64,000 nt of DNA from Nocardioides kribbensis. Lineage in GTDB: Bacteria; Actinomycetota; Actinomycetes; Propionibacteriales; Nocardioidaceae. The stretch spans positions 248,001 through 312,000 of the forward strand of contig NZ_JADCLL010000005.1 of NCBI RefSeq assembly GCF_015070375.1, written 5' to 3'. This document shows positions 1 through 64,000 of the stretch, piece after piece. Numbering within the stretch: the stretch's first letter is position 1; the number at the start of each line of letters is the position of its first letter. A program made the position numbers and the translations under genes. A model generated the notes under the pieces. That model did not search any database and was not told the DNA's origin. It saw nothing but the letters and a program-made list of their open reading frames with translations.

Positions 1-506
1 GTGTTGCCGTTCGGGTTCTCCAGCACGTAGGCCGGGCTCATGACGTCCCATCCGGTGTAACCGCGCGCCTCGAAGGTGTTGCGCAGCCCGCCGTTGGGAA
101 AGCTCGAGGCGTCGGGCTCACCCTGCACCAGGGTCTTGCCGGAGAAGGACGCGAAGGCCGTGCCGTCGCCGACCGGGTCGAGGAAGCTGTCGTGCTTCTC
201 CGCGGTCAGGCCGGTGAGGGGGTAGAAGACGTGGGCGTAGTGCGTGGCGCCCTTCTCCATCGCCCAGTCCTTCATGGCCGAGGCCACCGCGTCGGCGACG
301 TCGGGGTCGAGCGGCGTCGACCGCTCGATGGTGGAGACGACCGACTTGTAGACGCTCTTCGGCAGCCGCTTCTGCATCACGGTGAGGCTGAAGACGTTCT
401 GCCCGAAGATGGCGCCGGGCTCCTCGCCGGGGTCGAAGCTGATCGGCGGAGCGACGGTGGCCTCGACGGCCCTCATGGCCTGCAGGCGGACGGGATTGGC
501 GCTCAT
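1..506 (-). CDS. glnN: Glutamine synthetase type III, N-terminal part (cut by window edge)
   Basis: Cytoplasmic ATP-dependent ligation of ammonia to glutamate. Only the first 168 codons are visible; the gene runs off the left edge. Recognition rests on the GSIII N-terminal region: FGQNVF at residues 34-39, [15 protein letters not shown] at 85-99 and EKHDSF at 103-108. These belong to the roughly 720-residue GlnN family, not to GSI or GSII. The ATG at 506 is preceded by GAGGAGA at good spacing. The coding frame stays open to the edge. Such genomes usually also carry a GSI gene elsewhere, so this is probably an additional nitrogen-assimilation enzyme (inference). Confidence 0.9.
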
Positions 507-883
507 CGGTGTCTCCTCGGACGGCGGGGCGGTAGCCGGACCGTAGGGGGCGCGCGTGTCGGGGGTGTTTCGCCCGAGTCACGTGGGCCGCCGGGGCGAC
601 GCGATACGCGTCACGTGCTCGGAGGCTGGGCCGGGTGGAGGGGCCCGGAGGACGGCGGACCAAGCGGGGCGAGGACGGGTCTCGGAGCGGGGCTCGACGA
701 GGACGTGTGTGCCAGGCCGCGGCTTCTGGGGGGCATCAGTCGCGACCTGGCTCCCCCAGTGTGACGCGCCGGCATCGGTAAAACACGCGATGACAGGTAT
801 TGGTCGGAAATTGTGCGCTTCCGGGCTAGACCGGACGCAGTCACCGAGTCGGCCCGAGCCCGACCTGAGCCCGACCCGGGGCC
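507..883. other. Intergenic region upstream of glnN
   Basis: No convincing gene. A distinctly AT-richer patch at about 776-826 is the best place for the glnN promoter, which would give a leader of more than 200 nt. I looked for GlnR-type GTNAC/GAAAC half-sites and found no clear set. The ribosome binding site GAGGAGA lies directly before the glnN ATG. Confidence 0.4.
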
Positions 884-1345
884 TCAGAGAGGGCCGGTCC
901 TGGTCTGCGCCGCGGGACAGGTGATCGTGCGGACCAGGGGGTCCCCGGTCCATCCGCCGATGCGGCTGGTGACGGTCAGGGTGTAGTCGGTCGACCCGAG
1001 GTCGATCAGTCCGGAGGTGGACAGGGTGGTGGTCGACGTCGAGGTCGCCGCGGTGGCGGTGGCTCGCGGAGCGTTGCCCCCCGTGAGGACCAGGGGGTAG
1101 GAGGCGCCGGCGGGCCCGGGGTCGGCCACCGAGGTGATGGTGACCGAGATCCCCTCCGAGAAGCCGCTGCGCGTGCACGTGTAGGTGCCCGTGACACCGC
1201 TCGGCGCCACCATGCCCGCTGTGCCGACGCTCAGCGAGGCCTGCTGCTGGCCGGAGAAGCGGGCCGAGGCCAGCTGCGGCAGGCACACCAGGAACGCCGT
1301 GAGCGCGACCAGCACCAGCACACGGCGACGCAGGCTGTTGCTCAT
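884..1345 (-). CDS. Small secreted protein, probable SipW-type substrate
   Basis: A 153-residue exported protein with a basic start, a hydrophobic stretch at about residues 8-24 and the sequence ASARFSG, resembling the short signal regions cleaved by SipW-type peptidases. The mature part is Ser/Thr-rich and predicted beta-rich. Two cysteines lie near its ends (YTCTRSG and TITCPA) and could form a disulfide. AGAGGA precedes the ATG. It is divergent from the response regulator at 1532 and shares its upstream region with the CCTCAAG repeats. The signal peptidase at 2789-3472 and TasA-like protein at 3670-4308 suggest a common surface-protein module. No precise family is assigned. Confidence 0.7.
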   Translation of the reverse strand: MSNSLRRRVLVLVALTAFLVCLPQLASARFSGQQQASLSVGTAGMVAPSGVTGTYTCTRSGFSEGISVTITSVADPGPAGASYPLVLTGGNAPRATATAATSTSTTTLSTSGLIDLGSTDYTLTVTSRIGGWTGDPLVRTITCPAAQTRTGPL

Positions 1346-1472
1346 GGCGTCCTCTCGGCGGGGCGGCGCGGTCGGGTGGCGCGGTCGGTTGGCGCGGTCG
1401 GTTGGCTCGGGGTCGGGTCGTCGGTCGGGTCCTCGCCCACGGGTGGGCGACAGGACGAGTCTGTCCGGAGGG

Positions 1473-1513
1473 CCTCAACCGATCCGCCGACTTGCCTCAA
1501 GGAATCCTCAAGG
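1473..1513. promoter_or_regulatory. CCTCAAG direct repeats in helical phase
   Basis: CCTCAAC at 1473-1479, CCTCAAGG at 1495-1502 and CCTCAAGG at 1506-1513 all point the same way, at steps of 22 and 11 bp. Eleven-bp direct repeats are the usual binding arrangement of OmpR/PhoB-type regulators. The sites lie just upstream of such a regulator (start 1532) and in the divergent region shared with the secreted-protein gene. Autoregulation is inferred. Confidence 0.55.
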
Positions 1514-1531
1514 TCTGAGAGGATCGTCTCG

Positions 1532-2323
1532 ATGTCAGTCACGGGGAGCATGACCAACGGCAGCGGCACCACCACCGAGGAGCGGCGCGCCCTCGTGGTG
1601 GAGGACGACGAAGACATCCGCGCGCTCATCGAGCTCTCCCTGCAGTCGCAGGGCTTCGCGGTCACCACCGTCGACAACGGCCTGGCCGGGGTGGAGACCA
1701 TCCGCACCCTCGACCCCGACCTGGTGACCCTCGACCTCGGGCTGCCCGGCATCGACGGGATCGAGACCTGTCGTCGCATGCGCGAGCTCACCGACGCCTA
1801 CGTCATCATGATCACCGCCCGCGACGAGGAGATCGACAAGCTCCTCGGCCTCGAGACCGGCGCTGACGACTTCCTGGCCAAGCCCTTCTCGGTGCGCGAG
1901 CTCAAGGCCCGGGTCAACGTGCTCTTCCGACGCCCCCGCCGCCTCCCGGTGGGCGAGGGCCGGGCACCGGCGACCGGTGACCCCACCGCGACGCCGCCGG
2001 CACCCGCGGCCCCCGTGGCGCCCCCGTCGCACGAGGTGCTCGACCACGGCCCGCTCCGCGTCGACGTCGACGGGAGGCGCGCCTTCCGCGACGACAGGGA
2101 GCTGACGCTGACGCGCACGGAGTTCGACCTGCTCACCGAGCTGATGCGCAGCCCGGCGCGGGTGTGGAGCCGCGAGTCGCTGCTGCGCTCGGTGTGGGGC
2201 ACCGAGTGGGCCACCGACACGCACCTGGTGGAGGTGCACATGGGCAACCTGCGCCGCAAGCTCGGCGCCGGCCGGCTCATCCACACCGTGCGAGGCGTGG
2301 GCTACCGCATGGAGGCCCTCTGA
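1532..2323 (+). CDS. OmpR/PhoB-family response regulator (orphan)
   Basis: Two-component transcription factor. The receiver domain covers about residues 20-130: acidic pocket EDD at 24-26, phospho-acceptor Asp68 in TLDLGLPG, and the conserved Lys in LAKPF. A Pro/Ala-rich linker leads to a C-terminal winged helix containing TRTEFDLL and TVRGVGYR. The ATG at 1532 has AGAGGA upstream; ATG 1550 with GGGGAG is an alternative. No histidine kinase gene is nearby. Its neighbours are the secreted protein (divergent) and an HPt-like protein, signal peptidase and TasA-like protein (converging on its 3' end). It probably controls this surface module through the CCTCAAG sites (inference). Confidence 0.93.
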   Translation: MSVTGSMTNGSGTTTEERRALVVEDDEDIRALIELSLQSQGFAVTTVDNGLAGVETIRTLDPDLVTLDLGLPGIDGIETCRRMRELTDAYVIMITARDEEIDKLLGLETGADDFLAKPFSVRELKARVNVLFRRPRRLPVGEGRAPATGDPTATPPAPAAPVAPPSHEVLDHGPLRVDVDGRRAFRDDRELTLTRTEFDLLTELMRSPARVWSRESLLRSVWGTEWATDTHLVEVHMGNLRRKLGAGRLIHTVRGVGYRMEAL

Positions 2324-2352
2324 GGCGCCTCCCCCCAGGCGCCTCAGAGGGC
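2315..2352. terminator. Perfect hairpin at the end of the response regulator
   Basis: Arms GCCCTCTGAGGCGCCT (2315-2330) and AGGCGCCTCAGAGGGC (2337-2352) form a 16-bp perfect stem around a six-C loop. The left arm contains the regulator's TGA. It separates convergent genes, so it probably works in both directions. Confidence 0.85.
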
Positions 2353-2399
2353 TGTCTCCCCCGGCCCGCGGGCGGCCGGTGGTCGGTGGGTCGTGCGGG

Positions 2400-2792
2400 T
2401 CAGCTGCGTGCGAGGTAGCCGTCGAGCGCGCGCTCGGTGCACCCGGTGACGTCGCGCAACCGGGCCAGACGGCAGCGAGCGGCCTCGCGGTCGCCCCGGC
2501 GTACGTCGCGCGCGAGGCCCTGCGCGACCTCCGCCAGGCAGCAGGCGCCGACGGCTGCGGCCGAGGTGCCGAGGCTGAGCACCGCGTCGAGCACGTCGAC
2601 GTCGGCGGGCTCGGTGGCCGCCGCCGCGGGCGGGGCGAGCACGCTGGTCACCCGGGTCACGCGCCCGGGGAGCATGCGGCGGTAGGTCCGGGCGAAGGTC
2701 AGGGCCGAGGCGGGGCAGAGGTCGAGCGCGAGCTCCCCCAGGACCGACTCGTCGAGCACGGCCACGCCGCCGCAGAGGTCCTCGGCGCTCAC
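2400..2792 (-). CDS. HPt-domain-like protein lacking the phospho-acceptor histidine
   Basis: A 130-residue, mostly helical, cysteine-rich protein. GTG 2792 overlaps the signal peptidase stop by 4 bp (GTGA), so the two are translationally coupled. The start LDESVLGELALD, the middle segment ending SAAAVGA, and a helix with REAARCRLARL follow the layout of histidine phosphotransfer domains. The HxLKGxS motif reads LSLGTSAAAVG here, so the expected histidine is Leu72 and the lysine is gone. If the assignment is right, it cannot relay phosphate and may instead bind a receiver domain, for example the nearby orphan regulator. The fold call is by eye only. Confidence 0.55.
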   Translation of the reverse strand: MSAEDLCGGVAVLDESVLGELALDLCPASALTFARTYRRMLPGRVTRVTSVLAPPAAAATEPADVDVLDAVLSLGTSAAAVGACCLAEVAQGLARDVRRGDREAARCRLARLRDVTGCTERALDGYLARS

Positions 2793-3472
2793 CGCTCGGA
2801 CCCGGCGGGCTCCCGGAGGACCTCGTCGGTGCCGTCGGCGGTCTCGGGCGTCCCGGCGCCGGGCTCGCCGTCCTCGTCGCGGGCCCAGATGCGCACCAGG
2901 CCGAGCACGACCAGCAGGCCCAGCGCGCCCCACAGCACGCCGTGCTGCACGACGGGCGCGCGCAGCCACTGGATGGCCTTGCCGACGTGAGGCACGACCG
3001 CGGTCATCTGCCACACGGTGTCGCCCTCGAGCGTGGCGGTCCAGGGGTCGACGCCCTCGTTGGCGTCGCCCTGGGTCTGCACCGCGACGCTGCCGTCGTC
3101 GCCCCGGACCACCTTGGTGATCCGGTGGGTCTCGACGCGGTGGTCCTCGATCGGGATGTGGTAGCTGATCACGTCGCCGACCTCGACGTCGGCGGCCGGG
3201 CGCGGCACCGTCACCACGACGTCACCCGGGCTGATCCCCGGCTCCATGCTCCCGGTGAGCATCGTGGCCGTGCGGTAGCCGAAGACGTGCGGGCCCACGG
3301 CCAGCAGCAGGAAGGCGGCCAGGCAGGCCACCAGCACCAGGCTGGTCACGACGTTGCCCAGCACGTGAAGCGCCCCGCCGGCCGTGGGCCGGACGACGAC
3401 CCTGCTCGACCCGTCGCCGCGGTGCTTGGCGGAGGACTCGGTCGCCGCGGTGGTGGCGGTCGAGCTGCTCAT
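2789..3472 (-). CDS. sipW: SipW/ER-type signal peptidase I
   Basis: Membrane signal peptidase of the archaeal/ER type. Of 227 residues, a transmembrane segment spans about 36-60 and a second about 190-215. The catalytic Ser75 lies in TGSMEPGI, and His116 in ETHRITKVV replaces the bacterial lysine. GDVISYHIP and QGDANEGVDPW are further hallmarks. AGGAGG at ideal spacing fixes the ATG at 3472. Enzymes of this class process TasA/camelysin-type proteins, and such a protein is encoded immediately upstream. The HPt-like gene follows with a 4-bp overlap. Confidence 0.92.
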   Translation of the reverse strand: MSSSTATTAATESSAKHRGDGSSRVVVRPTAGGALHVLGNVVTSLVLVACLAAFLLLAVGPHVFGYRTATMLTGSMEPGISPGDVVVTVPRPAADVEVGDVISYHIPIEDHRVETHRITKVVRGDDGSVAVQTQGDANEGVDPWTATLEGDTVWQMTAVVPHVGKAIQWLRAPVVQHGVLWGALGLLVVLGLVRIWARDEDGEPGAGTPETADGTDEVLREPAGSER

Positions 3473-3495
3473 CGTGTCCTCCTGGTCGCTGATCC

Positions 3496-3515
3496 GGTCT
3501 GGTCTGGTCTGGTCT
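3496..3515. repeat. Four tandem GGTCT copies in the sipW leader
   Basis: GGTCT is repeated four times about 25-45 bp upstream of the sipW start. It is slippage-prone and lies in the 5' untranslated part or promoter, so copy number could affect sipW expression (inference). Confidence 0.6.
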
Positions 3516-3550
3516 GGGTCGGGCTGGCGGGGCGGGCTGGGCGGTGGAGA

Positions 3551-3586
3551 CCCGTGCGGCCACGAGGGCACCCCTGGCCGCACGGG
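3551..3586 (-). terminator. 12-bp hairpin between TasA-like gene and sipW
   Basis: CCCGTGCGGCCA (3551-3562) and TGGCCGCACGGG (3575-3586) form a perfect stem with a 12-nt loop. There is no U-tract. It lies between two co-oriented genes and may act as a partial terminator that keeps the peptidase below its substrate level. Confidence 0.6.
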
Positions 3587-3669
3587 AGAGGAGGGTCAGG
3601 TCGCCCTGCGACCCGGGGCCGAGCCTCCCGCGCGGCCGGCAGCGGCGTCCGCGGCCGCGCGGGAGGGGG

Positions 3670-4308
3670 TCACTGGAAGTCGCCGGCGCGCTGCGTGGCG
3701 AGGAAGGAGTAGTTGATGGTGCTGGTGAGGTTCTGGAAGGTGTTGTCGGCGGCCTCGGGCAGCGTGAGGGTGACACGGAGGAAGGAGGTCTTCGCCGCGG
3801 CGTTGAGGGCCGTGGTGACCACCGGCAGCATCGTGTTGGCCTGGAGGACGCGACCGCTGGCCAGGACGGGGGTCTCCGTGCCGCCGCAGGTCAGGGCGTT
3901 GGTGGAGCCGACCTGGGTCCAGGCCTGCGAGCACTGGTCGATCCGCATCTGCAGACCCTTGGTGGCGTCGCCGGTGAGGACGTTGGCGGTGGAGCTAGTC
4001 GTGGTCAGCGCGACCGAGCCGAAGGTCTCGTCGGCCGAGCCGCGGGTCAGCGTCAGCGCCCGCTGCACGGTGTCGGTCGGCACCAGCTTGGGGATGGCGA
4101 CGTCGAAGCCGCGCGCCGGGTTGCTGGCGGTCAGCACGACGGTGCCGGTGGTGGTGGCCTCGGTGGCGCTGGTGGTGGAGGTGAAGGAACCGAACGTGCC
4201 GAGACCGGCGACCGACGCCGCACCGGCGACGAGGGCGACCGAGGCGGCCAGGCGGGTGGCGCCCTTGGAGACCTTGCGGGTGGTGGCCTTGCGGTGTGCA
4301 GTGCGCAT
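3670..4308 (-). CDS. TasA/camelysin-like SipW-dependent secreted protein
   Basis: A 212-residue exported protein. A long basic N-terminus is followed by a hydrophobic segment at about 20-38 and then FGSFTSTTSA, the typical SipW signal region. The mature part is Thr/Ser-rich and beta-rich. It ends with TFQNLTSTINYSF and ATQRAG, which match the conserved C-terminal region of the TasA/camelysin family. CysA-type disulfide formation is possible between DQCSQ and LTCGG. Family members form surface fibres in Bacillus. The cognate peptidase is the next gene downstream. CCTCAAG motifs at 4385-4456 suggest control by the regulator at 1532. Confidence 0.88.
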   Translation of the reverse strand: MRTAHRKATTRKVSKGATRLAASVALVAGAASVAGLGTFGSFTSTTSATEATTTGTVVLTASNPARGFDVAIPKLVPTDTVQRALTLTRGSADETFGSVALTTTSSTANVLTGDATKGLQMRIDQCSQAWTQVGSTNALTCGGTETPVLASGRVLQANTMLPVVTTALNAAAKTSFLRVTLTLPEAADNTFQNLTSTINYSFLATQRAGDFQ

Positions 4309-4384
4309 CGGGAGTCCTTCGAGTCGGGTGGACCAGCCCTGCGCCGGTCGCTGTTGCTTGATGACCAGAACTCTGGCGCTCCAG

Positions 4385-4456
4385 CCTCAAGCCACGACGC
4401 GGCAGATCCACGACGTTGCCTCAAGGAACGCGCAAGCCGGGGCGACCCTCTTGAGG
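4385..4456. promoter_or_regulatory. Cluster of CCTCAAG motifs upstream of the TasA-like gene
   Basis: CCTCAAG at 4385-4391, CCTCAAGG at 4419-4426 and the reverse CTTGAGG at 4450-4456 lie 77-148 bp upstream of the TasA-like start. They match the core of the phased repeats before the response regulator at 1532. Orientation and spacing are less regular here, and the third copy sits in a hairpin loop. Confidence 0.45.
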
Positions 4457-4468
4457 TTCGCCCCGGCT
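4436..4468 (-). terminator. Hairpin downstream of the PepSY gene
   Basis: AGCCGGGGCGA (4436-4446) pairs with TCGCCCCGGCT (4458-4468). It lies 120 bp after the PepSY protein stop and probably separates that transcript from the TasA-like gene. Confidence 0.6.
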
Positions 4469-4590
4469 CGGGGTGCGCTGCCGCCGTACGGCGCTCGGTG
4501 TGGCCGCCGATCGCACGTGGCGGCCGGGCGGTGACGTCGTGCGAGAGGTGGAGGCGTCCCCACGACCCGCACGAGGCCCCGCCGGGCGGG

Positions 4591-6108
4591 TCACACGGTG
4601 TCGAACCACCCCGCCAGCGCCGGCACCCGTCGCAGCACGAGCTGGTCGAGGGCCAGCACCACCAGCAGCGACAGACCGAACAGCGGCAGGACGATCCCGA
4701 GGGCGACCAGGCCGACGAGCAGCACGGGGCTGCCGCGCAGCGGCATGCGTCCACGCGGGGCGCCGATGCGTGCCGCACCCCGCGGGCGGCGGCGCCACCA
4801 CATGAGCGGACCGGTGACGCAGGCCGCGATGATGCCCACGCACATCAGCGCCGCACCCCAGAACGACCACAGCCCGAGGCTGCGTCCCTCGTGCAGCCCG
4901 ATGCCCTGCGAGACCACCTTGGCCAGGGTGGGGTAGTCGTCGAAGCCGTAGGTGGAGACCACCGCGCCGCCGAAGCGGTCGACGTGCACGGTGCGCTCGT
5001 CGGAAGGTGCGTCGAAGGCGTAGCCGATGACGGAGTAGACCCCCGCCTCGTCGGTGCTGGTGTCGGGCACCGCGACGGTGAAGGGGTGGCGCAGGCCCTC
5101 GGCCTCGGCCACCTCGACGGCGGTGTCGATGTTGGCCACGCTGCCCTCGGGGTCGCCGGTCGAGCGGGGCACCTCGGAGGCGCCCATGCCCCACGGCACG
5201 TCCTGCACGTGGCTGTGCGGCAGCGACTCGTCGAGGCTGGAGGTGGGGTCGGACAGGGCGCCCGGGTCGGTGCTCCACAGCGAGCTGCCACGGTCGGTGG
5301 CGAGCTTCTGCACCGTCTCGCCCCACACCCCGGTCCAGGGCAGGCCCGAGACGAGCAGGAAGAGCAGCCCGACCCCGACGCCGGCGCCGAGCCACCCGTG
5401 CCGCGAGCGCAGCCGGGCGCCGGGGCGGTCCTTGGCCCGGGCGCGGCGACGGGCCTTGGCGCCGCGGACGAAGAGGTAGTAGCCGGTCAGCGCCATCACG
5501 ATCGCCCAGCAGGCGCCGAGCTCCATGAGGTGGTCGCCGAAGCGCCCGGCCATCAGGTCGGCGTGGATCCTCACCGCCGTGCCCGACAGCGTCGTGTCGG
5601 GGTCGAGGGAGCCGAGCACGTCGGGGCCGTAGGGGTCGACGTAGACGTCGCGCGGACTGCCGTCGGCCTCGACCACGGAGAAGGCCGTGGCGTCGTCGGC
5701 CTCGAGCGGCTCGCGCATCGAGACCACGGTGACGTCGGGGTAGACCCGCTCGAGCGCGGTCTGCTGGGCGGCGTAGGACTGGCGGACCTCGGTGGCCGCG
5801 GGGGTGTCGATGTGCATGAGGTCGCCGTGCATGAGCGGCTCGATCTGGAAGCGGAAGAGGTAGATCAGCCCCGTCACCGACAGCACGAGCAGCACGGGCA
5901 CCACGAGGAAGCTGGCGAAGAAGTGCCAGCGCCACATCGCGCGGAAGAGGCCCGACCCGCCCTTCTTGCGGGCGCGCTCGTCGCGCGGTGGTCGCGGTCG
6001 GCGAGCCGGGGTGGCGGTGGGGGCCGCCTGGTCGGTGGGCGGGTCGGTGGGCGGGCGGGTCGGGGTGGCGCGCGTGGGTGCGCCGGGACGGGCGATGGAG
6101 TCGGTCAC
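4591..6108 (-). CDS. PepSY-associated TM helix protein
   Basis: A 505-residue inner-membrane protein. A Pro/Arg-rich cytoplasmic start is followed by a membrane segment at HFFASFLVVPVLL, a first extracytoplasmic PepSY-type region, a pair of membrane segments (CWAIVMALTGYYLF; VGVGLLFLLVSG), a second PepSY-like region and three C-terminal segments. A run of Trp and Arg (MWWRRRP) sits on the inner face. GTG 6108 has GAGGAGAG upstream. Relatives occur in iron or copper uptake loci (PepSY_TM family) and are proposed to be electron-transfer or metal-reduction partners. The neighbouring membrane protein at 6300 is co-oriented. The specific substrate is unknown. Confidence 0.85.
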   Translation of the reverse strand: MTDSIARPGAPTRATPTRPPTDPPTDQAAPTATPARRPRPPRDERARKKGGSGLFRAMWRWHFFASFLVVPVLLVLSVTGLIYLFRFQIEPLMHGDLMHIDTPAATEVRQSYAAQQTALERVYPDVTVVSMREPLEADDATAFSVVEADGSPRDVYVDPYGPDVLGSLDPDTTLSGTAVRIHADLMAGRFGDHLMELGACWAIVMALTGYYLFVRGAKARRRARAKDRPGARLRSRHGWLGAGVGVGLLFLLVSGLPWTGVWGETVQKLATDRGSSLWSTDPGALSDPTSSLDESLPHSHVQDVPWGMGASEVPRSTGDPEGSVANIDTAVEVAEAEGLRHPFTVAVPDTSTDEAGVYSVIGYAFDAPSDERTVHVDRFGGAVVSTYGFDDYPTLAKVVSQGIGLHEGRSLGLWSFWGAALMCVGIIAACVTGPLMWWRRRPRGAARIGAPRGRMPLRGSPVLLVGLVALGIVLPLFGLSLLVVLALDQLVLRRVPALAGWFDTV

Positions 6109-6299
6109 GGTCTCTCCTCGAGACGGCGCCGCAGGGCGACCGCGCGGGCCGAGCCCCGGCGGGCCCGTGGTGGCGGGCCCGGGCCGGGGCGTGGCGCGGC
6201 AGCGGTGGGTGCGGACGCAGGGACGCGCGACGGCGGGGCCGTCGCGTCGGACGATGCTGACGAGGGCCGACCGCCTCGTGCGGTCGGACCGGGGTGCGG

Positions 6300-7049
6300 T
6301 CAGGCGAGGAGGGCCGGCGGTCCCCGGCGTACGACGCTGCGCGCCAGGTGCGCCACGACCGGCGCGGGGTGGTGGGAGGTCGGCACGAGGCGGCCGCGCG
6401 TGGGGGCCGGCAGCGACCGCCCGCGGGCCCAGGCCGCGAGCAGGCGCCACGGCGCGGCGAGCACGGCACCGGCGAGGGCCACGAGGGCCCACAGCGCGTG
6501 CTCGCCGACAGCGAGCCACAGGCCCACGAGGGCGGCCGCCAGCAGGTGGGCGGCCATCATCGGGGCATGGGCGGCCAGGTCCTCGACCAGGTGGCCGAGG
6601 GTCAGCGAGGGTCCGGAGGCGAGGTCGCCGGCGGGGCCGGTGTAGGCGTCGAGCAGCGAGCCGACCCGTCGCCCGTCGACCTGCGGCAGCGACGCGGAGG
6701 CGGCGTGCGCCGCTCCCCCGGCCGGCGTGGCCGTGGTCGGGGCGTCGCCGACGTGACCCGCGGTGGCGCTGAGCACCACGTGGACGGCGGCCTGACCGCC
6801 GACCAGCAGGGTGACCAGGCGCAGCGTCGAGGCCGGCCGGGCGAGGAGCGCCGCACTCAGCACGAGGGTCACGGCCGTGAGCAGGGTCATCACCACCGGG
6901 CCGGGCAGCAGACCGTCAGCGGTGACGTGGCCGGCGGCTCCCAGGAAGAGGGTCACCGTGGCCAGCAGGGCCGCGCGGAGCCAGAGCACGACCGGGTCGA
7001 CCCGCGGCTCGGCGGCCGGGGTCGACGGGAGGGCGGTGCCGTGGGACAT
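6300..7049 (-). CDS. Polytopic membrane protein with histidine-rich segments
   Basis: A 249-residue protein with about five hydrophobic segments. Conspicuous His/Met clusters occur in or near the membrane (AGHVTADG, AAVHVVLSATAGHVGD, AAHAPMMAAHLLAA). It is directly upstream of the PepSY membrane protein and co-oriented with it, so the pair is probably one operon concerned with metal or redox chemistry at the membrane (inference from context and histidines). I cannot assign a family. ATG 7049 starts a compact protein; a longer in-frame extension upstream runs through repeat DNA and was rejected. Confidence 0.7.
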   Translation of the reverse strand: MSHGTALPSTPAAEPRVDPVVLWLRAALLATVTLFLGAAGHVTADGLLPGPVVMTLLTAVTLVLSAALLARPASTLRLVTLLVGGQAAVHVVLSATAGHVGDAPTTATPAGGAAHAASASLPQVDGRRVGSLLDAYTGPAGDLASGPSLTLGHLVEDLAAHAPMMAAHLLAAALVGLWLAVGEHALWALVALAGAVLAAPWRLLAAWARGRSLPAPTRGRLVPTSHHPAPVVAHLARSVVRRGPPALLA

Positions 7050-7164
7050 GACCAGGCGATTGTCGCACGGCCCGGTCGACTTTCGGCCGCGCGGACCCGG
7101 CCCAGCCCCGGCGCGCTCGTGGTGGGTCGGCCGAGTCGCGGCTGCGGACGTCGTGCGCCGCACC

Positions 7165-7209
7165 CGGACGTCATGCGCTGCGTGGATGCGCGTCCACCCT
7201 CCGCATGAG
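7165..7209. repeat. Dispersed palindrome, copy A
   Basis: Nested palindrome with outer arms CATGCG/CGCATG and inner arms GTGGA/TCCAC. It is one of three copies (others at 7513-7558 and 63361-63406). Copy A has one inner change, GCGCGTCC for GCGCATCC. It lies in non-coding DNA. Confidence 0.8.
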
Positions 7210-7276
7210 CCGTGCGACCCGCGTCGACCCCAGCACGCTTGACCGCCTCGGCCCGCACCCGGCACTGCAGGCCCGG

Positions 7277-7500
7277 GACGTGCGGGCCCGGGGTCATCCG
7301 CGCCACGGTGTGGCCGACGCTGGAGGAGTGCCGCGGGTTGGTCGAGCGTTCGCGTCCGACCCCGAGACGTGCGGCCCCGGGGTGTTCGCACCGCGGAGTG
7401 GCCCACGTTGGGGCAGTGCCGGGGGTTGATCGAACGTTCGTTCAACCCCTGGACGTGCGGACGTTGGGTCGTCTGCACCGCGGTGTGGGCGATGCGGGAG
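7277..7500. repeat. Degenerate tandem repeat, about 88 bp, 2.5 units
   Basis: Units begin with GACGTGCGG at 7277, 7366 and 7452. They share a GCACCGCGGNGTGG-like middle, and the first two also share a GGGTTGNTCGANCGTTCG-like end. They are diverged and look old. The end of unit 2 (about 7430-7447) contains TCGAAC-GTTC-GTTCAA, one base from a LexA site, but no gene start is near. Confidence 0.6.
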
Positions 7501-7512
7501 CGAGGCCCGCCC

Positions 7513-7558
7513 CGGACGTCATGCGCCGCGTGGATGCGCATCCACCCTCCGCATGACG
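7513..7558. repeat. Dispersed palindrome, copy B
   Basis: The best inner arm of the three copies: GTGGATGCGCATCCAC is a perfect 16-bp palindrome, enclosed by GTCATGCG and CGCATGAC. Together with copy A it brackets the degenerate 88-bp repeats. Confidence 0.8.
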
Positions 7559-7601
7559 CCCCGCGACCCGCACCGCAGGCGAGGCCCGTTGCACGCCCGT
7601 C

Positions 7602-7660
7602 CGCACGCCCGCACGCCCGCACGCCCGGCCGTCCGGCCGTCCGGCCGTCCGGCCGTCCGG
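7602..7660. repeat. Two adjacent 8-bp tandem repeats
   Basis: About three copies of CGCACGCC are followed by about four copies of GGCCGTCC. This is a typical variable-number tract, located 20 bp past the stop of the SOS-type gene at 7679. Confidence 0.75.
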
Positions 7661-7678
7661 CCGCGGAGGGTGCAAGGG

Positions 7679-8050
7679 TCAGAGCTGCGGACGGAAGCGG
7701 CGTCCCCGCACGGCCTCCTCCACCAGCCCCACGGCGCGCCGCGCCCCGGCCAGGCGGGCGTCCTCCCGCAGCCAGGTGTCGACGACGGCGTCGACGACCT
7801 CCGGCTCGACCAGCCCGCGCAGCTCGGCGCGGGCCTCGCTCAGACCCCGGCGGCACGCCAGCTGACCCGCCTCGACGTGGAGCACCGCGAAGCGTGCCAG
7901 CACCACGAGGTGGCGACGCAGCACGGGGTAGGAGCGGTAGTCGGGCGGGCACAGGTCGAGCAGCCAGGCCTCGGCACTGGCCTCCCACTCGGGCGCCCCC
8001 GGGGCGCGCACCTCGGCGGGCCAGCCGGGCGGGGCGACGGGAGCACTCAC
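7679..8050 (-). CDS. Conserved actinobacterial small protein under a LexA box
   Basis: A predicted all-helical soluble protein of 123 residues with no signal or membrane segment. Its regions EWEASAEAWLLDLCPPDYR, YPVLRRHLVVLARF and VEEAVRGRRFRPQL look like a conserved actinobacterial family of unknown function (recalled, not searched). GTG 8050 is chosen because a perfect LexA site ends 23 bp before it. A start upstream at about 8080 would place coding sequence over the operator. The SOS box implies induction after DNA damage. No biochemical role can be read from the sequence. Confidence 0.75.
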   Translation of the reverse strand: MSAPVAPPGWPAEVRAPGAPEWEASAEAWLLDLCPPDYRSYPVLRRHLVVLARFAVLHVEAGQLACRRGLSEARAELRGLVEPEVVDAVVDTWLREDARLAGARRAVGLVEEAVRGRRFRPQL

Positions 8051-8072
8051 GGCGCCCACCCTACTCCACTGA

Positions 8073-8088
8073 TCGAACATCTGTTCGA
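8073..8088 (-). promoter_or_regulatory. LexA (SOS) box
   Basis: TCGAAC-ATCT-GTTCGA matches the actinobacterial LexA consensus TCGAAC-N4-GTTCGA in all 12 positions. Symmetry extends outward to a 13-bp inverted repeat (8066-8093). It is placed to block the promoter of the gene starting at 8050. No plus-strand gene starts nearby. Confidence 0.85.
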
Positions 8089-8156
8089 TCAGTGCGCGAC
8101 CTGTCGGCCGGGCTCCGGCTCCGGCGAGAAGCTGACCCCGGCCGGCGCGACCGACC

Positions 8157-8564
8157 TCAGGACCCGAGGAGCGCCACGTGGACGAACAGCCAGGTCGCGT
8201 CAAGGAGTAGGACGAGCAGCGTGCCCGCCAGCAGCCCGAAGCCCAGGCGCCGCCACTCCGTGAGGCAGAGGCAGACGAGCGCCGCCGCGGAGGAGACGGC
8301 GAGGAAGAGGCAGACCGGATCGGACCACAGCTCGAGGTCGTAGGCCACCCCGTCGTAGCCGACCTCGAGCACCGCGGCGGCCCAGAAGGCGACCGCGACG
8401 ACGAGGTTGACCCCCACCGCGGCCACCAGGCCGACCCGCAGGTCGCGCGGCGCACCGCCGGCGCGGCGCAGGTCGGCCGCGCTCCGGTCGGCGGCGCTCT
8501 TCTCGGACGCGGTCCGGTACGACGAGCTCCGACCGGAGGGGCCCGGGGCGGCGGGACGAGGCAC
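8157..8564 (-). CDS. Small membrane protein of unknown function
   Basis: About 135 residues. A charged, Arg/Ser-rich N-terminus of about 45 residues is followed by three or four hydrophobic segments (VGLVAAVGVNLVVAVAFWAA; CLFLAVSSAAALVCLCL; LLAGTLLVLLLDATWLFVHV). No family is recognised. GTG 8564 is the tentative start; GTG 8603 would add 13 residues and neither has a strong ribosome binding site. It lies upstream of the LexA-controlled gene on the same strand, but the operator sits between them. Confidence 0.55.
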   Translation of the reverse strand: MPRPAAPGPSGRSSSYRTASEKSAADRSAADLRRAGGAPRDLRVGLVAAVGVNLVVAVAFWAAAVLEVGYDGVAYDLELWSDPVCLFLAVSSAAALVCLCLTEWRRLGFGLLAGTLLVLLLDATWLFVHVALLGS

Positions 8565-8655
8565 CGTCCCATCGTGCCCGACTCCGGGCGCCTGCGCTCG
8601 CACCCCTGCCGTGGGCGAGGCTCAGACCCGGCCTGCGCCGGGTGCCTCTTCCCGC

Positions 8656-9279
8656 TTACCGGCCCTCCGACCGGCCGCCCGGCTCGGACTCCGGCTCGGA
8701 CTCCAGCTCAGCCAGGAGCGGGTCGCGCAGCCCCACGCAGTCGAGCTCCCAGAAGGCGTCGCGGTAGACCAGCGGCCCGGTCAGCGTGCCGTCGTGGGTC
8801 GAGAGCAGGGCGACCTGGAAGGCGGCGTGCGGGATGCGGGGCGAGGGTCGCTCGAAGCCGTGGTCGCCGGCCGGGGCGAAGCCACGCGCGGAGTAGTAGG
8901 CCGGCGATCCCTCCAGGAACACCGCCGGCCACCCGTCGGCCTCGGCGGCGTCGAGCGCGGCCGCGAGCAGCGCGCCGCCCACGCCGGCGCGCTGGTGGTC
9001 GGGCGCGACCGACAGCGGGCTGAGCACCAGCACCTGGCGCAGCCGCTCACGCGTGTCGACCCAGCACTGGGTGAGCATCACGTGGCCGACGACGGCGCCG
9101 CCGACCTCGGCGACCAGGCCCAGCGCCACCGCCCGCGAGGCCTCCAGCCGCTCCACCAGGCGGGCGACGACCTCGCCCTCCTCGCCGAAGGCGGCGGTCA
9201 CGACCCGGGTGATCGACTCCCGGTCCTGGGGGTGCACCGGGCGCACGACCAGGTCGCGCCCGCCCGGGCCCGCGCTCAC
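8656..9279 (-). CDS. GNAT-family N-acetyltransferase
   Basis: A 207-residue acetyl-CoA-dependent acyltransferase. The core runs from VRPVHPQDRESI through VLVLSPLSVAPDHQRAGVGG (motif A, with Q-R-x-G-V-G for CoA pyrophosphate binding) to FLEGSPAYYSARGFAPAG. This last part resembles the YhbS-type subgroup, which ends with an FxE/D-x-x-x-VG region (FWELDCVGL). GTG 9279 overlaps the stop of the YjbQ gene by 4 bp, so they are co-translated. The substrate is not predictable. Confidence 0.85.
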   Translation of the reverse strand: MSAGPGGRDLVVRPVHPQDRESITRVVTAAFGEEGEVVARLVERLEASRAVALGLVAEVGGAVVGHVMLTQCWVDTRERLRQVLVLSPLSVAPDHQRAGVGGALLAAALDAAEADGWPAVFLEGSPAYYSARGFAPAGDHGFERPSPRIPHAAFQVALLSTHDGTLTGPLVYRDAFWELDCVGLRDPLLAELESEPESEPGGRSEGR

Positions 9280-9683
9280 GCCGCCCCCAGGAAGCTCAGC
9301 CGCACCTGGCGCTCGGGGTTGTCGACGTTGAGGTCGACCAGGCAGATGCTCTGCCACGTGCCGAGGGCCAGCCGACCCTCCAGCACGGGCACCGTGGCGT
9401 ACGGCGGCACCAGCGCAGGCATCACGTGGGACCGGCCGTGGCCCGGCGAGCCGTGACGGTGGCGCCACCGGTCGTCGGCCGGCAGCAGGTCGGATAGCGC
9501 GGCGAGCAGATCGTCGTCGCTGCCGGCGCCGGTCTCGAGGATCGCGATGCCCGCGGTGGCGTGGGGCACGAAGACGTGCACGAGCCCACTGCCGCGGCCG
9601 GCGCAGAAGTCGGCCACCTCGGCGGTGAGGTCGAGCACGCGCTCGCGGTCACCGGTGTGGAAGGTCCGGGTCTCTGAGTCCAT
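9276..9683 (-). CDS. YjbQ/UPF0047 family protein
   Basis: A 135-residue soluble protein of the UPF0047 family, which in E. coli (YjbQ) shows thiamine-phosphate synthase side activity. The hallmarks are FVPHATAGIAI and the histidine-rich HRHGSPGHGRSHVMPAL, whose His residues bind metal in solved structures. GTWQSICLVDLN is the conserved end. ATG 9683. It heads a two-gene unit with the GNAT protein. The physiological role is uncertain. Confidence 0.9.
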   Translation of the reverse strand: MDSETRTFHTGDRERVLDLTAEVADFCAGRGSGLVHVFVPHATAGIAILETGAGSDDDLLAALSDLLPADDRWRHRHGSPGHGRSHVMPALVPPYATVPVLEGRLALGTWQSICLVDLNVDNPERQVRLSFLGAA

Positions 9684-9752
9684 GGCGCCGATCGTGCCAG
9701 CCGGGTGCTGCCCCGACCCACACCCCGCCGGTCGACTCCCCGCGGCGGGTCC

Positions 9753-11678
<1,926 letters not shown>

Positions 11679-11760
11679 GCCGGCGAGGGTAGCGCCGCGC
11701 TCCGACACCGCAGCCGGGACCGGGCGCTGGGGCGGCCGGGCGCGGAGGGGCCCGCCGGCC

Positions 11761-12477
11761 TCAGACCGGGGTGCCGGCCCCGGCGGCGTCGGCCGGGTCG
11801 ATGCCGCCCTCGCAGGAGGCGCCGAACTCCGGGGCGGTCTCGCCGTGGCCGAACTCCTGCAGGAACATCGCCAGGCGCGGGTCGTCGGCGCCCTCGAGCT
11901 CCAGCTGCACGCCCCACACGGTGACGACCACCGGGGCGGCCTGGCCCTCCCAGGGCGAGAGGATCCCGTTGGCGGGCAGCGCGTCGGCGAGGGCGGCGAC
12001 GTCGTCGGCGGGCAGGCCGGGCTCGTAGGTGAGCACCACCGTGCCGTGCTCGAGGTCGTGCACGAGGTTCTCCGCCGGGACCTGGGTGTCGTAGGCGCCG
12101 CAGTCGAGCCACTCCTGGGCGTGCGGGCCGCCGACGGGCGGCGACTGCGGGTAGTCCACCGACCCCTCGACGTGGTCGCGGCGCAGGTCGGCGTACTGCT
12201 CGATGGCCGCGAGCGTCGCCTGCTGCTCGACCGGCTCCTCCGAGCGGGTCACGAGGATCGGCACGACCACGGCCGCGGCGACCACCGCGACGGCGCCGAC
12301 CAGGGCCAGCACGAGCCGGGTCGTGCGTCGCGGCGCGGGCGGAGGGGGGCCCTCCGGGCCGACCGGGTACGGCGACCAGCCCGGCGGCGCCTGCGGGGGC
12401 GGGCCGGCCGGCGGCGGACCCGGCGGACCCGGCGGCGGACCGGCCGGGGGCGGGCCCGGCGGCGGGAGGCTGCTCAT
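11761..12477 (-). CDS. DUF3105 membrane-anchored protein
   Basis: A 238-residue protein with a Pro/Gly-rich cytoplasmic N-terminus (residues 1-45), one membrane anchor (LVLALVGAVAVVAAAVVVPI) and an extracytoplasmic DUF3105 domain. The signature runs from YPQSPPVGGPH through CGAYDTQVPAENLVHDLEHG, with conserved His and Cys. The ATG overlaps the stop of the thiamine-binding gene by one base. The function of the family is unknown; the conserved His/Cys suggest metal binding or a redox role (inference). Confidence 0.88.
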   Translation of the reverse strand: MSSLPPPGPPPAGPPPGPPGPPPAGPPPQAPPGWSPYPVGPEGPPPPAPRRTTRLVLALVGAVAVVAAAVVVPILVTRSEEPVEQQATLAAIEQYADLRRDHVEGSVDYPQSPPVGGPHAQEWLDCGAYDTQVPAENLVHDLEHGTVVLTYEPGLPADDVAALADALPANGILSPWEGQAAPVVVTVWGVQLELEGADDPRLAMFLQEFGHGETAPEFGASCEGGIDPADAAGAGTPV

Positions 12478-12776
12478 CAGCCCTCGAGGATCCGCTCGAC
12501 GCGCTCGACCTTCGCGCTGAGCTGACCCTCCCACCCGGGGCGGATGTCGGCCTTGAGCACGAGCCCGACGCGCGGGGAGACAGCGGCGACGACGTCGACG
12601 GCCCGCTTGACCACGGCCATCACCTCGTCCCACTCCCCCTCGATGTTGGTGAACATCGCGTTGGTCTCGCACGGCAGCCCCGACTCGCGCACGACGCGCA
12701 CGGCGGCCGCGACGGCCTCCGAGACGCCGCCGGTGTCGTCGCCGCTGGTGGGAGTGATGCTGAAGGCCACGATCAT
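12477..12776 (-). CDS. MTH1187/YkoF-type thiamine-binding protein
   Basis: A 99-residue ferredoxin-fold protein of the MTH1187 (DUF77) family. Family features are the beta start MIVAFSITPTS, the helix VSEAVAAAVRVV, TNAMFTNIEGEWDEV and the end VLKADIRPG. Relatives bind thiamine or related pyrimidines. It is first in a two-gene unit with the DUF3105 protein. No thiamine riboswitch was seen upstream. Confidence 0.85.
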   Translation of the reverse strand: MIVAFSITPTSGDDTGGVSEAVAAAVRVVRESGLPCETNAMFTNIEGEWDEVMAVVKRAVDVVAAVSPRVGLVLKADIRPGWEGQLSAKVERVERILEG

Positions 12777-12857
12777 GGGCCCACCGTAGCCGCGCCGCCG
12801 TCCTCGACCGTGAGCACCGCCCGGGAGCGGCCCTGCCGACGGGCTCGGCGGGTGGGG

Positions 12858-13295
12858 TCAGCAGGCGACCCTGACGACCTGCCTCTGGCCCACTCCCTGC
12901 TCGTCGACGGCGACCCACCACACGCGCACGGGGCCCTCGAGGCCGATCCCGGTGGGCGGGAGGCAGGTCGGCCGACCACCCTGGTGGAAGGCACCGCGAC
13001 GGTCGGTCCAGGCGACGTCGCGCGGCACGGAGACGGTCCACCCGTCCTCGAGCTCGCAGCTGATAGTGCCCTGCGCCGACAGGCAGCTGACGTCCTCCTC
13101 CACGACCCGGGCGTCACGACCCACGGCGAAGCCGAGCCCCGCCGCGACCACCACCAGCGCGCCCGTCGCGAGCAGCCGGCGTCGCGCCGAGCCCGGCGTG
13201 CGGGGCCCAGCGGCGGACCCAGCGGTCGCGGACGGCGCCGCGGGCTGCGGGACGGACTGCGGGGACTGCGGGACGCCGGGGCCGGGTCTGCTCAC
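12858..13295 (-). CDS. Membrane-anchored protein of unknown function
   Basis: About 145 residues. A Pro/Ser-rich cytoplasmic stretch is followed by one membrane anchor (RLLATGALVVVAAGLGFAV) and a small extracytoplasmic domain with four cysteines (SCLS, SCEL, TCLP, VAC) that may form two disulfides. GTG 13295 is preferred; a CACACT box precedes it by a few bases. An in-frame ATG at 13349 is possible. No family is recognised. Confidence 0.6.
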   Translation of the reverse strand: MSRPGPGVPQSPQSVPQPAAPSATAGSAAGPRTPGSARRRLLATGALVVVAAGLGFAVGRDARVVEEDVSCLSAQGTISCELEDGWTVSVPRDVAWTDRRGAFHQGGRPTCLPPTGIGLEGPVRVWWVAVDEQGVGQRQVVRVAC

Positions 13296-13368
13296 GACGG
13301 CAGTGTGCCAGGCCGGGGCGTCGGTGACGGGCTGCTCCTCCGGCCGCACCGGTCGCCCTCCGCTCGCC

Positions 13369-13851
13369 TCACGGCACCGCCGGGGCCGGCAGCGCCTCGC
13401 GCAGGCGGGCCAGGCCGTCGCGGGCCTGGGACTTCACCGTGCCGACCGAGACGCCGAGCAGCTCGGCGGTCTGGCGCTCGGTGAGGTCGTCGAAGTAGCG
13501 CAGCACCACCACGGCGCGCTGCCGCGGCGCCAGGGCCTGCAGGGCCGCCCGCAGCACCAGGGCCTGGTCGTGCGCGCCGACGGGGTCGTGGCCCACCTCG
13601 GGCAGCCGGTCGGTGGACACCTCCCGCCACCGACGCCGTCGCCACCGCGAGACGTTCTCGTTGACCAGGATGCGGCGCACGTAGGGCTCGGGGTCGTCCT
13701 CGATCCTGCGCCACGCGCCGCTGGCCTTGACCAGCGCGACCTGCACGAGGTCCTCGGCGTCGTCGGCGTCACCGGTGAGCAGGTAGGCCGTGCGCAGCAG
13801 CGCACCGCGGCGGGCCAGCACGTAGGAGGTGAAGCTGTCAGGGGCGGACAC
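13369..13851 (-). CDS. SigE-family ECF sigma factor
   Basis: A 160-residue sigma-70 factor with only regions 2 and 4. Region 2 contains RTAYLLTGDADDAEDLVQ, and region 4 contains RYFDDLTERQTAELLGVSVGTVKS. This is the actinobacterial SigE-type ECF group, usually encoded with a membrane anti-sigma-like protein. That partner is the upstream gene, with a 14-bp overlap (stop 13838, this ATG 13851), so translation is coupled. Confidence 0.9.
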   Translation of the reverse strand: MSAPDSFTSYVLARRGALLRTAYLLTGDADDAEDLVQVALVKASGAWRRIEDDPEPYVRRILVNENVSRWRRRRWREVSTDRLPEVGHDPVGAHDQALVLRAALQALAPRQRAVVVLRYFDDLTERQTAELLGVSVGTVKSQARDGLARLREALPAPAVP

Positions 13852-15205
13852 GTCGCCTCCACAGCCCCACGCCGGCCGCGCCGAGCAGCACCACGACGAC
13901 GCCGAGCGCGGCGACCGCCCGCGGGTCGAGGGGGTCGGGCGGCGCGACGACGTCGCGCTCGGGCGCCGACCAGACGCCCTGGGCGAACGAGACCTGCGCC
14001 GACGCGACCTGCAGCTCCGCGCGGCTGACCACCTCCGTCTCGCCCGTCGCGACGTCGACGGAGACGAAGGCGGTCTCGAGGTCGCTCGCCGCGAGCACGA
14101 CGTGGGTCTCGTCGCGCCATCCCACGGGCGTCAGGGTCTCGGGGGCGTAGCCCTCCACCCGCAGCGGCCGCACCGTGAGGCGTCCGTCTCCCGCCGGGGT
14201 CGCCAGCACCGGCTCGGTGGGCCGGTCGGCGAACCGCCCGGTGCCGCGGGCGTAGGCGGTGGTCACGACGGTGCGACCCTCGGAGGAGGCGAACGCCGCC
14301 CCGAGGAGCTGCCGGTCGCCCCGGAGGACCTCCCGGGCGCCGGGGCCCGGGAAGCGCACCACCCTCCGCCCGGAGGTCGCCACCAACGAGCCGCTGTCGG
14401 CGGCGCCCATCCCCGGCACGTAGGCCGGACGGTCCGCGACCCCCAGGCTGATGCTGGTGCCGTTGGACAGGTCCCAGGCCGCCGCGCGCAGGAAGGAGGA
14501 CGTGCTCCCCGCGGCGCTCCCGACGTCGGTGAAGGCGAAGGTCGACCACCACAGCGTGTCGCCGGCCCAGGCCAGGCCCTCGGGCTGGAGCCCGTGCTCG
14601 CTCACCACCTCGCGCCGCTGGACCTCCCCGGTCGTCGTGTCCATCACCGCCAGCCCCGTGACCGGCGCGTCGGTGCCCGAGGCCGCGGGGTCGACGGGCG
14701 CACCCGTGATCGCACCGCCGCTGGTCCACCAGGCCAGCCACCGACCGTCCGCCGACAGCGCGGTGGTGAGGTCGCCGTGCGCGGCGTCGACGAGCGGGAG
14801 GAACGCGTACTCCCCCGTCGCCGACACCCCGACCAGCCCCGGTCGGCTGCCGAGCCAGCCGGCGTCGCTCCACGGCACGGTGGCCACGAGGGGGCCCGTC
14901 GGCGCCTCGGCGGCGGGCAGCCAGTCGTTCGGCGTGAAGAAGGTGTCGGGCAGCCGCAGCCCGCCGCCGAACCCCGCATCGACCGCACCCGCCGGCTGGA
15001 CCTCGGCGCGCCCCCGGTCCCAGGCCAGCCCGCCCAGGGCGGCCAGCAGCACCAGCACCGCCGCCACGCCCGCAGCACCCACCGCACGGCGCCGACGCCG
15101 GTACGCCGCGCCGCGCGCCCACAGCTCGTCGGGGGCGGGGGGCGGGCCGCTCGGGTCGGCCCGGTCGGCGAGCAGGCTCATCGTCTCGCGCAGGTCGTCG
15201 CTCAT
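13838..15205 (-). CDS. Membrane-anchored beta-propeller-like partner of the sigma factor
   Basis: A 455-residue protein. A short cytoplasmic N-terminus (residues 1-40, PDELWARGAAYRRRRR) is followed by one membrane segment and a large extracytoplasmic domain with repeated LSADGRWLAWW-like and VVTTAYARG-like blades typical of TolB/WD-type propellers. A second hydrophobic segment (ALGVVVVLLGAAGVGLW) sits near the C-terminus. It lies directly upstream of a SigE-type sigma gene and overlaps it, so it is probably the cognate anti-sigma or sensor. I see no ZAS zinc motif. GGAAGGA precedes the ATG. Confidence 0.7.
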   Translation of the reverse strand: MSDDLRETMSLLADRADPSGPPPAPDELWARGAAYRRRRRAVGAAGVAAVLVLLAALGGLAWDRGRAEVQPAGAVDAGFGGGLRLPDTFFTPNDWLPAAEAPTGPLVATVPWSDAGWLGSRPGLVGVSATGEYAFLPLVDAAHGDLTTALSADGRWLAWWTSGGAITGAPVDPAASGTDAPVTGLAVMDTTTGEVQRREVVSEHGLQPEGLAWAGDTLWWSTFAFTDVGSAAGSTSSFLRAAAWDLSNGTSISLGVADRPAYVPGMGAADSGSLVATSGRRVVRFPGPGAREVLRGDRQLLGAAFASSEGRTVVTTAYARGTGRFADRPTEPVLATPAGDGRLTVRPLRVEGYAPETLTPVGWRDETHVVLAASDLETAFVSVDVATGETEVVSRAELQVASAQVSFAQGVWSAPERDVVAPPDPLDPRAVAALGVVVVLLGAAGVGLWRRRVRP

Positions 15206-15318
15206 GGGTGGGGGTCCTTCCTGTCCTCATCCACCCACACGTCGCGAGCCCCGGGAAGGGAGGGGCCCGGCGGCGGACTTCCTCCAGCCGCGGGCGCCCG
15301 AGGCTCGCCGGCCCTCGG

Positions 15319-16050
15319 TCAGGAGGCCCGGCCCGACCCGTCGGCACGAGCGGCACCGGCGCCCGTGCGCCCCACCGGAGCCGGCAGCACAGCGCGGCCG
15401 ACGACGAGCAGCCACGCGCCGGCGTAGCCGACGCTGGTGACGACGTCGGTGACGTGGTGGGCGCCCTGGTAGAGCCGTGCGGCCAGCACGAGCACCGGCA
15501 CGAGGAGGATCGCCAGCGCCCACGGGCGCGCGGCGGCGGAGTAGGCGAGGGCGAGCAGGGCCAGGGCGCCGTACGCCGTGACCGCGGTGCCGACGTGGCC
15601 CGACGGGAAGCTGTGGTCGGGCACGAGCCCCGGGTCGAGGATCCGCACCGGGGGCCGGTCGCGCGAGATCAGGTGGGTGCCGACGGCGTAGATCCCGCCG
15701 GTGCCGGCGACGACGAGCGCCACGAAGACCAGCGGGCGCCAGGTGCGACGCCAGGCGGCGAAGGCCAGCGCCGAGAGCGCCGCGACGGCCATGCCGACCG
15801 GGGTGTCGGCCAGCAGGGTGCCGACGTCGGCCACCTCCCCCAGCCCCGGGGTGCGCTCGTCGGCGATGCCGCGCGAGACGTCGTCGTCCCACCCGCCCAC
15901 CGAGGAGGCGAGCGTGTGGGTGAGCAGCCAGCCGACGCTGAGCACCACGGCGACCAGCACCACCCAGGTCAGGACGAGGCGGCCGGCGGTGGCCAGCAGG
16001 GCCCGGGCGCGCGACGCGGGCTCGGCCGGGGTGGTCGTGGTGGAGGGCAT
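15319..16050 (-). CDS. PAP2-superfamily membrane phosphatase
   Basis: A 243-residue membrane protein with the three PAP2 motifs: SRDRPP, SFPSGHVGTA with the general-base histidine, and RLYQGAHHVTDV with the nucleophilic histidine. About six membrane segments place the active site outside. Typical substrates are phosphatidic acid, undecaprenyl pyrophosphate or related lipid phosphates; which one cannot be told. ATG 16050; it is divergent from the hydrolase at 16153. Confidence 0.88.
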   Translation of the reverse strand: MPSTTTTPAEPASRARALLATAGRLVLTWVVLVAVVLSVGWLLTHTLASSVGGWDDDVSRGIADERTPGLGEVADVGTLLADTPVGMAVAALSALAFAAWRRTWRPLVFVALVVAGTGGIYAVGTHLISRDRPPVRILDPGLVPDHSFPSGHVGTAVTAYGALALLALAYSAAARPWALAILLVPVLVLAARLYQGAHHVTDVVTSVGYAGAWLLVVGRAVLPAPVGRTGAGAARADGSGRAS

Positions 16051-16152
16051 CGGGCCAGTCTGGTGCACCCGGCGCCCGGGGGCCCCGCTCCGCCGCGCCG
16101 ACGGAGGTGCTCGCCCGGCACGTCGAGGTGGCGGCGGGAGCAGACTGGGCCC

Positions 16153-17403
16153 GTGACCCCCCAGCGCACGACCTTCCCCGACGGCACGACCACCCTCGAG
16201 CACGAGCTGGAGGTGCCGCTCGACCACGCCGACCCCTCGCGGGGCACCCTCACGGTCTTCGCCCGCGAGGTCGTCGCGCCGGGCGGCGAGCAGCGGCCCC
16301 ACCTGGTCTTCCTCCAGGGCGGTCCGGGCTCGGAGGCGACCCGGCCCACCTTCGGCCCCACCGCGCCCGGCTGGGTGGCGCACGCCCTGCGCCACTTCCG
16401 GGTCGTGCTGCTCGACCAGCGCGGCACGGGCCGCTCCACGCCGATCGGCGAGCCCGCCGACCTCGGCGCCACCCCGCAGGAGCAGGCCGACCGGCTCGCG
16501 CTCTTCCGCGCCGACGCGATCGTCGCCGACGCCGAGCTGCTGCGTGCCCACCTCGGCGTGGAGCGCTGGTCGGTCCTCGGGCAGTCCTTCGGCGGCTTCT
16601 GCCTGCTGCACTACCTCACCGTGGCGCCGGGGTCGCTGGCCGCGGGCTACTTCACCGGCGGGCTGCCGCCGGTCGCCCGCCCGGTCGACGACGTCTACGC
16701 CGCGACCTACCCGACCGTCCTGGAGCGCAACCGGCTCTTCCACGAGCGCTACCCCGCCGACCGCGACCGTGTGCGACGCGTGCACGACCTGGCTGCCGAG
16801 GGCCGCATCGTCCTGCCCGGCGGCGACCGGCTGACCCCCGTCCGCCTCCGCAACGCCGGCAGCGTGCTCGGCATGTCCTACGGCGCGGAGACGATGCACC
16901 ACCTGCTGGAGCTCGACCCGCTCTCCCGCGCCTTCCGCCACGACCTGGCCCACCTCGTGCCGTGGGGCGGTCGCAACCCGCTCTACACGCTGCTCCAGGA
17001 GTCCTGCTACGCCGACGGCACCACGACGGGCTGGGCCGCGGCGCGCACCCTGCCCGAGGAGTTCCGCGCGGACCCGACGCTCTTCGTCGGCGAGCACGTC
17101 TTCCCCGAGACGATCGCCGACGACTCCGAGCTGGCGCCGCTGGCCGGGGCCGCCGACCTGCTGGCCCACCGCGCCTGGCCGCGGCTCTACGACGCCGACG
17201 CGCTGGGCGAGGTCGACGTGCCCTGCGCGGCCGCGGTCTACGCCCGTGACCCCTACGTCGACGCGACGCTGTCGCTGGAGACCGCCGCCCTGGTGCCGAC
17301 GCTGAGCACCTGGGTCACCGACGAGCACGAGCACGACGGCCTGCGCACCTCCCCCGAGGTCGTCCTCGACCACCTCTTCGCCCTGATGCCGCCTCCGCGG
17401 TGA
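16153..17403 (+). CDS. Alpha/beta-fold hydrolase, proline iminopeptidase-like
   Basis: A 416-residue cytoplasmic S33-type hydrolase. The oxyanion region is FLQGGPGSEA, DQRGTGRST follows, and the nucleophile elbow is GQSFGG (Ser). The catalytic His is in DEHEHDG near the C-terminus. The GGPG motif is diagnostic of prolyl aminopeptidases and tricorn-interacting F1-type enzymes, releasing N-terminal residues from peptides. GTG 16153 lies shortly after CAGACT with no ribosome binding site, consistent with a leaderless message. Confidence 0.88.
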   Translation: MTPQRTTFPDGTTTLEHELEVPLDHADPSRGTLTVFAREVVAPGGEQRPHLVFLQGGPGSEATRPTFGPTAPGWVAHALRHFRVVLLDQRGTGRSTPIGEPADLGATPQEQADRLALFRADAIVADAELLRAHLGVERWSVLGQSFGGFCLLHYLTVAPGSLAAGYFTGGLPPVARPVDDVYAATYPTVLERNRLFHERYPADRDRVRRVHDLAAEGRIVLPGGDRLTPVRLRNAGSVLGMSYGAETMHHLLELDPLSRAFRHDLAHLVPWGGRNPLYTLLQESCYADGTTTGWAAARTLPEEFRADPTLFVGEHVFPETIADDSELAPLAGAADLLAHRAWPRLYDADALGEVDVPCAAAVYARDPYVDATLSLETAALVPTLSTWVTDEHEHDGLRTSPEVVLDHLFALMPPPR

Positions 17404-17435
17404 GACGCCCGGCCCCACCCGCACGCGCCCGGACG

Positions 17436-17477
17436 CACCGGTGCCCCGGACCGCAGCTGCGGTCCGGGGCACCGGTG
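17436..17477. terminator. Perfect 42-nt palindrome between convergent genes
   Basis: Two 21-bp arms, each starting or ending with the CACCGGTG block, meet at AGCT with no unpaired loop in the duplex. It lies between the ends of the hydrolase and aconitase genes and is best read as a bidirectional terminator. Confidence 0.85.
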
Positions 17478-17517
17478 GTGGAGCGGGTCGGCCCGTCCTG
17501 GGACGGGCCCGGCTCGG

Positions 17518-20379
<2,862 letters not shown>

Positions 20380-20464
20380 GCGCCTTCATCTCCTCTGGTG
20401 CGACGCGTGCGCGTCGCCGTCTCTGGTTCGCCGCTGCCATCTTGCCGTCGGGACGCACCCCCTC

Positions 20465-20483
20465 AAAAGGAAGGCTGCCCTAA
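20465..20483 (-). promoter_or_regulatory. Possible DtxR/IdeR-like iron box upstream of acnA
   Basis: On the minus strand TTAGGGCAGCCTTCCTTTT matches 13 of 19 positions of the DtxR/IdeR consensus (TWAGGTTAGSCTAACCTWA), with the left half well conserved. A match of this quality can be chance, but the gene encodes an iron-sulfur enzyme. Confidence 0.25.
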
Positions 20484-20511
20484 CACCGAGCGACCGATCA
20501 CCGTCAGTTTG

Positions 20512-20525
20512 TCTTGATATCAAGA
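20512..20525. promoter_or_regulatory. 14-bp palindrome TCTTGATATCAAGA in the acnA/ABC divergent region
   Basis: A perfect palindrome in AT-rich sequence, 133 bp upstream of acnA and 93 bp upstream of the ABC permease. It looks like a dimeric repressor operator. Given its distance from the permease start, control of acnA is more likely. The regulator is unknown. Confidence 0.55.
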
Positions 20526-20617
20526 TACATCATGTCGAGCGATCGCGGTACGCCGCGCCGCGTCGGGCGCGCAGCTCCGTTGCGGCGCGTCGCCGCGGCG
20601 GGTAGGTTCTCGCGCTT

Positions 20618-21424
20618 GTGCGTGGCTCGGGGCGGACCTACTGGCGACTGCTCGTCGCCGGCTTCCGGCGCGGCTCGACCTACCGCCTGGCCGCGCTCGG
20701 CGGGCTGGTCGCCAACGCCACCTTCGGGCTGCTCAAGGTGGCCGTGCTGCTCGCCACCGTCGAGGCCGCCGGCGGCGAGCTGGCCGGCTACGACGCGGCG
20801 CGGATGAGCGCCTACATCTGGCTCTCCCAGGGTCTGCTCGGCTCGGTCAACCTCTTCGGGCGCACCGACGTGGCCGAGCGGATCAAGACCGGCGACATCG
20901 CCGTCGACTTCCTGCGCCCCCTCGACGTGCAGGCCGCCACGATCACCACCGCCGTGGGCCAGGCGCTCTTCGCGCTGCTCCCCCGCGGCGTGCCCTCGGT
21001 GGTGCTCGGCGCCCTCGTGGTGGGCATGGCCACCCCCGACCACCCGGCGTCCTACGCCCTCGGCGCGCTCAGCGTGCTGCTCGGCATCGTGCTGTCGTGG
21101 GCCACGGTCTACGTCGTGGCCACCGCCGGCTTCTGGCTGGTCGACGCCCGCGGGCTCCAGGTGCTCTACATGGTGGTCTCGGGCTTCCTGGCCGGCCTCT
21201 TCGTGCCGATCTGGCTCTTCCCCTCCTGGCTGGTCGCGCTCGCCCAGGCCACGCCCTTCCCGTCGATGCTGATGTACCCCGTCGACGTGCTGTCGGGGCG
21301 CGTGGAGGGCCTCGGCGCCCTCGCGATGGTCGCCGCCCAGGTCGGGTGGCTGGCTCTCGTGCTGCTCGCGGGTCACCTGCTCACCCGCGCCGGGCGGGTC
21401 CGCCTGGAGGTGCAGGGTGGCTGA
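20618..21424 (+). CDS. ABC-2 family transporter permease (first)
   Basis: A 268-residue integral membrane protein with about six segments. It belongs to the ABC2_membrane_6 (DUF990) type found in pairs with an ATPase: SAYIWLSQGLLGSVNLFGRTD and IKTGDIAVDFLRP are its conserved cytoplasmic parts. GTG 20618 follows TAGGTT by 9 nt without a ribosome binding site, which suggests leaderless translation. It overlaps the second permease by 8 bp. Together with the next two genes it forms an exporter of unknown substrate. Confidence 0.85.
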   Translation: MRGSGRTYWRLLVAGFRRGSTYRLAALGGLVANATFGLLKVAVLLATVEAAGGELAGYDAARMSAYIWLSQGLLGSVNLFGRTDVAERIKTGDIAVDFLRPLDVQAATITTAVGQALFALLPRGVPSVVLGALVVGMATPDHPASYALGALSVLLGIVLSWATVYVVATAGFWLVDARGLQVLYMVVSGFLAGLFVPIWLFPSWLVALAQATPFPSMLMYPVDVLSGRVEGLGALAMVAAQVGWLALVLLAGHLLTRAGRVRLEVQGG

Positions 21425-22310
21425 GCCGACCCGGGCCCGGCCCGCACCCGGGACCGCATCCGGGTCCGCCGCGCCCGCCGGGACCCGCCGCGGACCGCTC
21501 GCGCGCGGGCGGCGCGCTGCTGCGCCGTACCTCGCGGTGCTGGGGTCGCGGGCGCGCTCCCAGCGCTCCTACCGCGTCGGCTTCGGCGTCGACCTCGCCA
21601 GCTCGCTGCTGGTCGGGGTGGTGGAGCTGGCCGAGGTGTGGGTGCTCTTCCACAACGTCGACCGGCTCGGGGGCATCGACTTCGCGCAGGTGCTGCTGGT
21701 CTTCGGCCTCGCCGACCTCTGCTTCTCGCTCGCCGACCTCGCCTTCGGCCACTGCGACACGCTGCCGACCTACGTGCGCGCCGGCACCCTCGACGTCTTC
21801 TACCTGCGCCCCCAGCCGCTGCTGCTCCAGCTCGTCACCAGCGACCTGAGCCTGCGGCGCCTGGCCCGCGCGGCCGTCGGGCTGGCCGCCCTCGTGGCGG
21901 GGCTCGTGGTCAACGACGTGGCGTGGTCGCCGGCCACCGTCGCGCTGCTGCTCGTGGCCGTCGCCAGCGGGATCGCGACCTTCGCCGCGCTCTTCGTCAC
22001 CGCCGCCGGGCTGCAGTTCTTCCTCCTCGACGGCGCCGAGCTGACCAACGCCTTCGTCTACGGCGGGCGCTACGCCGCCTCGCAGCCGGCCAGCGTGTGG
22101 TCGCGGCCGCTGGTGGTCGTCTTCGGCTTCTTCTTCCCCATGGCCTTCACCGCCTACCTGCCCGCCCTCGCCCTGCTCGACCTGCCCGGGTCGGACTGGC
22201 TGCCGGGCTGGCTGGGCTGGTGCGCACCGCTGGCCGCGGTGTGGGCCTGGGCCCTGGCCACACTGAGCTGGCGCACCGGCGTGCGCCACTACCGAGGAGG
22301 CGGCGGATGA
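21417..22310 (+). CDS. ABC-2 family transporter permease (second)
   Basis: A 297-residue permease of the same family as the preceding gene. LADLAFGHCDTLPTYVRAGT and LDVFYLRPQPLL correspond to the KTGDIAVDFLRP region of its partner. The first 35 residues are Pro/Ala/Arg-rich and cytoplasmic. GTG 21417 lies inside the end of the first permease gene, and the stop overlaps the ATPase start (ATGA). It probably forms a heterodimeric channel with the first permease. Confidence 0.85.
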   Translation: MAEPTRARPAPGTASGSAAPAGTRRGPLARGRRAAAPYLAVLGSRARSQRSYRVGFGVDLASSLLVGVVELAEVWVLFHNVDRLGGIDFAQVLLVFGLADLCFSLADLAFGHCDTLPTYVRAGTLDVFYLRPQPLLLQLVTSDLSLRRLARAAVGLAALVAGLVVNDVAWSPATVALLLVAVASGIATFAALFVTAAGLQFFLLDGAELTNAFVYGGRYAASQPASVWSRPLVVVFGFFFPMAFTAYLPALALLDLPGSDWLPGWLGWCAPLAAVWAWALATLSWRTGVRHYRGGGG

Positions 22311-23296
22311 GCGGTCCCACGACACCGGGCGGCCCGGGCGAGACCGGGCCCGTGATCGAGACCCACGGGCTGACCCGGGAGTTCACGGTGCGCGACGGGC
22401 TGCGCCGCCGCCGCGTGAGGGCCGTCGACGACCTCACCGTCACGGTCGGCGCCGGGGAGGCGGTGGGCTGGATCGGCGCCAACGGCGCGGGCAAGTCGAC
22501 CACCATCAAGATGCTCACCGGCATCCTCGTGCCGACCTCCGGCACGGTGCGCACCTGCGGGCTGCGTCCGGTCGAGGACCGGCGCCGCCTGGCGCGTCGC
22601 GTCGGCGTGGTCTTCGGGCAGCGCTCGCAGCTGTGGTGGGACCTCCCGGTGCGCGAGTCGTTCCGGATCCTGGCCGCGATCCACTCCCTCGACGCCGCCG
22701 CTGAGCGCGCCCGCACCGAGGAACTGGTGGAGCGCCTGGAGATGGGCGACGTCCTCGGCACCCCGGTGCGCCAGCTCTCGCTGGGCCAGCGGATGCGCGC
22801 CGAGGTGGCCGCGGCGCTGCTGCACTCCCCCGCGCTGGTCGTGCTCGACGAGCCCACCATCGGCCTCGACGTGCTCTCCAAGCAGCGGCTGCGCGAGTTC
22901 CTGGTCGCCGAGCGCCGCGCCCACGGCACGACCCTGCTGCTGACCACCCACGACATGGGCGACGTCGAGCGGCTCTGCGACCGCGTGCTGCTGGTCGACC
23001 GCGGCGCGCTGGTCTTCGACGGCGACCTCGCCGGGCTCTCGCGCACCGTCGGCGCCGAGCGGGTGCTGGTGGTCGACCTCGCGGGGGCGACCCCCGACCT
23101 CACCGGCCTGCCCGACGTACGCCACCTGGGCAGCGAGGGCGGCGGTCTGCGCCAGCGGCTCTCCTTCGACCCCGACACCACCACCGCCGCGCGCGTGCTC
23201 GCCGCCGTCTCCGACCACGCCGAGGTGCTCGACCTGTCGATCGAGGAGCCCGACGTCGAGGACGTCGTGCGCCGGGTCTACGCTGCTCGCCGCTGA
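22307..23296 (+). CDS. ABC transporter ATP-binding protein
   Basis: A 329-residue ATPase of the three-gene exporter. Walker A is GANGAGKST, the Q-loop region is VVFGQRSQLWWDLP, the signature is LSLGQRMR (a variant of LSGGQ usual in this ABC-2 subgroup), Walker B is LVVLDEPT, and the switch histidine is in TTHDM. A C-terminal domain of about 90 residues follows the nucleotide-binding domain. The ATG overlaps the previous stop. Confidence 0.93.
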   Translation: MSGPTTPGGPGETGPVIETHGLTREFTVRDGLRRRRVRAVDDLTVTVGAGEAVGWIGANGAGKSTTIKMLTGILVPTSGTVRTCGLRPVEDRRRLARRVGVVFGQRSQLWWDLPVRESFRILAAIHSLDAAAERARTEELVERLEMGDVLGTPVRQLSLGQRMRAEVAAALLHSPALVVLDEPTIGLDVLSKQRLREFLVAERRAHGTTLLLTTHDMGDVERLCDRVLLVDRGALVFDGDLAGLSRTVGAERVLVVDLAGATPDLTGLPDVRHLGSEGGGLRQRLSFDPDTTTAARVLAAVSDHAEVLDLSIEEPDVEDVVRRVYAARR

Positions 23297-23403
23297 GGCG
23301 GCCCGGCCGGTCAGGGAGGGGCCGGCGACGAGTCGGTCGGCCTCGACCCGACCGCGCAGGTCTCCACGGCCGGGCCCGCGGGCCGCTGGTGCTCCCGGTG
23401 CCC

Positions 23404-24201
23404 TCAGCCGGCCAGGGACCCCGCGAAGATCTGCCAGGCCAGCGCGGACTTCGCGCCGAGACTCAGCGCCAGGTAGGCCTTCTCCCCGAACGCATAGCTG
23501 CGCCACGGCCCGACCTCGCGGTACTGCAGGTACTGGTTGAGCGCGAACGACGTGAAGAACACGAAGAGCGAGACGAAGATGCCGTACACGAACCCGGGGA
23601 CGGTCTCGGACCCGACGATGTTGACGGTGATCGCGACCCACGGCGCGGCGCCCGCGATGCAGCCGAACCAGAACGGCAGCATGGTCGTCGACGACCTGCC
23701 GGGCGGGTTCATCGTCTCCTGGAGCCAGCCGAAGAGGATCATCGCCACGTTGGCGCCGATGATGGCGATCGCGGCGTTGACCTGCGTGATGCCGGCGTAG
23801 AAGGCGATGAGCAGGATCATGATCGTGGCACTGACCGAGTACTCGACCCAGCGGAAGACGTTGATCCCCCGCCTCAGGTCGCGCTCGTAACGGGTGCGGA
23901 GCACCGTCGCGGTCAGACCGTGGTCCAGCGCGGCCAGGGCGAGGAACGCGGAGACGGCGAGGCCGATCGGCACGTCGAAGGCCACGGTCGGAGCAGGGAC
24001 ACGGCTACCCGGGGGGCCTTCCGGGTACGCCGTCGACACGTCGATCGCGAAGTCCGAGGCGAGCACCAGCACCGCGATCGCCTGGGCGGCGTGGAGCACC
24101 GTCAGGCCGACGTTCCACCGCCGAAGGTCGGTCAGCCTGGCCTCGTCGAGCTCCGCAGCCGGGGCCTGCGAGGTGCGGGAGGAAGGCTTGCGGCTCGTCA
24201 C
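23404..24201 (-). CDS. Heliorhodopsin
   Basis: A 265-residue seven-helix retinal protein of the heliorhodopsin family, which has inverted topology (N-terminus inside). Retinal Lys251 lies in SLGAKSALAWQ. The counterion Glu120 is in RWVEYSVSATIM. His37 and His94 correspond to the conserved His23 and His80 of heliorhodopsin 48C12. ALNQYLQYREVGPW and YAFGEKAY are family signatures. GTG 24201 follows CATACT without a ribosome binding site. No retinal-synthesis gene is in the window, so chromophore supply must come from elsewhere. The role is probably light sensing or membrane signalling; heliorhodopsins do not pump ions. It sits directly beside the proposed genomic-island boundary. Confidence 0.93.
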   Translation of the reverse strand: MTSRKPSSRTSQAPAAELDEARLTDLRRWNVGLTVLHAAQAIAVLVLASDFAIDVSTAYPEGPPGSRVPAPTVAFDVPIGLAVSAFLALAALDHGLTATVLRTRYERDLRRGINVFRWVEYSVSATIMILLIAFYAGITQVNAAIAIIGANVAMILFGWLQETMNPPGRSSTTMLPFWFGCIAGAAPWVAITVNIVGSETVPGFVYGIFVSLFVFFTSFALNQYLQYREVGPWRSYAFGEKAYLALSLGAKSALAWQIFAGSLAG

Positions 24202-24302
24202 GCGTCCAGTATGGCGGCCGCGGGAGCAGCGCGCGGCCCCCTCGGGACCCTGCGGCCGGTCCGTGCCGTCGACCACGGGAGCCCGAGCAGCCTCAGCGCG
24301 GG

Positions 24303-24368
24303 TCAGCGCGGGTCGGCGCCCGCTTGCTCCAGCAGGGCGACGCACTCCACGTGGTGCGTCATCGGGAA
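24303..24368 (-). pseudogene. Displaced 3' end of a TrmA/RumA-type methyltransferase gene
   Basis: The minus strand encodes FPMTHHVECVALLEQAGADPR and a stop, the standard C-terminus of RumA/TrmA-family RNA methyltransferases, with no start or body attached. The only intact family member in the window ends at 32617 with FPMTSHVEVVAQLVKSGSEVR. I read this fragment as that gene's original tail, separated by an insertion of about 8.3 kb. Confidence 0.65.
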
Positions 24369-24370
24369 GA
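24358..24370. other. Candidate left attachment site
   Basis: GTCATCGGGAAGA matches GTCATCGGAAAGA at 32672-32684 with one difference. Both encode the FPMT turn of the methyltransferase. Just inside, TGCGGTCAG at 24403 and 24413 and the inverted CTGACC at 24431 and 24438 look like clustered protein-binding sites. Confidence 0.45.
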
Positions 24371-24567
24371 CGCCGACGCTCCTGAGCGTAGACGCGATCC
24401 TTTGCGGTCAGCTGCGGTCAGGAGGCGAAACTGACCTCTGACCTGCAGCGATGCCGCCCGAGAGGTCTGACGTCGTCAGCACGTCGCTGAGGGAGCTTGC
24501 GAATCAAAGCGAGCCCATTCCGAGCCCTCGTGTCTGCGGGCACCGACGGTCGCAATCAACTGCATGT

Positions 24568-25184
24568 TCAGGTGTCGCCGCGAGCGCGTGCTTCGAGGTA
24601 CTGATCCATCACCGCCACGGGGATCCGGCCGCGGTCGGAGACGACGATGTCGTGCGTGGACGCCCAGCGACGTACGTACGCCGGGGTCGGCGGTGCGGGC
24701 GCGAGCGGCGGTGCCGATTCGAGGGCTCGTGCGGCATTGGCGCCGACCATCTCCTCGGCCAGTCCTACGCGCGCAGCTGCGAGGAAGCGGTAGGTCCACT
24801 CCTGGGCGAGCTTGCGGGTCTCGCAGAAGATGATCGGAACGTTGGGGAACCGGATCTGGCACTCGGCGATCCCGTCGGCCACGAGACTCGGCCGGACGTA
24901 GTCGACCTTGACGCCCCGCGAGTAGCCCTCTTCGACGACCACGGCGGCGCGCGGGATCGCGGAGAGCTCGCCGCGCCCCGTCGTACGCAGGACCGCACCG
25001 CCACCTGCTCGACGATCTCGGCGTCGGGTGGCCACTCCTCGAGCCGGTGGCAGTAGACCTTGCCGGTGCGCGGCCACACGTCCTTCGCCTTGAGGATGAT
25101 TCCCTCCTCGAGCGGGATCCGGAGCAGGTACGGGAGCGTCGATCCGGGTTCGGTGTTGCGCGCGATGACGAAGTCATCCGGCAT
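24568..25184 (-). pseudogene. ERCC4-nuclease/Lsr2-like protein gene with internal deletion and frameshift
   Basis: The 5' part (from ATG 25184) reads MPDDFVIARNTEPGS and continues to EIVEQVAVRSC. The 3' part resumes in another frame with ELSAIPRAAVVVEEG, followed by VPIIFCETRKLAQEW and ending with VRRWASTHDIVVSDRGRIP. The latter is an Lsr2-type DNA-binding helix pair. In intact actinobacterial relatives a complete ERCC4 nuclease core lies between these parts (family recalled, not searched). Here its catalytic segment is missing and the frames no longer join (junction about 24975-25000). The product should be inactive unless frameshifting occurs. Confidence 0.65.
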
Positions 25185-25399
25185 CCTGATCCTCACCCTG
25201 CCCGCCAGCTGTCACCCAGGCGTCGTCATGCTCGCCATCGGCATCGAGTACCGCACCCTCCGCCACCGACTCGACCGCCAAGCGCAGGCCTGACTCACAT
25301 CGCTGCCTGACATTTCGATGACGTGTCGAATCCAGTCGCTCGCGACCGAGCCCGACCATGCTGACGTGCCGGATCAGCACAGTCCGGGGCCGAGGGAGG

Positions 25400-26542
25400 T
25401 TAGGCCGGGGCGCGCAGCAGGTGGCCGGAGAACACTCCGCGCCCGGTACGAGCTGCCACGGTGCCCCAGGCGAGCAGGAGGCCGGCGTAGAAGAGCACTG
25501 CAGCGACTGCCAGGAAGTGCGCACCCGTGATGGCGGCCAGTCCTGACGTCCCGGTGACGACGGTGCCGACTGGGAAGGTGAAGGACCACCAGGTCAGCGA
25601 GAAGGGCATGCCTGCTCGCATAGTGCGGATCGTGATGGCGATCGCGAGCGCGAGCCAGAGCATGGCGAATCCCCACATGGGTGCGCCGTAGACGAGCCCC
25701 ATGGCCTCGAAGGCGCGCCCGTACGGTGCGGGGTAGACGTCGGTGGCTGTCGCGCCCAGGGTGTGCGCGGCGGTGATCGACTGGCCGAGCGGGCCGAGCA
25801 CGATCCACAGTGTGGGGACTGCGGCTGCGGCTCCGACCTTGTGGTGCACCAGGCGGGTCCAGATCATCGTGATCACGACCAGGCTGGCGACGATGGTGAG
25901 GCCGAACATCATCGTGCAGGCCAGCTGCATGGTGAGCTGCCACTGACCGGCGGGCAGGTGGGGCAGCAGCAGGGGGCCGGTGGCTGCACTGACCATGGGC
26001 GGTACGACGGGCATCAGCCAGCCCCCGAAGGCGGCGTCCGGCTTCACTTCGTGGGTGGTGAAGGCCTTGTAGGGCACCGCCACCGCGGTCCACAGACCGA
26101 GCAGGGTGCCGGCGGTCCAGAGCACGAAGTCGATGCCCACCGCTGTCCCCTGGCCGACCAGCGGCTGACCGACCAGCAGGGCGCCGGCTCCGACGGTCAT
26201 CAGCGCCATAGCCGGGGCGCCGTAGAAGTGGGACATCGCCGGGTTGTCGAGGTGTCCCCGCGCGGTGCGGGGGTGCTGCGTCCAGTGGATGATTGTCGCC
26301 GCGCTGATGACGGCGAGCAGGATCACGTCGAGGATCCACACGATCCGTGCGAAAGGCAGCAGACCGGGGACCTTGACGGGCAGGGTCGCGGCGGCGTTCG
26401 CGACGATCCCGGTGCCCATCACGGAGGCGAACCAGTTCGGGCCGATGAATCCGAACGCGGACTGTCCCTCGAGAGCGGTCAGGAAAGTACGACGATCTGC
26501 GGGGCGCTCGCTGGTGCTGGTGCGGGCTTCAAGAATGCTCAT
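25400..26542 (-). CDS. TDT-family transporter (TehA/Mae1-like)
   Basis: A 380-residue membrane protein with about ten segments of the tellurite-resistance/dicarboxylate transporter family. The first helix FIGPNWFASVMGTGIVANA and HFYGAPAMALMTVGAGA carry the family's conserved aromatic and glycine positions, and the pore phenylalanines typical of SLAC1/TehA folds are plausible. Substrates in this family include malate, sulfite and small anions. A divergent LysR regulator shares the intergenic region with a 16-bp palindrome, so the transporter is probably its target. Confidence 0.88.
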   Translation of the reverse strand: MSILEARTSTSERPADRRTFLTALEGQSAFGFIGPNWFASVMGTGIVANAAATLPVKVPGLLPFARIVWILDVILLAVISAATIIHWTQHPRTARGHLDNPAMSHFYGAPAMALMTVGAGALLVGQPLVGQGTAVGIDFVLWTAGTLLGLWTAVAVPYKAFTTHEVKPDAAFGGWLMPVVPPMVSAATGPLLLPHLPAGQWQLTMQLACTMMFGLTIVASLVVITMIWTRLVHHKVGAAAAVPTLWIVLGPLGQSITAAHTLGATATDVYPAPYGRAFEAMGLVYGAPMWGFAMLWLALAIAITIRTMRAGMPFSLTWWSFTFPVGTVVTGTSGLAAITGAHFLAVAAVLFYAGLLLAWGTVAARTGRGVFSGHLLRAPA

Positions 26543-26588
26543 GACTTGAGTCTGCGAGTGCACACGGTGGGTCAGTAGTCCCCGCCGA

Positions 26589-26604
26589 GTTGTGCATGCA
26601 CAAC
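26589..26604. promoter_or_regulatory. 16-bp palindromic operator GTTGTGCATGCACAAC
   Basis: A perfect palindrome containing the T-N11-A pattern used by LysR-type regulators. It is centred 38 bp before the LysR start and 55 bp before the TDT transporter start. Confidence 0.7.
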
Positions 26605-26634
26605 CAGGGCTTGTGACTGCCGTAGGTTTGGCTT

Positions 26635-27561
26635 GTGCCCACTCCGCATCTCCCTGATCTCGATGCACTGCGCCTGCTCGTGGGCATCGCCCGGCATGGC
26701 AGCATCGGTGGCACGGCCCGTGCCAACGGCATGAGCCAGCAGGCCGCGTCCGAACGTGTGCGGGCGATGGAGACCCAAACGGGCCTGACGCTCCTACGAC
26801 GCGGCGCACGTGGCTCACAGCTCACCGAGGCCGGCGTGGTCGTAGCCGAGTGGGCGGCGAGGTTGCTCGATCTGGCCGACGAGGTAGACACCGCGATCGA
26901 GGGGTTGCGCGGCGACCGTAGTCGCGAGCTCGTGGTGTGGGCCAGCATGACGATCGCGGAGAGTCTGATCCCCCGCTGGCTGGTGCAGTTGCGCCAGCGA
27001 CAGCAAAGCGAGGGCTACCGGGCGACGGCTGTGAGTCTCCATGCCTCCAACAGCCGCGACGTGGTCGAAGCGGTTCGCGCAGGAACGGCTCACGTCGGCT
27101 TCGTCGAGGGAGTCGAGGCGCCGGCGGCGGTGCGGTCTGTGACCGTCGCCGAGGACGAGCTCGTCCTGGTCGCGGCGGCCGGCGCACCGCTGAGTCGACG
27201 ACGCACCCCTCTGTTGCCCGAGGAGGTGGCAGCACTTGCGCTGACCAGTCGTGAGGAGGGCTCGGGCACCCGCGAGGTTCTCGAGATCGCCCTGGCCAAG
27301 CATGGCTTGGTGGTGGGCGACCCGGAGGTGGAGCTCACCACCGCGACCGCTGTTCGTGAGGCGGTCCTTGCCGGCAGCGCGCCGGCGTTCCTCAGCCGTC
27401 GCGTCGTCGCGCGCGACGTGGACTCCGGGAGCCTGAGTGTCGTGGCGGTCTTGGACCTCGACCTGAGACGGTACTTCCGCGCCGTCTGGGTCGGAACCAA
27501 GAACCCGCCCACGGGCGCGGTGCGAGATCTTGTGGCGATCGCGCGAACGACCGAACGCTGA
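26635..27561 (+). CDS. LysR-family transcriptional regulator
   Basis: A 308-residue regulator. The N-terminal winged helix (about residues 8-65) contains LRLLVGIARHGSIGGTARA and MSQQAASERVRAME, followed by a two-lobed effector domain with HVGFVEG and GTREVLE. GTG 26635 follows TAGGTT by 6 nt, a leaderless arrangement. It is divergent from the TDT transporter and very likely controls it through the palindrome at 26589-26604. The inducer is unknown. Confidence 0.93.
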   Translation: MPTPHLPDLDALRLLVGIARHGSIGGTARANGMSQQAASERVRAMETQTGLTLLRRGARGSQLTEAGVVVAEWAARLLDLADEVDTAIEGLRGDRSRELVVWASMTIAESLIPRWLVQLRQRQQSEGYRATAVSLHASNSRDVVEAVRAGTAHVGFVEGVEAPAAVRSVTVAEDELVLVAAAGAPLSRRRTPLLPEEVAALALTSREEGSGTREVLEIALAKHGLVVGDPEVELTTATAVREAVLAGSAPAFLSRRVVARDVDSGSLSVVAVLDLDLRRYFRAVWVGTKNPPTGAVRDLVAIARTTER

Positions 27562-27679
27562 CCATAGCCCCTACACAACGAATCGGTGGACCACGAGCAA
27601 CGGTTCCGAGCACCACGAGCAAGCCGAGCGAGTAGAGCGCCACGATCTCGATCTGAACTCCTGGTTTGGTGAGCCGCAT
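27392..27679 (-). CDS. Possible small membrane peptide with an unusually strong ribosome binding site
   Basis: ATG 27679 is preceded by AAGGGAGGTG at 6-nt spacing, the best Shine-Dalgarno sequence in the window. The product begins MRLTKPGVQIEIVALYSLG and has one hydrophobic segment to about residue 28. After that the frame runs antisense into the LysR gene and becomes Arg/Pro-rich, so only the first 30-35 residues look genuine. It may be a truncated gene inside the island. The rest of 27562-27923 shows nothing recognisable. Confidence 0.35.
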   Translation of the reverse strand: MRLTKPGVQIEIVALYSLGLLVVLGTVARGPPIRCVGAMVSVRSFARSPQDLAPRPWAGSWFRPRRRGSTVSGRGPRPPRHSGSRSPRRARRRDG

Positions 27680-27923
27680 GTGTGCCACCTCCCTTCCTTT
27701 CCTGCAGGGTGTCCGCGAGCGAGGCCTGCTAATCACCGGCTTCGTGGTGTGGACCCACAACACGGCCTTGTGTCCCAGCATCGCGGACGTGTAGGCGCGA
27801 GCAGGCGGCTCGGTCACGCTCGGCATAGGGTTTTGCTCATGACGTGGTCGCCTCCTGTCCGCGACGAGCAAGCGCTCCCACTCCCGGAGGTCGCCGGCCT
27901 CGTGCGCCTTTGCATCGCGACCG

Positions 27924-28562
27924 GTGTCGCGCTCGTGGGCTGGAACTGACTGCGTGCGACCAGACCCCGCAAGCAAGCGAGCCCGCGTCCATGACGTTCC
28001 GGTCGGTCGGCTGAACGAGCTGGTCGAAGGGTGGCGGTTCGGAGGTCCGAGCGGTACCAGGTTCGTGCCCTGGTTCGACCCCGACGGCGCTGGCACGGGC
28101 GCCCGGGTCCTGCTGCTGATGGAGGCGCCGGGCCCCAAGACGGTTGCCGCGGGTGACCTCGGCTTCAGCTCGCTCGACAACGACGATCCCACCACCCGAC
28201 AGGTCCGCCGGGCGCTGACCCCCTCCAGGCTCGACCCGGCGCGCTGCCTGCGGTGGAACGTCGTCCCCTGGGCATTGACCGGACCTGAAGGTCGACTCCG
28301 CAGCCCCCGGGTCAACGACTTGGAAGAGGCCCGCCCCGCCTTGAGCGCCCTGCTCGCCGAACTGGTCGACCTCCGGGTGGTCGTGCCCTTCGGCAGCGCG
28401 GCGCTGGAGGGCTGGATGCGGTACCTCACGCTCGCCGAGCACCCGGTCCTCGTCCCCACCCTGGCCGTTCCCCATCCCTCACCCGCCAACGGACACCGGC
28501 GCCAGGAGGCCTTCCGCCGAACCACCGCCGCTCTGGAACGAGCCGCGGATCTCTGCCGGTGA
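27924..28562 (+). CDS. Uracil-DNA-glycosylase-superfamily protein
   Basis: About 212 residues. The fold's first motif is VLLLMEAPGP and the last is VPHPSPANG, with the conserved His-Pro-Ser-Pro loop. WNVVPWALTGP lies between them. These identify the UDG superfamily, though the distinct set of residues (Glu-Ala-Pro-Gly) fits a poorly studied branch whose DNA substrate I cannot name. The start is uncertain: GTG 27924 or GTG 27954, neither with a good ribosome binding site. It lies inside the proposed island. Confidence 0.75.
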   Translation: MSRSWAGTDCVRPDPASKRARVHDVPVGRLNELVEGWRFGGPSGTRFVPWFDPDGAGTGARVLLLMEAPGPKTVAAGDLGFSSLDNDDPTTRQVRRALTPSRLDPARCLRWNVVPWALTGPEGRLRSPRVNDLEEARPALSALLAELVDLRVVVPFGSAALEGWMRYLTLAEHPVLVPTLAVPHPSPANGHRRQEAFRRTTAALERAADLCR

Positions 28563-28645
28563 ACGGCCCACTGCCTGGTGCGCAGCCATCTGCCGTCAGC
28601 TTCCTGTAAGTACTCGAGGCCTTTGAGCGACCTAATGTGGTGGAC

Positions 28646-29299
28646 ATGCTCCAAAGCCTGAGGCGAACCGCGATGGCACCGGTCGTCGTCCTGGCCCTCG
28701 TCAGCTGCGGAGGGTCGCCTCAGACGACCAACAGCACTTCGGGCGGCGGCTCCTCGGGGAAGAGCATCTCCGTGGCCGGCGCCCCGGCGCTGAGGTGGGG
28801 TGAGGGAGACTACGGAGTTGTCCTCGCGCATGGCGCTGCTTTCGACGCGGCCAGCTGGGAGAGGCAAGCCGTCGCGATCGCCGACCAGGGGGCGAGTGTA
28901 ATCGCGGTCGAGGACATCGACCCCGATGCGATTCGCGATGCCGTGGAACAGCTACAAGCCGAGGGAGTCGCTGACGTCGCGCTCGTCGGCGCCAGCGCTG
29001 GGGCCGACGCCATCCTCGATCTCGCGACCCAGGACCCAGAGCTGGCCGATCAGCTGATCCTGCTGTCGCCGAACGCAACGGTCGAGGGGCTCGGAGACGA
29101 GCCGAAGCTCTTCGTGGCCAGCAAGGACGAGCCCGTGGCCCACGTCTCGATGGAGCTGGCCGCGTCCTCGCCCGGTGAGGAGAACGAGGTGACGATCCTG
29201 CCGGGCTCGGCCCACGCGCAGAACATCTTCGCCACCGACCAGGCCGCACCGGTCCTCGGCGCGATGCTCCACCGCCTCAAGCGCTTCGCTGCCCCGTGA
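28646..29299 (+). CDS. Lipoprotein with alpha/beta-hydrolase fold
   Basis: A 217-residue protein. The signal sequence ends in the lipobox LALVSC, so it should be lipid-anchored outside the membrane, followed by a Ser/Gly-rich spacer. The hydrolase fold shows HGAAFDAASW (oxyanion region), GASAGADAIL (nucleophile Ser) and PGSAHAQNIF (catalytic His). TAATGT ends 7 nt before ATG 28646, favouring a leaderless start over the GTG 9 nt upstream. The substrate is unknown. It precedes the sigma factor operon. Confidence 0.75.
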   Translation: MLQSLRRTAMAPVVVLALVSCGGSPQTTNSTSGGGSSGKSISVAGAPALRWGEGDYGVVLAHGAAFDAASWERQAVAIADQGASVIAVEDIDPDAIRDAVEQLQAEGVADVALVGASAGADAILDLATQDPELADQLILLSPNATVEGLGDEPKLFVASKDEPVAHVSMELAASSPGEENEVTILPGSAHAQNIFATDQAAPVLGAMLHRLKRFAAP

Positions 29300-29334
29300 G
29301 CCCGCACGGAGCCGTCGTGCTGGGCGCGACACCG

Positions 29335-29361
29335 TGAACCGATCCCGAGAGCGCGTCGTAC
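29335..29361 (+). promoter_or_regulatory. Candidate ECF promoter of the sigma gene
   Basis: TGAACC (29335-29340), a 16-nt spacer, then CGTAC (29357-29361). The same elements and spacing recur at 30569-30595. Transcription would begin at about 29369, placing GTG 29370 at the 5' end of the message. Confidence 0.6.
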
Positions 29362-29369
29362 CCAGGCTC

Positions 29370-29921
29370 GTGAGATCGCTACGCCCGGGCTCGCGGGCAC
29401 CCGGGAGGCCGGACGAGGCCGACGAGCGGGTGCTGACCGAGCTCTACCTACGGCACGGGACGGCCCTAATGACCTTCGTGCTGCGCCTGGTCGATGACCG
29501 GGGCCGCGCCGAGGACGTCGTGCAGGAAACGATGCTGCGCGGCTGGCGCAACCTGGACAAGATCGATCCGACCCGCGGTGAGCCGCGGGCCTACCTGTTC
29601 GCGGTGGCCCGCAACCTGGTCATCGATCTGTGGCGCGCCGACGAGCGCCGCCCACGACTCATCGGCGACGACGACACCGCGGCAGCCCAGTCGGTCGGTG
29701 ACCGCGCCGACGCAGTCGTCGACGCCTACCTCGTCGAGCAGGCGCTGGACCGGCTCTCACCCGAGCACCGGGCCGTGGTCGACGAGCTCTACTACCGCGG
29801 CGCCACGGTCACCGAGGCCGCCAGCACCCTCGGACTGCGCCCGGGCACCGTGAAGTCACGGTCCTACTACGCGATCCGCATCCTGCGCACCGCATTCGAA
29901 GAGATGGGAGTCGAGCGATGA
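29370..29921 (+). CDS. ECF sigma factor with adjacent zinc anti-sigma
   Basis: About 183 residues with sigma region 2 (VDDRGRAEDVVQETMLRGW and RAYLFAVARNLVIDLWRA) and region 4 (YRGATVTEAASTLGLRPGTV). The layout resembles the SigK/SigL group regulated by a membrane anti-sigma. GTG 29370 is chosen because it sits just past the candidate autoregulated promoter; an in-frame GTG at 29334 would lie inside that promoter. The ATG of the anti-sigma gene overlaps the stop (ATGA). Confidence 0.88.
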   Translation: MRSLRPGSRAPGRPDEADERVLTELYLRHGTALMTFVLRLVDDRGRAEDVVQETMLRGWRNLDKIDPTRGEPRAYLFAVARNLVIDLWRADERRPRLIGDDDTAAAQSVGDRADAVVDAYLVEQALDRLSPEHRAVVDELYYRGATVTEAASTLGLRPGTVKSRSYYAIRILRTAFEEMGVER

Positions 29922-30571
29922 ACCAGCAAGAAGAGGACCGCGCTCACACCCGGCTGCGCGAGCTGCTGGGCCCCTACGTCCTGGGCGGTCTCGACGCCGA
30001 CGACCGGGCTCGGCTCGAGGCCCATCTCCCGACCTGCGCCGCATGCCGCGACGAGCTCGCGACGTACGCCGGGCTGCCGGCGCTGCTGCGGGACGGGGCA
30101 CCGGCATCAGCACACCGCGAAACCTCCGATGCTGCCCTGGGTGACGCGATCGGAGCCCTGCGGACCCGCCGTCGACGTCGCCGGCTCCTCCTCACCGCGG
30201 CCGCCGCGGTCGTGCTGGTCGCCGGAGCGGGTGTCGGCACGGCGCTGGTCCTCGGACCCGACGCACCGGTCGGAACGACTCTCGCGCTGAGCGCACCGGC
30301 GGGAGTGAGCGCCACCGGTGCAACCTCTTTGAGCGCCAAGCCGTGGGGCACCTCGGTCGAGCTCGACCTGCGGGGGCTCCCGCAGGACGAGCAGTTCGTC
30401 GCATGGCTCGTCTCACCCGCGGGAGAGCGCCAGCAGGTCGCCACCTGGGGATCGACCGGCAACGGCGAGGCGCACGTGACCGGGGCGGCGGCATTCGTCA
30501 CGCGCGACGTGGCCCAGGTGCGCGTCACCGACTCCAACGGTGATCTCGTCCTCTCCGCCGCCACCCGGTGA
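29918..30571 (+). CDS. Zinc-finger anti-sigma factor with RskA-like C-terminal domain
   Basis: A 217-residue membrane protein. The cytoplasmic anti-sigma domain has His36, Cys40 and Cys43 (HLPTCAACRDEL), the ZAS motif. One membrane helix lies at about 89-111 (LLLTAAAAVVLVAGAGVGTA). The extracytoplasmic domain contains ELDLRGLPQDEQFVAWLVS, as in RskA-type proteins that are cleaved stepwise to free the sigma factor. Translation is coupled to the sigma gene by a 4-bp overlap. Confidence 0.9.
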   Translation: MNQQEEDRAHTRLRELLGPYVLGGLDADDRARLEAHLPTCAACRDELATYAGLPALLRDGAPASAHRETSDAALGDAIGALRTRRRRRRLLLTAAAAVVLVAGAGVGTALVLGPDAPVGTTLALSAPAGVSATGATSLSAKPWGTSVELDLRGLPQDEQFVAWLVSPAGERQQVATWGSTGNGEAHVTGAAAFVTRDVAQVRVTDSNGDLVLSAATR

Positions 30572-30595
30572 ACCGATCCGCCGGAGACGGCGTAC
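30569..30595 (+). promoter_or_regulatory. Second candidate ECF promoter, same spacing
   Basis: TGAACC (30569-30574), 16 nt, CGTAC (30591-30595). It overlaps the anti-sigma stop codon and lies about 35 bp before the secreted-protein start. It shares TGAACCGATCC with the sigma gene promoter. Confidence 0.6.
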
Positions 30596-30627
30596 ACCTG
30601 CGTGACATCCGACGAAAGGGACCCACC

Positions 30628-31329
30628 ATGAAGAAGATGACCACCGCCCTCACCGCCCTCACCGCCCTCACCGTGACCGCGGCGCTCGGCGGCACCTACG
30701 CCGCCACCGCCGGTGGGGCCTCCGCCGCCCCTGGGGCCGGGCACCGCGACCGCCATCAAGCGGCCAAGTCCGTGGACGTCGAGATCCTCGCCCCCGCACG
30801 CGGCGACAACGCCGGCATCGCCGGAGCCGGGTGGTTCGTCGACCTCGACATCGAGTTCGACGACACCACGCTGGCGGGCACCGGCTTCACGGCCAACCAG
30901 CTGACCGGGCCGGCCGCTCACAACAACACCGCTCCCTTCCCCGGCAGCTTCTCGACCGGTGCCGACGACCGGATGCCCGGCCTGGTCGTGCTCACCAGCA
31001 CCACCAACAGCACCCTGCCCGGCTTCTCCGGCCCCGGAACCAACCTGGCCAACCTGTTCAACCTCACCGGCGTCACCGACCGCTCCAAGAACGACGTCGA
31101 GATCTGGGACACCTGGATCGTCGGCGCCCCGATCGCCGGCAAGGACGTCACCACCACGCTGACCGTCGCCGTCATCGACGACCTCAACCACGACGGCATC
31201 TACAACGACGCGCCCGCCGTGGTCACCGACCAGAACGCCGACGGACACATCGACCGCCGCGACCTCGAAATCATCGGCGTCGCCTCCAAGGTCGAGACCG
31301 TCGACTTCCGCATCAACGGCGCCTCCTGA
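30628..31329 (+). CDS. Secreted protein with an EF-hand-like loop, likely sigma-factor target
   Basis: A 233-residue protein with a Sec signal peptide (about residues 1-34, ending near GGASAAPGA). The signal region contains three tandem copies of a 9-bp unit encoding Leu-Thr-Ala. The mature part contains VDVEILAPARGDNAG and GWFVDLDIEFDD, and ends with DQNADGHIDRRDLE, which fits a calcium-binding DxNxDGxIDxxD loop. AAAGGGA precedes ATG 30628. It is the last gene of the sigma/anti-sigma unit but has its own matching promoter. The function is unknown; it is probably an extracytoplasmic effector of this stress pathway. Confidence 0.75.
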   Translation: MKKMTTALTALTALTVTAALGGTYAATAGGASAAPGAGHRDRHQAAKSVDVEILAPARGDNAGIAGAGWFVDLDIEFDDTTLAGTGFTANQLTGPAAHNNTAPFPGSFSTGADDRMPGLVVLTSTTNSTLPGFSGPGTNLANLFNLTGVTDRSKNDVEIWDTWIVGAPIAGKDVTTTLTVAVIDDLNHDGIYNDAPAVVTDQNADGHIDRRDLEIIGVASKVETVDFRINGAS

Positions 31330-31478
31330 AGGGGATCCGAACGCTCTCCCCGCGTCGCGCGCCGATCGTCACAGGGTGTGACTCATGGTTCGAGCGGGCC
31401 GCCCTCGGACGCCGTCGCACCTCGGGTGGGACGGGGCAGGCAGAATCGACGAATGCTGACACCCCACCTGGAGCCACT

Positions 31479-31523
31479 ATGACCTGGCCGTCCGTCGTTG
31501 GCGCCGTCCGCACCTGGGCATGA
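31479..31523 (+). CDS. Leader peptide overlapping the yeeE-type start
   Basis: A 14-codon reading frame, MTWPSVVGAVRTWA. GGAG lies 7 nt before its ATG, and its TGA overlaps the ATG of the transporter (ATGA). The transporter itself has no ribosome binding site, so translation of this short frame may be needed to reach it. It contains two tryptophans and no cysteine. Confidence 0.4.
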   Translation: MTWPSVVGAVRTWA

Positions 31524-32497
31524 TCACCTCCGTCATCACCGGAGCGGTGGCGGGCGTGGCCATGGGCTACGTGCTGCAGCGGGGGCAGCTGTGCTTCCAC
31601 TCCGCCATCCGCGGTTCCTTGGACGGCCGGTTCCTCCTGGTCCGAGGCTGGGCCCTCGGCGTGGCGCTGGCCTCGGTGGGCCTCGCGCTGCTGTTCCTCC
31701 TTCCGGGCACCAGTGGGCTCAACCAGGGCTTGGCCTTCCGCCCGGTGGCGAACGTGACCGGCGGATTGATCATCGGCATCGGGATGGTCGTGGCCAAGTC
31801 ATGCGTCTCGGGGCTGTTCTACAAGCTGGGCTCAGGCATGCTCGGTGCCGTGGTCGGGTTGACCGGCTGGGCAGCGGGTGAGCTGGTCGCCCGCCAGCTC
31901 AGGCTGCCCGGTCCGACGGTGCTTGCGGGTGGCGAGGCTGCCACCATCCCCGGCCTGCTCGGGGTGCCGCGCCTCGGCGTGGCCGTCCTGCTTCTCCTCG
32001 GCGTCGCGATCGCTCTGTGGCTGCGGCCGGGTCGCGAGTCCCCGGCCCACGATTGGCAGTGGGGCTGGCGAAGGATCGGACTGGGACTCGGGATCGCGAT
32101 CACCAGCGGGTGGGCCTTGGCGGCCCTGGGCGGCGCCAGCTTCGGCCCCAGCTCGGTGGGTGCCGTCGCGAGCATCGCCGGCGGCTCCCCCAACTACTGG
32201 TTGATCACCTTCCTCCTGGGCATCGTCGCGGGTGGCACCCTGGCCGCTCGTACTGCCGTCGGTTTCTGGCTCCGTGGCGAGGAGCCCGTCCGCTACGTCC
32301 AGCTCGCGGCCGGAGGCCTCCTGCTCGGGGCCGGAGGCTGGATCGCCGGCGGGTGCAACATCGGCCACGGCCTCTCCGGAGTCGCCCAGTTGAACGTCTC
32401 CTCGCTCGTGGTCGTGGCCGCCATGGTCGCCGGGGTCTGGGTCGCGGGGCTCGGCGCGAGCCGAGTCGCAAAGCGGTCGGCGACCGCTAGTCGATAG
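31520..32497 (+). CDS. YeeE/YedE-family transporter
   Basis: A 325-residue membrane protein with about nine segments. The conserved cysteine motifs of thiosulfate transporters of the TsuA/YeeE type are present: QRGQLCFHSAIRG, VVAKSCVSGLFYKLG and GGCNIGHGLSG. Sulfur-compound import is therefore likely. Start ATG 31520 overlaps a 14-codon leader. It is the last intact gene before the island's right end. Confidence 0.88.
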   Translation: MITSVITGAVAGVAMGYVLQRGQLCFHSAIRGSLDGRFLLVRGWALGVALASVGLALLFLLPGTSGLNQGLAFRPVANVTGGLIIGIGMVVAKSCVSGLFYKLGSGMLGAVVGLTGWAAGELVARQLRLPGPTVLAGGEAATIPGLLGVPRLGVAVLLLLGVAIALWLRPGRESPAHDWQWGWRRIGLGLGIAITSGWALAALGGASFGPSSVGAVASIAGGSPNYWLITFLLGIVAGGTLAARTAVGFWLRGEEPVRYVQLAAGGLLLGAGGWIAGGCNIGHGLSGVAQLNVSSLVVVAAMVAGVWVAGLGASRVAKRSATASR

Positions 32498-32616
32498 CAC
32501 GTCGCTCCCCACTTCCCTTCGCACAGAGTCCTTTGGTCACCGTCTCTCAACCAAGTGAGCCCAAAGTGGGCCTCAAGGCACGTTCTGAGCGTCCGACGCC
32601 GAGGTCCCGCGCCGCA

Positions 32617-33843
32617 TCACCGCACCTCAGAACCGCTTTTCACAAGTTGCGCCACGACCTCAACATGTGAAGTCATCGGAAAGAGGTCGAAGGCGCGCAG
32701 CGAGGTGAGGTGGTAGCCGTGCTCGGCGAAGATGGCGACGTCGCGGGCGAGGGCGGCGGGGTCGCACGCGACGTAGGCCACCGCGCGCGGCGAGCGGGAG
32801 ACGACCTGCTCCACCACGACCCGCTTGGCGCCGGTGCGCGGCGGGTCGAGCACGACGAGGTCGACGCTGTCAGGGCCCTCCTGAGCGCGCAGGGCCAGCA
32901 CCTTCTCCACCGGCCCGCACACGATCTCCACGCCGGTGCCGCGCTCGAGCAGCGGGGCCAGGTTGCTGCGGGCGTGGCCCGAGGCGGTGCGGTCGGCCTC
33001 GACCGAGGCGACCCGGCCGTCGGCGCCGACGGCCTCGCCGAGGAAGCGGGCGAAGAGGCCCACGCCGGAGTAGAGGTCGAGCACCGACTCCCCCGCCCGC
33101 GGGGCGAGCGCGTCGAGCACGGCGCCGACGAGGGCGGCCGGCGCACCGGGGTGCACCTGCCAGAAGCCGTCGGCGGCGACGGTGAAGTCGTGCGGCCCGA
33201 CCGGTCCGGCGGCGGTCGTGGCGCTGACGGTCTCGCTCAGGGTGCCGGGGCCCGGCTCGCGGGCCTCGGGGTGCGCGATGAGGCAGTCGTCGATCGCGAC
33301 GACCTCGCTGGAGCGGTGCTTGCGCATGCCCACGCGGCGTGCGCCGTCGTCGGCCTGGCCCAGGTCGACGTACTGCATGCGCGTGCGCCAGCGCAGGCCG
33401 TGGTCGTCGCCGGGCACGGCCTCGACCTCGACGGCCAGGTCGAGGCCCGCGAGGCGGCGCAGCTGCTCGGCGACCACGGCCGCCTTGAGCCCGCGCTGGG
33501 CGCCCAGCTCGACGTGCTGGAAGTCGCAGCCACCGCAGCCGCCGGGGCCGGAGTAGACGCAGGGCGCGGTGACGCGGTCGGGGGAGGCGGTGAGCACCTC
33601 GACGGCGTCGCCGCGCCAGAAGCGGTCGCCGTCGGTGCCCTCGGTGATCGCGAGCACGACCTGCTCGCCGGGCAGCGCGTGGCGCACGAAGACGACCCGC
33701 AGGTCCTCGCCGTCGGGCACACGGGCCACGCAGTGACCGCCGTGGGCGACGGGGCCGACCTCGACCTCGAAGCGCTCGCCGACGCGGGAGCGTCCACGGG
33801 CGGCTCGGGGGCGGGCGGCGCGGGCGCGGGGGTGTCGGGTCAT
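32617..33843 (-). CDS. TrmA/RumA-type class I SAM-dependent RNA methyltransferase
   Basis: A 408-residue uridine-C5 methyltransferase of rRNA or tRNA. A TRAM-like N-terminal domain is followed by a cysteine cluster in CVYSGPGGCGGCDFQH, which can hold an iron-sulfur cluster as in RumA. SAM motif I is DLYSGVGLFARF, LDPPRTGA follows, and the catalytic Cys is in YVACDPAALARD. The last 18 residues after FPMT differ from the family norm and are encoded by sequence beyond the 13-bp site at 32672. The normal tail lies at 24303-24368. ATG overlaps the stop of the permease gene. Confidence 0.9.
   Translation of the reverse strand: MTRHPRARAARPRAARGRSRVGERFEVEVGPVAHGGHCVARVPDGEDLRVVFVRHALPGEQVVLAITEGTDGDRFWRGDAVEVLTASPDRVTAPCVYSGPGGCGGCDFQHVELGAQRGLKAAVVAEQLRRLAGLDLAVEVEAVPGDDHGLRWRTRMQYVDLGQADDGARRVGMRKHRSSEVVAIDDCLIAHPEAREPGPGTLSETVSATTAAGPVGPHDFTVAADGFWQVHPGAPAALVGAVLDALAPRAGESVLDLYSGVGLFARFLGEAVGADGRVASVEADRTASGHARSNLAPLLERGTGVEIVCGPVEKVLALRAQEGPDSVDLVVLDPPRTGAKRVVVEQVVSRSPRAVAYVACDPAALARDVAIFAEHGYHLTSLRAFDLFPMTSHVEVVAQLVKSGSEVR
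32672..32684. other. Candidate right attachment site
   Basis: GTCATCGGAAAGA within the 3' end of the methyltransferase gene differs by one base from 24358-24370. Sequence left of it (to about 32500) is less GC-rich than the gene body. Confidence 0.45.
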
Positions 33844-35882
33844 CGTCTCAGCTCGTCGGGGTGGCGCTCGTCGACCTGGCCTCGGCGCAGGTCTCCGGGT
33901 CGCACGCGGAAGTCGTCGGACAGCTGGCGCTCGCGCGCGATCTGCGAGGAGCGCAGCTGGTAGGGCACGGAGGTCACCATGACCCCCGGGGTGAAGAGCA
34001 GGCGGCCCTTGAGCACGAGCGCGGTCTGGTTGTGCAGCAGCTGCTCCCACCAGCGTCCCACGACGTACTCGGGGATGTAGACGGCGACCACCCCGCGCGG
34101 GTTGGAGCGGCGGATCTCGGTGGCGTACTCCACGATCGGGCGCACCAGCTCGCGGTAGGGCGAGTGGAGCACCTTGAGCGGCACGTCCATCTTGCGCTCG
34201 TCCCACTCGGCGAGCAGCTTGTCGGTGGCCACGGGGTCGACGGAGACGTAGATGCCCTCCAGCACGTTGGGCCGGGTCGCCTTGGCGAAGGCCAGCGCGC
34301 GCAGCGTGGGCTTGTGCAGCTTGGAGACCAGCACGATCGCGTGGACGCGGGTCGGCATGACCCGGTCCTCCTCGTCGGCGGCCAGCTCGGCGGAGACCTT
34401 GTCGTAGTGGCCGCGGATGCCGCGCATGAGGGCGTAGAAGAAGATCATCGCCAGGATCGTGATCCAGGCACCGGCGAGGAACTTGGTGACCAGCACGATC
34501 ACGAGCACCACGGCGGTGAAGCTGAGCCCGATGGCGTTGATCAGGCGCGAGCGCACCATGCGGCGCCGCTCGGCGGGGTCGCGCTCGGTCTGCAGCAGCC
34601 GCGTCCAGTGGCGGATCATGCCGAGCTGGCTGAGGTTGAAGGACACGAAGACGCCCACGATGTAGAGCTGGATCAGCCGGGTCGTCTCGGCGTCGAAGGC
34701 CAGGATCAGCACGATGGCCATCACCGCCAGGAAGACGATGCCGTTGCTGTAGGCCAGCCGGTCGCCGCGCGAGCCGAGCGCGCGGGGGGCGAAGCCGTCG
34801 TTGGCCAGGATCGAGCCGAGCACCGGGAAGCCGTTGAAGGCGGTGTTGGCGGCCAGCACCAGGATGATGCCGGTGACCGTGACCACGAGGTAGAAGCCCG
34901 GCGGGAAGTCGCGGAAGACCGCCTCGGCGATCTGGGCGATGACGGTGTGCTGGTCGTAGTCGGCCGGCAGCGCCTGCCCGTCGCGGGTGAGCCGGTCGAG
35001 GTCGTGGGGGTCGACGTACTTCAGCCCCATCTGGCGGGCGAGCACGATGACGCTGACCATCATCGAGATCGCGATCATGCCGAGCAGCAGCAGCGTCGTG
35101 GCGGCGTTCTTGCTCTTGGGCCGCTTGAAGGCCGGCACGCCGTTGGAGATCGCCTCGACGCCGGTCAGCGCGGCACAGCCGGAGGAGAAGGCCCTGGCGA
35201 GCAGGAAGAGCAGCGCGAAGGTGGTGAGCGGGCCCTCGAGGCCCGGCTCGGGGGTGATGGTGAGGTCGGCGCTCTCGACGCGGGGCAGGTTGCCCGTGAA
35301 GAGCTGGAAGAGCCCGATGCCGCACATGCCGAGGATCGCGACCATGAACAGGTACGTCGGCGCCGCGAAGAAGCTGCCCGACTCCCGGATGCCGCGCAGG
35401 TTCATCGCCATCAGCAGCAGCACCAGCAGGGAGCCGAAGGTCGCCTCGTGCCCGCTGAGCGCCGGGATGGCCGACGCGGCGTACTGGGCGCCGGAGGAGA
35501 TCGAGACGGCCACGGTGAGGATGTAGTCGACCAGCAGGGCGCTGGCCACCGTCGTGCCGGCCTTCGGGCCCAGGTTGACGGTGGCGACCTCGTAGTCGCC
35601 GCCGCCGCTGGGGTAGGCGTGGACGGTCTGGCGGTAGGAGGCGATGACCGCCGCCATCACGATCGCGACGGCGATCGCGATCTTCCACGACCACATGTAG
35701 GCCGAGGCACCGGCCAGCGAGAGCATGATGAAGACCTCGTCGGGGGCGTAGGCCACCGAGGAGAGCGCGTCGCTGGCGAAGACCGGCAGCGCGATGCGCT
35801 TGGGGAGCAGCGTCTCCCCCAGCTGGGAGCTGCGCAGCTTGCGTCCCAGCAGGATCCGTTTCGAGACGTCGCCAACTCCCAC
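33840..35882 (-). CDS. APC-family permease, KimA-like potassium transporter
   Basis: A 680-residue protein: an N-terminal APC fold with about 12 membrane segments (FASDALSSVAYAPDE, YPSGGGDYEVA and LTGVEAISNGVPAFK are conserved parts) and a C-terminal cytoplasmic domain of about 170 residues resembling a universal-stress fold (VHAIVLVSKLHKPTL). This is the layout of the Bacillus KimA/YdaO K+:H+ symporter. Two TrkA-type proteins are encoded divergently, supporting potassium transport. GTG 35882 follows TAGCGT by 8 nt, so a leaderless message is likely. Confidence 0.82.
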   Translation of the reverse strand: MGVGDVSKRILLGRKLRSSQLGETLLPKRIALPVFASDALSSVAYAPDEVFIMLSLAGASAYMWSWKIAIAVAIVMAAVIASYRQTVHAYPSGGGDYEVATVNLGPKAGTTVASALLVDYILTVAVSISSGAQYAASAIPALSGHEATFGSLLVLLLMAMNLRGIRESGSFFAAPTYLFMVAILGMCGIGLFQLFTGNLPRVESADLTITPEPGLEGPLTTFALLFLLARAFSSGCAALTGVEAISNGVPAFKRPKSKNAATTLLLLGMIAISMMVSVIVLARQMGLKYVDPHDLDRLTRDGQALPADYDQHTVIAQIAEAVFRDFPPGFYLVVTVTGIILVLAANTAFNGFPVLGSILANDGFAPRALGSRGDRLAYSNGIVFLAVMAIVLILAFDAETTRLIQLYIVGVFVSFNLSQLGMIRHWTRLLQTERDPAERRRMVRSRLINAIGLSFTAVVLVIVLVTKFLAGAWITILAMIFFYALMRGIRGHYDKVSAELAADEEDRVMPTRVHAIVLVSKLHKPTLRALAFAKATRPNVLEGIYVSVDPVATDKLLAEWDERKMDVPLKVLHSPYRELVRPIVEYATEIRRSNPRGVVAVYIPEYVVGRWWEQLLHNQTALVLKGRLLFTPGVMVTSVPYQLRSSQIARERQLSDDFRVRPGDLRRGQVDERHPDELRR

Positions 35883-35937
35883 GCGACGGAACGCTACGGC
35901 ACGCACGGCCCGGAGCCCTAGGCGATACGGTGACGGC

Positions 35938-36600
35938 GTGCACGTTGTGATCATGGGCTGCGGCCGCGTCGGCTCGACGCTCGCGCGCAGTCTCGAGGAC
36001 CGGAACCACACCGTGTCCATCATCGACAGCGAGCCGGACGCCTTCCGGCGCCTCGGCCCGGGGTTCAACGGCGACAAGGTCACCGGCTACGGCTTCGACC
36101 AGGAGGTCCTGGAGAAGGCCGGCATCCGCCGCGCCGACGCCTTCGCCGCGGTCTCCAGCGGCGACAACTCCAACATCATCGCCGCGCGGGTCGCCCGCGA
36201 GACCTTCGGCCTCCAGCAGGTGGTCGCCCGCATCTACGACCCCGGCCGCGCCGAGGTCTACCAGCGCCTGGGCATCACCACCGTCGCGACCGTGAAGTGG
36301 ACCGCCGACCAGGTGCTGCGCCGGATCCTGCCCGCCGGCGCGGAGCCCGACTTCCGCGACCCCAGCGGCACCATCCGCGTCGACCACGTCACGGTGCCCG
36401 AGTCGTGGATCGGCCACCGCACCGTGGCCATGCAGGAGCAGAGCCGCAGCCGCATCGCGTGGATCGACCGGCTCGGCGAGGGCATGCTGCCCTCGCGCGA
36501 GACGATCCTGCAGGAGGGCGACATGCTCCACCTGGTGATCCGCGAGGACAACGCGGCCCACGCCTACGCCGTGCTCGACCGAGGACCTGAGGAGCACTGA
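35938..36600 (+). CDS. TrkA-type potassium channel/transporter regulator (first)
   Basis: A 220-residue cytoplasmic protein. An N-terminal RCK/Rossmann domain with VIMGCGRVGSTLA binds nucleotide; a C-terminal TrkA_C domain of about 70 residues follows (HVTVPESWIG to MLHLVIRED). GTG 35938 follows TACGGT by 6 nt. It is 55 bp from the divergent KimA-like gene and one base from the second TrkA gene. The pair corresponds to CeoB/CeoC of mycobacteria. Confidence 0.9.
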   Translation: MHVVIMGCGRVGSTLARSLEDRNHTVSIIDSEPDAFRRLGPGFNGDKVTGYGFDQEVLEKAGIRRADAFAAVSSGDNSNIIAARVARETFGLQQVVARIYDPGRAEVYQRLGITTVATVKWTADQVLRRILPAGAEPDFRDPSGTIRVDHVTVPESWIGHRTVAMQEQSRSRIAWIDRLGEGMLPSRETILQEGDMLHLVIREDNAAHAYAVLDRGPEEH

Positions 36601-36601
36601 C

Positions 36602-37273
36602 GTGCGAGTCGCCATCGCAGGGGCCGGCGCCGTGGGCCGCTCCATCGCCCGCGAGCTGATCGGCAACGGCCACCAGGTCCTGCTGATCGACAAGAACGCC
36701 GGCTCCATCAAGCCCGAGCGGGTGCCCGACGCCGAGTGGCTGCTGGCCGACTGCTGCGAGATGTCGTCGCTGGAGGAGGCCGGGCTGGAGCGCTGCGACG
36801 TGCTCATCTGCGCCACCGGCGACGACAAGGCCAACCTGGTCGCCTCGCTGCTGGCCAAGACCGAGTTCGGGGTGCCGCGCACCGTCGGGCGGGTCAACCA
36901 CCCCAACAACGAGTGGCTCTTCAGCGAGGCGTGGGGCGTCGACGTCAGCGTCTCGACCCCGCGCATCATGTCGGCCCTGGTCGAGGAGGCGGTGAGCGTC
37001 GGCGACCTCGTGCGGCTCTTCACCTTCCGCCAGGGCAACGCCAACCTGGTCGAGATGACGCTGCCCAGCGACTCGCCCTACGTCGGCAAGCCCTCGGGCC
37101 TCATCCCGCTGCCCGACAACTGCGCGCTCGTCACCATCCTGCGCGACGGCCAGGTCTACGTGCCGACCCCGGAGCAGCCGGTGGAGTCGGGCGACGAGCT
37201 GCTGCTGGTCGTGCCGGCCGAGAAGGAGGACGAGCTCGAGCGGCTGCTCGCGCCCTCCTCCCACGGCGGCTGA
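36602..37273 (+). CDS. TrkA-type potassium regulator (second)
   Basis: A 223-residue paralogue of the preceding protein: GAGAVGRSIARELIGNGH is the nucleotide-binding loop, LICATGDDKANLVASLLA and VGRVNHPNNEWLF are family regions, and TrkA_C is at the end. GTG 36602 begins one base after the first gene's stop. The two probably form a hetero-octameric gating ring for the KimA-like or another K+ transporter. Confidence 0.9.
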   Translation: MRVAIAGAGAVGRSIARELIGNGHQVLLIDKNAGSIKPERVPDAEWLLADCCEMSSLEEAGLERCDVLICATGDDKANLVASLLAKTEFGVPRTVGRVNHPNNEWLFSEAWGVDVSVSTPRIMSALVEEAVSVGDLVRLFTFRQGNANLVEMTLPSDSPYVGKPSGLIPLPDNCALVTILRDGQVYVPTPEQPVESGDELLLVVPAEKEDELERLLAPSSHGG

Positions 37274-37316
37274 GCCGACCGGCGTACGCCGGGTCCGCGC
37301 GGCGCCCGGGCCGGTC

Positions 37317-38087
37317 TCAGGCGGTGGCGGGCGAAACCGGCGTGCGGTTGCGGCCGAGCACCCACATCATCGCGCCGAGGGCGAGCAGCTGCAGCGGCCA
37401 GCCCAGCGCGATCTTGAGCACGCCGAGCGCGGCGACGACCGTGTCGACGTCCATGGCGCCGGACTGGCCGGCCAGCCACAGCGGCAGCTGGAGGGCGACC
37501 CGCACGACGCACGGCACGGCCAGCAGCCACGTCAGCGTGGTGCACAGCCGCACGACCTGCTTGTCGGCGTGCCAGGCCGTGGGGTCGCCGGTGACGCTGC
37601 CGACCATGAAGCCCACCAGCGGCCAGCGGATGAGGCAGGTCAGCCCCATCGCCACGGCGTAGACGCCGTTGTAGATCAGGCCCGGCAGGAAGTAGGCCAG
37701 CGCCTGCTCGTCGGCGCTGCCGCCGTTGCGCGCCGAGAGCGCGACGAAGAACCAGCCGATGCCGATGCCGACCAGCGCGTTGACGGCGAACTGCACCGTG
37801 GAGCGCTGCACGAGCCGCACCACCAGGGCCAGGGCGGCGGCCGCGCCGCCGACCGCGATGGCGAGGTTCAGCTCGCGCGTGGTCAGCCACAGGACGGTGA
37901 AGAGGAGGGTCGGCACGGCGGCCTCGACCATGCCGCGACGCCCACCGAGGGCCTTGGCCAGCTGCGCGCGCACCACGGCCTCGACGCTCTCGACCCCGGG
38001 GTCGTGCTCGGGCTGGTCGACGGGCGCGCCGGGCTGGTCGGCGGACCGGGACACGGGGTCGCCGGCGGGACGGAGCGGGTCGCTCAC
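37317..38087 (-). CDS. DUF3159 membrane protein
   Basis: A 256-residue protein with a cytoplasmic N-terminus of about 50 residues and six to seven membrane segments (VEAAVPTLLFTVLWLTTREL; LIYNGVYAVAMGLTCLIRWP). WPLVGFMVGSVTGDPTAW is a DUF3159 signature. GTG 38087 overlaps the stop of the OB-fold gene by 4 bp. The function is unknown; it belongs to a gene order conserved in actinobacteria next to trkA genes. Confidence 0.88.
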   Translation of the reverse strand: MSDPLRPAGDPVSRSADQPGAPVDQPEHDPGVESVEAVVRAQLAKALGGRRGMVEAAVPTLLFTVLWLTTRELNLAIAVGGAAAALALVVRLVQRSTVQFAVNALVGIGIGWFFVALSARNGGSADEQALAYFLPGLIYNGVYAVAMGLTCLIRWPLVGFMVGSVTGDPTAWHADKQVVRLCTTLTWLLAVPCVVRVALQLPLWLAGQSGAMDVDTVVAALGVLKIALGWPLQLLALGAMMWVLGRNRTPVSPATA

Positions 38088-38446
38088 GGGATCAGCTCGT
38101 AGCGCGGGTTGTACATGACGCGCACGCCGTCGTGGCAGCCGATGCGACCCTGCACCTGCATCGACACCCCCGGGGAGATCCCGACGATGCGGCGGCGGCC
38201 GAGCCACACGATGGTGATGACCCCGGAGCCGTCGAACAGCTCGGCCTCCAGGGCCGGCACCCCGCCGCGCGGGCGCAGCGTCACCGTGCGGAGCGTGCCG
38301 CGCAGCACGACGCGCTCACGGTCGGGCGCGGCGGCGATCGTGTCGTGGCCGGGCTCGCAGTAGGTCTTGCGCAGGTCGCGGGCGTGCTGGTCGGAGCTGT
38401 TGGCCCACTTGCTGATGCTGCGGCGCAGCCGGCTCTTCTCACCCAC
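38084..38446 (-). CDS. OB-fold nucleic-acid-binding-like protein
   Basis: 120 residues. A charged helical start (RLRRSISKWANSSDQH) leads into a single OB-fold with VVLRGTLRTVTLRP, GVITIVWLGRRRIVGISPG and VQGRIGCHDG. It lies between DUF3159 and DUF3710 genes, with 4-bp coupling to DUF3159. GTG 38446 has GGAG upstream. The family may bind single-stranded nucleic acid, but no target is known. Confidence 0.82.
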   Translation of the reverse strand: MGEKSRLRRSISKWANSSDQHARDLRKTYCEPGHDTIAAAPDRERVVLRGTLRTVTLRPRGGVPALEAELFDGSGVITIVWLGRRRIVGISPGVSMQVQGRIGCHDGVRVMYNPRYELIP

Positions 38447-38453
38447 GGATGAC

Positions 38454-39125
38454 CTACTCCCCCGTCGGCTGGGTGAGCTGCTGGCCGGTCTCCTGGGCCG
38501 TGCGCTGGGCGGGCTGCACCTTGCGCGCGTTGTCGGGCAGCGAGACCGGCAGCGCCTCCCCGACGGGCATGGCGCCCTCGCCGCGGCGCACCGCGACCCG
38601 GGTGATGACGTGCTCCCAGTCGGCCGCCGTCTCCGGCTCACGCGCGGGACCGCCGATGAGGGTGGCGCGCAGCAGCCACCGCGAGCCGTTGACGCCGATG
38701 ATGCGCGAGTGCTGCGTGCCCGTGCGGCCGTCGGGCAGCTGGGTGGCGAGCTGGCACTGCAGCTCCACGCCGAAGGGGCCCTCGACCTCGGTGGCGGTGC
38801 CACCGCGGCGGGTCATGTCGGCAGCGATCTGGGGCCTGACCTCGCTCCACAGGTCGCCGTTGCGGGGGGCGGCGAAGGCGCGCAGCTCCAGCGCCCCGTC
38901 GGGGCCGGCCAGCATGACCGCCTGCACCTTGCCGGTGGACTCCTCGACCTGCAGGCGCAGCTCGCGGTCGGCGCTCGGCTCGATGAGCAGCGAGCCGAGG
39001 TCGGCGCGGGTGACGCCGTCGTCGGGGAGGTCCTCGGCGTCGAAGGGGCCGCGGGCCGGCTCCTGGGGCTGCGACGCGTCGTCGAGCTCCTCGGCGGTGA
39101 CCTGGGACTTGCGGCGGAACTTCAC
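38454..39125 (-). CDS. DUF3710 protein
   Basis: A 223-residue soluble actinobacterial protein. An acidic N-terminus is followed by the conserved core LQVEESTGKVQAVMLAG, VRPQIAADMTRRGG and IIGVNGSRWLLRA. GAGGAGCAGG before GTG 39125 supports the start. It lies between dut and the OB-fold gene in a conserved order. No biochemical role is established. Confidence 0.88.
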   Translation of the reverse strand: MKFRRKSQVTAEELDDASQPQEPARGPFDAEDLPDDGVTRADLGSLLIEPSADRELRLQVEESTGKVQAVMLAGPDGALELRAFAAPRNGDLWSEVRPQIAADMTRRGGTATEVEGPFGVELQCQLATQLPDGRTGTQHSRIIGVNGSRWLLRATLIGGPAREPETAADWEHVITRVAVRRGEGAMPVGEALPVSLPDNARKVQPAQRTAQETGQQLTQPTGE

Positions 39126-39225
39126 GAGAGCCTGCTCCTCGGTGGATCGTCTGGGTCGGCCCGCCCGCACCGCCCCGGACGGGTGCGGCGGCGCGGCGGG
39201 CGCGCTGCGGAGGTGCGGCCCTGGG

Positions 39226-39678
39226 TCAGCCCTGGCCGAAGCCTCCGGTAGAACCGTAACCCCCCTGGCCGCGCTCGCTGTCGGGGAGCCGGTCGACCTC
39301 GACGAAACGCACCCGCTCGACGCGCTGCACGACCAGCTGCGCCACCCGGTCACCGCGTCGCAGCAGGATCGGCTCGCCCGGGTCGAGGTTGACGAGGAGC
39401 ACCTTGACCTCGCCCCGGTAGCCCGCGTCGACGGTGCCCGGGCTGTTGACGATGGACAGGCCGTGACGCGCCGCGAGCCCCGAGCGGGGGTGCACGAGCC
39501 CGACGTAGCCCTCCGGCAGCGCCAGCGCGATGCCCGTGGGCACGAGCGCGCGCTCGCCGGGGGCCAGCGTCACGTCGACGGTGGTCAGCAGGTCGGCGCC
39601 GGCGTCACCGGGACGCGCGTACGCCGGCAGCGCCAGGTCGGCGTCGAGGCGCACCACGGGCAGCTCGAGGTCACTCAT
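39226..39678 (-). CDS. dut: dUTP diphosphatase
   Basis: 150 residues. Homotrimeric dUTPase removing pyrophosphate from dUTP. The motifs are in order: [10 protein letters not shown] (1), [11 protein letters not shown] (2), [13 protein letters not shown] with catalytic Asp (3), DRVAQLVV (4) and the C-terminal [11 protein letters not shown] loop (5). It keeps uracil out of DNA and supplies dUMP for thymidylate. ATG 39678. Confidence 0.96.
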
Positions 39679-39803
39679 GGCCCGGACCCTAGCCCCGCGC
39701 TGCGCCGGGCCGCGCCGTGCACGGCGCTCCCCGGTCGGCCCCCGCGCGGCTCGCACCCGCCCCAGGTCGCCGCGGGGCGGGCGGGAGTGGGAAACTGAGC
39801 CGC

Positions 39804-40313
39804 GTGACCCCGACCTACCGCGAGCGACTCGCCGTGCCCCTGCGCTGGTGGGTGCAGGGCACGATGCTCGTCGCCTCGCTCTGGCTGGCCGTGGTCGTCG
39901 CCGTGCCGGGCGTGGTGGCCTGGGTCGTCGCGGGCCTCTCGGTGGCCCTCATGGCCGCCCTCCTGCTCGCCTACGGCAACGCCGTCATCAGCGTCGCCGA
40001 CGGCGAGCTGCGTGCGGGCCGCGCCCGCATCGGTCTGGAGCACGTCGGTGCCGTGGAGCCGCTCACCCCCGAGGCCGCCCGCCTCGCGGCCGGTCGCGAC
40101 GCCGACGCCCGCGCCTTCCTGCTGCTGCGGCCCTACCGCAAGCGCGCGGTGCGGGTGCACCTCACCGACCCGGCCGACCCGACGCCGTACTGGCTGCTCA
40201 GCACCCGGCGTCCCGACGCCCTGGCCGCCGCGCTCACCGCGGCCGCGGCGTCGCCCCGCGGGACGGGCGGGGCGGGCCCGACCACCGCGCAGGGTGAGCA
40301 GCACGCCGGCTGA
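39804..40313 (+). CDS. DUF3093 membrane protein
   Basis: 169 residues. Two closely spaced membrane helices (about 18-55) are followed by a cytoplasmic PH-like domain: [34 protein letters not shown] and [14 protein letters not shown] are DUF3093 regions. GTG 39804 lies 7 nt after GAAACT with no ribosome binding site. It is divergent from dut and its function is unknown. Confidence 0.88.
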
Positions 40314-40333
40314 GCGACGGTAGGGTCGGCCTC

Positions 40334-40657
40334 ATGGCATCTGGTGGCTCCTCCAAGATCTGGTCCGTCTTCTCCCTCGCCGCGGCGATCGGCGCGGCGA
40401 CGGTGGCCAAGAAGACCCTCAACACCTCGTGGAAGGCCGCGACGGGCAAGAACCCGCCCGCCAACCCCGCCGACCCCGACGTGGAGATCTGGGAGGCCGT
40501 CGCCTGGGCGGCCGCGAGCGGCACCTTCATCCAGATCGCGCGCATGCTGGCCGCCCGCAAGGCCGCGCACTACTACGCCAAGTCGACCGGCCACCTGCCC
40601 GCCGAGCTGCAGAAGGACGGCCAGGACGCCTCCCAGGCGTCCACGCCCACCAGCTGA
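40334..40657 (+). CDS. DUF4235 small membrane protein
   Basis: 107 residues with two hydrophobic segments (IWSVFSLAAAIGAATVA and VAWAAASGTFIQIARMLA) separated by a cytoplasmic loop with GKNPPANPADPDV. This is the DUF4235 pattern. ATG 40334 follows TAGGGT by 7 nt, a leaderless arrangement. A strong hairpin follows at 40697-40725. Confidence 0.87.
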   Translation: MASGGSSKIWSVFSLAAAIGAATVAKKTLNTSWKAATGKNPPANPADPDVEIWEAVAWAAASGTFIQIARMLAARKAAHYYAKSTGHLPAELQKDGQDASQASTPTS

Positions 40658-40696
40658 GTCCGGCCTGGGACCAGCTCCGCACGGCCGGCACGACAC

Positions 40697-40725
40697 GAGG
40701 GCCGCACCCTGGGGGTGCGGCCCTC
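40697..40725. terminator. Bidirectional hairpin between DUF4235 and DUF4193 genes
   Basis: GAGGGCCGCACCC (40697-40709) pairs perfectly with GGGTGCGGCCCTC (40713-40725). Outer pairing with GACAC/GTGTC continues after a small bulge. Confidence 0.85.
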
Positions 40726-40771
40726 GTCGTGTCGTGCGGCGCCGCGCAGGCCGTGCGCGACGCGGGGGTGC

Positions 40772-41062
40772 TCACTCGCAGTCGAAGCAGATCATCTTCT
40801 TGCTGTCGGCCAGCTGCGAGCGGTGGTGCACCAGGAAGCAGCTCATGCAGGTGAACTCGTCGTCCTGCTTGGGCTTCACCTCGACCGCGAGCTCCTCGTG
40901 CGACAGGTCGGCGCCGGGGAGCTCGAAGGCCTCTGCGGCCTCGGCCTCGTCCTCGTCGACCTTGCCGGAGTTCTTGTCGTGGCGACGCGCCTTGAGCTCT
41001 TCGATGCTCTCCTCGGACTGGTCTTCCTCGTTCTTGCGCGGTGCGTCGTAGTCAGTCGCCAT
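40772..41062 (-). CDS. DUF4193 zinc-ribbon protein
   Basis: 96 residues. The acidic, charged N-terminal two thirds lead to a C-terminal CxxC...CxxC ribbon (FTCMSCFLVHHRSQL and MICFDCE). It is a typical actinobacterial DUF4193 protein, always small and highly conserved, of unknown function; the ribbon suggests binding to RNA, DNA or ribosomal partners. ATG 41062. Confidence 0.92.
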   Translation of the reverse strand: MATDYDAPRKNEEDQSEESIEELKARRHDKNSGKVDEDEAEAAEAFELPGADLSHEELAVEVKPKQDDEFTCMSCFLVHHRSQLADSKKMICFDCE

Positions 41063-41258
41063 CGTCAGTCACTCCCCTCGTCCTGCCGGTCGGTCCTCGT
41101 CGGCGCCAGATTGTGCACCATCGGATCCGGCTCGCGCACACCGGTCTGGTGTGGCGACGCGTGAACATCCGGTGACGTCACGCTATTCCTGGTGCCCGCC
41201 CACCGGTTCCCCGTCGTGGCGCCGGCCAACCGGCTCGTCCCGGCCGCGTCGTCGCAGG

Positions 41259-42152
41259 TCACAGCCCTGCTCCGGTCGCGGTGGGGGTCGTGGCGGGGGC
41301 GGTGGGCCCGCCCGCGGCGAACCCGGCGCCGTGCACGGCGTCGCGGAAGGTGTCGAAGGTCTCAGCGCCGGCGGCGACCATGAGCGGCAGGCCACCGACC
41401 CCGGTGAGCAGCTCGGTGCGCGCGCCCGCCAGCCGGGCGACCAGCCCGCCGGCGGCGTGGTCCCAGGGCTGCACGCCCTCCTCGACGTAGGCGTCGAGGC
41501 TGCCCTCGGCCACGGCGCACAGGTCGAGCGCGGCCGAGCCCAGCCGGCGTACGTCGCGCACGCGCGGCAGCAGCTCGACGAGGGCCCGCGCCTGCAGCGC
41601 CCGCACGCCACGGTCGTAGGAGAAGCCCGTGCCCACGAGCATCTCCGCGAGGGGCTGGGCGGCGCGCACCGCGATCGGCTCGCCGTCGCGGGTGACCACC
41701 GCGCCCGCACGGTCGTCGGCACCGCCCGGCCCGGTGTGGGCGAGGTAGGTGTGCCCGTCGGCGACGTTGAGCACCACCCCGGCGACCACCTCCCCGTCGC
41801 GCTCGGCCGCGATGGAGACGGCGTACTGCCGGATGCCGTAGAGGAAGTTGACCGTGCCGTCGATGGGGTCCACGACCCAGCGCACCCCGGAGCTGCCGGC
41901 GTGGTCGTCGCCCTCCTCGCCCAGGATCGCGTCGTCGGGGCGGTGCTCCAGCAGGCGCCGACGGATGAGCACCTCGCTGGCGCGGTCGACCTCGGTGACG
42001 ATGTCGATGTCGCTGGTCTTGGTCGCGGCGACCTCGACCCCGCGCGCCCGACGCTCGCGCACCAGCTCGGCGGCCTCCCGGGCCACCGCGAGGGCGATCG
42101 CGGCGAGGTCCGCGGGAGCGGCCGGTGCGGAGCGGTCCGCGGGACCGCTCAC
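41259..42152 (-). CDS. Inositol monophosphatase family protein
   Basis: 297 residues. The metal and phosphate site motifs are [12 protein letters not shown] and WDHAAGGLV, with the upstream EEG of ILGEEGDD. The enzyme is probably a Mg-dependent phosphatase of inositol-1-phosphate, histidinol phosphate or a related compound. GTG 42152 overlaps the ferrochelatase stop by 4 bp. The Pro/Thr-rich C-terminus is not conserved. Confidence 0.9.
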
Positions 42153-43324
42153 GCGACGACCACGGCCTGGCCCGGCACGGTGGCCGCGGCGTCGGCCGGC
42201 ACCGGGTCGGAGCCGCACAGGGCGGGACGCTCGGCGCGGGGGTTGGAGCAGCAGGTGCGGGGGCAGCGATCCCACATCGGCCCGGTCGAGCCGACCGCCG
42301 CGCGGGCGACCTCGCCGCCGCGCTCGACGGTGGCGCGCTCGACCAGCAGGTCGCGCACGGCGGCCACGAAGCGCGGGTCGGTGCCGGCGGTGGCGGCGCG
42401 CCGCGCGGGCAGGCCCAGCTCGGCCGCGGTCTCCATGGCCTCGGTGTCGAGGTCGTAGATGACCTCCATGTGGTCGGAGACGAAGCCGACCGGCACCATC
42501 ACGACCGCGGGGACCCCGTCGCCGTGCAGCTTCTCGAGGTGGTCGTTGACGTCGGGCTCGAGCCACGGGATGTGCGGGGCGCCCGAGCGGGAGCAGAAGA
42601 CCAGCTCGTGGGGGTGGGTGCGGCCGGTCTCCTCGGCGACGCGACGGGTGATCACGTCGGCGACGTCGAGGTGCTGGCGCACGTAGGCGCCGCCGCCCTG
42701 CTCGGGCGGACCGCTGGCGTCGTTCATCGACAGTGGGATCGAGTGGGTCACGAAGGCCAGGTGGGCGCCGTCGCGGACGTCGTCGGGCAGGTCGGCCAGC
42801 GCGGCCAGCACGGCGTCGACGTTGGGCTCCACGAAGCCGGGGTGGTTGAAGTAGTGGCGCAGTTTGTCCAGGCGCGGCGCCCCCTCGAGACCCTCCACGG
42901 CGTCCCAGAGGTTCTCGCGGTACTGCCGGCAGCTGCTCCACGAGGAGTAGGCGCTGGTCACGAAGCAGGCCGCGCGGGTCACGCCGTCGGCGGCCATCCG
43001 GACCAGGGTGTCCTTGAGGTAGGGGTCCCAGTTGCGGTTGCCCCAGTAGACCGGCAGGTCGATGCCGGCCTCGGCCAAGTCGGCGCGCAGCGCGGTCAGG
43101 AAGTCACGGTTCTGGTCGTTGATCGGCGAGCGACCGCCGAAGAGGTGGTAGTGCTTCCCGACCTCCTCGAGCCGCTCCCGGGGGATGCCGCGACCCCGGG
43201 TGACGTTCTCCAGGAAGGGCACGACGTCGTCGGGACCCTCCGGGCCGCCGAAGGAGACCAGCAGGAGGGCGTCGTAGGGGGTCACGTCGACGTCGGTCAG
43301 GACATCCGCGGGGTCGTTGCTCAC
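42149..43324 (-). CDS. cpfC: Coproporphyrin ferrochelatase
   Basis: 391 residues. Inserts Fe2+ into coproporphyrin III, the actinobacterial and firmicute route to haem. The start [32 protein letters not shown], the catalytic His in FVTHSIP and the metal-site Glu in the [11 protein letters not shown] region are present. The C-terminal [10 protein letters not shown] with a later Cys (LCGSDP) matches the [2Fe-2S] ligands of actinobacterial enzymes. GTG 43324 lies 7 nt after TACGAT; ATG 43333 would overlap that promoter. Confidence 0.95.
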
Positions 43325-43456
43325 GCCCCTCATCGTAGGTGCGCGGCCCCGGTGTCCCTCACCCCTCGGGCTCGCCTCGACGCCGGGGCGTGCGACCCGT
43401 GTCACGCCCCGGCTGGGATTGGTCCCGCCTGCCCGGCGCGACCTAGGCTCGCGGTG

Positions 43457-44800
43457 ATGCTGTCGTCCTACCAGCGGGTGCTGCGCGAGCCGGGCGCCCT
43501 GCTCTTCTCCCTGACCGGTCTGGTCGCTCGCCTGCCCATCTCGATGGCCGGCCTCGGCATCGTGCTGCTGGTCGAGGCCTCCACCGGCTCCTACGGCGTG
43601 GCCGGTGCGGTCTCGGCGGCCTACATGGTCGCCAACGCGCTGCTGGCGATCGCCCAGGGCCGCCTGGTCGACCGGCTCGGCCAGGGCCTGGTTCTCAGCA
43701 CCGCCAGCGTGCTCTTCGGCGTCGCCATGGTGCTGCTGGTCTGGTCGGTGCAGGACGGATGGCCGATGGCCACCACCTACGCCGCCGCGGCGGTCGCGGG
43801 CGGCACGCTGCCCCAGATCGGCTCCTGCGTGCGGGCCCGCTGGTCCCACGTGCTCTCCCGGCCCGCCGACGTGCAGACCGCCTTCGCCCTCGAGGCGGTC
43901 GTCGACGAGGCCTGCTTCATCCTCGGTCCGATCACCGTGACCCTGCTGGCCACCGCGGTGCACCCGGTGGCCGGCCTGGCCGTCGCGGTCGTCGCCGGCG
44001 TCGCCGGCGGTCTCTTCTTCGCCTCGCAGCGCGCGACCGAGCCGCCCCGGCAGCGCCACGACGCCGCCACCGGGCCCCGCCCCGCCATGCCGTGGCGCAC
44101 GGTGGCTCCGCTGGCGGTCGTCAGCGCGGCACTCGGGGTGCTCTTCGGTGCCGCCGAGGTCACCACCGTCGCCTTCTCCGAGGAGCAGGACGCCAAGGCC
44201 TGGGCGGGCGCGCTGCTCGCGCTGTGGGCCCTGGGCAGCCTGCTCTCGGGCGTCGTCACCGGGGCGATCACCTGGCGCCGCGGCCCCGCGGTGCGGGTGC
44301 GGTGGGGGTCCTTCGCGATGGCGGCGGCCATGGTGCCGCTGCTGTTCGTCGACTCGATGGTCGCGATGGGCCTGCTGCTGCTCGTGGGCGGCGTGGCCAT
44401 CGCCCCCACGCTGGTGGCCACGCTCTCGCTCACCGAGCGCACGGTGCCGCCCGGTCGCCTCACCGAGGGCATGGCCATCATGCAGACCGGCCTCGTGGCC
44501 GGCGTCGCGCCCGGTGCGACGCTCAGCGGCGTGGTCGTCGACGCCCGGGGGGCCTCAGCGGCCTACCTCGTGCCGGTGGTGGCCGGGCTGCTCGCCGCCG
44601 TCGCCGCCCAGCTGCTGCCCCGCGGCGACGACGCGGAGCCCACCGCCGCGTCGGCGGGCGACGCCCCCCACGACGACGTCACCCGCGGCGACACCACCAC
44701 CGGTGCCGGCGCCGCGACGGCCGCCGCGACCGACCCCGGTGGTCGCGCCGTGCCGACCGGCGCCCCCGTCGAGCCCGACCCGCTGCGGCCGCCCGGCTGA
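43457..44800 (+). CDS. MFS transporter
   Basis: 447 residues, 12 predicted membrane segments. The loop 2-3 motif is [11 protein letters not shown] long Thr/Ala/Asp-rich cytoplasmic tail follows the last helix (from about residue 395). The substrate is unknown. ATG 43457 lies 7 nt after TAGGCT; this promoter is back to back with that of ferrochelatase. The gene ends shortly before the 188-bp repeat array. Confidence 0.87.
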
Positions 44801-44870
44801 GATGGCCGGCTAAAGGGTCCAGCCGACGGGTTCGGCCGACGGGTCCGGCCGAGGGGTGCGACTGCGCCTC

Positions 44871-45630
44871 GGTCCGGCGGGCCTCGCCGTCCGGAGCGGA
44901 CGGCCGGTCGGGCGAGTGACCCGGGACCGGGAAGTGGCGGCAAACGACAGCCTCGCGGCCCTCCGACCCGTCGTCCGCCGCCACTTCTCGCACCACCGGG
45001 AGGACAGGGGTACGTCGCACCCGGCCGAGCGGACCGCGGGCGCATGGCTCGACGCCGCGGTCCGGCGGGCATCGACGTCCGGACCGGGCCGCCGGTCGGG
45101 CGAGTGACCCGGGACCGGGAAGTGGCGGCGAACGACAGCCCCGCGCCCCTCCGACCCGTCGTCTGCCGCCACTTCTCGCCCCACCGGGAGGACAGGGGTG
45201 CGTCGCACCCGGCCGAGCGGACCGCAGGGGCGTGGCTCGACGCCGCGGTCCGGCGGGCATCGACGTCCGGACCGGGCCGCCGGTCCGGCCAGCGACCCGG
45301 GACCGGGAAGTGGCGGCGAACGACAGCCCCGCGCCCCTCCGACCCGTCGTCTGCCGCCACTTCTCGCCCCACCGGGAGGGCAGGGGTGCGACGTAGCCGG
45401 CCGCGCGGACCGCGGGGGCGTGGCTCGACGCCGAGGTCCGGCGGGCCTCGCCGTCCGGACCGGGACGCCGGTCGGGCCAGCCAGCCAGGACCGAGAAGTG
45501 GCGGCGAACGACAGCCTCGAGGCCCTCCGACCCGTCATTCGCCGCCACTTCTCACCCCACCGGGAGGACAGGAGTAAGCCGTACCCGGCCGAGCGGCCGA
45601 GCGGACCGCGGGCGCATGGCTCGACGCCGC
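44871..45630. repeat. Four tandem 188-bp repeats, each with a large inverted repeat
   Basis: Units start with GGTCCGGCGG at 44871, 45059, 45247 and 45435, exactly 188 bp apart; GAAGTGGCGGC recurs at 44931, 45119, 45307 and 45495. In each unit GAAGTGGCGGC pairs with GCCGCCACTTC about 46 bp later; in the fourth the arms extend to GAGAAGTGGCGGCGAA. The last unit carries an 8-bp duplication (CCGAGCGG). The array fills the space between two convergent genes (44801-45691). Long open frames on both strands are by-products of GC-rich repeat sequence. Confidence 0.92.
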
Positions 45631-45691
45631 GGTCCTCCTCGTCGTGGAGCCCGACGGCTGGCTGGTCGGCTGGCCGGGCCTGGACGCTGGC

Positions 45692-46339
45692 CTAGACGCT
45701 GGCCGAGCCGCGCGGCAGCGGCGCCTGCCACCCGCGCCACACCGCCAGCAGCCGCCAGGCCAGGCAGACCGCGGCGCCGGCGACCGAGACGGCCACCGTC
45801 GGCAGGTCGGCGCGCACGCCGACCACGGCCACGGCGCCACCCGCCAGCGCCGGGATGGCGTAGAGCTCGCCGCGGAACACCACGGGCACGCGCCCGGCCA
45901 GCACGTCGCGCACCATGCCGCCGCCCACCCCGGTGGCCATGCCCAGCAGCGCGGCGGGCAGCGGACCGAGGCCGTAGTCGAGGGCCTTCAGCGCGCCAGC
46001 CACGCAGAAGAGCGAGAGCCCGAAGGCGTCGAAGACCGTCACCGTCCGCTCCATGCGGCCCAGCGCGGGATGGTGGACGAAGGTGACCAGCCCGGCGGCC
46101 AGCGGCACCAGGAGGTAGCGCCAGTCGGCCAGGGCCGCGGGCGGCACCGCCCCGATCAGCACGTCGCGCAGGAAGCCGCCGCCGAGCCCCGTGACCCCGG
46201 CCAGCACGATCACGCCGAAGACGTCGAGGTCCTTGCGCACCGCCACGAGAGCCCCGGAGATGGCGAAGACGAAGATGCCCAGCAGGTCGAGGACCACCAG
46301 GGTGACGGCCAGCGTGCTGCTGGGGTCCGACGTGCTCAC
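45692..46339 (-). CDS. TRIC-type cation channel family protein (UPF0126)
   Basis: 215 residues, seven membrane segments in two homologous halves, each with a glycine-rich motif: GVTGLGGGFLRDVLIG and GVGGGMVRDVLAG. These match bacterial TRIC channels (YicG/YadS family), which pass monovalent cations. GIFVFAISGALVAVRKDLDVFG is the conserved start. ATG 46339. Confidence 0.92.
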   Translation of the reverse strand: MSTSDPSSTLAVTLVVLDLLGIFVFAISGALVAVRKDLDVFGVIVLAGVTGLGGGFLRDVLIGAVPPAALADWRYLLVPLAAGLVTFVHHPALGRMERTVTVFDAFGLSLFCVAGALKALDYGLGPLPAALLGMATGVGGGMVRDVLAGRVPVVFRGELYAIPALAGGAVAVVGVRADLPTVAVSVAGAAVCLAWRLLAVWRGWQAPLPRGSASV

Positions 46340-46570
46340 GCCCGGAGGCTACCGACGCGCGACCGGTTGCGCGGAAAGCGCGCGGACACCGTCACCGCAG
46401 GTCAGGCGCGTCGACCGGGCACCGGAGCGGGGCGGCCAGCCCCGCGGCGGCGTGTGCGCGCGGCACCACGACCGGGCCGCCCCCGGTGCGGGGGCGCTCG
46501 TCGTACCGGTCCCGGCGGGCGCGCCGAGCCAGTCCGCGCCCACGAGGCGGTGCTGGCGTAGGCTCGGTCC

Positions 46571-47677
46571 ATGGTGCACCTGACCCTCGCCGGCGTGAGC
46601 GAGGACGGGAGGCACCTGCTCCTGGTCAGTGACGCCGGGGTCGAGTTCACCCTCGACAACGACGCACCCCTGCGAGCCGCACTGCGCGCAGAGACCTCAC
46701 GCACCGGTCAGTTGGAGAACACCATGGACAGCGCCCTCCGCCCTCGCGACATCCAGGCCCGGATCCGGGCCGGGGAGACCCCCGAGGCCGTCGCCGAGGC
46801 CGCCCGCACCAGCCTCGACCGGATCATGGCCTACGCCGGCCCCGTCCTCGCCGAGCGCGAGCACGTCGCCCAGCGCGCCCAGCGCTCCTCCGTACGCCGC
46901 CGCGGCGGCGACGGCTCCACCGCGCGGACCCTCGGCGACGCGGTGGCCACCCACCTGCGCGCCCACAACGTCGACCCCGACCAGGTCGAGTGGGACTCCT
47001 GGCGCCGCGAGGACGGCCGATGGTCGCTCGTGGCGCAGTACACCGCCGCCGAGCGCCAGGGCACCGCCGAGTTCACCTTCGACCTGCCGGGCAACTACGT
47101 GCTGCTCGACAACGACGACGCCCGCTGGGTCGTCGGCGAGGCCGTCGCCACGACGCCCGCCCCCGAGGCCCACGACGACCTCGAGCGCGCCCGCCAGCGC
47201 CGCCTGACCGCCGCGCCCGACTCCCCCGGGGCCCCGGGTGCTGGCGACACCGACCCGGCTCCCGGCGCCCGCGCCCCGCGCACCCGCGTCGACCACGCCG
47301 ACCAAGAGCTCCCGCTCGGCGACGACGCGATCGAGATGGTCTCCCCCACCGACGCACCCACCGACGCACCCGCCGGGACCCCGGCCGCCGGGCGGCCCGC
47401 CGCGCGCGCCGCCGGCCTCGGGTCGGAGGCGCCGCTGGAGGCCTTCCTCGACACCGCAGCCCCCCGCGCGCGCCCGGACGCCCCCGACCTCGACGCCTCC
47501 GAGCGCGAGGAGGCCGCCGACGCCGCGGCCCTCGACGACGCACCCGTCGAGGCGGCTCCGGAGCCCGCCCCCGAGCCCGCGCCCGAGCCGGTGCGGCGAC
47601 CGGTGAAGAAGAGCCGCGGCCGCGCCTCGGTGCCCAGCTGGGACGAGATCATGTTCGGCGGCGGCAAGCAGGACTGA
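46571..47677 (+). CDS. sepH: Septation protein SepH
   Basis: 368 residues. The N-terminal DUF3071 domain (residues 1-170) includes VSEDGRHLLLVSDAGVEFTL and a helix-turn-helix-like RPRDIQARIRAGETPEAVA. It continues with VEWDSWRREDGRWSL. A long disordered Pro/Ala/Asp-rich tail ends in VPSWDEIMFG. SepH stimulates FtsZ assembly in Streptomyces and mycobacteria. ATG 46571 follows TAGGCT by 6 nt, so it is probably leaderless. Confidence 0.94.
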   Translation: MVHLTLAGVSEDGRHLLLVSDAGVEFTLDNDAPLRAALRAETSRTGQLENTMDSALRPRDIQARIRAGETPEAVAEAARTSLDRIMAYAGPVLAEREHVAQRAQRSSVRRRGGDGSTARTLGDAVATHLRAHNVDPDQVEWDSWRREDGRWSLVAQYTAAERQGTAEFTFDLPGNYVLLDNDDARWVVGEAVATTPAPEAHDDLERARQRRLTAAPDSPGAPGAGDTDPAPGARAPRTRVDHADQELPLGDDAIEMVSPTDAPTDAPAGTPAAGRPAARAAGLGSEAPLEAFLDTAAPRARPDAPDLDASEREEAADAAALDDAPVEAAPEPAPEPAPEPVRRPVKKSRGRASVPSWDEIMFGGGKQD

Positions 47678-47796
47678 GCGGCTCGCCGCCCCCTCGTCCG
47701 AGCCGGTCGCGACGTCACCGGGCCCGCACCCGGCGGAGCGCCGGACGACGCCGTCGACCCGCGGCACACCGGCCAGCCAGCGAGTACCCTCCCGCC

Positions 47797-49797
47797 ATGT
47801 CGTACTTCGTGACCGGCGCCACAGGGTTCATCGGCCGCCACCTCGTCCAGGAGCTCCTCGACCACCGCGAGGGCACGGTGTTCGTGCTGGTGCGGGCCGG
47901 CTCGATGGGGCGCCTGGAGGCGCTGGTGCGCCGCTGGGGCTCCGAGCGCGTGGTGACCGTCGTCGGCGACCTCGGCGAGCCCGGCCTGGGCGTGGCACCG
48001 TCGTGGGTGGCCGAGCACGCCGGCGAGGTCGACCACCTCTTCCACCTCGCCGCGATCTACGACATGACCGCCGACGACGCCACCAACGAGGCGCTCAACG
48101 TCGGCGGCACCCGCCACGCCCTCGAGCTGGCCTCGGCCCTGCGCGTCGGCTGCTTCCACCAGGTCTCCTCGGTGGCCGCGGCCGGGGAGCACCGCGGGCG
48201 CTTCGACGAGACGATGTTCGACGAGGGCCAGCACCTGCCCTCGGCCTACCACCGCACCAAGCACGAGTCGGAGCGGATCGTGCGCGAGGAGGCGACCGTG
48301 CCGTGGCGGGTCTACCGCCCCGCGATCGTGGTCGGCCACTCCCAGACCGGCGAGATGGACAAGGTCGACGGCCCCTACTACTTCTTCCCGCTGATGAAGC
48401 GGCTGCGCGACGCGCTGCCGTCGTGGCTCCCCCTGGTCGGCGTCGACCTGGGCGACACCAACGTGGTGCCGGTCGACTACGTCGCGGCCGCCATGGACCA
48501 CCTCGCCCACCTGCCCGGCCACGACGGGGAGGCCTTCCACCTGGTCAACCCCGAGCCGCAGCCCGTCGTCGACATGGTCAACGCCTTCTGCGCCGCTGCC
48601 GGGGCCCCGACCTTCGCGACCCCGCTCGACCGGCGGGTCACCACGGCGGGCCCCCTGGGCCGGCTGCCCGGCGCCCTGCGCCCCACCGCGCTGCTGGGCA
48701 AGGTGGTCGGCAACGGCCTGGTGCAGGCCGTGCTCGACCCGGTCACCTCGCGTGCCGGTGTGCCGGCCGAGGTGCTGGCCCACACCAGCTTCAGCGCGGT
48801 CTTCGACTCCCGCCGCACCGAGCGTGCGCTGGCCGGCTCCGGCATCGCCGTGCCCGACCTGGAGTCCTACGCCCGCACGCTGTGGGGCTACTGGGAGGAG
48901 CACCTCGACGAGACCACCGGGCGCGACCGCGCAGCGCGCCAGGCGCTGCAGGGCAAGCACGTGGTCATCACCGGCGCCTCCTCCGGCATCGGCCAGGTCA
49001 CCGCCCTCAAGGTCGCCCAGGCCGGCGGGGTGCCCGTGCTGGTGGCCCGCGGCAAGGACAAGCTGGAGGAGACGCGCGCGGTCATCGAGCGGCGCGGCGG
49101 CACCGCCCACGTCTACCCCTGCGACCTCTCCGACCTCGAGGCCATCGACGCGCTGTGCGCCCAGCTGGTGGCCGACCTGCCCTCGGTCGACGTCGTCGTC
49201 AACAACGCCGGACGCTCCATCCGTCGCTCGCTGGCGCTGTCGCAGGACCGCTTCCACGACTTCGAGCGCACGATGCAGCTCAACTACTTCGGCGCGATCA
49301 GGCTGGTGATGGGCCTGCTGCCGACCATGCGCGAGCAGGGCCGCGGCCACGTCGTCAACGTCTCCTCGATCGGCGTGCAGACCAACCCGCCGCGCTTCTC
49401 GGCCTACGTCGCCTCCAAGGCGGCGCTCGACTCCTGGAGCAACGTCGTCAGCTCCGAGCTGGTGGGCGACGGCGTCACGTTCACCGGCATCCACATGCCG
49501 CTCGTGCGCACGCCGATGATCGCGCCGACCAAGATCTACGACAAGTTCCCCACCATCTCACCGGCGCAGGCCGCCGACCTGGTCATCACCGCGATGGTGG
49601 AGCGCCCCCACGAGATCAACACCGCCCTCGGCAACGCCGGGGCCGTGGTCCACACGCTGGCCCCCAAGCTCGCCTTCCGGGTGCTCAACATGGCCTACCA
49701 CGTCTTCCCCGACTCCGCCGCGGCCCGCGGCGACGGCACCGCCCGGGAGTCGGAGCAGATCATGCTGGCGCGGCTCTTCCGGGGCGTGCACTGGTGA
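47797..49797 (+). CDS. Two-domain fatty acyl-CoA reductase-like SDR protein
   Basis: 666 residues. The N-terminal extended SDR domain has TGATGFIGRHL (cofactor loop) and YHRTK (Tyr-x-x-x-Lys). The C-terminal classical SDR domain begins at about residue 385 with ITGASSGIGQ and has NNAGRS and YVASK. This fused order matches mycobacterial AcrA1/Rv3391-type fatty acyl reductases, which make fatty aldehydes or alcohols for waxes. ATG 47797 lies 6 nt after TACCCT. Confidence 0.87.
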   Translation: MSYFVTGATGFIGRHLVQELLDHREGTVFVLVRAGSMGRLEALVRRWGSERVVTVVGDLGEPGLGVAPSWVAEHAGEVDHLFHLAAIYDMTADDATNEALNVGGTRHALELASALRVGCFHQVSSVAAAGEHRGRFDETMFDEGQHLPSAYHRTKHESERIVREEATVPWRVYRPAIVVGHSQTGEMDKVDGPYYFFPLMKRLRDALPSWLPLVGVDLGDTNVVPVDYVAAAMDHLAHLPGHDGEAFHLVNPEPQPVVDMVNAFCAAAGAPTFATPLDRRVTTAGPLGRLPGALRPTALLGKVVGNGLVQAVLDPVTSRAGVPAEVLAHTSFSAVFDSRRTERALAGSGIAVPDLESYARTLWGYWEEHLDETTGRDRAARQALQGKHVVITGASSGIGQVTALKVAQAGGVPVLVARGKDKLEETRAVIERRGGTAHVYPCDLSDLEAIDALCAQLVADLPSVDVVVNNAGRSIRRSLALSQDRFHDFERTMQLNYFGAIRLVMGLLPTMREQGRGHVVNVSSIGVQTNPPRFSAYVASKAALDSWSNVVSSELVGDGVTFTGIHMPLVRTPMIAPTKIYDKFPTISPAQAADLVITAMVERPHEINTALGNAGAVVHTLAPKLAFRVLNMAYHVFPDSAAARGDGTARESEQIMLARLFRGVHW

Positions 49798-49843
49798 CCT
49801 CGGGCACTGGTGACCTCGGGCCCGGGGGCGCCCCGGGCGCGGC

Positions 49844-50761
49844 TCAGCCGCGCTCGACCGGACGGGTCGGGTCGGTGACCCAGCCGCTCCAGCTGCCGGG
49901 GTAGAGCGCGGCGCGCACCCCGGCCAGCTCCAGGGCGAGCACGTCGTGGGCGGCGGTGACCCCGGAGCCGCAGTACGCCGCCACCTCGGCGCCCGGCACC
50001 GCGCCGACCGCGGCGTAGACCTCGGCCAGCTCCGCCGGCGGGCGGAAGCGGCCGTCGGGGCGGAGGTTCTCGCTCGTCGGCACGTTGACCGCGCCGGGCA
50101 CGTGGCCGGCCACCGGGTCGACCGGCTCGACCTCGCCGCGGTAGCGCTCGGGGGCGCGGGCGTCGAGGAGCACGGCCACGTCCGGCACGTCCTGCGGACC
50201 CACGACCGGCAGGTGCCCCGGGTCGGCCGCCAGGTCACCGGGGGCCGGCGTCACGGGCCCGGTCTCGACCGGGCCGCCCGCCGCGACCCAGGCCGACCAG
50301 CCGCCGTCGAGCACCCGGACGTCGGGGTGGCCGTGGAAGCGCAGCAGCCACCAGGCGCGGGCCGCGGCCCGGCCCGACCAGTCGTCGGCCACGACCACCG
50401 GCCGGTCCCGCGACACCCCGGCCCGGCGCATCGCGGCCGCGAAGGCCCCGGGGTCGGGCAGCGGGTGGCGCCCACCGCCGCCGGGCCCGGTCTCCGGGGC
50501 GCCGGCCAGGTCGGCGTCGAGGTCGACGTACGCCGCCCCGGGCACGTGGCCGGCGGCGTGCTCCTGGCGGCCCGGCGGACCGCCGAGGCGCCACCGCACG
50601 TCGAGCACCGTGACCTCCCCGAGCCGCGCGCGCAGCTCCTCGGCACCGATCAGCGGGGCCGGGACCCGGTCGCTCCCCCTGTCGCTCCCCGGGTCGCTCC
50701 CCTGGCCGCCGGGCCCGTCGCCGGGCCGGTCGCTCACCCTGCCGGTCTGCTGGTCGCTCAT
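49844..50761 (-). CDS. Two-domain sulfurtransferase (rhodanese)
   Basis: 305 residues. The first rhodanese domain (about 35-150) is inactive, with Asp in the active-site loop (VADDWSG). The second (about 170-295) has the persulfide cysteine in AAYCGSGVTA. The substrate is thiosulfate or mercaptopyruvate. A Gly/Asp/Ser-rich N-terminal extension of 30 residues is unusual. ATG 50761 is chosen; ATG 50770 is possible. Confidence 0.9.
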   Translation of the reverse strand: MSDQQTGRVSDRPGDGPGGQGSDPGSDRGSDRVPAPLIGAEELRARLGEVTVLDVRWRLGGPPGRQEHAAGHVPGAAYVDLDADLAGAPETGPGGGGRHPLPDPGAFAAAMRRAGVSRDRPVVVADDWSGRAAARAWWLLRFHGHPDVRVLDGGWSAWVAAGGPVETGPVTPAPGDLAADPGHLPVVGPQDVPDVAVLLDARAPERYRGEVEPVDPVAGHVPGAVNVPTSENLRPDGRFRPPAELAEVYAAVGAVPGAEVAAYCGSGVTAAHDVLALELAGVRAALYPGSWSGWVTDPTRPVERG

Positions 50762-50814
50762 GGCGCCCATCCTGCCGCGTGCGGCCCGGACGCGCCGTGA
50801 CAGGATCACCCCTC

Positions 50815-51501
50815 GTGGCCGAACTGCACTTCTTCACCGGCACGATGGACTCCGGCAAGAGCACCCTCGCGCTCCAGACCAACCACAACCACGCCGCACG
50901 CGGCCGCCAGGGCCGCATCTTCGTCACCCGCGACCGCGCTGGCAACGGCCAGGTCTCCAGCCGGCTGGGCCTGGTGCACGCCGCCCTCGAGGTCGACCCC
51001 GACTTCGACTTCTGGCGCTACGTCGTCACCTCGCTGACCCAGGGCGGTCGCATCGACTACCTCATCTGCGACGAGGCGCAGTTCTACACCGGCGACCAGA
51101 TCGACCAGCTGGCCAAGGTCGTCGACGAGCTCCAGATCGACGTCTTCGCCTTCGGCATCCTCACCGACTTCCGCACCCAGCTCTTCCCGGGCTCGGCCCG
51201 CCTGGTGGAGCTCGCCGACCGGATGAACGTGCTGCAGGTCGAGGCGCTGTGCTGGTGCGGCAAGCGCGCCACCCACAACGCCCGCACGGAGAACGGCGTG
51301 ATGGTCACCGAGGGCGAGGTGATCGTGGTGGGCGACGTCGAGCAGACCGCGGCCGAGGACGGCACGCCGGTCACCGCGGCCCCCGAGTCCGACGCCGACG
51401 TGGCCTACGAGGTCCTGTGCCGCCAGCACCACCGCCGTCGCCTCACCGCGGCGCGGGCCAAGGCGGTCTCGCTGGCCCCCGAGCCGCTGCCCTTCGGCTG
51501 A
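50815..51501 (+). CDS. tdk: Thymidine kinase
   Basis: 228 residues. Type II thymidine kinase phosphorylating deoxythymidine for salvage. The P-loop is GTMDSGKST, the Asp/Glu-Ala-Gln motif is CDEAQFYT, the lasso is GILTDFRTQLFPGS, and zinc cysteines are in ALCWCGKRATHNAR with a later Cys (EVLCRQHH). GTG 50815; no ribosome binding site. It is divergent from the sulfurtransferase. Confidence 0.95.
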   Translation: MAELHFFTGTMDSGKSTLALQTNHNHAARGRQGRIFVTRDRAGNGQVSSRLGLVHAALEVDPDFDFWRYVVTSLTQGGRIDYLICDEAQFYTGDQIDQLAKVVDELQIDVFAFGILTDFRTQLFPGSARLVELADRMNVLQVEALCWCGKRATHNARTENGVMVTEGEVIVVGDVEQTAAEDGTPVTAAPESDADVAYEVLCRQHHRRRLTAARAKAVSLAPEPLPFG

Positions 51502-51526
51502 CCCGACGCGGCCCGTCCGGGGCCGG

Positions 51527-51577
51527 AGCCGGGTCGGAGCCGGGACGGAGTCGGAGTCGGAGTCGGAGCCGGGACCG
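51527..51577. repeat. GGAGTC/GGAGCC simple repeat after tdk
   Basis: A run of CGGAGCCGGG and CGGAGT units in the 87-bp gap between convergent genes. It is low-complexity and could vary in length. Confidence 0.6.
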
Positions 51578-51588
51578 CCCGCACGGGG

Positions 51589-52761
51589 TCAGTCGATCAG
51601 CACCGGGATGAGCATCTCGTCGGGCGTGAGCGACCCGTGGAAGCCCACCAGGCCGGTCTCGTAGGGGAAGTCGGTCGAGGAGAGCACCACGGTGTCGCCG
51701 TGGCAGGCCACGACGACGTCGCCGTAGCGCGGCAGCACCGACGACGAGACCTCGCCGAACCAGCCCCGCGCCACGGCGTCCTCACGGGCCAGCACCTCGG
51801 CCCGGTCGCCGAGCACGCCGCGCCAGGCGGCCACGACGTCGTCGACGGCGCCGCGCTGGCAGTAGAGCTGGCGGAAGCGGGCCTCCCCGCCCAGCAGGGC
51901 CACCCCGTCGCGCAGCGCGTCGACGACGTCGACGTCGACGCGGTTGTCGTCGGGGGCGTCGACCATGCCGTGGTCGGCGACGACCAGCAGCCGCACGTGG
52001 GTGGGCAGCGCCTCGCGCAGCTGCTCGGCCTCGGCGTCGATCATGGCCAGCTGCTGGAGCCACTGGCTGGAGGCGACGCCGTGGCGGTGCCCGGTCCAGT
52101 CGAGGTCGCCGTCGTAGAGGTAGGTCAGCGACGGGCGCTGCGCCGAGGCCGTGACCGCGGCGGCGATCCGCTCACCGACCTTGTCGGCGCCCACGTAGTC
52201 GGCCCCGCGGTGGGCGGCGACGGTCAGGCCGCTGCCGGCGAACTCGCGCTTGTTGACCACCGTCACCGAGGCCCCCGCGGCGCCGAGGCGTGCGAAGGCG
52301 GTGCGCTGCGGCTGCCACTCGGTGGGGTCGACCCGCTTCGACCACTGCAGGGCGTTGAGCAGCCGGTCGGTGCCGGGCACGCGGGAGGTGAAGCCGACGA
52401 CGCCGTGCGCGCCGGGCACGAGCGCGGTGCCGAGCGAGGTCAGGCTGGTGGCGGTGGTCGACGGCACCCCGCAGGTCGCGGCGGCGTGGCCCTGGGCCAG
52501 CGCGGAGAGGTACGGCGCGGCGTGCGCGTGCCGCTGCAGCAGACGAGCGCCGAGGCCGTCGACCAGGAAGACGACGTAGGCCGGCGCGTCGGGCAGCAGC
52601 AGCCCCGCGGGCCGCCCACCCGCGAAGAAGTCGACCGGCAGCCCCAGGGCGCCCGCGACGGCCGGCACGACGTCGCCCAGCGAGCCCACGCCGTACGCCG
52701 GCTCCAGGAAGCGCGCGTCGCGGGGTCCGCGCGGGGTGGTCCCGTCGGGGGCGGGGGGCAC
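51589..52761 (-). CDS. Alkaline phosphatase superfamily protein (nucleotide pyrophosphatase-like)
   Basis: 390 residues. The metal-binding Asp is in FLVDGLGARLL, the nucleophile Thr in PSTTATSLTSLG, and further ligands are in VVADHGMVD and the C-terminal GFHGSLTPDEM. This is the phosphodiesterase/nucleotide-pyrophosphatase branch. No clear signal peptide, so it is probably cytoplasmic. GTG 52761 lies 8 bp past the DUF5998 stop. Confidence 0.88.
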   Translation of the reverse strand: MPPAPDGTTPRGPRDARFLEPAYGVGSLGDVVPAVAGALGLPVDFFAGGRPAGLLLPDAPAYVVFLVDGLGARLLQRHAHAAPYLSALAQGHAAATCGVPSTTATSLTSLGTALVPGAHGVVGFTSRVPGTDRLLNALQWSKRVDPTEWQPQRTAFARLGAAGASVTVVNKREFAGSGLTVAAHRGADYVGADKVGERIAAAVTASAQRPSLTYLYDGDLDWTGHRHGVASSQWLQQLAMIDAEAEQLREALPTHVRLLVVADHGMVDAPDDNRVDVDVVDALRDGVALLGGEARFRQLYCQRGAVDDVVAAWRGVLGDRAEVLAREDAVARGWFGEVSSSVLPRYGDVVVACHGDTVVLSSTDFPYETGLVGFHGSLTPDEMLIPVLID

Positions 52762-52769
52762 GTCGGGCC

Positions 52770-53357
52770 TCAGGCCAGGTGGGTGCGCGCCGAGAGCTCC
52801 TCGGCGAAGGCGAGCAGGCCGGCGACGGCCTCGCCGCCGTCGGCCGCGGCCGAGACGCGCAGCGAGAAGTCGTCGGAGGCGAGGACGCCGGTGTAGCCGT
52901 GGTCGGCGTCGCACTGGGGGTCGGAGCAGCCGGCCGGCTCGAGGTCGAGGCGGCTCACGCCGCCCCAGCCGATGGTCATGACGGCCTCCGCCGGGTGGCT
53001 GGGCCCCGACGTGGGGTTGGCGACCATGCGGGTGACGACCACCGAGGTCACCGACGAGAGCCGCACGGCCTCGGTGGAGGTCGAGGTGTAGGGCTCGGGC
53101 AGCAGGTCGTCGCCGGCGTGCTCGTCGGTGTGGGCCAGCACCAGGCGCGAGGGCGTGAGCACGATGACGCTGAGGTGGCGGCGCACCTCGTCGTGCTCGA
53201 AGGTCGGCTCGTGGTGGACGAAGAAGGCGAGCACCTGCTCGCCGGCCACGGCGGTGGCGACCCCGTCGGAGACGACCTCGGGGTAGTAGCCCGTGCGGTC
53301 GATGGCCGCCCTCAGCTCCCTGGTGCGGTCGCGGTCGTCGGTCCGGGCAGCGCGCAT
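52770..53357 (-). CDS. DUF5998 protein
   Basis: 195 residues, soluble. Conserved regions: DRTGYYPEVVSDGVATAVAG, FVHHEPTFEHDEVRRHLSV and CSDPQCDADHGYTG, whose paired cysteines suggest metal binding. It is co-oriented and closely spaced with the phosphatase-like gene, as in other actinobacteria. The function is unknown. Confidence 0.85.
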   Translation of the reverse strand: MRAARTDDRDRTRELRAAIDRTGYYPEVVSDGVATAVAGEQVLAFFVHHEPTFEHDEVRRHLSVIVLTPSRLVLAHTDEHAGDDLLPEPYTSTSTEAVRLSSVTSVVVTRMVANPTSGPSHPAEAVMTIGWGGVSRLDLEPAGCSDPQCDADHGYTGVLASDDFSLRVSAAADGGEAVAGLLAFAEELSARTHLA

Positions 53358-53502
53358 GGTCGTCAGTGTGTCACGGGCGGCTGCGGACCCCGCCGCGGGC
53401 GCCGCGGGGGTCGCGGCCGCGCGCGACCAGCGCCGCGGCCCCCGTCGGCGCGAGGGGTCCCGGTGGTCGGGCTGCCGGTCGGGCTGCCGGTCGGGCACGG
53501 CG

Positions 53503-54117
53503 TCAGAAGGAGTAGCCGAAGACGGCGATGTCCTTCGCGAACACCGACTCCACGCGCCGGCGCATCGCGTCGGTGTACTCGTCGTGGTAGTCGGGGCGGG
53601 ACTTGTCGACGTTGACGCTCTTGAGCGGGGTCCAGGGCAGGTCGAAGCGGGCGAAGACGGCCCGCAGGTCGGCCTCGAGGGTCTCCTGGCGCCCGATCAT
53701 GTCGGCGCGGCGGGTGCGGGTGGTGAGGTAGCGCACCTGTGGCGTCTGGAGCCGGGTCCACTCGTCGAGGCCCTTCATGATGAAGGTCTCGAAGTCGGGG
53801 CAGCTCTCGGCGACGCCCTGCATGAACTGGTTCTTGCGCTCGATGACCTGGGTGCCGTCGCGCTCGGTGTCACGGAAGCGCTCGACCATGCGGAACCACG
53901 ACAGCATCCGCGCCCACGGGTTGCGCACGAAGCCGACGGTCCAGTACGGCGTGAGGTCGGGCTCGGCGCGCAGGATGCCGCCGAGCATCGCGTGGCGGTC
54001 GATCCCCTTGACCTGGCGGGCGTCGGGGAGCGCCGGCTCGAGCGCACGCTGGATGGTCGAGCCGCCCGTCTTCTGCACGTGCACGAAGAGCAGGCGCGCA
54101 CTGTCGGAGATCACCAT
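53503..54117 (-). CDS. Sulfotransferase-family protein
   Basis: 204 residues. PAPS-binding motifs: 5' phosphosulfate loop FVHVQKTGGSTIQRAL and 3' phosphate loop VGFVRNPWARMLSW. It belongs to the sulfotransferase family 2 type that modifies sugars or lipids, and is short but apparently complete. ATG 54117. It interrupts an otherwise conserved housekeeping order, so it may be an acquired gene (inference). Confidence 0.88.
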   Translation of the reverse strand: MVISDSARLLFVHVQKTGGSTIQRALEPALPDARQVKGIDRHAMLGGILRAEPDLTPYWTVGFVRNPWARMLSWFRMVERFRDTERDGTQVIERKNQFMQGVAESCPDFETFIMKGLDEWTRLQTPQVRYLTTRTRRADMIGRQETLEADLRAVFARFDLPWTPLKSVNVDKSRPDYHDEYTDAMRRRVESVFAKDIAVFGYSF

Positions 54118-54177
54118 GGCCGGGATCCTACGGCGTGACGGGGCCCGGTCCGCCACGCGCCCCGCGGCGGCGCGCGG

Positions 54178-56880
54178 TCAGCTCGGGATGGTGTCGCCGG
54201 GGGCGCTGGGCAGGCGCCGCACGAACCAGTCGGAGCGGGCGTCGGCCACCGGGTCGATGCGGGCGTGGCCGGTCAGCACCGAGGCGCCGTGGGGCCCGGC
54301 GAGCACCAGCGGCAGCTCCAGCGAGCTGATCTGCGGGTGGTCGTTCTGCAGCTGGGCCACCCGCCGGATGAGCCACTCGACCTCCCCGATGTCGACCACC
54401 TCGCTGCCGCGGTAGCCGAAGAGCATCGGGGAGGACTTCACCTCGCGCACCATGGCCGCGGCGTCGCGCTCCCCCAGCGGCGGGATCCGGTAGGCCTTGT
54501 CGCCGAGCAGCTCGATGATCGGCCCGGAGATGCCGAAGGAGACCACCGGTCCGAAGAGCGGGTCCTCGATGCTGCGCACGGCCACCGGCACGCCGACCGG
54601 TGAGGTCTTCTGCACCACGAAGCCCGACTCGACGGGGTCGCCGATGAGGGTGGTGAGCGACTGCCAGGCGTCGGCCATCTCGCGCCGGTCGTCGATGTTG
54701 CGCCACACGTGGGAGAGGTCGGGGCGCTCGCGCAGGTGCTCGGCGGTGGCCTTGAGCACGACGTCCCAGCCCAGCTCGTCGGCGGCCGCGGTCGCCTCGT
54801 CCAGGGTGTGCACCGGGTGGGCGGTCCACAGGTCGATGCCGTAGGTCGCCAGCAGCTCGCGCAGGGCCGGGGTCGGCACCTCGAGGCCGTCGGGGTGCTC
54901 GGCGAGCAGCTCGTTGAGCAGGTTGCGCGCACCGATCTGGTCGACGGCGTCGGGGTCCGGCGGCACCCCGTCGGGGGTGCGCAGCCACACGGCGTACTCG
55001 ACGACGTGGGCCAGGGCCCGCACGGCCGCCTCGACGGCGGGGTAGGACGGCACCGAGCCGCGCCCGGCGGTGGAGCCGGCGACGTCGGGCACGCGCAGCA
55101 GCTCGGGCACGCCCTCGACGCCGAGGAAGGTCGAGACGAGCGGCTTGTCGGACTGCTCGCCGATGGCGGCGAGCACGTTGGCGACCTCCTCCCCCGAGAC
55201 GTTGAGCGGGGGGATGTAGACCGCGACGACCGAGTCGACGTCGGGGTCGTCGATGGCGGCGTCGAGGGCGTCCTCGAAGTCGTCGGCGCCGGCCTCGGCG
55301 CCCAGCGCGACCGACTTGTTGACGACCAGGCCGACCGCGGCGGCGGCGTCGGCGGCGAGCAGCCCCAGGGCGTCGGAGTTGCCGACGATGGCCACCCGGC
55401 GCCCGCGCGGCAGCGGCTGGTGGGCCAGCAGCTGCGCGACGTCGAACATCTCCTCCAGCGCGTCGACCTGGATCACCCCGGCCTGCCGGAACATCGCGTC
55501 GACGGCCTGCGGGGGCGCGGCGATCTTGCGCACGGCGTGGCCCATCGGCACGCCCTGGGTGGTGCGGCCCGAGCGCACGGCCACGATCGGCTTGCGCAGC
55601 GAGACCCGGCGGGCGATGCGGGAGAACTTGCGCGGGTTGCCGATGGACTCCAGGTACATCATCACGACCTCGGTGGACTCGTCCTCCTCCCAGTACTGCA
55701 GGAGGTCGTTGCCCGAGACGTCGGCGCGGTTGCCCGCGCTGACGAAGGTCGACAGGCCCAGGCCGCGGTTCTGCACCTTCTCCAGGATGGCCGAGCCGAG
55801 CGCACCGGACTGGCAGAAGAAGCCCGCGCGACCGCGCGGCGGCATCACCGAGGACAGCGAGGCGTTGACCGAGACCGCCGGGTCGGTGTTGATGACGCCC
55901 AGGCAGTTGGGGCCGATGAGGCGCAGGCCGTAGGAGCGCGAGAGCCCCACCAGGCGACGCTGGCGCTGGCGGCCCTCCTCGCCGGTCTCGGCGAAGCCCG
56001 AGGAGATGACCACGAGCCCGTGCACGCCCTTGGCCGCGCAGTCGAGCACGACGTCCTGCACCGCGTCGGCCGGCACGGCCACGATGGCCACGTCGACGTC
56101 GTCGGGGATGTCGGAGACCGACTTGTAGGCCGGCAGCCCCGACACCGCGCCGGCGGTGGGGTTGACGGCGTAGACGCGCCCGGTGAAGTCGCCATTGACG
56201 AGGTTGCGCACCAGGGTCTGGCCGATCGTGTCCTGGCGGCGGCTGGCCCCGACGATGGCCACGGAGCGGGGGTTGAAGAAGCGCTCGATCGACGCGGCCT
56301 CGGCGCGGTGCTCGCGCCCGTGCATCACGCCGACCGCGGTGTCGGTGGGCGCGATGGGGAACTCCAGCTGCAGCACGCCGTCCTCGTACTCGCTGGCCAC
56401 GCGGTAGCCGGCGTCGCGGAAGGTCTGGATCATGCGGCTGTTGTCGGGGAGGATCTCGGCGACGAACTTCTCCAGCCCGCGCTCGCGCCCGGCCTGGGCC
56501 AGGTGCTCGAGCAGCAGCTGCGCGATGCCGCGGCCCTGGTGGGCGTCCTCGACGAGAAAGGCGACCTCGGCCTCCCCCGGGCGCACCAGGTCGTAGCGGC
56601 CCACGGCGATCATCCGCTGCTGGAGCAGCAGCACGAAGGCGACGCGGTCCTGGTGGTCGACCCGGGTGAAGCGCTCCACGTCGCGCGGCGAGAGCTGCGG
56701 CATCGGGGAGAAGAACCGGTAGTACTTCGACTGGTCGGAGACCCGGGAGTAGAACTCCACCAGCAGCTCGGCGTCGTCGGGCGTGATAGGCCGGATGTGG
56801 GCCGATCGGCCGTCGCGCAGCAGGACGTCGGCCTCCCAGTGCCGCGGGGGTGCGGGGATCGGTGCCGAGGAGGTGTCCAC
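54178..56880 (-). CDS. GNAT acetyltransferase fused to acyl-CoA synthetase (NDP-forming) domains
   Basis: 900 residues. The N-terminal GNAT domain (about 20-180) has VAFLVEDAHQGRGIAQLLLE. It is followed by a CoA-binding Rossmann domain (FFNPRSVAIVGASRRQDTIG), the succinyl-CoA-ligase-like domains (FFCQSGALGSAI; GHAVRKIA) and a C-terminal ATP-grasp domain (about 680-900; GWDVVLKAT). This is the Pat-type protein-lysine acetyltransferase layout with GNAT in front. The family often controls acetyl-CoA synthetase by acetylation. GTG 56880; an in-frame extension upstream runs through repeats and was rejected. Confidence 0.88.
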   Translation of the reverse strand: MDTSSAPIPAPPRHWEADVLLRDGRSAHIRPITPDDAELLVEFYSRVSDQSKYYRFFSPMPQLSPRDVERFTRVDHQDRVAFVLLLQQRMIAVGRYDLVRPGEAEVAFLVEDAHQGRGIAQLLLEHLAQAGRERGLEKFVAEILPDNSRMIQTFRDAGYRVASEYEDGVLQLEFPIAPTDTAVGVMHGREHRAEAASIERFFNPRSVAIVGASRRQDTIGQTLVRNLVNGDFTGRVYAVNPTAGAVSGLPAYKSVSDIPDDVDVAIVAVPADAVQDVVLDCAAKGVHGLVVISSGFAETGEEGRQRQRRLVGLSRSYGLRLIGPNCLGVINTDPAVSVNASLSSVMPPRGRAGFFCQSGALGSAILEKVQNRGLGLSTFVSAGNRADVSGNDLLQYWEEDESTEVVMMYLESIGNPRKFSRIARRVSLRKPIVAVRSGRTTQGVPMGHAVRKIAAPPQAVDAMFRQAGVIQVDALEEMFDVAQLLAHQPLPRGRRVAIVGNSDALGLLAADAAAAVGLVVNKSVALGAEAGADDFEDALDAAIDDPDVDSVVAVYIPPLNVSGEEVANVLAAIGEQSDKPLVSTFLGVEGVPELLRVPDVAGSTAGRGSVPSYPAVEAAVRALAHVVEYAVWLRTPDGVPPDPDAVDQIGARNLLNELLAEHPDGLEVPTPALRELLATYGIDLWTAHPVHTLDEATAAADELGWDVVLKATAEHLRERPDLSHVWRNIDDRREMADAWQSLTTLIGDPVESGFVVQKTSPVGVPVAVRSIEDPLFGPVVSFGISGPIIELLGDKAYRIPPLGERDAAAMVREVKSSPMLFGYRGSEVVDIGEVEWLIRRVAQLQNDHPQISSLELPLVLAGPHGASVLTGHARIDPVADARSDWFVRRLPSAPGDTIPS

Positions 56881-56911
56881 GCCCCGAAATCTACCGGGTC
56901 CCGCCTCCCCC

Positions 56912-57363
56912 GGTGGTTGAGGAGGGAGCGCCAGCGACCGTCTCGAAACCACCCCCGACCACGGTGGTTGAGGAGGGAGCGCCAGCGACCGTCTCGAAAC
57001 CACCCCCGACCACGGTGGTCGAGGAGGGAGCGCCAGCGACCGTCTCGAAACCACCACCCGACCACGGTGGTTGAGGAGGGAGCGCCAGCGACCGTCTCGA
57101 AACCACCCCCGACCACGGTCATCGAGCAGGGAGCGCCAGCGACCGTCTCGAAACCACCCCCGACCACGGTGATTGAGGAGGGAGCGCCAGCGACCGTCTC
57201 GAAACCACCCCCGACCACGGTGGTTGAGGAGGGAGCGCCAGCGACCGTCTCGACACCACCCCCCGACCACGGTGGTTGAGGAGGGAGCGCCAGCGACCGT
57301 CTCGACACCACCCCCCGACCACGGTGGTTGAGGAGGGAGCGCCAGCGACCGTCTCGAAACCGC
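56912..57363 (+). repeat. Array of nine 51-52-bp palindromic repeats, orientation A
   Basis: Units start at 56913, 56964, 57015, 57067, 57118, 57169, 57220, 57272 and 57324. Each has end arms GGTGGTT and AACCACC around GAGGAGGGAGCGCCAGCG and ACCGTCTCG, separated by a CCCGACCAC-type linker. Only scattered substitutions distinguish the units. The array lies between the start of the GNAT/synthetase gene and the stop of the GIY-YIG gene. Confidence 0.93.
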
Positions 57364-57372
57364 CCTCGTCAC

Positions 57373-57657
57373 TCACCCGCGACGCGCACGGCTCGCCAGC
57401 TGCGGCAGCAGCTCGAACTCGCCCCTGATGAGTGCCTCGCGCTTCGCGCGGCGCCACCCTTGAATCTGCTTCTCGTATCGGAACGCCTCCTCGATCGAGG
57501 CGTACTGCGCCGACCAGACGAGCCGCACCGGCCGTCGGCGCCGTGTGTAGGCCGCACCGACCCCTGCGTCGTGCTCACCGACGCGGCGCTCGAGGTCGAC
57601 GGTGCTGCCGACGTAGAGGGAACCGTCGGCGCACTCCAGGATGTAGGTCCAGCCCAT
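57373..57657 (-). CDS. GIY-YIG nuclease-domain protein
   Basis: 94 residues, a stand-alone GIY-YIG domain like YhbQ/UPF0213. GWTYIL and LYVGST are the GIY and YIG strands (Tyr5, Tyr15). The catalytic Arg is Arg24 or Arg25 in DLERRV, and the metal Glu is Glu62 in FRYEKQIQGW. RRAKREALI follows. All catalytic residues are present. Arrays of palindromic repeats in opposite orientation lie within 10 bp of its stop and 70 bp of its start. The nuclease may act on, copy or be carried with these repeats (inference). The start ATG 57657 has GAAGG upstream. Confidence 0.9.
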   Translation of the reverse strand: MGWTYILECADGSLYVGSTVDLERRVGEHDAGVGAAYTRRRRPVRLVWSAQYASIEEAFRYEKQIQGWRRAKREALIRGEFELLPQLASRARRG

Positions 57658-57726
57658 GGCTCGACCTTCGTTCAGACTCGGGACGCCGACAACCGCCTCG
57701 GGGCGCGCCTGTGGAGAACCGTGGCC

Positions 57727-58060
57727 GTGGTTTCGAGACGCTCGCCAGGGCTCGCTCCTCAACCACCGGGGCGGCGATCGTGGTTTCGAGACGCTCGCCA
57801 GGGCTCGCTCCTCAACCACCGGCGCGGCGATCGTGGTTTCGAGACGCTCGCCAGGGCTCGCTCCTCAACCACCAGCGCGGCAATCGTGGTTTCGAGACGC
57901 TCGCCAGGGCTCGCTCCTCAACCACCGGCGCGGCAATCGTGGTTTCGAGACGCTCGCCAGGGCTCGCTCCTCAACCACCGGGCGGCAGTCGTGGTTTCGA
58001 GACGCTCGCTGGCGCTCGCTCCTCAACCACCGGTGACGGGCCCGCTCCTCGACCACCGGG
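57727..58060 (-). repeat. Array of six and a half 52-53-bp palindromic repeats, orientation B
   Basis: Units start with GTGGTTTCGAGACGCTCG at 57727, 57780, 57833, 57886, 57939 and 57991; a partial unit ends at about 58060. They are the reverse complement of array A with a few shared substitutions (CGCCAGGGC in the middle). The sixth unit keeps the CGCTGGCGC middle and is closest to array A. The array is directly upstream of the topoisomerase gene. Confidence 0.93.
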
Positions 58061-58117
58061 GCGGCGCGCGGCGTGGGGGTGCGCGGATCGTCGGCGGCGA
58101 CCGGGACAATGGGCCGC

Positions 58118-60679
58118 ATGGCCAGGCGTACCGCTCCTCCCCCGCCCTCCGACGACTTCGAGGAGCACATCCTCGACATCGACGTCGGCGACGAGATGCG
58201 CAGCAGCTTCTTGGAGTACGCCTACTCCGTCATCTACTCCCGCGCGCTGCCCGACGCCCGCGACGGCCTCAAGCCGGTGCAGCGCCGGATCCTCTACACG
58301 ATGAACGACATGGGCCTGCGCCCCGACCGCGGCCACGTCAAGAGCGCCCGCGTCGTGGGCGAGGTCATGGGCCGGCTGCACCCGCACGGCGACAGCGCCA
58401 TCTACGACGCGCTGGTGCGCATGACCCAGCCGTGGTCGATGCGCGTGCCGACCGTCGACGGGCACGGCAACTTCGGCTCGCCCGACGACTCCCCCGCCGC
58501 CATGCGCTACACCGAGTGCCGGATGGCTTCGGCCGCAGTGGCGATGACGGCGAGCATCGACGAGGACACCGTCGACTTCCGGCCCAACTACGACAGCCGC
58601 GAGATGGAGCCGTCGGTGCTGCCGGCGGCGATCCCGCACCTCGTGGTCAACGGCACCACCGGCATCGCGGTCGGCATGGCCACCAACTGCGCCCCGCACA
58701 ACCTGGTCGAGGTCGTGCAGGCGCTGCGCCACCTCATCACCCACCCCCAGGCCGGCGTCGACGACCTGATGCGCTTCGTGCCCGGCCCCGACCTGCCCAC
58801 CGGCGGCAAGATCGTGGGTCTCGACGGGGTCCGCGACGCCTACGAGACCGGGCGCGGCACCTTCAAGATGCGCGCGACGGCTCGCATCGAGACCATCGGG
58901 CGCCGCAAGGGGATCGTGGTCACCGAGCTGCCCTACGGCGTGGGCACCGAGAAGGTCGTCGAGCGGATCAAGGTGCTCGTGCAGGGCAAGAAGCTGCAGG
59001 GCATCTCCGACATCAAGGACCTCACCGACCGCGACAACGGCCTGCGCCTGGTGATCGAGGTCAAGAACGGCTTCCACCCCGAGGCGCTGCTCGAGCAGCT
59101 CTACAAGATGACGCCGATGGAGGACAGCTTCGGCATCAACAACGTGGCGCTCGTCGACGGGCAGCCCCGCACGCTCGGCCTCAAGCAGATGCTCGAGGTC
59201 TTCCTCGCCCACCGCTACGAGGTCGTGCGGCGCCGCTCGCAGTTCCGTCGCAACAAGAAGGCCGAGCGGCTGCACCTGGTCGAGGGCCTCCTCGTGGCCC
59301 TGCTCGACATCGACGAGGTCATCCAGGTCATCCGCACCAGCGACGACACCGCCGCCGCGCGGGCCCGGCTCATGGAGGTCTTCGACCTCAGCCTGGCCCA
59401 GACCGACTACATCCTCGAGATGCAGCTGCGCCGGCTCACCCGCTTCAGCCGCATCGAGCTGGAGAAGGAGAGCGAGGAGCTGCGCCGCGAGATCGAGGAC
59501 CTCGACGCGATCCTCGGCGACGAGGCCATGCTGCGCCGCGTCGTCTCCGAGGAGCTGGCGGAGGTGGCCACGACCTACGGCACCCCGCGCCGCACCGTGC
59601 TGCTGGAGTCGGCGGGCACGACCGTCACCGCCGCGAGCGTGCCGCTGGAGGTCGCCGACGACCCCTGCTTCGCCTTCCTGTCCTCCAGCGGCCTGCTGGC
59701 CCGCTCGAGCAACGCCGAGCCCCCGGGCGTGGGCGGCGGGCGCACCAACCACGACGTCGTGGTCTCGGCCGTGGCCACCAGCGCCCGCGGCGAGGTCGGC
59801 GTGCTGACCTCGCGGGGCCGGCTGCTGCGCCTGGGCGTGCTCGACCTGCCGGTGATCCCGGCCTCGGCCAACGACCCCAACCTCCAGGGCGGCCTGCCGG
59901 TGAGCGAGATGCTCCAGCTCGCCTCCGGCGAGCGGCCCCTCGCGCTGTGCACCCTGGCCACCGACGGCCCGGGGCTCGCCCTCGGCACCCGCCAGGGCGT
60001 GGTCAAGCGGGTCAACCCCGAGGTGCTCAACCGCGACGAGTGGGACGTCGTGCGGCTCGCCGACGGCGACGAGGTCGTCGGGGCCGCCGAGCTCGCCACC
60101 GGCGAGGAGACGCTCTGCTTCGTCAGCACCGACGCCCAGCTGCTCCACTTCCCCGCCGAGGCGGTGCGGCCCCAGGGCCGCACCGGCGGGGGTATCGCGG
60201 GCATCCGGCTGACCCCGGGGCAGACGGTCGCGTGGTTCGGGGTGGTCGACCCCGCGGCGCCCGAGGGCTCCGTGGTGGTCACCGCGTCGGGCTCCTCCAC
60301 GGCGCTGCCGGGCACCGAGCCCGGCTCGGTCAAGGTCGCGCCGTTCACCGAGTTCCCGACGAAGGGCCGCGCCACCGGCGGCGTGCGCTGCCACCGCTTC
60401 CTCAAGGGCGAGGACACCCTCGTGCTCGCCTGGGCCGGCACGGCCCCCGCCCGCGCCGCCGCGGCCAGCGGCGCCCCGGTCGACCTGCCCGAGGCCACTG
60501 GTCGCCGCGACGGCTCCGGGGTGCCGGTGGCCCAGCCGGTGGCGGCCGTGGCGGGCCCGGTCGGTGCGCGGGTCGCCCCGGCGGACGCCTCGACCGGTCG
60601 CGGGACGGACGGGCCGAGGGGCGGCGCCGACGACGGCGCGGGAGTCGGGCCGTCGGCTCCCGACGGTGTGGAAGGCTGA
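58118..60679 (+). CDS. Type IIA topoisomerase subunit A (ParC/GyrA-like)
   Basis: 853 residues. The DNA-cleaving Tyr131 is in AMRYTECRM. The quinolone region [14 protein letters not shown] has Ser93 and Asp97, the sensitive state. The C-terminal half is a beta-pinwheel of RGRLLRL- and RQGVVKRV-like blades. I find no Q(R/K)RGG(R/K)G GyrA box, so a topoisomerase IV-like role besides gyrase is likely. The last 80 residues are disordered. ATG 58118 follows GACAAT. Confidence 0.9.
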
Positions 60680-60683
60680 TCCC

Positions 60684-61460
60684 ATGCGTCTGCCCCGTCG
60701 TGCCCGCGTCGCCACCCCCGCCCCCCACCCGGCCCGCGCGGCCTCGGCCCGCCGTACTGCGGGGCTCGCCGCCGGCGCCGTCCTGCTGACCGCGCTGAGC
60801 GCCTGCACCGGCGGCGGGGGCTCGGGGGCGGCCGGCGACGACGACGCGACCCCCGAGGAGGTGCTGGCCCAGGCCAAGGAGCAGCTCGACTCCACCCCGG
60901 GCGTGCACGTGGTGCTGACCTCCGACGGCCTGCCCGAGGGCGAGACCGGCCTGGTGGGCGCCGACGTGGTCGGCACCCACGAGCCGTCGCTGGCCCTGGA
61001 GGGCACCATCACCGTGAGGCTGAGCGGCATCGAGCCCGTCGTGCCGATCGTGGCGGTCGACGGCGAGACCTACGCCCAGCTGCCGCTGACCTCCGACTAC
61101 CAGGTCGTCGACCCGTCGGACTACGGCGCCCCCGCCGACCCCGCGCAGCTGCTGTCGACCGACGCCGGGTTCTCGTCGCTGCTGACGCAGACCACCGACG
61201 TCGAGGCCGGCGACCAGGTGCGCGGCGGCGAGGACAACACCGAGGTGCTCACCGAGTACACCGGCACCGTGCCGGGCACGGCCGCCGCCAACATCCTGCC
61301 CACCGCCGAGGGTGACTTCGACGTCGCCTACACCGTCACCGACGACGGCGAGCTGCGCCAGATGGTCGTCACCGGAGCCTTCTACGGTGGCGGCGACCAG
61401 GTGACCTACACCGTCGACTTCGACCAGTACGGCATCGAGCAGGAGATCACCGCCCCGTGA
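60684..61460 (+). CDS. LprG/LppX-family lipoprotein
   Basis: 258 residues. An Arg-rich start and hydrophobic stretch end in the lipobox ALSAC (Cys at about residue 41). The mature LppX_LprAFG domain begins with EEVLAQAKEQLDSTPGVHV and contains VPIVAVDGETYAQLPL and FDVAYTVTDDGELRQ. These proteins hold acylated lipids in a hydrophobic pocket. The MFS exporter 7 bp downstream makes the LprG-P55 operon of mycobacteria. Confidence 0.88.
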   Translation: MRLPRRARVATPAPHPARAASARRTAGLAAGAVLLTALSACTGGGGSGAAGDDDATPEEVLAQAKEQLDSTPGVHVVLTSDGLPEGETGLVGADVVGTHEPSLALEGTITVRLSGIEPVVPIVAVDGETYAQLPLTSDYQVVDPSDYGAPADPAQLLSTDAGFSSLLTQTTDVEAGDQVRGGEDNTEVLTEYTGTVPGTAAANILPTAEGDFDVAYTVTDDGELRQMVVTGAFYGGGDQVTYTVDFDQYGIEQEITAP

Positions 61461-61467
61461 GGCCGGC

Positions 61468-63342
61468 GTGAGCGCCGGGTCGACGGGGCCGGTCGGACCA
61501 GCGGGGTCGGCCGGACCGTCGAGGCCCGCGGGACCGGCCGGGTCGGCCGAGGGAGCGGGCCGCGCGACGCGCGTCATGCTGACCGTCGCCGCGGTCGCAG
61601 TGGCCTTCGCGGCCGCCGACACCTACGTCGTGGTGCTCGCCCTGGTCGACATGATGCGCGGGGTCGGCCTCTCCCCCGACCAGCTGCAGCGGGCGGCGCC
61701 GATCATCTCCGGCTTCCTGCTCGGCTACGTTGCGATGCTGCCCCTCATCGGCCGCATCGCCGACCTGCGCGGGCGCGTGCCGGTGCTGGTGGCCTGCCTG
61801 GTGCTCTTCGCCCTGGGCTCGCTGGTCACCGCGCTGGCCTACGACCTGCCCAGCATGGTCGCCGGCCGCTTCCTGCAGGGCGTCGGCGGCGGCGGTCTCG
61901 TGCCGGCCACGCTGGCCCTGGTGGCCGACCTCTACCCCAAGGACCGCCGCGCCGTGCCGCTCGGACTGGTCTCGGCGGTGCAGGAGATCGGCAGCGTGCT
62001 CGGTCCGCTGCTCGGCGCCGCCGTGCTCGCCGTGGCCGACTGGCGCGCCATCTTCCTGCTCAACCTCGCGGTCGGGCTCGTCCTGGCCGCGGCGGTGCGG
62101 GTGGTCGCGACCCGGACCGGCGGTCTCGCCGACCCGGGGCCCGGCCCCGGCTCGAGCGGAGGGCGCGACGTACGACGACGGCTGCCGGACCCGCTCGGGG
62201 TGGTGCTGGCGCTGGCCGTGCTCGCGCTGGGGGCGCTGGTGTTCCTGCGGCCGACCCAGGTGCTGCGCGACGTCACCTGGGGTCAGGTGTTCATCCCCTA
62301 CGCCGGTGACGGCCGCTGGCTGACCCCGGCCGGCGTGGCGGCCATGGTGGCCCTGCTGCTGCTCGTCGTGCGCTGCGCGACGGCCCGCCACCCGCTGGTC
62401 GACCTGCGCGCGTGGACGCGCAGCCTGCGGGAGGCCGACGTCGTCGGTGCGCTGTTCCTCGCGGCGGCGCTGGGAGGGGTCATCCTCGCCTTCGCCACGG
62501 CCGACCCCAAGATCCAGGTCTTCTCCGACCAGGGGCTGTGGTACCTCCTCGGGGCCGGCGTCGCCACGCTCGCGCTGGTCGTGCACCTGCGCCGCAGCCC
62601 GGCCCCGCTCGTGCCGCGCGGGGCGCTGCGCCGCACCCCCGCGTGGGGCGCGGTCCTCGTCTCCTTCTTCGTCGGCGCGGCGCTCATCGCCGCCCTCATC
62701 GACGTGCCGCTCTTCGCGCGCACCACGGCCTACCCCGACTCCCAGCTGATGGCGGCGCTGGTACTGCTGCGCTTCCTCGTCGCGCTCCCGGTCGGGGCGG
62801 TGCTCGGCGGCTACCTCACCCGCAGCGTGCCGGCGGGCGTCGTCACCGCCGGCGGCATGGCGCTGGCGGCGATCGGCTTCGTGCTGATGTCGCGCTGGGA
62901 CCTCGACACCCTCGAGGGCTGGTCCTACACGATCGCCCTCGTCGTCGCGGGCCTCGGCTTCGGCCTCGCGCTGGCCCCCGTCAACGCCGCCGTGCTCGCC
63001 GCCACCGACGACGCGGTGCACGGCCTGGCCAGCGCCATGGTCGTCGTGGCCCGCATGGTCGGCATGCTGGTCGGCATCTCCGCCCTCACCACCATCGGCC
63101 TGCGGCGCTACTACGCCGAGGAGGAGTCCATCCCCTCCATCGTGGAGGTCTGCGGCGAGGGCGTGGGGCGGTGCCGGGAGTTCAGCGACCTGCTGCGCCT
63201 GGCGGGCATCGCCCAGGAGCAGACCGTGTTCCTCGGCGCCGCGGTGTGCGCCGCGATCGCCGGGGTGCTCGCCCTGGTGGTCTTCCGCACCGCCGACACC
63301 CGCTCGGTCGACGCCGCCACCATGCCGCCCCGCGGGGCCTGA
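61468..63342 (+). CDS. P55-like MFS exporter
   Basis: 624 residues, about 14 membrane segments of the DHA2 type. A Gly/Pro/Ser-rich cytoplasmic start leads to the motif GRIADLRGRVPV after helix 2. PDSQLMAALVLLRFL and GLGFGLALAPVNAAVLAA lie in the second half. The partner lipoprotein is immediately upstream, as lprG is for Rv1410c (P55), a triacylglyceride and drug exporter. GTG 61468. Confidence 0.88.
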   Translation: MSAGSTGPVGPAGSAGPSRPAGPAGSAEGAGRATRVMLTVAAVAVAFAAADTYVVVLALVDMMRGVGLSPDQLQRAAPIISGFLLGYVAMLPLIGRIADLRGRVPVLVACLVLFALGSLVTALAYDLPSMVAGRFLQGVGGGGLVPATLALVADLYPKDRRAVPLGLVSAVQEIGSVLGPLLGAAVLAVADWRAIFLLNLAVGLVLAAAVRVVATRTGGLADPGPGPGSSGGRDVRRRLPDPLGVVLALAVLALGALVFLRPTQVLRDVTWGQVFIPYAGDGRWLTPAGVAAMVALLLLVVRCATARHPLVDLRAWTRSLREADVVGALFLAAALGGVILAFATADPKIQVFSDQGLWYLLGAGVATLALVVHLRRSPAPLVPRGALRRTPAWGAVLVSFFVGAALIAALIDVPLFARTTAYPDSQLMAALVLLRFLVALPVGAVLGGYLTRSVPAGVVTAGGMALAAIGFVLMSRWDLDTLEGWSYTIALVVAGLGFGLALAPVNAAVLAATDDAVHGLASAMVVVARMVGMLVGISALTTIGLRRYYAEEESIPSIVEVCGEGVGRCREFSDLLRLAGIAQEQTVFLGAAVCAAIAGVLALVVFRTADTRSVDAATMPPRGA

Positions 63343-63360
63343 CCCACCCGCCCCAGCCAC

Positions 63361-63406
63361 GGACGTCATGCGCACCGTGGAGTCGCATCCACGCTTCGCA
63401 TGACGT
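63361..63406. repeat. Dispersed palindrome, copy C
   Basis: Outer arms GACGTCATGCG and CGCATGACGTC are perfect 11-bp inverted repeats, the best of the three copies; the inner arm is degenerate (GTGGAGTCGCATCCAC). It lies between convergent genes, 56 kb from copies A and B. Confidence 0.85.
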
Positions 63407-63427
63407 CGCCGACGGCGGCGATCGGCC

Positions 63428-64000
63428 TCAGCGCCGACGCCCGACCGCCAGCAGGGCCTCGGTCTCGAAGGCGAGCTCCCCGTCGCGCACGAGGGCCGCC
63501 ACGTGGTGGTCGTAGGCGGCGCGCAGCCGGAGGCGGGTCGCGTCGTCCTGGGCGCACACGGTGGCGCCGATGCCGCCGATGCCCGCGCTGGCGCCCTCCC
63601 ACAGCGACGCCGGGTCGCCGCGGTGGGTCCACCGCACCGCCTCGACCGCCACCTCGAGCCCGGTCGCGGCCACCAGGTCGGTCAGACCGTCGAGCGTGCG
63701 AGGGAAGTCGCGGTCGGGCGGCAGCCCCACCGAGGGCGGGGTCACCACCCCGGCGTCGGCGAGCACGGCGGCCCAGAGCCTCGACTGCGCGTTCTGACCC
63801 GAGGGCCAGATCGTCACCGCGAGGCGCCCACCGGGCGCCACCAGCCCCGCGAGCTCGGCCACGCCGGCGCGCGGGTCGGCGAGGTGGTTGACCACGAAGC
63901 CCGCCACGACGACGTCGAAGGCGCCCTCGTCGTACGGCAGGCCGGGCAGGCCCGCCCGCGCCACCTCGGCCTCGGGCACCGCCCGCCCGGTCCAGGCCAC
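63428..64000 (-). CDS. Class I SAM-dependent methyltransferase (5' end outside window)
   Basis: The visible part is the C-terminal 190 residues; the gene begins beyond the right edge. GLPYDEGAFDVVVAGFVVNH is the motif II/III region of a Methyltransf_11-type fold, followed by PGGRLAVTIWPSG and a substrate lobe. The SAM-binding GxGxG loop should lie outside the window. The substrate is unknown. It converges with the P55-like gene across palindrome copy C. Confidence 0.85.
   Translation of the reverse strand: MAWTGRAVPEAEVARAGLPGLPYDEGAFDVVVAGFVVNHLADPRAGVAELAGLVAPGGRLAVTIWPSGQNAQSRLWAAVLADAGVVTPPSVGLPPDRDFPRTLDGLTDLVAATGLEVAVEAVRWTHRGDPASLWEGASAGIGGIGATVCAQDDATRLRLRAAYDHHVAALVRDGELAFETEALLAVGRRR

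Follow-up and report, generated by a model that had tools for sequence, protein, structure and literature searches.

A GIY-YIG nuclease gene bracketed by arrays of hairpin repeats in Nocardioides

A gene for a small GIY-YIG nuclease, enclosed by two arrays of one palindromic repeat that face in opposite directions, raises the question of whether the enzyme and the repeat form a functional pair and, if so, what kind of pair this would be. We consider this question for a window of 64,000 nucleotides, the whole stretch of DNA that was analysed, from Nocardioides kribbensis, whose genome measures 4.1 Mb.

The locus, its protein and its insertion site

In the window locus, the intact nuclease gene lies between nine direct and six inverted repeat units. 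Array 1 (56911..57365, + strand) consists of nine units of ~51 bp with the core GGTTGAGGAGGGAGCGCCAGCGACCGTCTCGAAACC, as delimited by TRF (8.9 copies, 95% matches) and a repeat search. It is followed by the gene for a UPF0213-like GIY-YIG protein of 94 aa (57373..57657, - strand; ATG at 57657, stop codon at 57373-57375), which matches Pfam PF01541 with an E-value of 2.5e-18. Array 2 (57726..58033, - strand; TRF 5.8 copies, repeat search) holds six units of 53 bp with the core GGTTGAGGAGCGAGCCCTGGCGAGCGTCTCGAAACC, the last of which has the interior CGCCAGCG, and a half unit of the same repeat family, recognised by reading the sequence and by the repeat search, lies at its outer end (58040..58058, - strand). 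Coordinates, TRF copy numbers and inversion all agree with the initial annotation, which had described a nuclease gene enclosed by opposed palindromic arrays.

The two arrays, mutually inverted in the repeat search, are separated by fixed changes and yet are members of a single repeat family. Such fixed substitutions had been noted earlier, and one of them proves to be a compensated swap within the hairpin, with GGGAGC/GCGACC in array 1 and GCGAGC/GCGAGC in array 2. With up to three mismatches, the repeat pattern occurs at 48 places in its own genome, and the reversed-pattern control at none. A variant with a CCTG loop accounts for five of these 48 places, every one of them in array 2; therefore, the array copies likely arose by local tandem duplication. 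The window also contains a second tandem array (44865-45635), with a 188-bp unit in 4.1 copies by TRF.

The Pfam match, made on the longer frame that holds the ORF, covers profile positions 1-75 of 78, and residues Y5, Y15, R25, H29 and E62, which by I-TevI we take to be the catalytic positions, are conserved in 98-99 of 99 homologues from the genus, bearing out the earlier description of a complete 94-residue domain with its catalytic residues. An AlphaFold2 model of the protein has a mean pLDDT of 91.1, and the nearest solved structures in a Foldseek search are 1zg2 and 1ywl, both UPF0213 proteins. It is the one small GIY-YIG gene of the host genome, the frames with the other two PF01541 matches measuring 692 and 825 aa. 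Among named genomes, seven relatives of the gene were found, five of them, with all the closest ones, in Nocardioides. A homologous protein is present in 33 of 296 genomes sampled across the phylum; the repeat was examined within the genus. Up to an E-value of 1, no PADLOC model gave a match. Carriage by phages was considered and set aside after a single scan of viral contigs, whose 44 candidate stretches held no relative.

Nuclease and repeats together form a unit of ~1.1 kb in the gap between two divergent genes, a GNAT/CoA-ligase gene on one flank of the insertion site (54178..56880, - strand; Pfam) and a DNA topoisomerase gene of the gyrA/parC type on the other (58118..60679, + strand; Pfam, NCBIfam). 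This gap spans 1237 bp in the window. In 25 of 29 other genomes, these being the 30 best loci of the parC-like gene less that of the window, it spans ~66-184 bp, with a median of 101. One of the 25 gaps (L265) is overstated by ~50 bp, as its contig begins early, which leaves the range unaffected. Of the remaining four genomes, one has the ligase ~1 kb away and three have none in reach. The nuclease is absent from the ligase/parC-like locus in all 29, and a single one of the 25 relatives (L257) carries a solitary hairpin, of the T type described below, in the same gene gap. Where the relatives have a short locus, the window has the whole unit, and the simplest reading of these sequences is that the unit would have come in whole, bounded by its repeats. 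Across the genus, the 101 nuclease loci fall into 83 gene neighbourhoods when loci sharing at least two neighbours are joined. At two of them (L090 and L166), the nuclease again has a relative of the window's ligase-side neighbour beside it, there on the upstream side of the nuclease gene; this neighbour is perhaps a preferred landing place.

Linkage of repeat and nuclease across the genus

Our sample of the genus comprised 118 genomes, 71 of which had a protein match (up to five per genome, 114 match rows). The locus set combines the window with 100 rows that have ~8 kb per side where the contig allows, that is, 101 of the 114 rows; the 13 rows outside the locus counts are two at contig ends and otherwise fragments. 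A search with the strict form of the repeat, T[TC]GAG-N-AG...TCGA[AG]ACC, finds a unit near only 46 of the 101 loci. The pattern used for the counts retains the foot alone, GTYGAG...CGARAC, that is, GTTGAG...CGAAAC or GTCGAG...CGAGAC with a spacer of 3-40. It is a post hoc choice, made after the flanks had been read and other middle modules seen, and distant slabs, a reversed motif and a control gene serve as guards on it.

By this measure, the link of repeat and nuclease is general across the genus: 98 of the 101 homologues have a foot hairpin no farther than 500 bp away (upstream of 95, downstream of 91), whereas control slabs of 500 bp, taken at distances of 1-6.5 kb, hold one on a given side at 3-12 of 101 loci. 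The regular association and enrichment that the initial annotation had conjectured for GIY-YIG genes are thus found. The motif with reversed arms occurs within 500 bp of the nuclease at none of the 101 loci. Up to 200 bp from the match, there are 7.6-11.3 hairpins per kb; farther out than 1 kb, the density falls to 0.16-0.34 per kb. In none of the 29 other genomes does a foot occur in the 500 bp upstream of the parC-like control gene, and extending the stretch to 1400 bp gives a foot in two of the 29. The nearest upstream hairpin is oriented with the gene in 75 of 95 loci, and the nearest downstream one points the other way in 61 of 91. Two of the three loci missed by the foot pattern (L146, L148) have compensated feet by eye, and the third (L155) lies beside masked bases.

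A further shared element precedes the gene itself. In the window, a TCCACAG box stands ~57 nt 5' of the nuclease start codon (57709..57715, - strand; motif count in homologues), and the same box is found 50-64 nt upstream of the start of 68 of the 101 nuclease genes, the window included, with CTGTGG in 12 others; the background of CCACAG is 0.026 per 120 nt. We take the box to resemble a DnaA box (TTGTCCACA). Six loci that lack it (L137, L138, L143, L145, L151 and L156) have in common [CT]TGTCGGTG ~30 nt before the nuclease start, a motif that resembles the RecA-independent DNA-damage promoter of actinobacteria.

The association extends to the repeat load of whole genomes, counted in those with a completeness of 90% or more and a contamination of 5% or less. 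The median number of GGTTGAG...CGAAACC places is 23 in the 71 genomes that have a nuclease match and 2 in the 38 that lack one; for GGTCGAG...CGAGACC, a pattern that has a background in coding-looking stretches, the medians are 133 and 70. Equal abundance of the repeats in strains without the nuclease had been named at the outset as an argument against a pairing; they are in fact rarer there, though orphan repeats exist, and several genomes (e.g., G006, G008, G040, G062, G101 and G108) have many repeats despite no detected nuclease. In four genomes (G003, G019, G022 and G113), frameshifted remnants of the nuclease still adjoin hairpins, and therefore the repeats can outlive their nuclease.

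Covarying hairpins and matching types of enzyme and repeat

The foot common to the repeats reads 5'-GGTYGAG on one arm and 5'-CGARACC on the other. Judged from the sequence, its two GA steps can lie opposite one another and form a tandem G.A mismatch; DNA folding places a GA bulge in the foot instead of this tandem pairing. Of six hairpins folded, two, the array 2 unit being one of them, do no better than a fair share of shuffled sequences (50 and 13 of 200). Across loci, the hairpin arms covary. The fourth pair of the foot, left free in the search pattern, is Watson-Crick in 94 of 104 locus-types. The base that follows the foot, here called N, pairs across a bulged T with a base N' of the other arm, and this pair is Watson-Crick in 100 of 134 locus-types where 47 are expected; 2000 shuffles gave at most 65 of 134, and other offsets score far lower. 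A stricter set raises this to 91 of 93 (T-A 43, G-C 32, C-G 16). The inner stem is variable in sequence but paired, its first five positions being all paired in 43 of 88 distinct segments and in 3.9% with shuffled partners.

The identity of N follows the enzyme. When the nuclease tree is inferred from sequences minus their C-terminal tails, N, which may be G, C or T, needs 16 changes along it, versus 42.8 when shuffled. The tail itself, which comes after an LPxL[AS] motif and reads ...ASRARRG in the window protein (57376..57396, - strand), tracks N as well: column statistics and the tails sorted by type show that its R90 column follows the hairpin base adjoining the GAG foot. This column holds K in 20 of 20 nucleases with N = T and R in 41 of 41 with N = G. 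With N = C, it holds G, S or T in 12 of 35 and R in 7 of 35, so that R is not exclusive to the G type; the other 16 of 35 show a gap, in part where the alignment breaks off.

Expressed as a motif, the tail and N = T agreed in 95 of 96 loci of an earlier set, from which L148 is absent for want of a repeat type and four loci (L132, L146, L155 and L160) for want of the cutting motif. With the motif widened to K-x-F so that one locus (L163) fits, and with 12 Bacteroidota loci, typed by eye, and two loci of other genera, of the same family and the same class, the agreement is 109 of 110 rows, spanning two phyla and typed partly by eye. The sole exception (L172) has the K and lacks the F. The typing of Bacteroidota by eye covers 12 of 30 loci, the rest being without a clear type or not judged. 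Five homologues among them (L040, which equals L210, and L217, L218, L220 and L233) are flanked, by eye, by GAGT...TATCGA hairpins and have K-x-F tails, and two others (L226, L228) are G-typed without the R. The L040 copy itself has a stop right before ILLC, at a spot where its relatives have Tyr. Part of the agreement between tail and base could be shared ancestry: there are two phylogenetically independent pairs on well-supported branches, and five and eight on all branches in the two data sets, and because just two are well supported, a sign test is unable to reach 0.05.

Repeat types also match nuclease types at the level of genomes. The T group is defined by the tail motif and the GT/CCT group by the flanking repeat itself, and therefore the counts were redone minus copies within 1 kb of the genes. 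After this removal, at least two T-type repeats remain in 18 of the 19 genomes that encode a [KR]K-x-F nuclease, in 6 of the 50 whose nuclease is of another kind and in 8 of the 49 that lack a full nuclease; for GT/CCT repeats, the corresponding counts are 17 of 18, 14 of 51 and 14 of 49. The class without a full nuclease includes two genomes with remnants only (G005, G019) as well as incomplete genomes. With the gene-near copies kept, the matching genomes stand at 19 of 19 for the T type and 17 of 18 for the GT/CCT type. In four mismatched genomes (G010, G079, G093 and G116), no nuclease was found to match a repeat type that is present in 58, 103, 63 and 59 copies, respectively. The genome of the window has no repeats of the T and GT/CCT types alongside the 48 places of its own, and another (G098) has five nucleases with flanks of several different types. 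In one genome (G099), T-type hairpins, by inspection of the listed positions, often appear as inverted pairs ~50 bp apart; inverted pairs of hairpins are the form that REPINs take.

From these sequence patterns, we put forward, at even balance between belief and doubt, the proposal that the tail would act as a swappable reader of one hairpin base pair, with K-x-F reading T-A, R in that column accompanying G-C and other tails C-G. Such a rule would be common to Actinomycetota and Bacteroidota and would allow a bacterium to keep several pairs that do not cross-react, each spreading as a bracketed unit. If the rule is right, a few residues would program the target choice of a hairpin-specific nuclease, yielding a short recognition code for hairpins of use for tools, and it would explain how several families of dispersed palindromes coexist in one bacterium. 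The matched natural variants amount to a ready experiment on target choice by a minimal nuclease of ~95 aa. What had appeared to be an isolated oddity becomes a genus-wide, controlled partnership of nuclease and hairpin with many such variants. Among the titles listed in a literature search, none linked a GIY-YIG nuclease with dispersed repeats; the rule relating tail and base, and the insertion of the unit as seen in the genus, may be new.

Possible roles and known systems

We consider it probable, on comparative sequence grounds, that the pair is of the Ssn kind, namely a site-specific, single-strand GIY-YIG nuclease with a cognate multicopy hairpin. The small enzyme would recognise its own hairpin, most likely in single-stranded DNA as it occurs on the lagging strand, in DNA taken up or in repair gaps, reading the foot GGTYGAG/CGARACC together with the adjoining base pair and cutting there. 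The gene and the cognate copies bracketing it would move as one unit, and solitary copies and tandem arrays elsewhere would be products of spread and local duplication. Single-strand cutting, the position of the cut and any effect on DNA uptake, recombination or spread are predictions of this model. Against it stand most of the 31 loci outside the genus, which, like E. coli yhbQ, are without a clear bracketing palindrome by the inverted-match measure, and the repeat-rich genomes without a detected or matching nuclease.

Those same orphan repeats, together with decayed nucleases still beside repeats, the 83 neighbourhoods among 101 loci and the whole unit at a locus short in relatives, would also be expected of a selfish mobile system, which we regard as possible, if less than probable. 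There, a homing or REP/RAYT-like nuclease would cut hairpins of one strand, and repair templated by the copy with the nuclease would spread the repeats or the gene, the repeats being both target and homology arms. The inverted repeat pairs noticed in G099 by inspection and the solitary hairpin in the gene gap of L257 fit such a course; the short gaps of the other relatives are without a foot, the cognate sites of the donor stay intact, unlike in classical homing, and horizontal transfer with ordinary recombination could account for the diversity of neighbourhoods. Moreover, GIY-YIG enzymes have no known strand-transfer (DNA-joining) activity. A barrier that shapes DNA uptake, with single-stranded DNA being cut on entry if it bears the cognate repeat, is as much a role within the Ssn-kind reading as a rival to it, and we think it rather unlikely: Ssn is said to affect natural transformation in Neisseria and the viral-contig scan found no relative, but PADLOC gave no match, dozens of repeat copies lie in the host's own chromosome and we know of no natural transformation in this host. 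The repeats do form hairpins, and the unit does lie between divergent genes here, as might be expected of terminators or mRNA stabilisers acting at the RNA level, with the nuclease gene merely placed in a repeat-rich intergenic stretch; the linkage at 98 of 101 loci versus 3-12 of 101 per side in slabs and none of 29 at the control gene, the matching of enzyme and repeat types, and arrays that face both ways make this highly improbable.

Returning to the pairing of a GIY-YIG nuclease with its own hairpin, several known systems invite comparison. GIY-YIG homing endonucleases (I-TevI and kin) share the catalytic fold, and differ in that here target-like sites are intact on both sides of a free-standing gene. 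A homing endonuclease was rejected as a candidate, the gene lying between intact repeat units and interrupting no target site of its own; the NCBIfam model of group I intron endonucleases gives 17.3 bits, its cut-off being 56.05. To REP/REPIN elements and their RAYT enzymes, to which the initial annotation had likened the locus, the resemblance holds for the hairpin repeats, the enzyme gene flanked by inverted repeats, the dispersed and orphan copies and the changing position in the genome. It does not extend to membership: RAYTs are HUH (Y1) enzymes, and the enclosed gene matches PF01541 only, with no HUH gene present.

The UPF0213 proteins 1zg2 (BH0048) and 1ywl (EF2693) are like the window nuclease in sequence and fold. 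E. coli YhbQ is alike in sequence (tblastn, 32% over residues 3-89), but a bracketing palindrome was looked for at its gene and not found. Linkage on the scale of the phylum was not borne out: among the 31 loci outside the genus, six (L171, L172, L189, L192, L193 and L196) have an exact inverted flank match of at least 16 nt in an uncontrolled count. Four of these distant homologues (L189, L192, L193 and L196) are bracketed by palindromes such as TTGTCATTCTGAGCGAAGCGAAGAATCTAGA, presumably a widespread repeat type, which suggests that other dispersed palindromes may also belong to GIY-YIG partners.

The closest counterparts are the Ssn proteins, GIY-YIG enzymes whose reported substrate is single-stranded DNA, cleaved at a multicopy sequence that is cognate to the enzyme. 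In Neisseria, this repeat is said to be the NTS and Ssn to modulate natural transformation, and Ssn homologues reportedly have each their own repeat. With the window protein as query, tblastn finds a homologue in Neisseria gonorrhoeae (35% over residues 5-77, 73 residues; E 2e-5), which we take to be ssn itself and which has copies of CCGTCATTCCCGCGCAGGCGGGAATC on both sides within 350 bp. Given this palindrome-bracketed homologue and the Ssn family, a system of the same kind, the earlier suggestion of an undescribed nuclease-repeat system gives way, and we file the window nuclease and its repeat as a likely member of the Ssn kind. The pair differs in its foot, which is GAG...CGA and not ATTCCC...GGGAAT, and in its large tandem arrays and up to five homologues per genome. 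It shares with Ssn a protein of ~100 aa with the catalytic residues kept, homology to the Neisseria protein, homologues that each have their own repeat, and a gene that is bracketed by, in a genome that is seeded with, the cognate palindrome (98 of 101 loci, 48 places, matching types).
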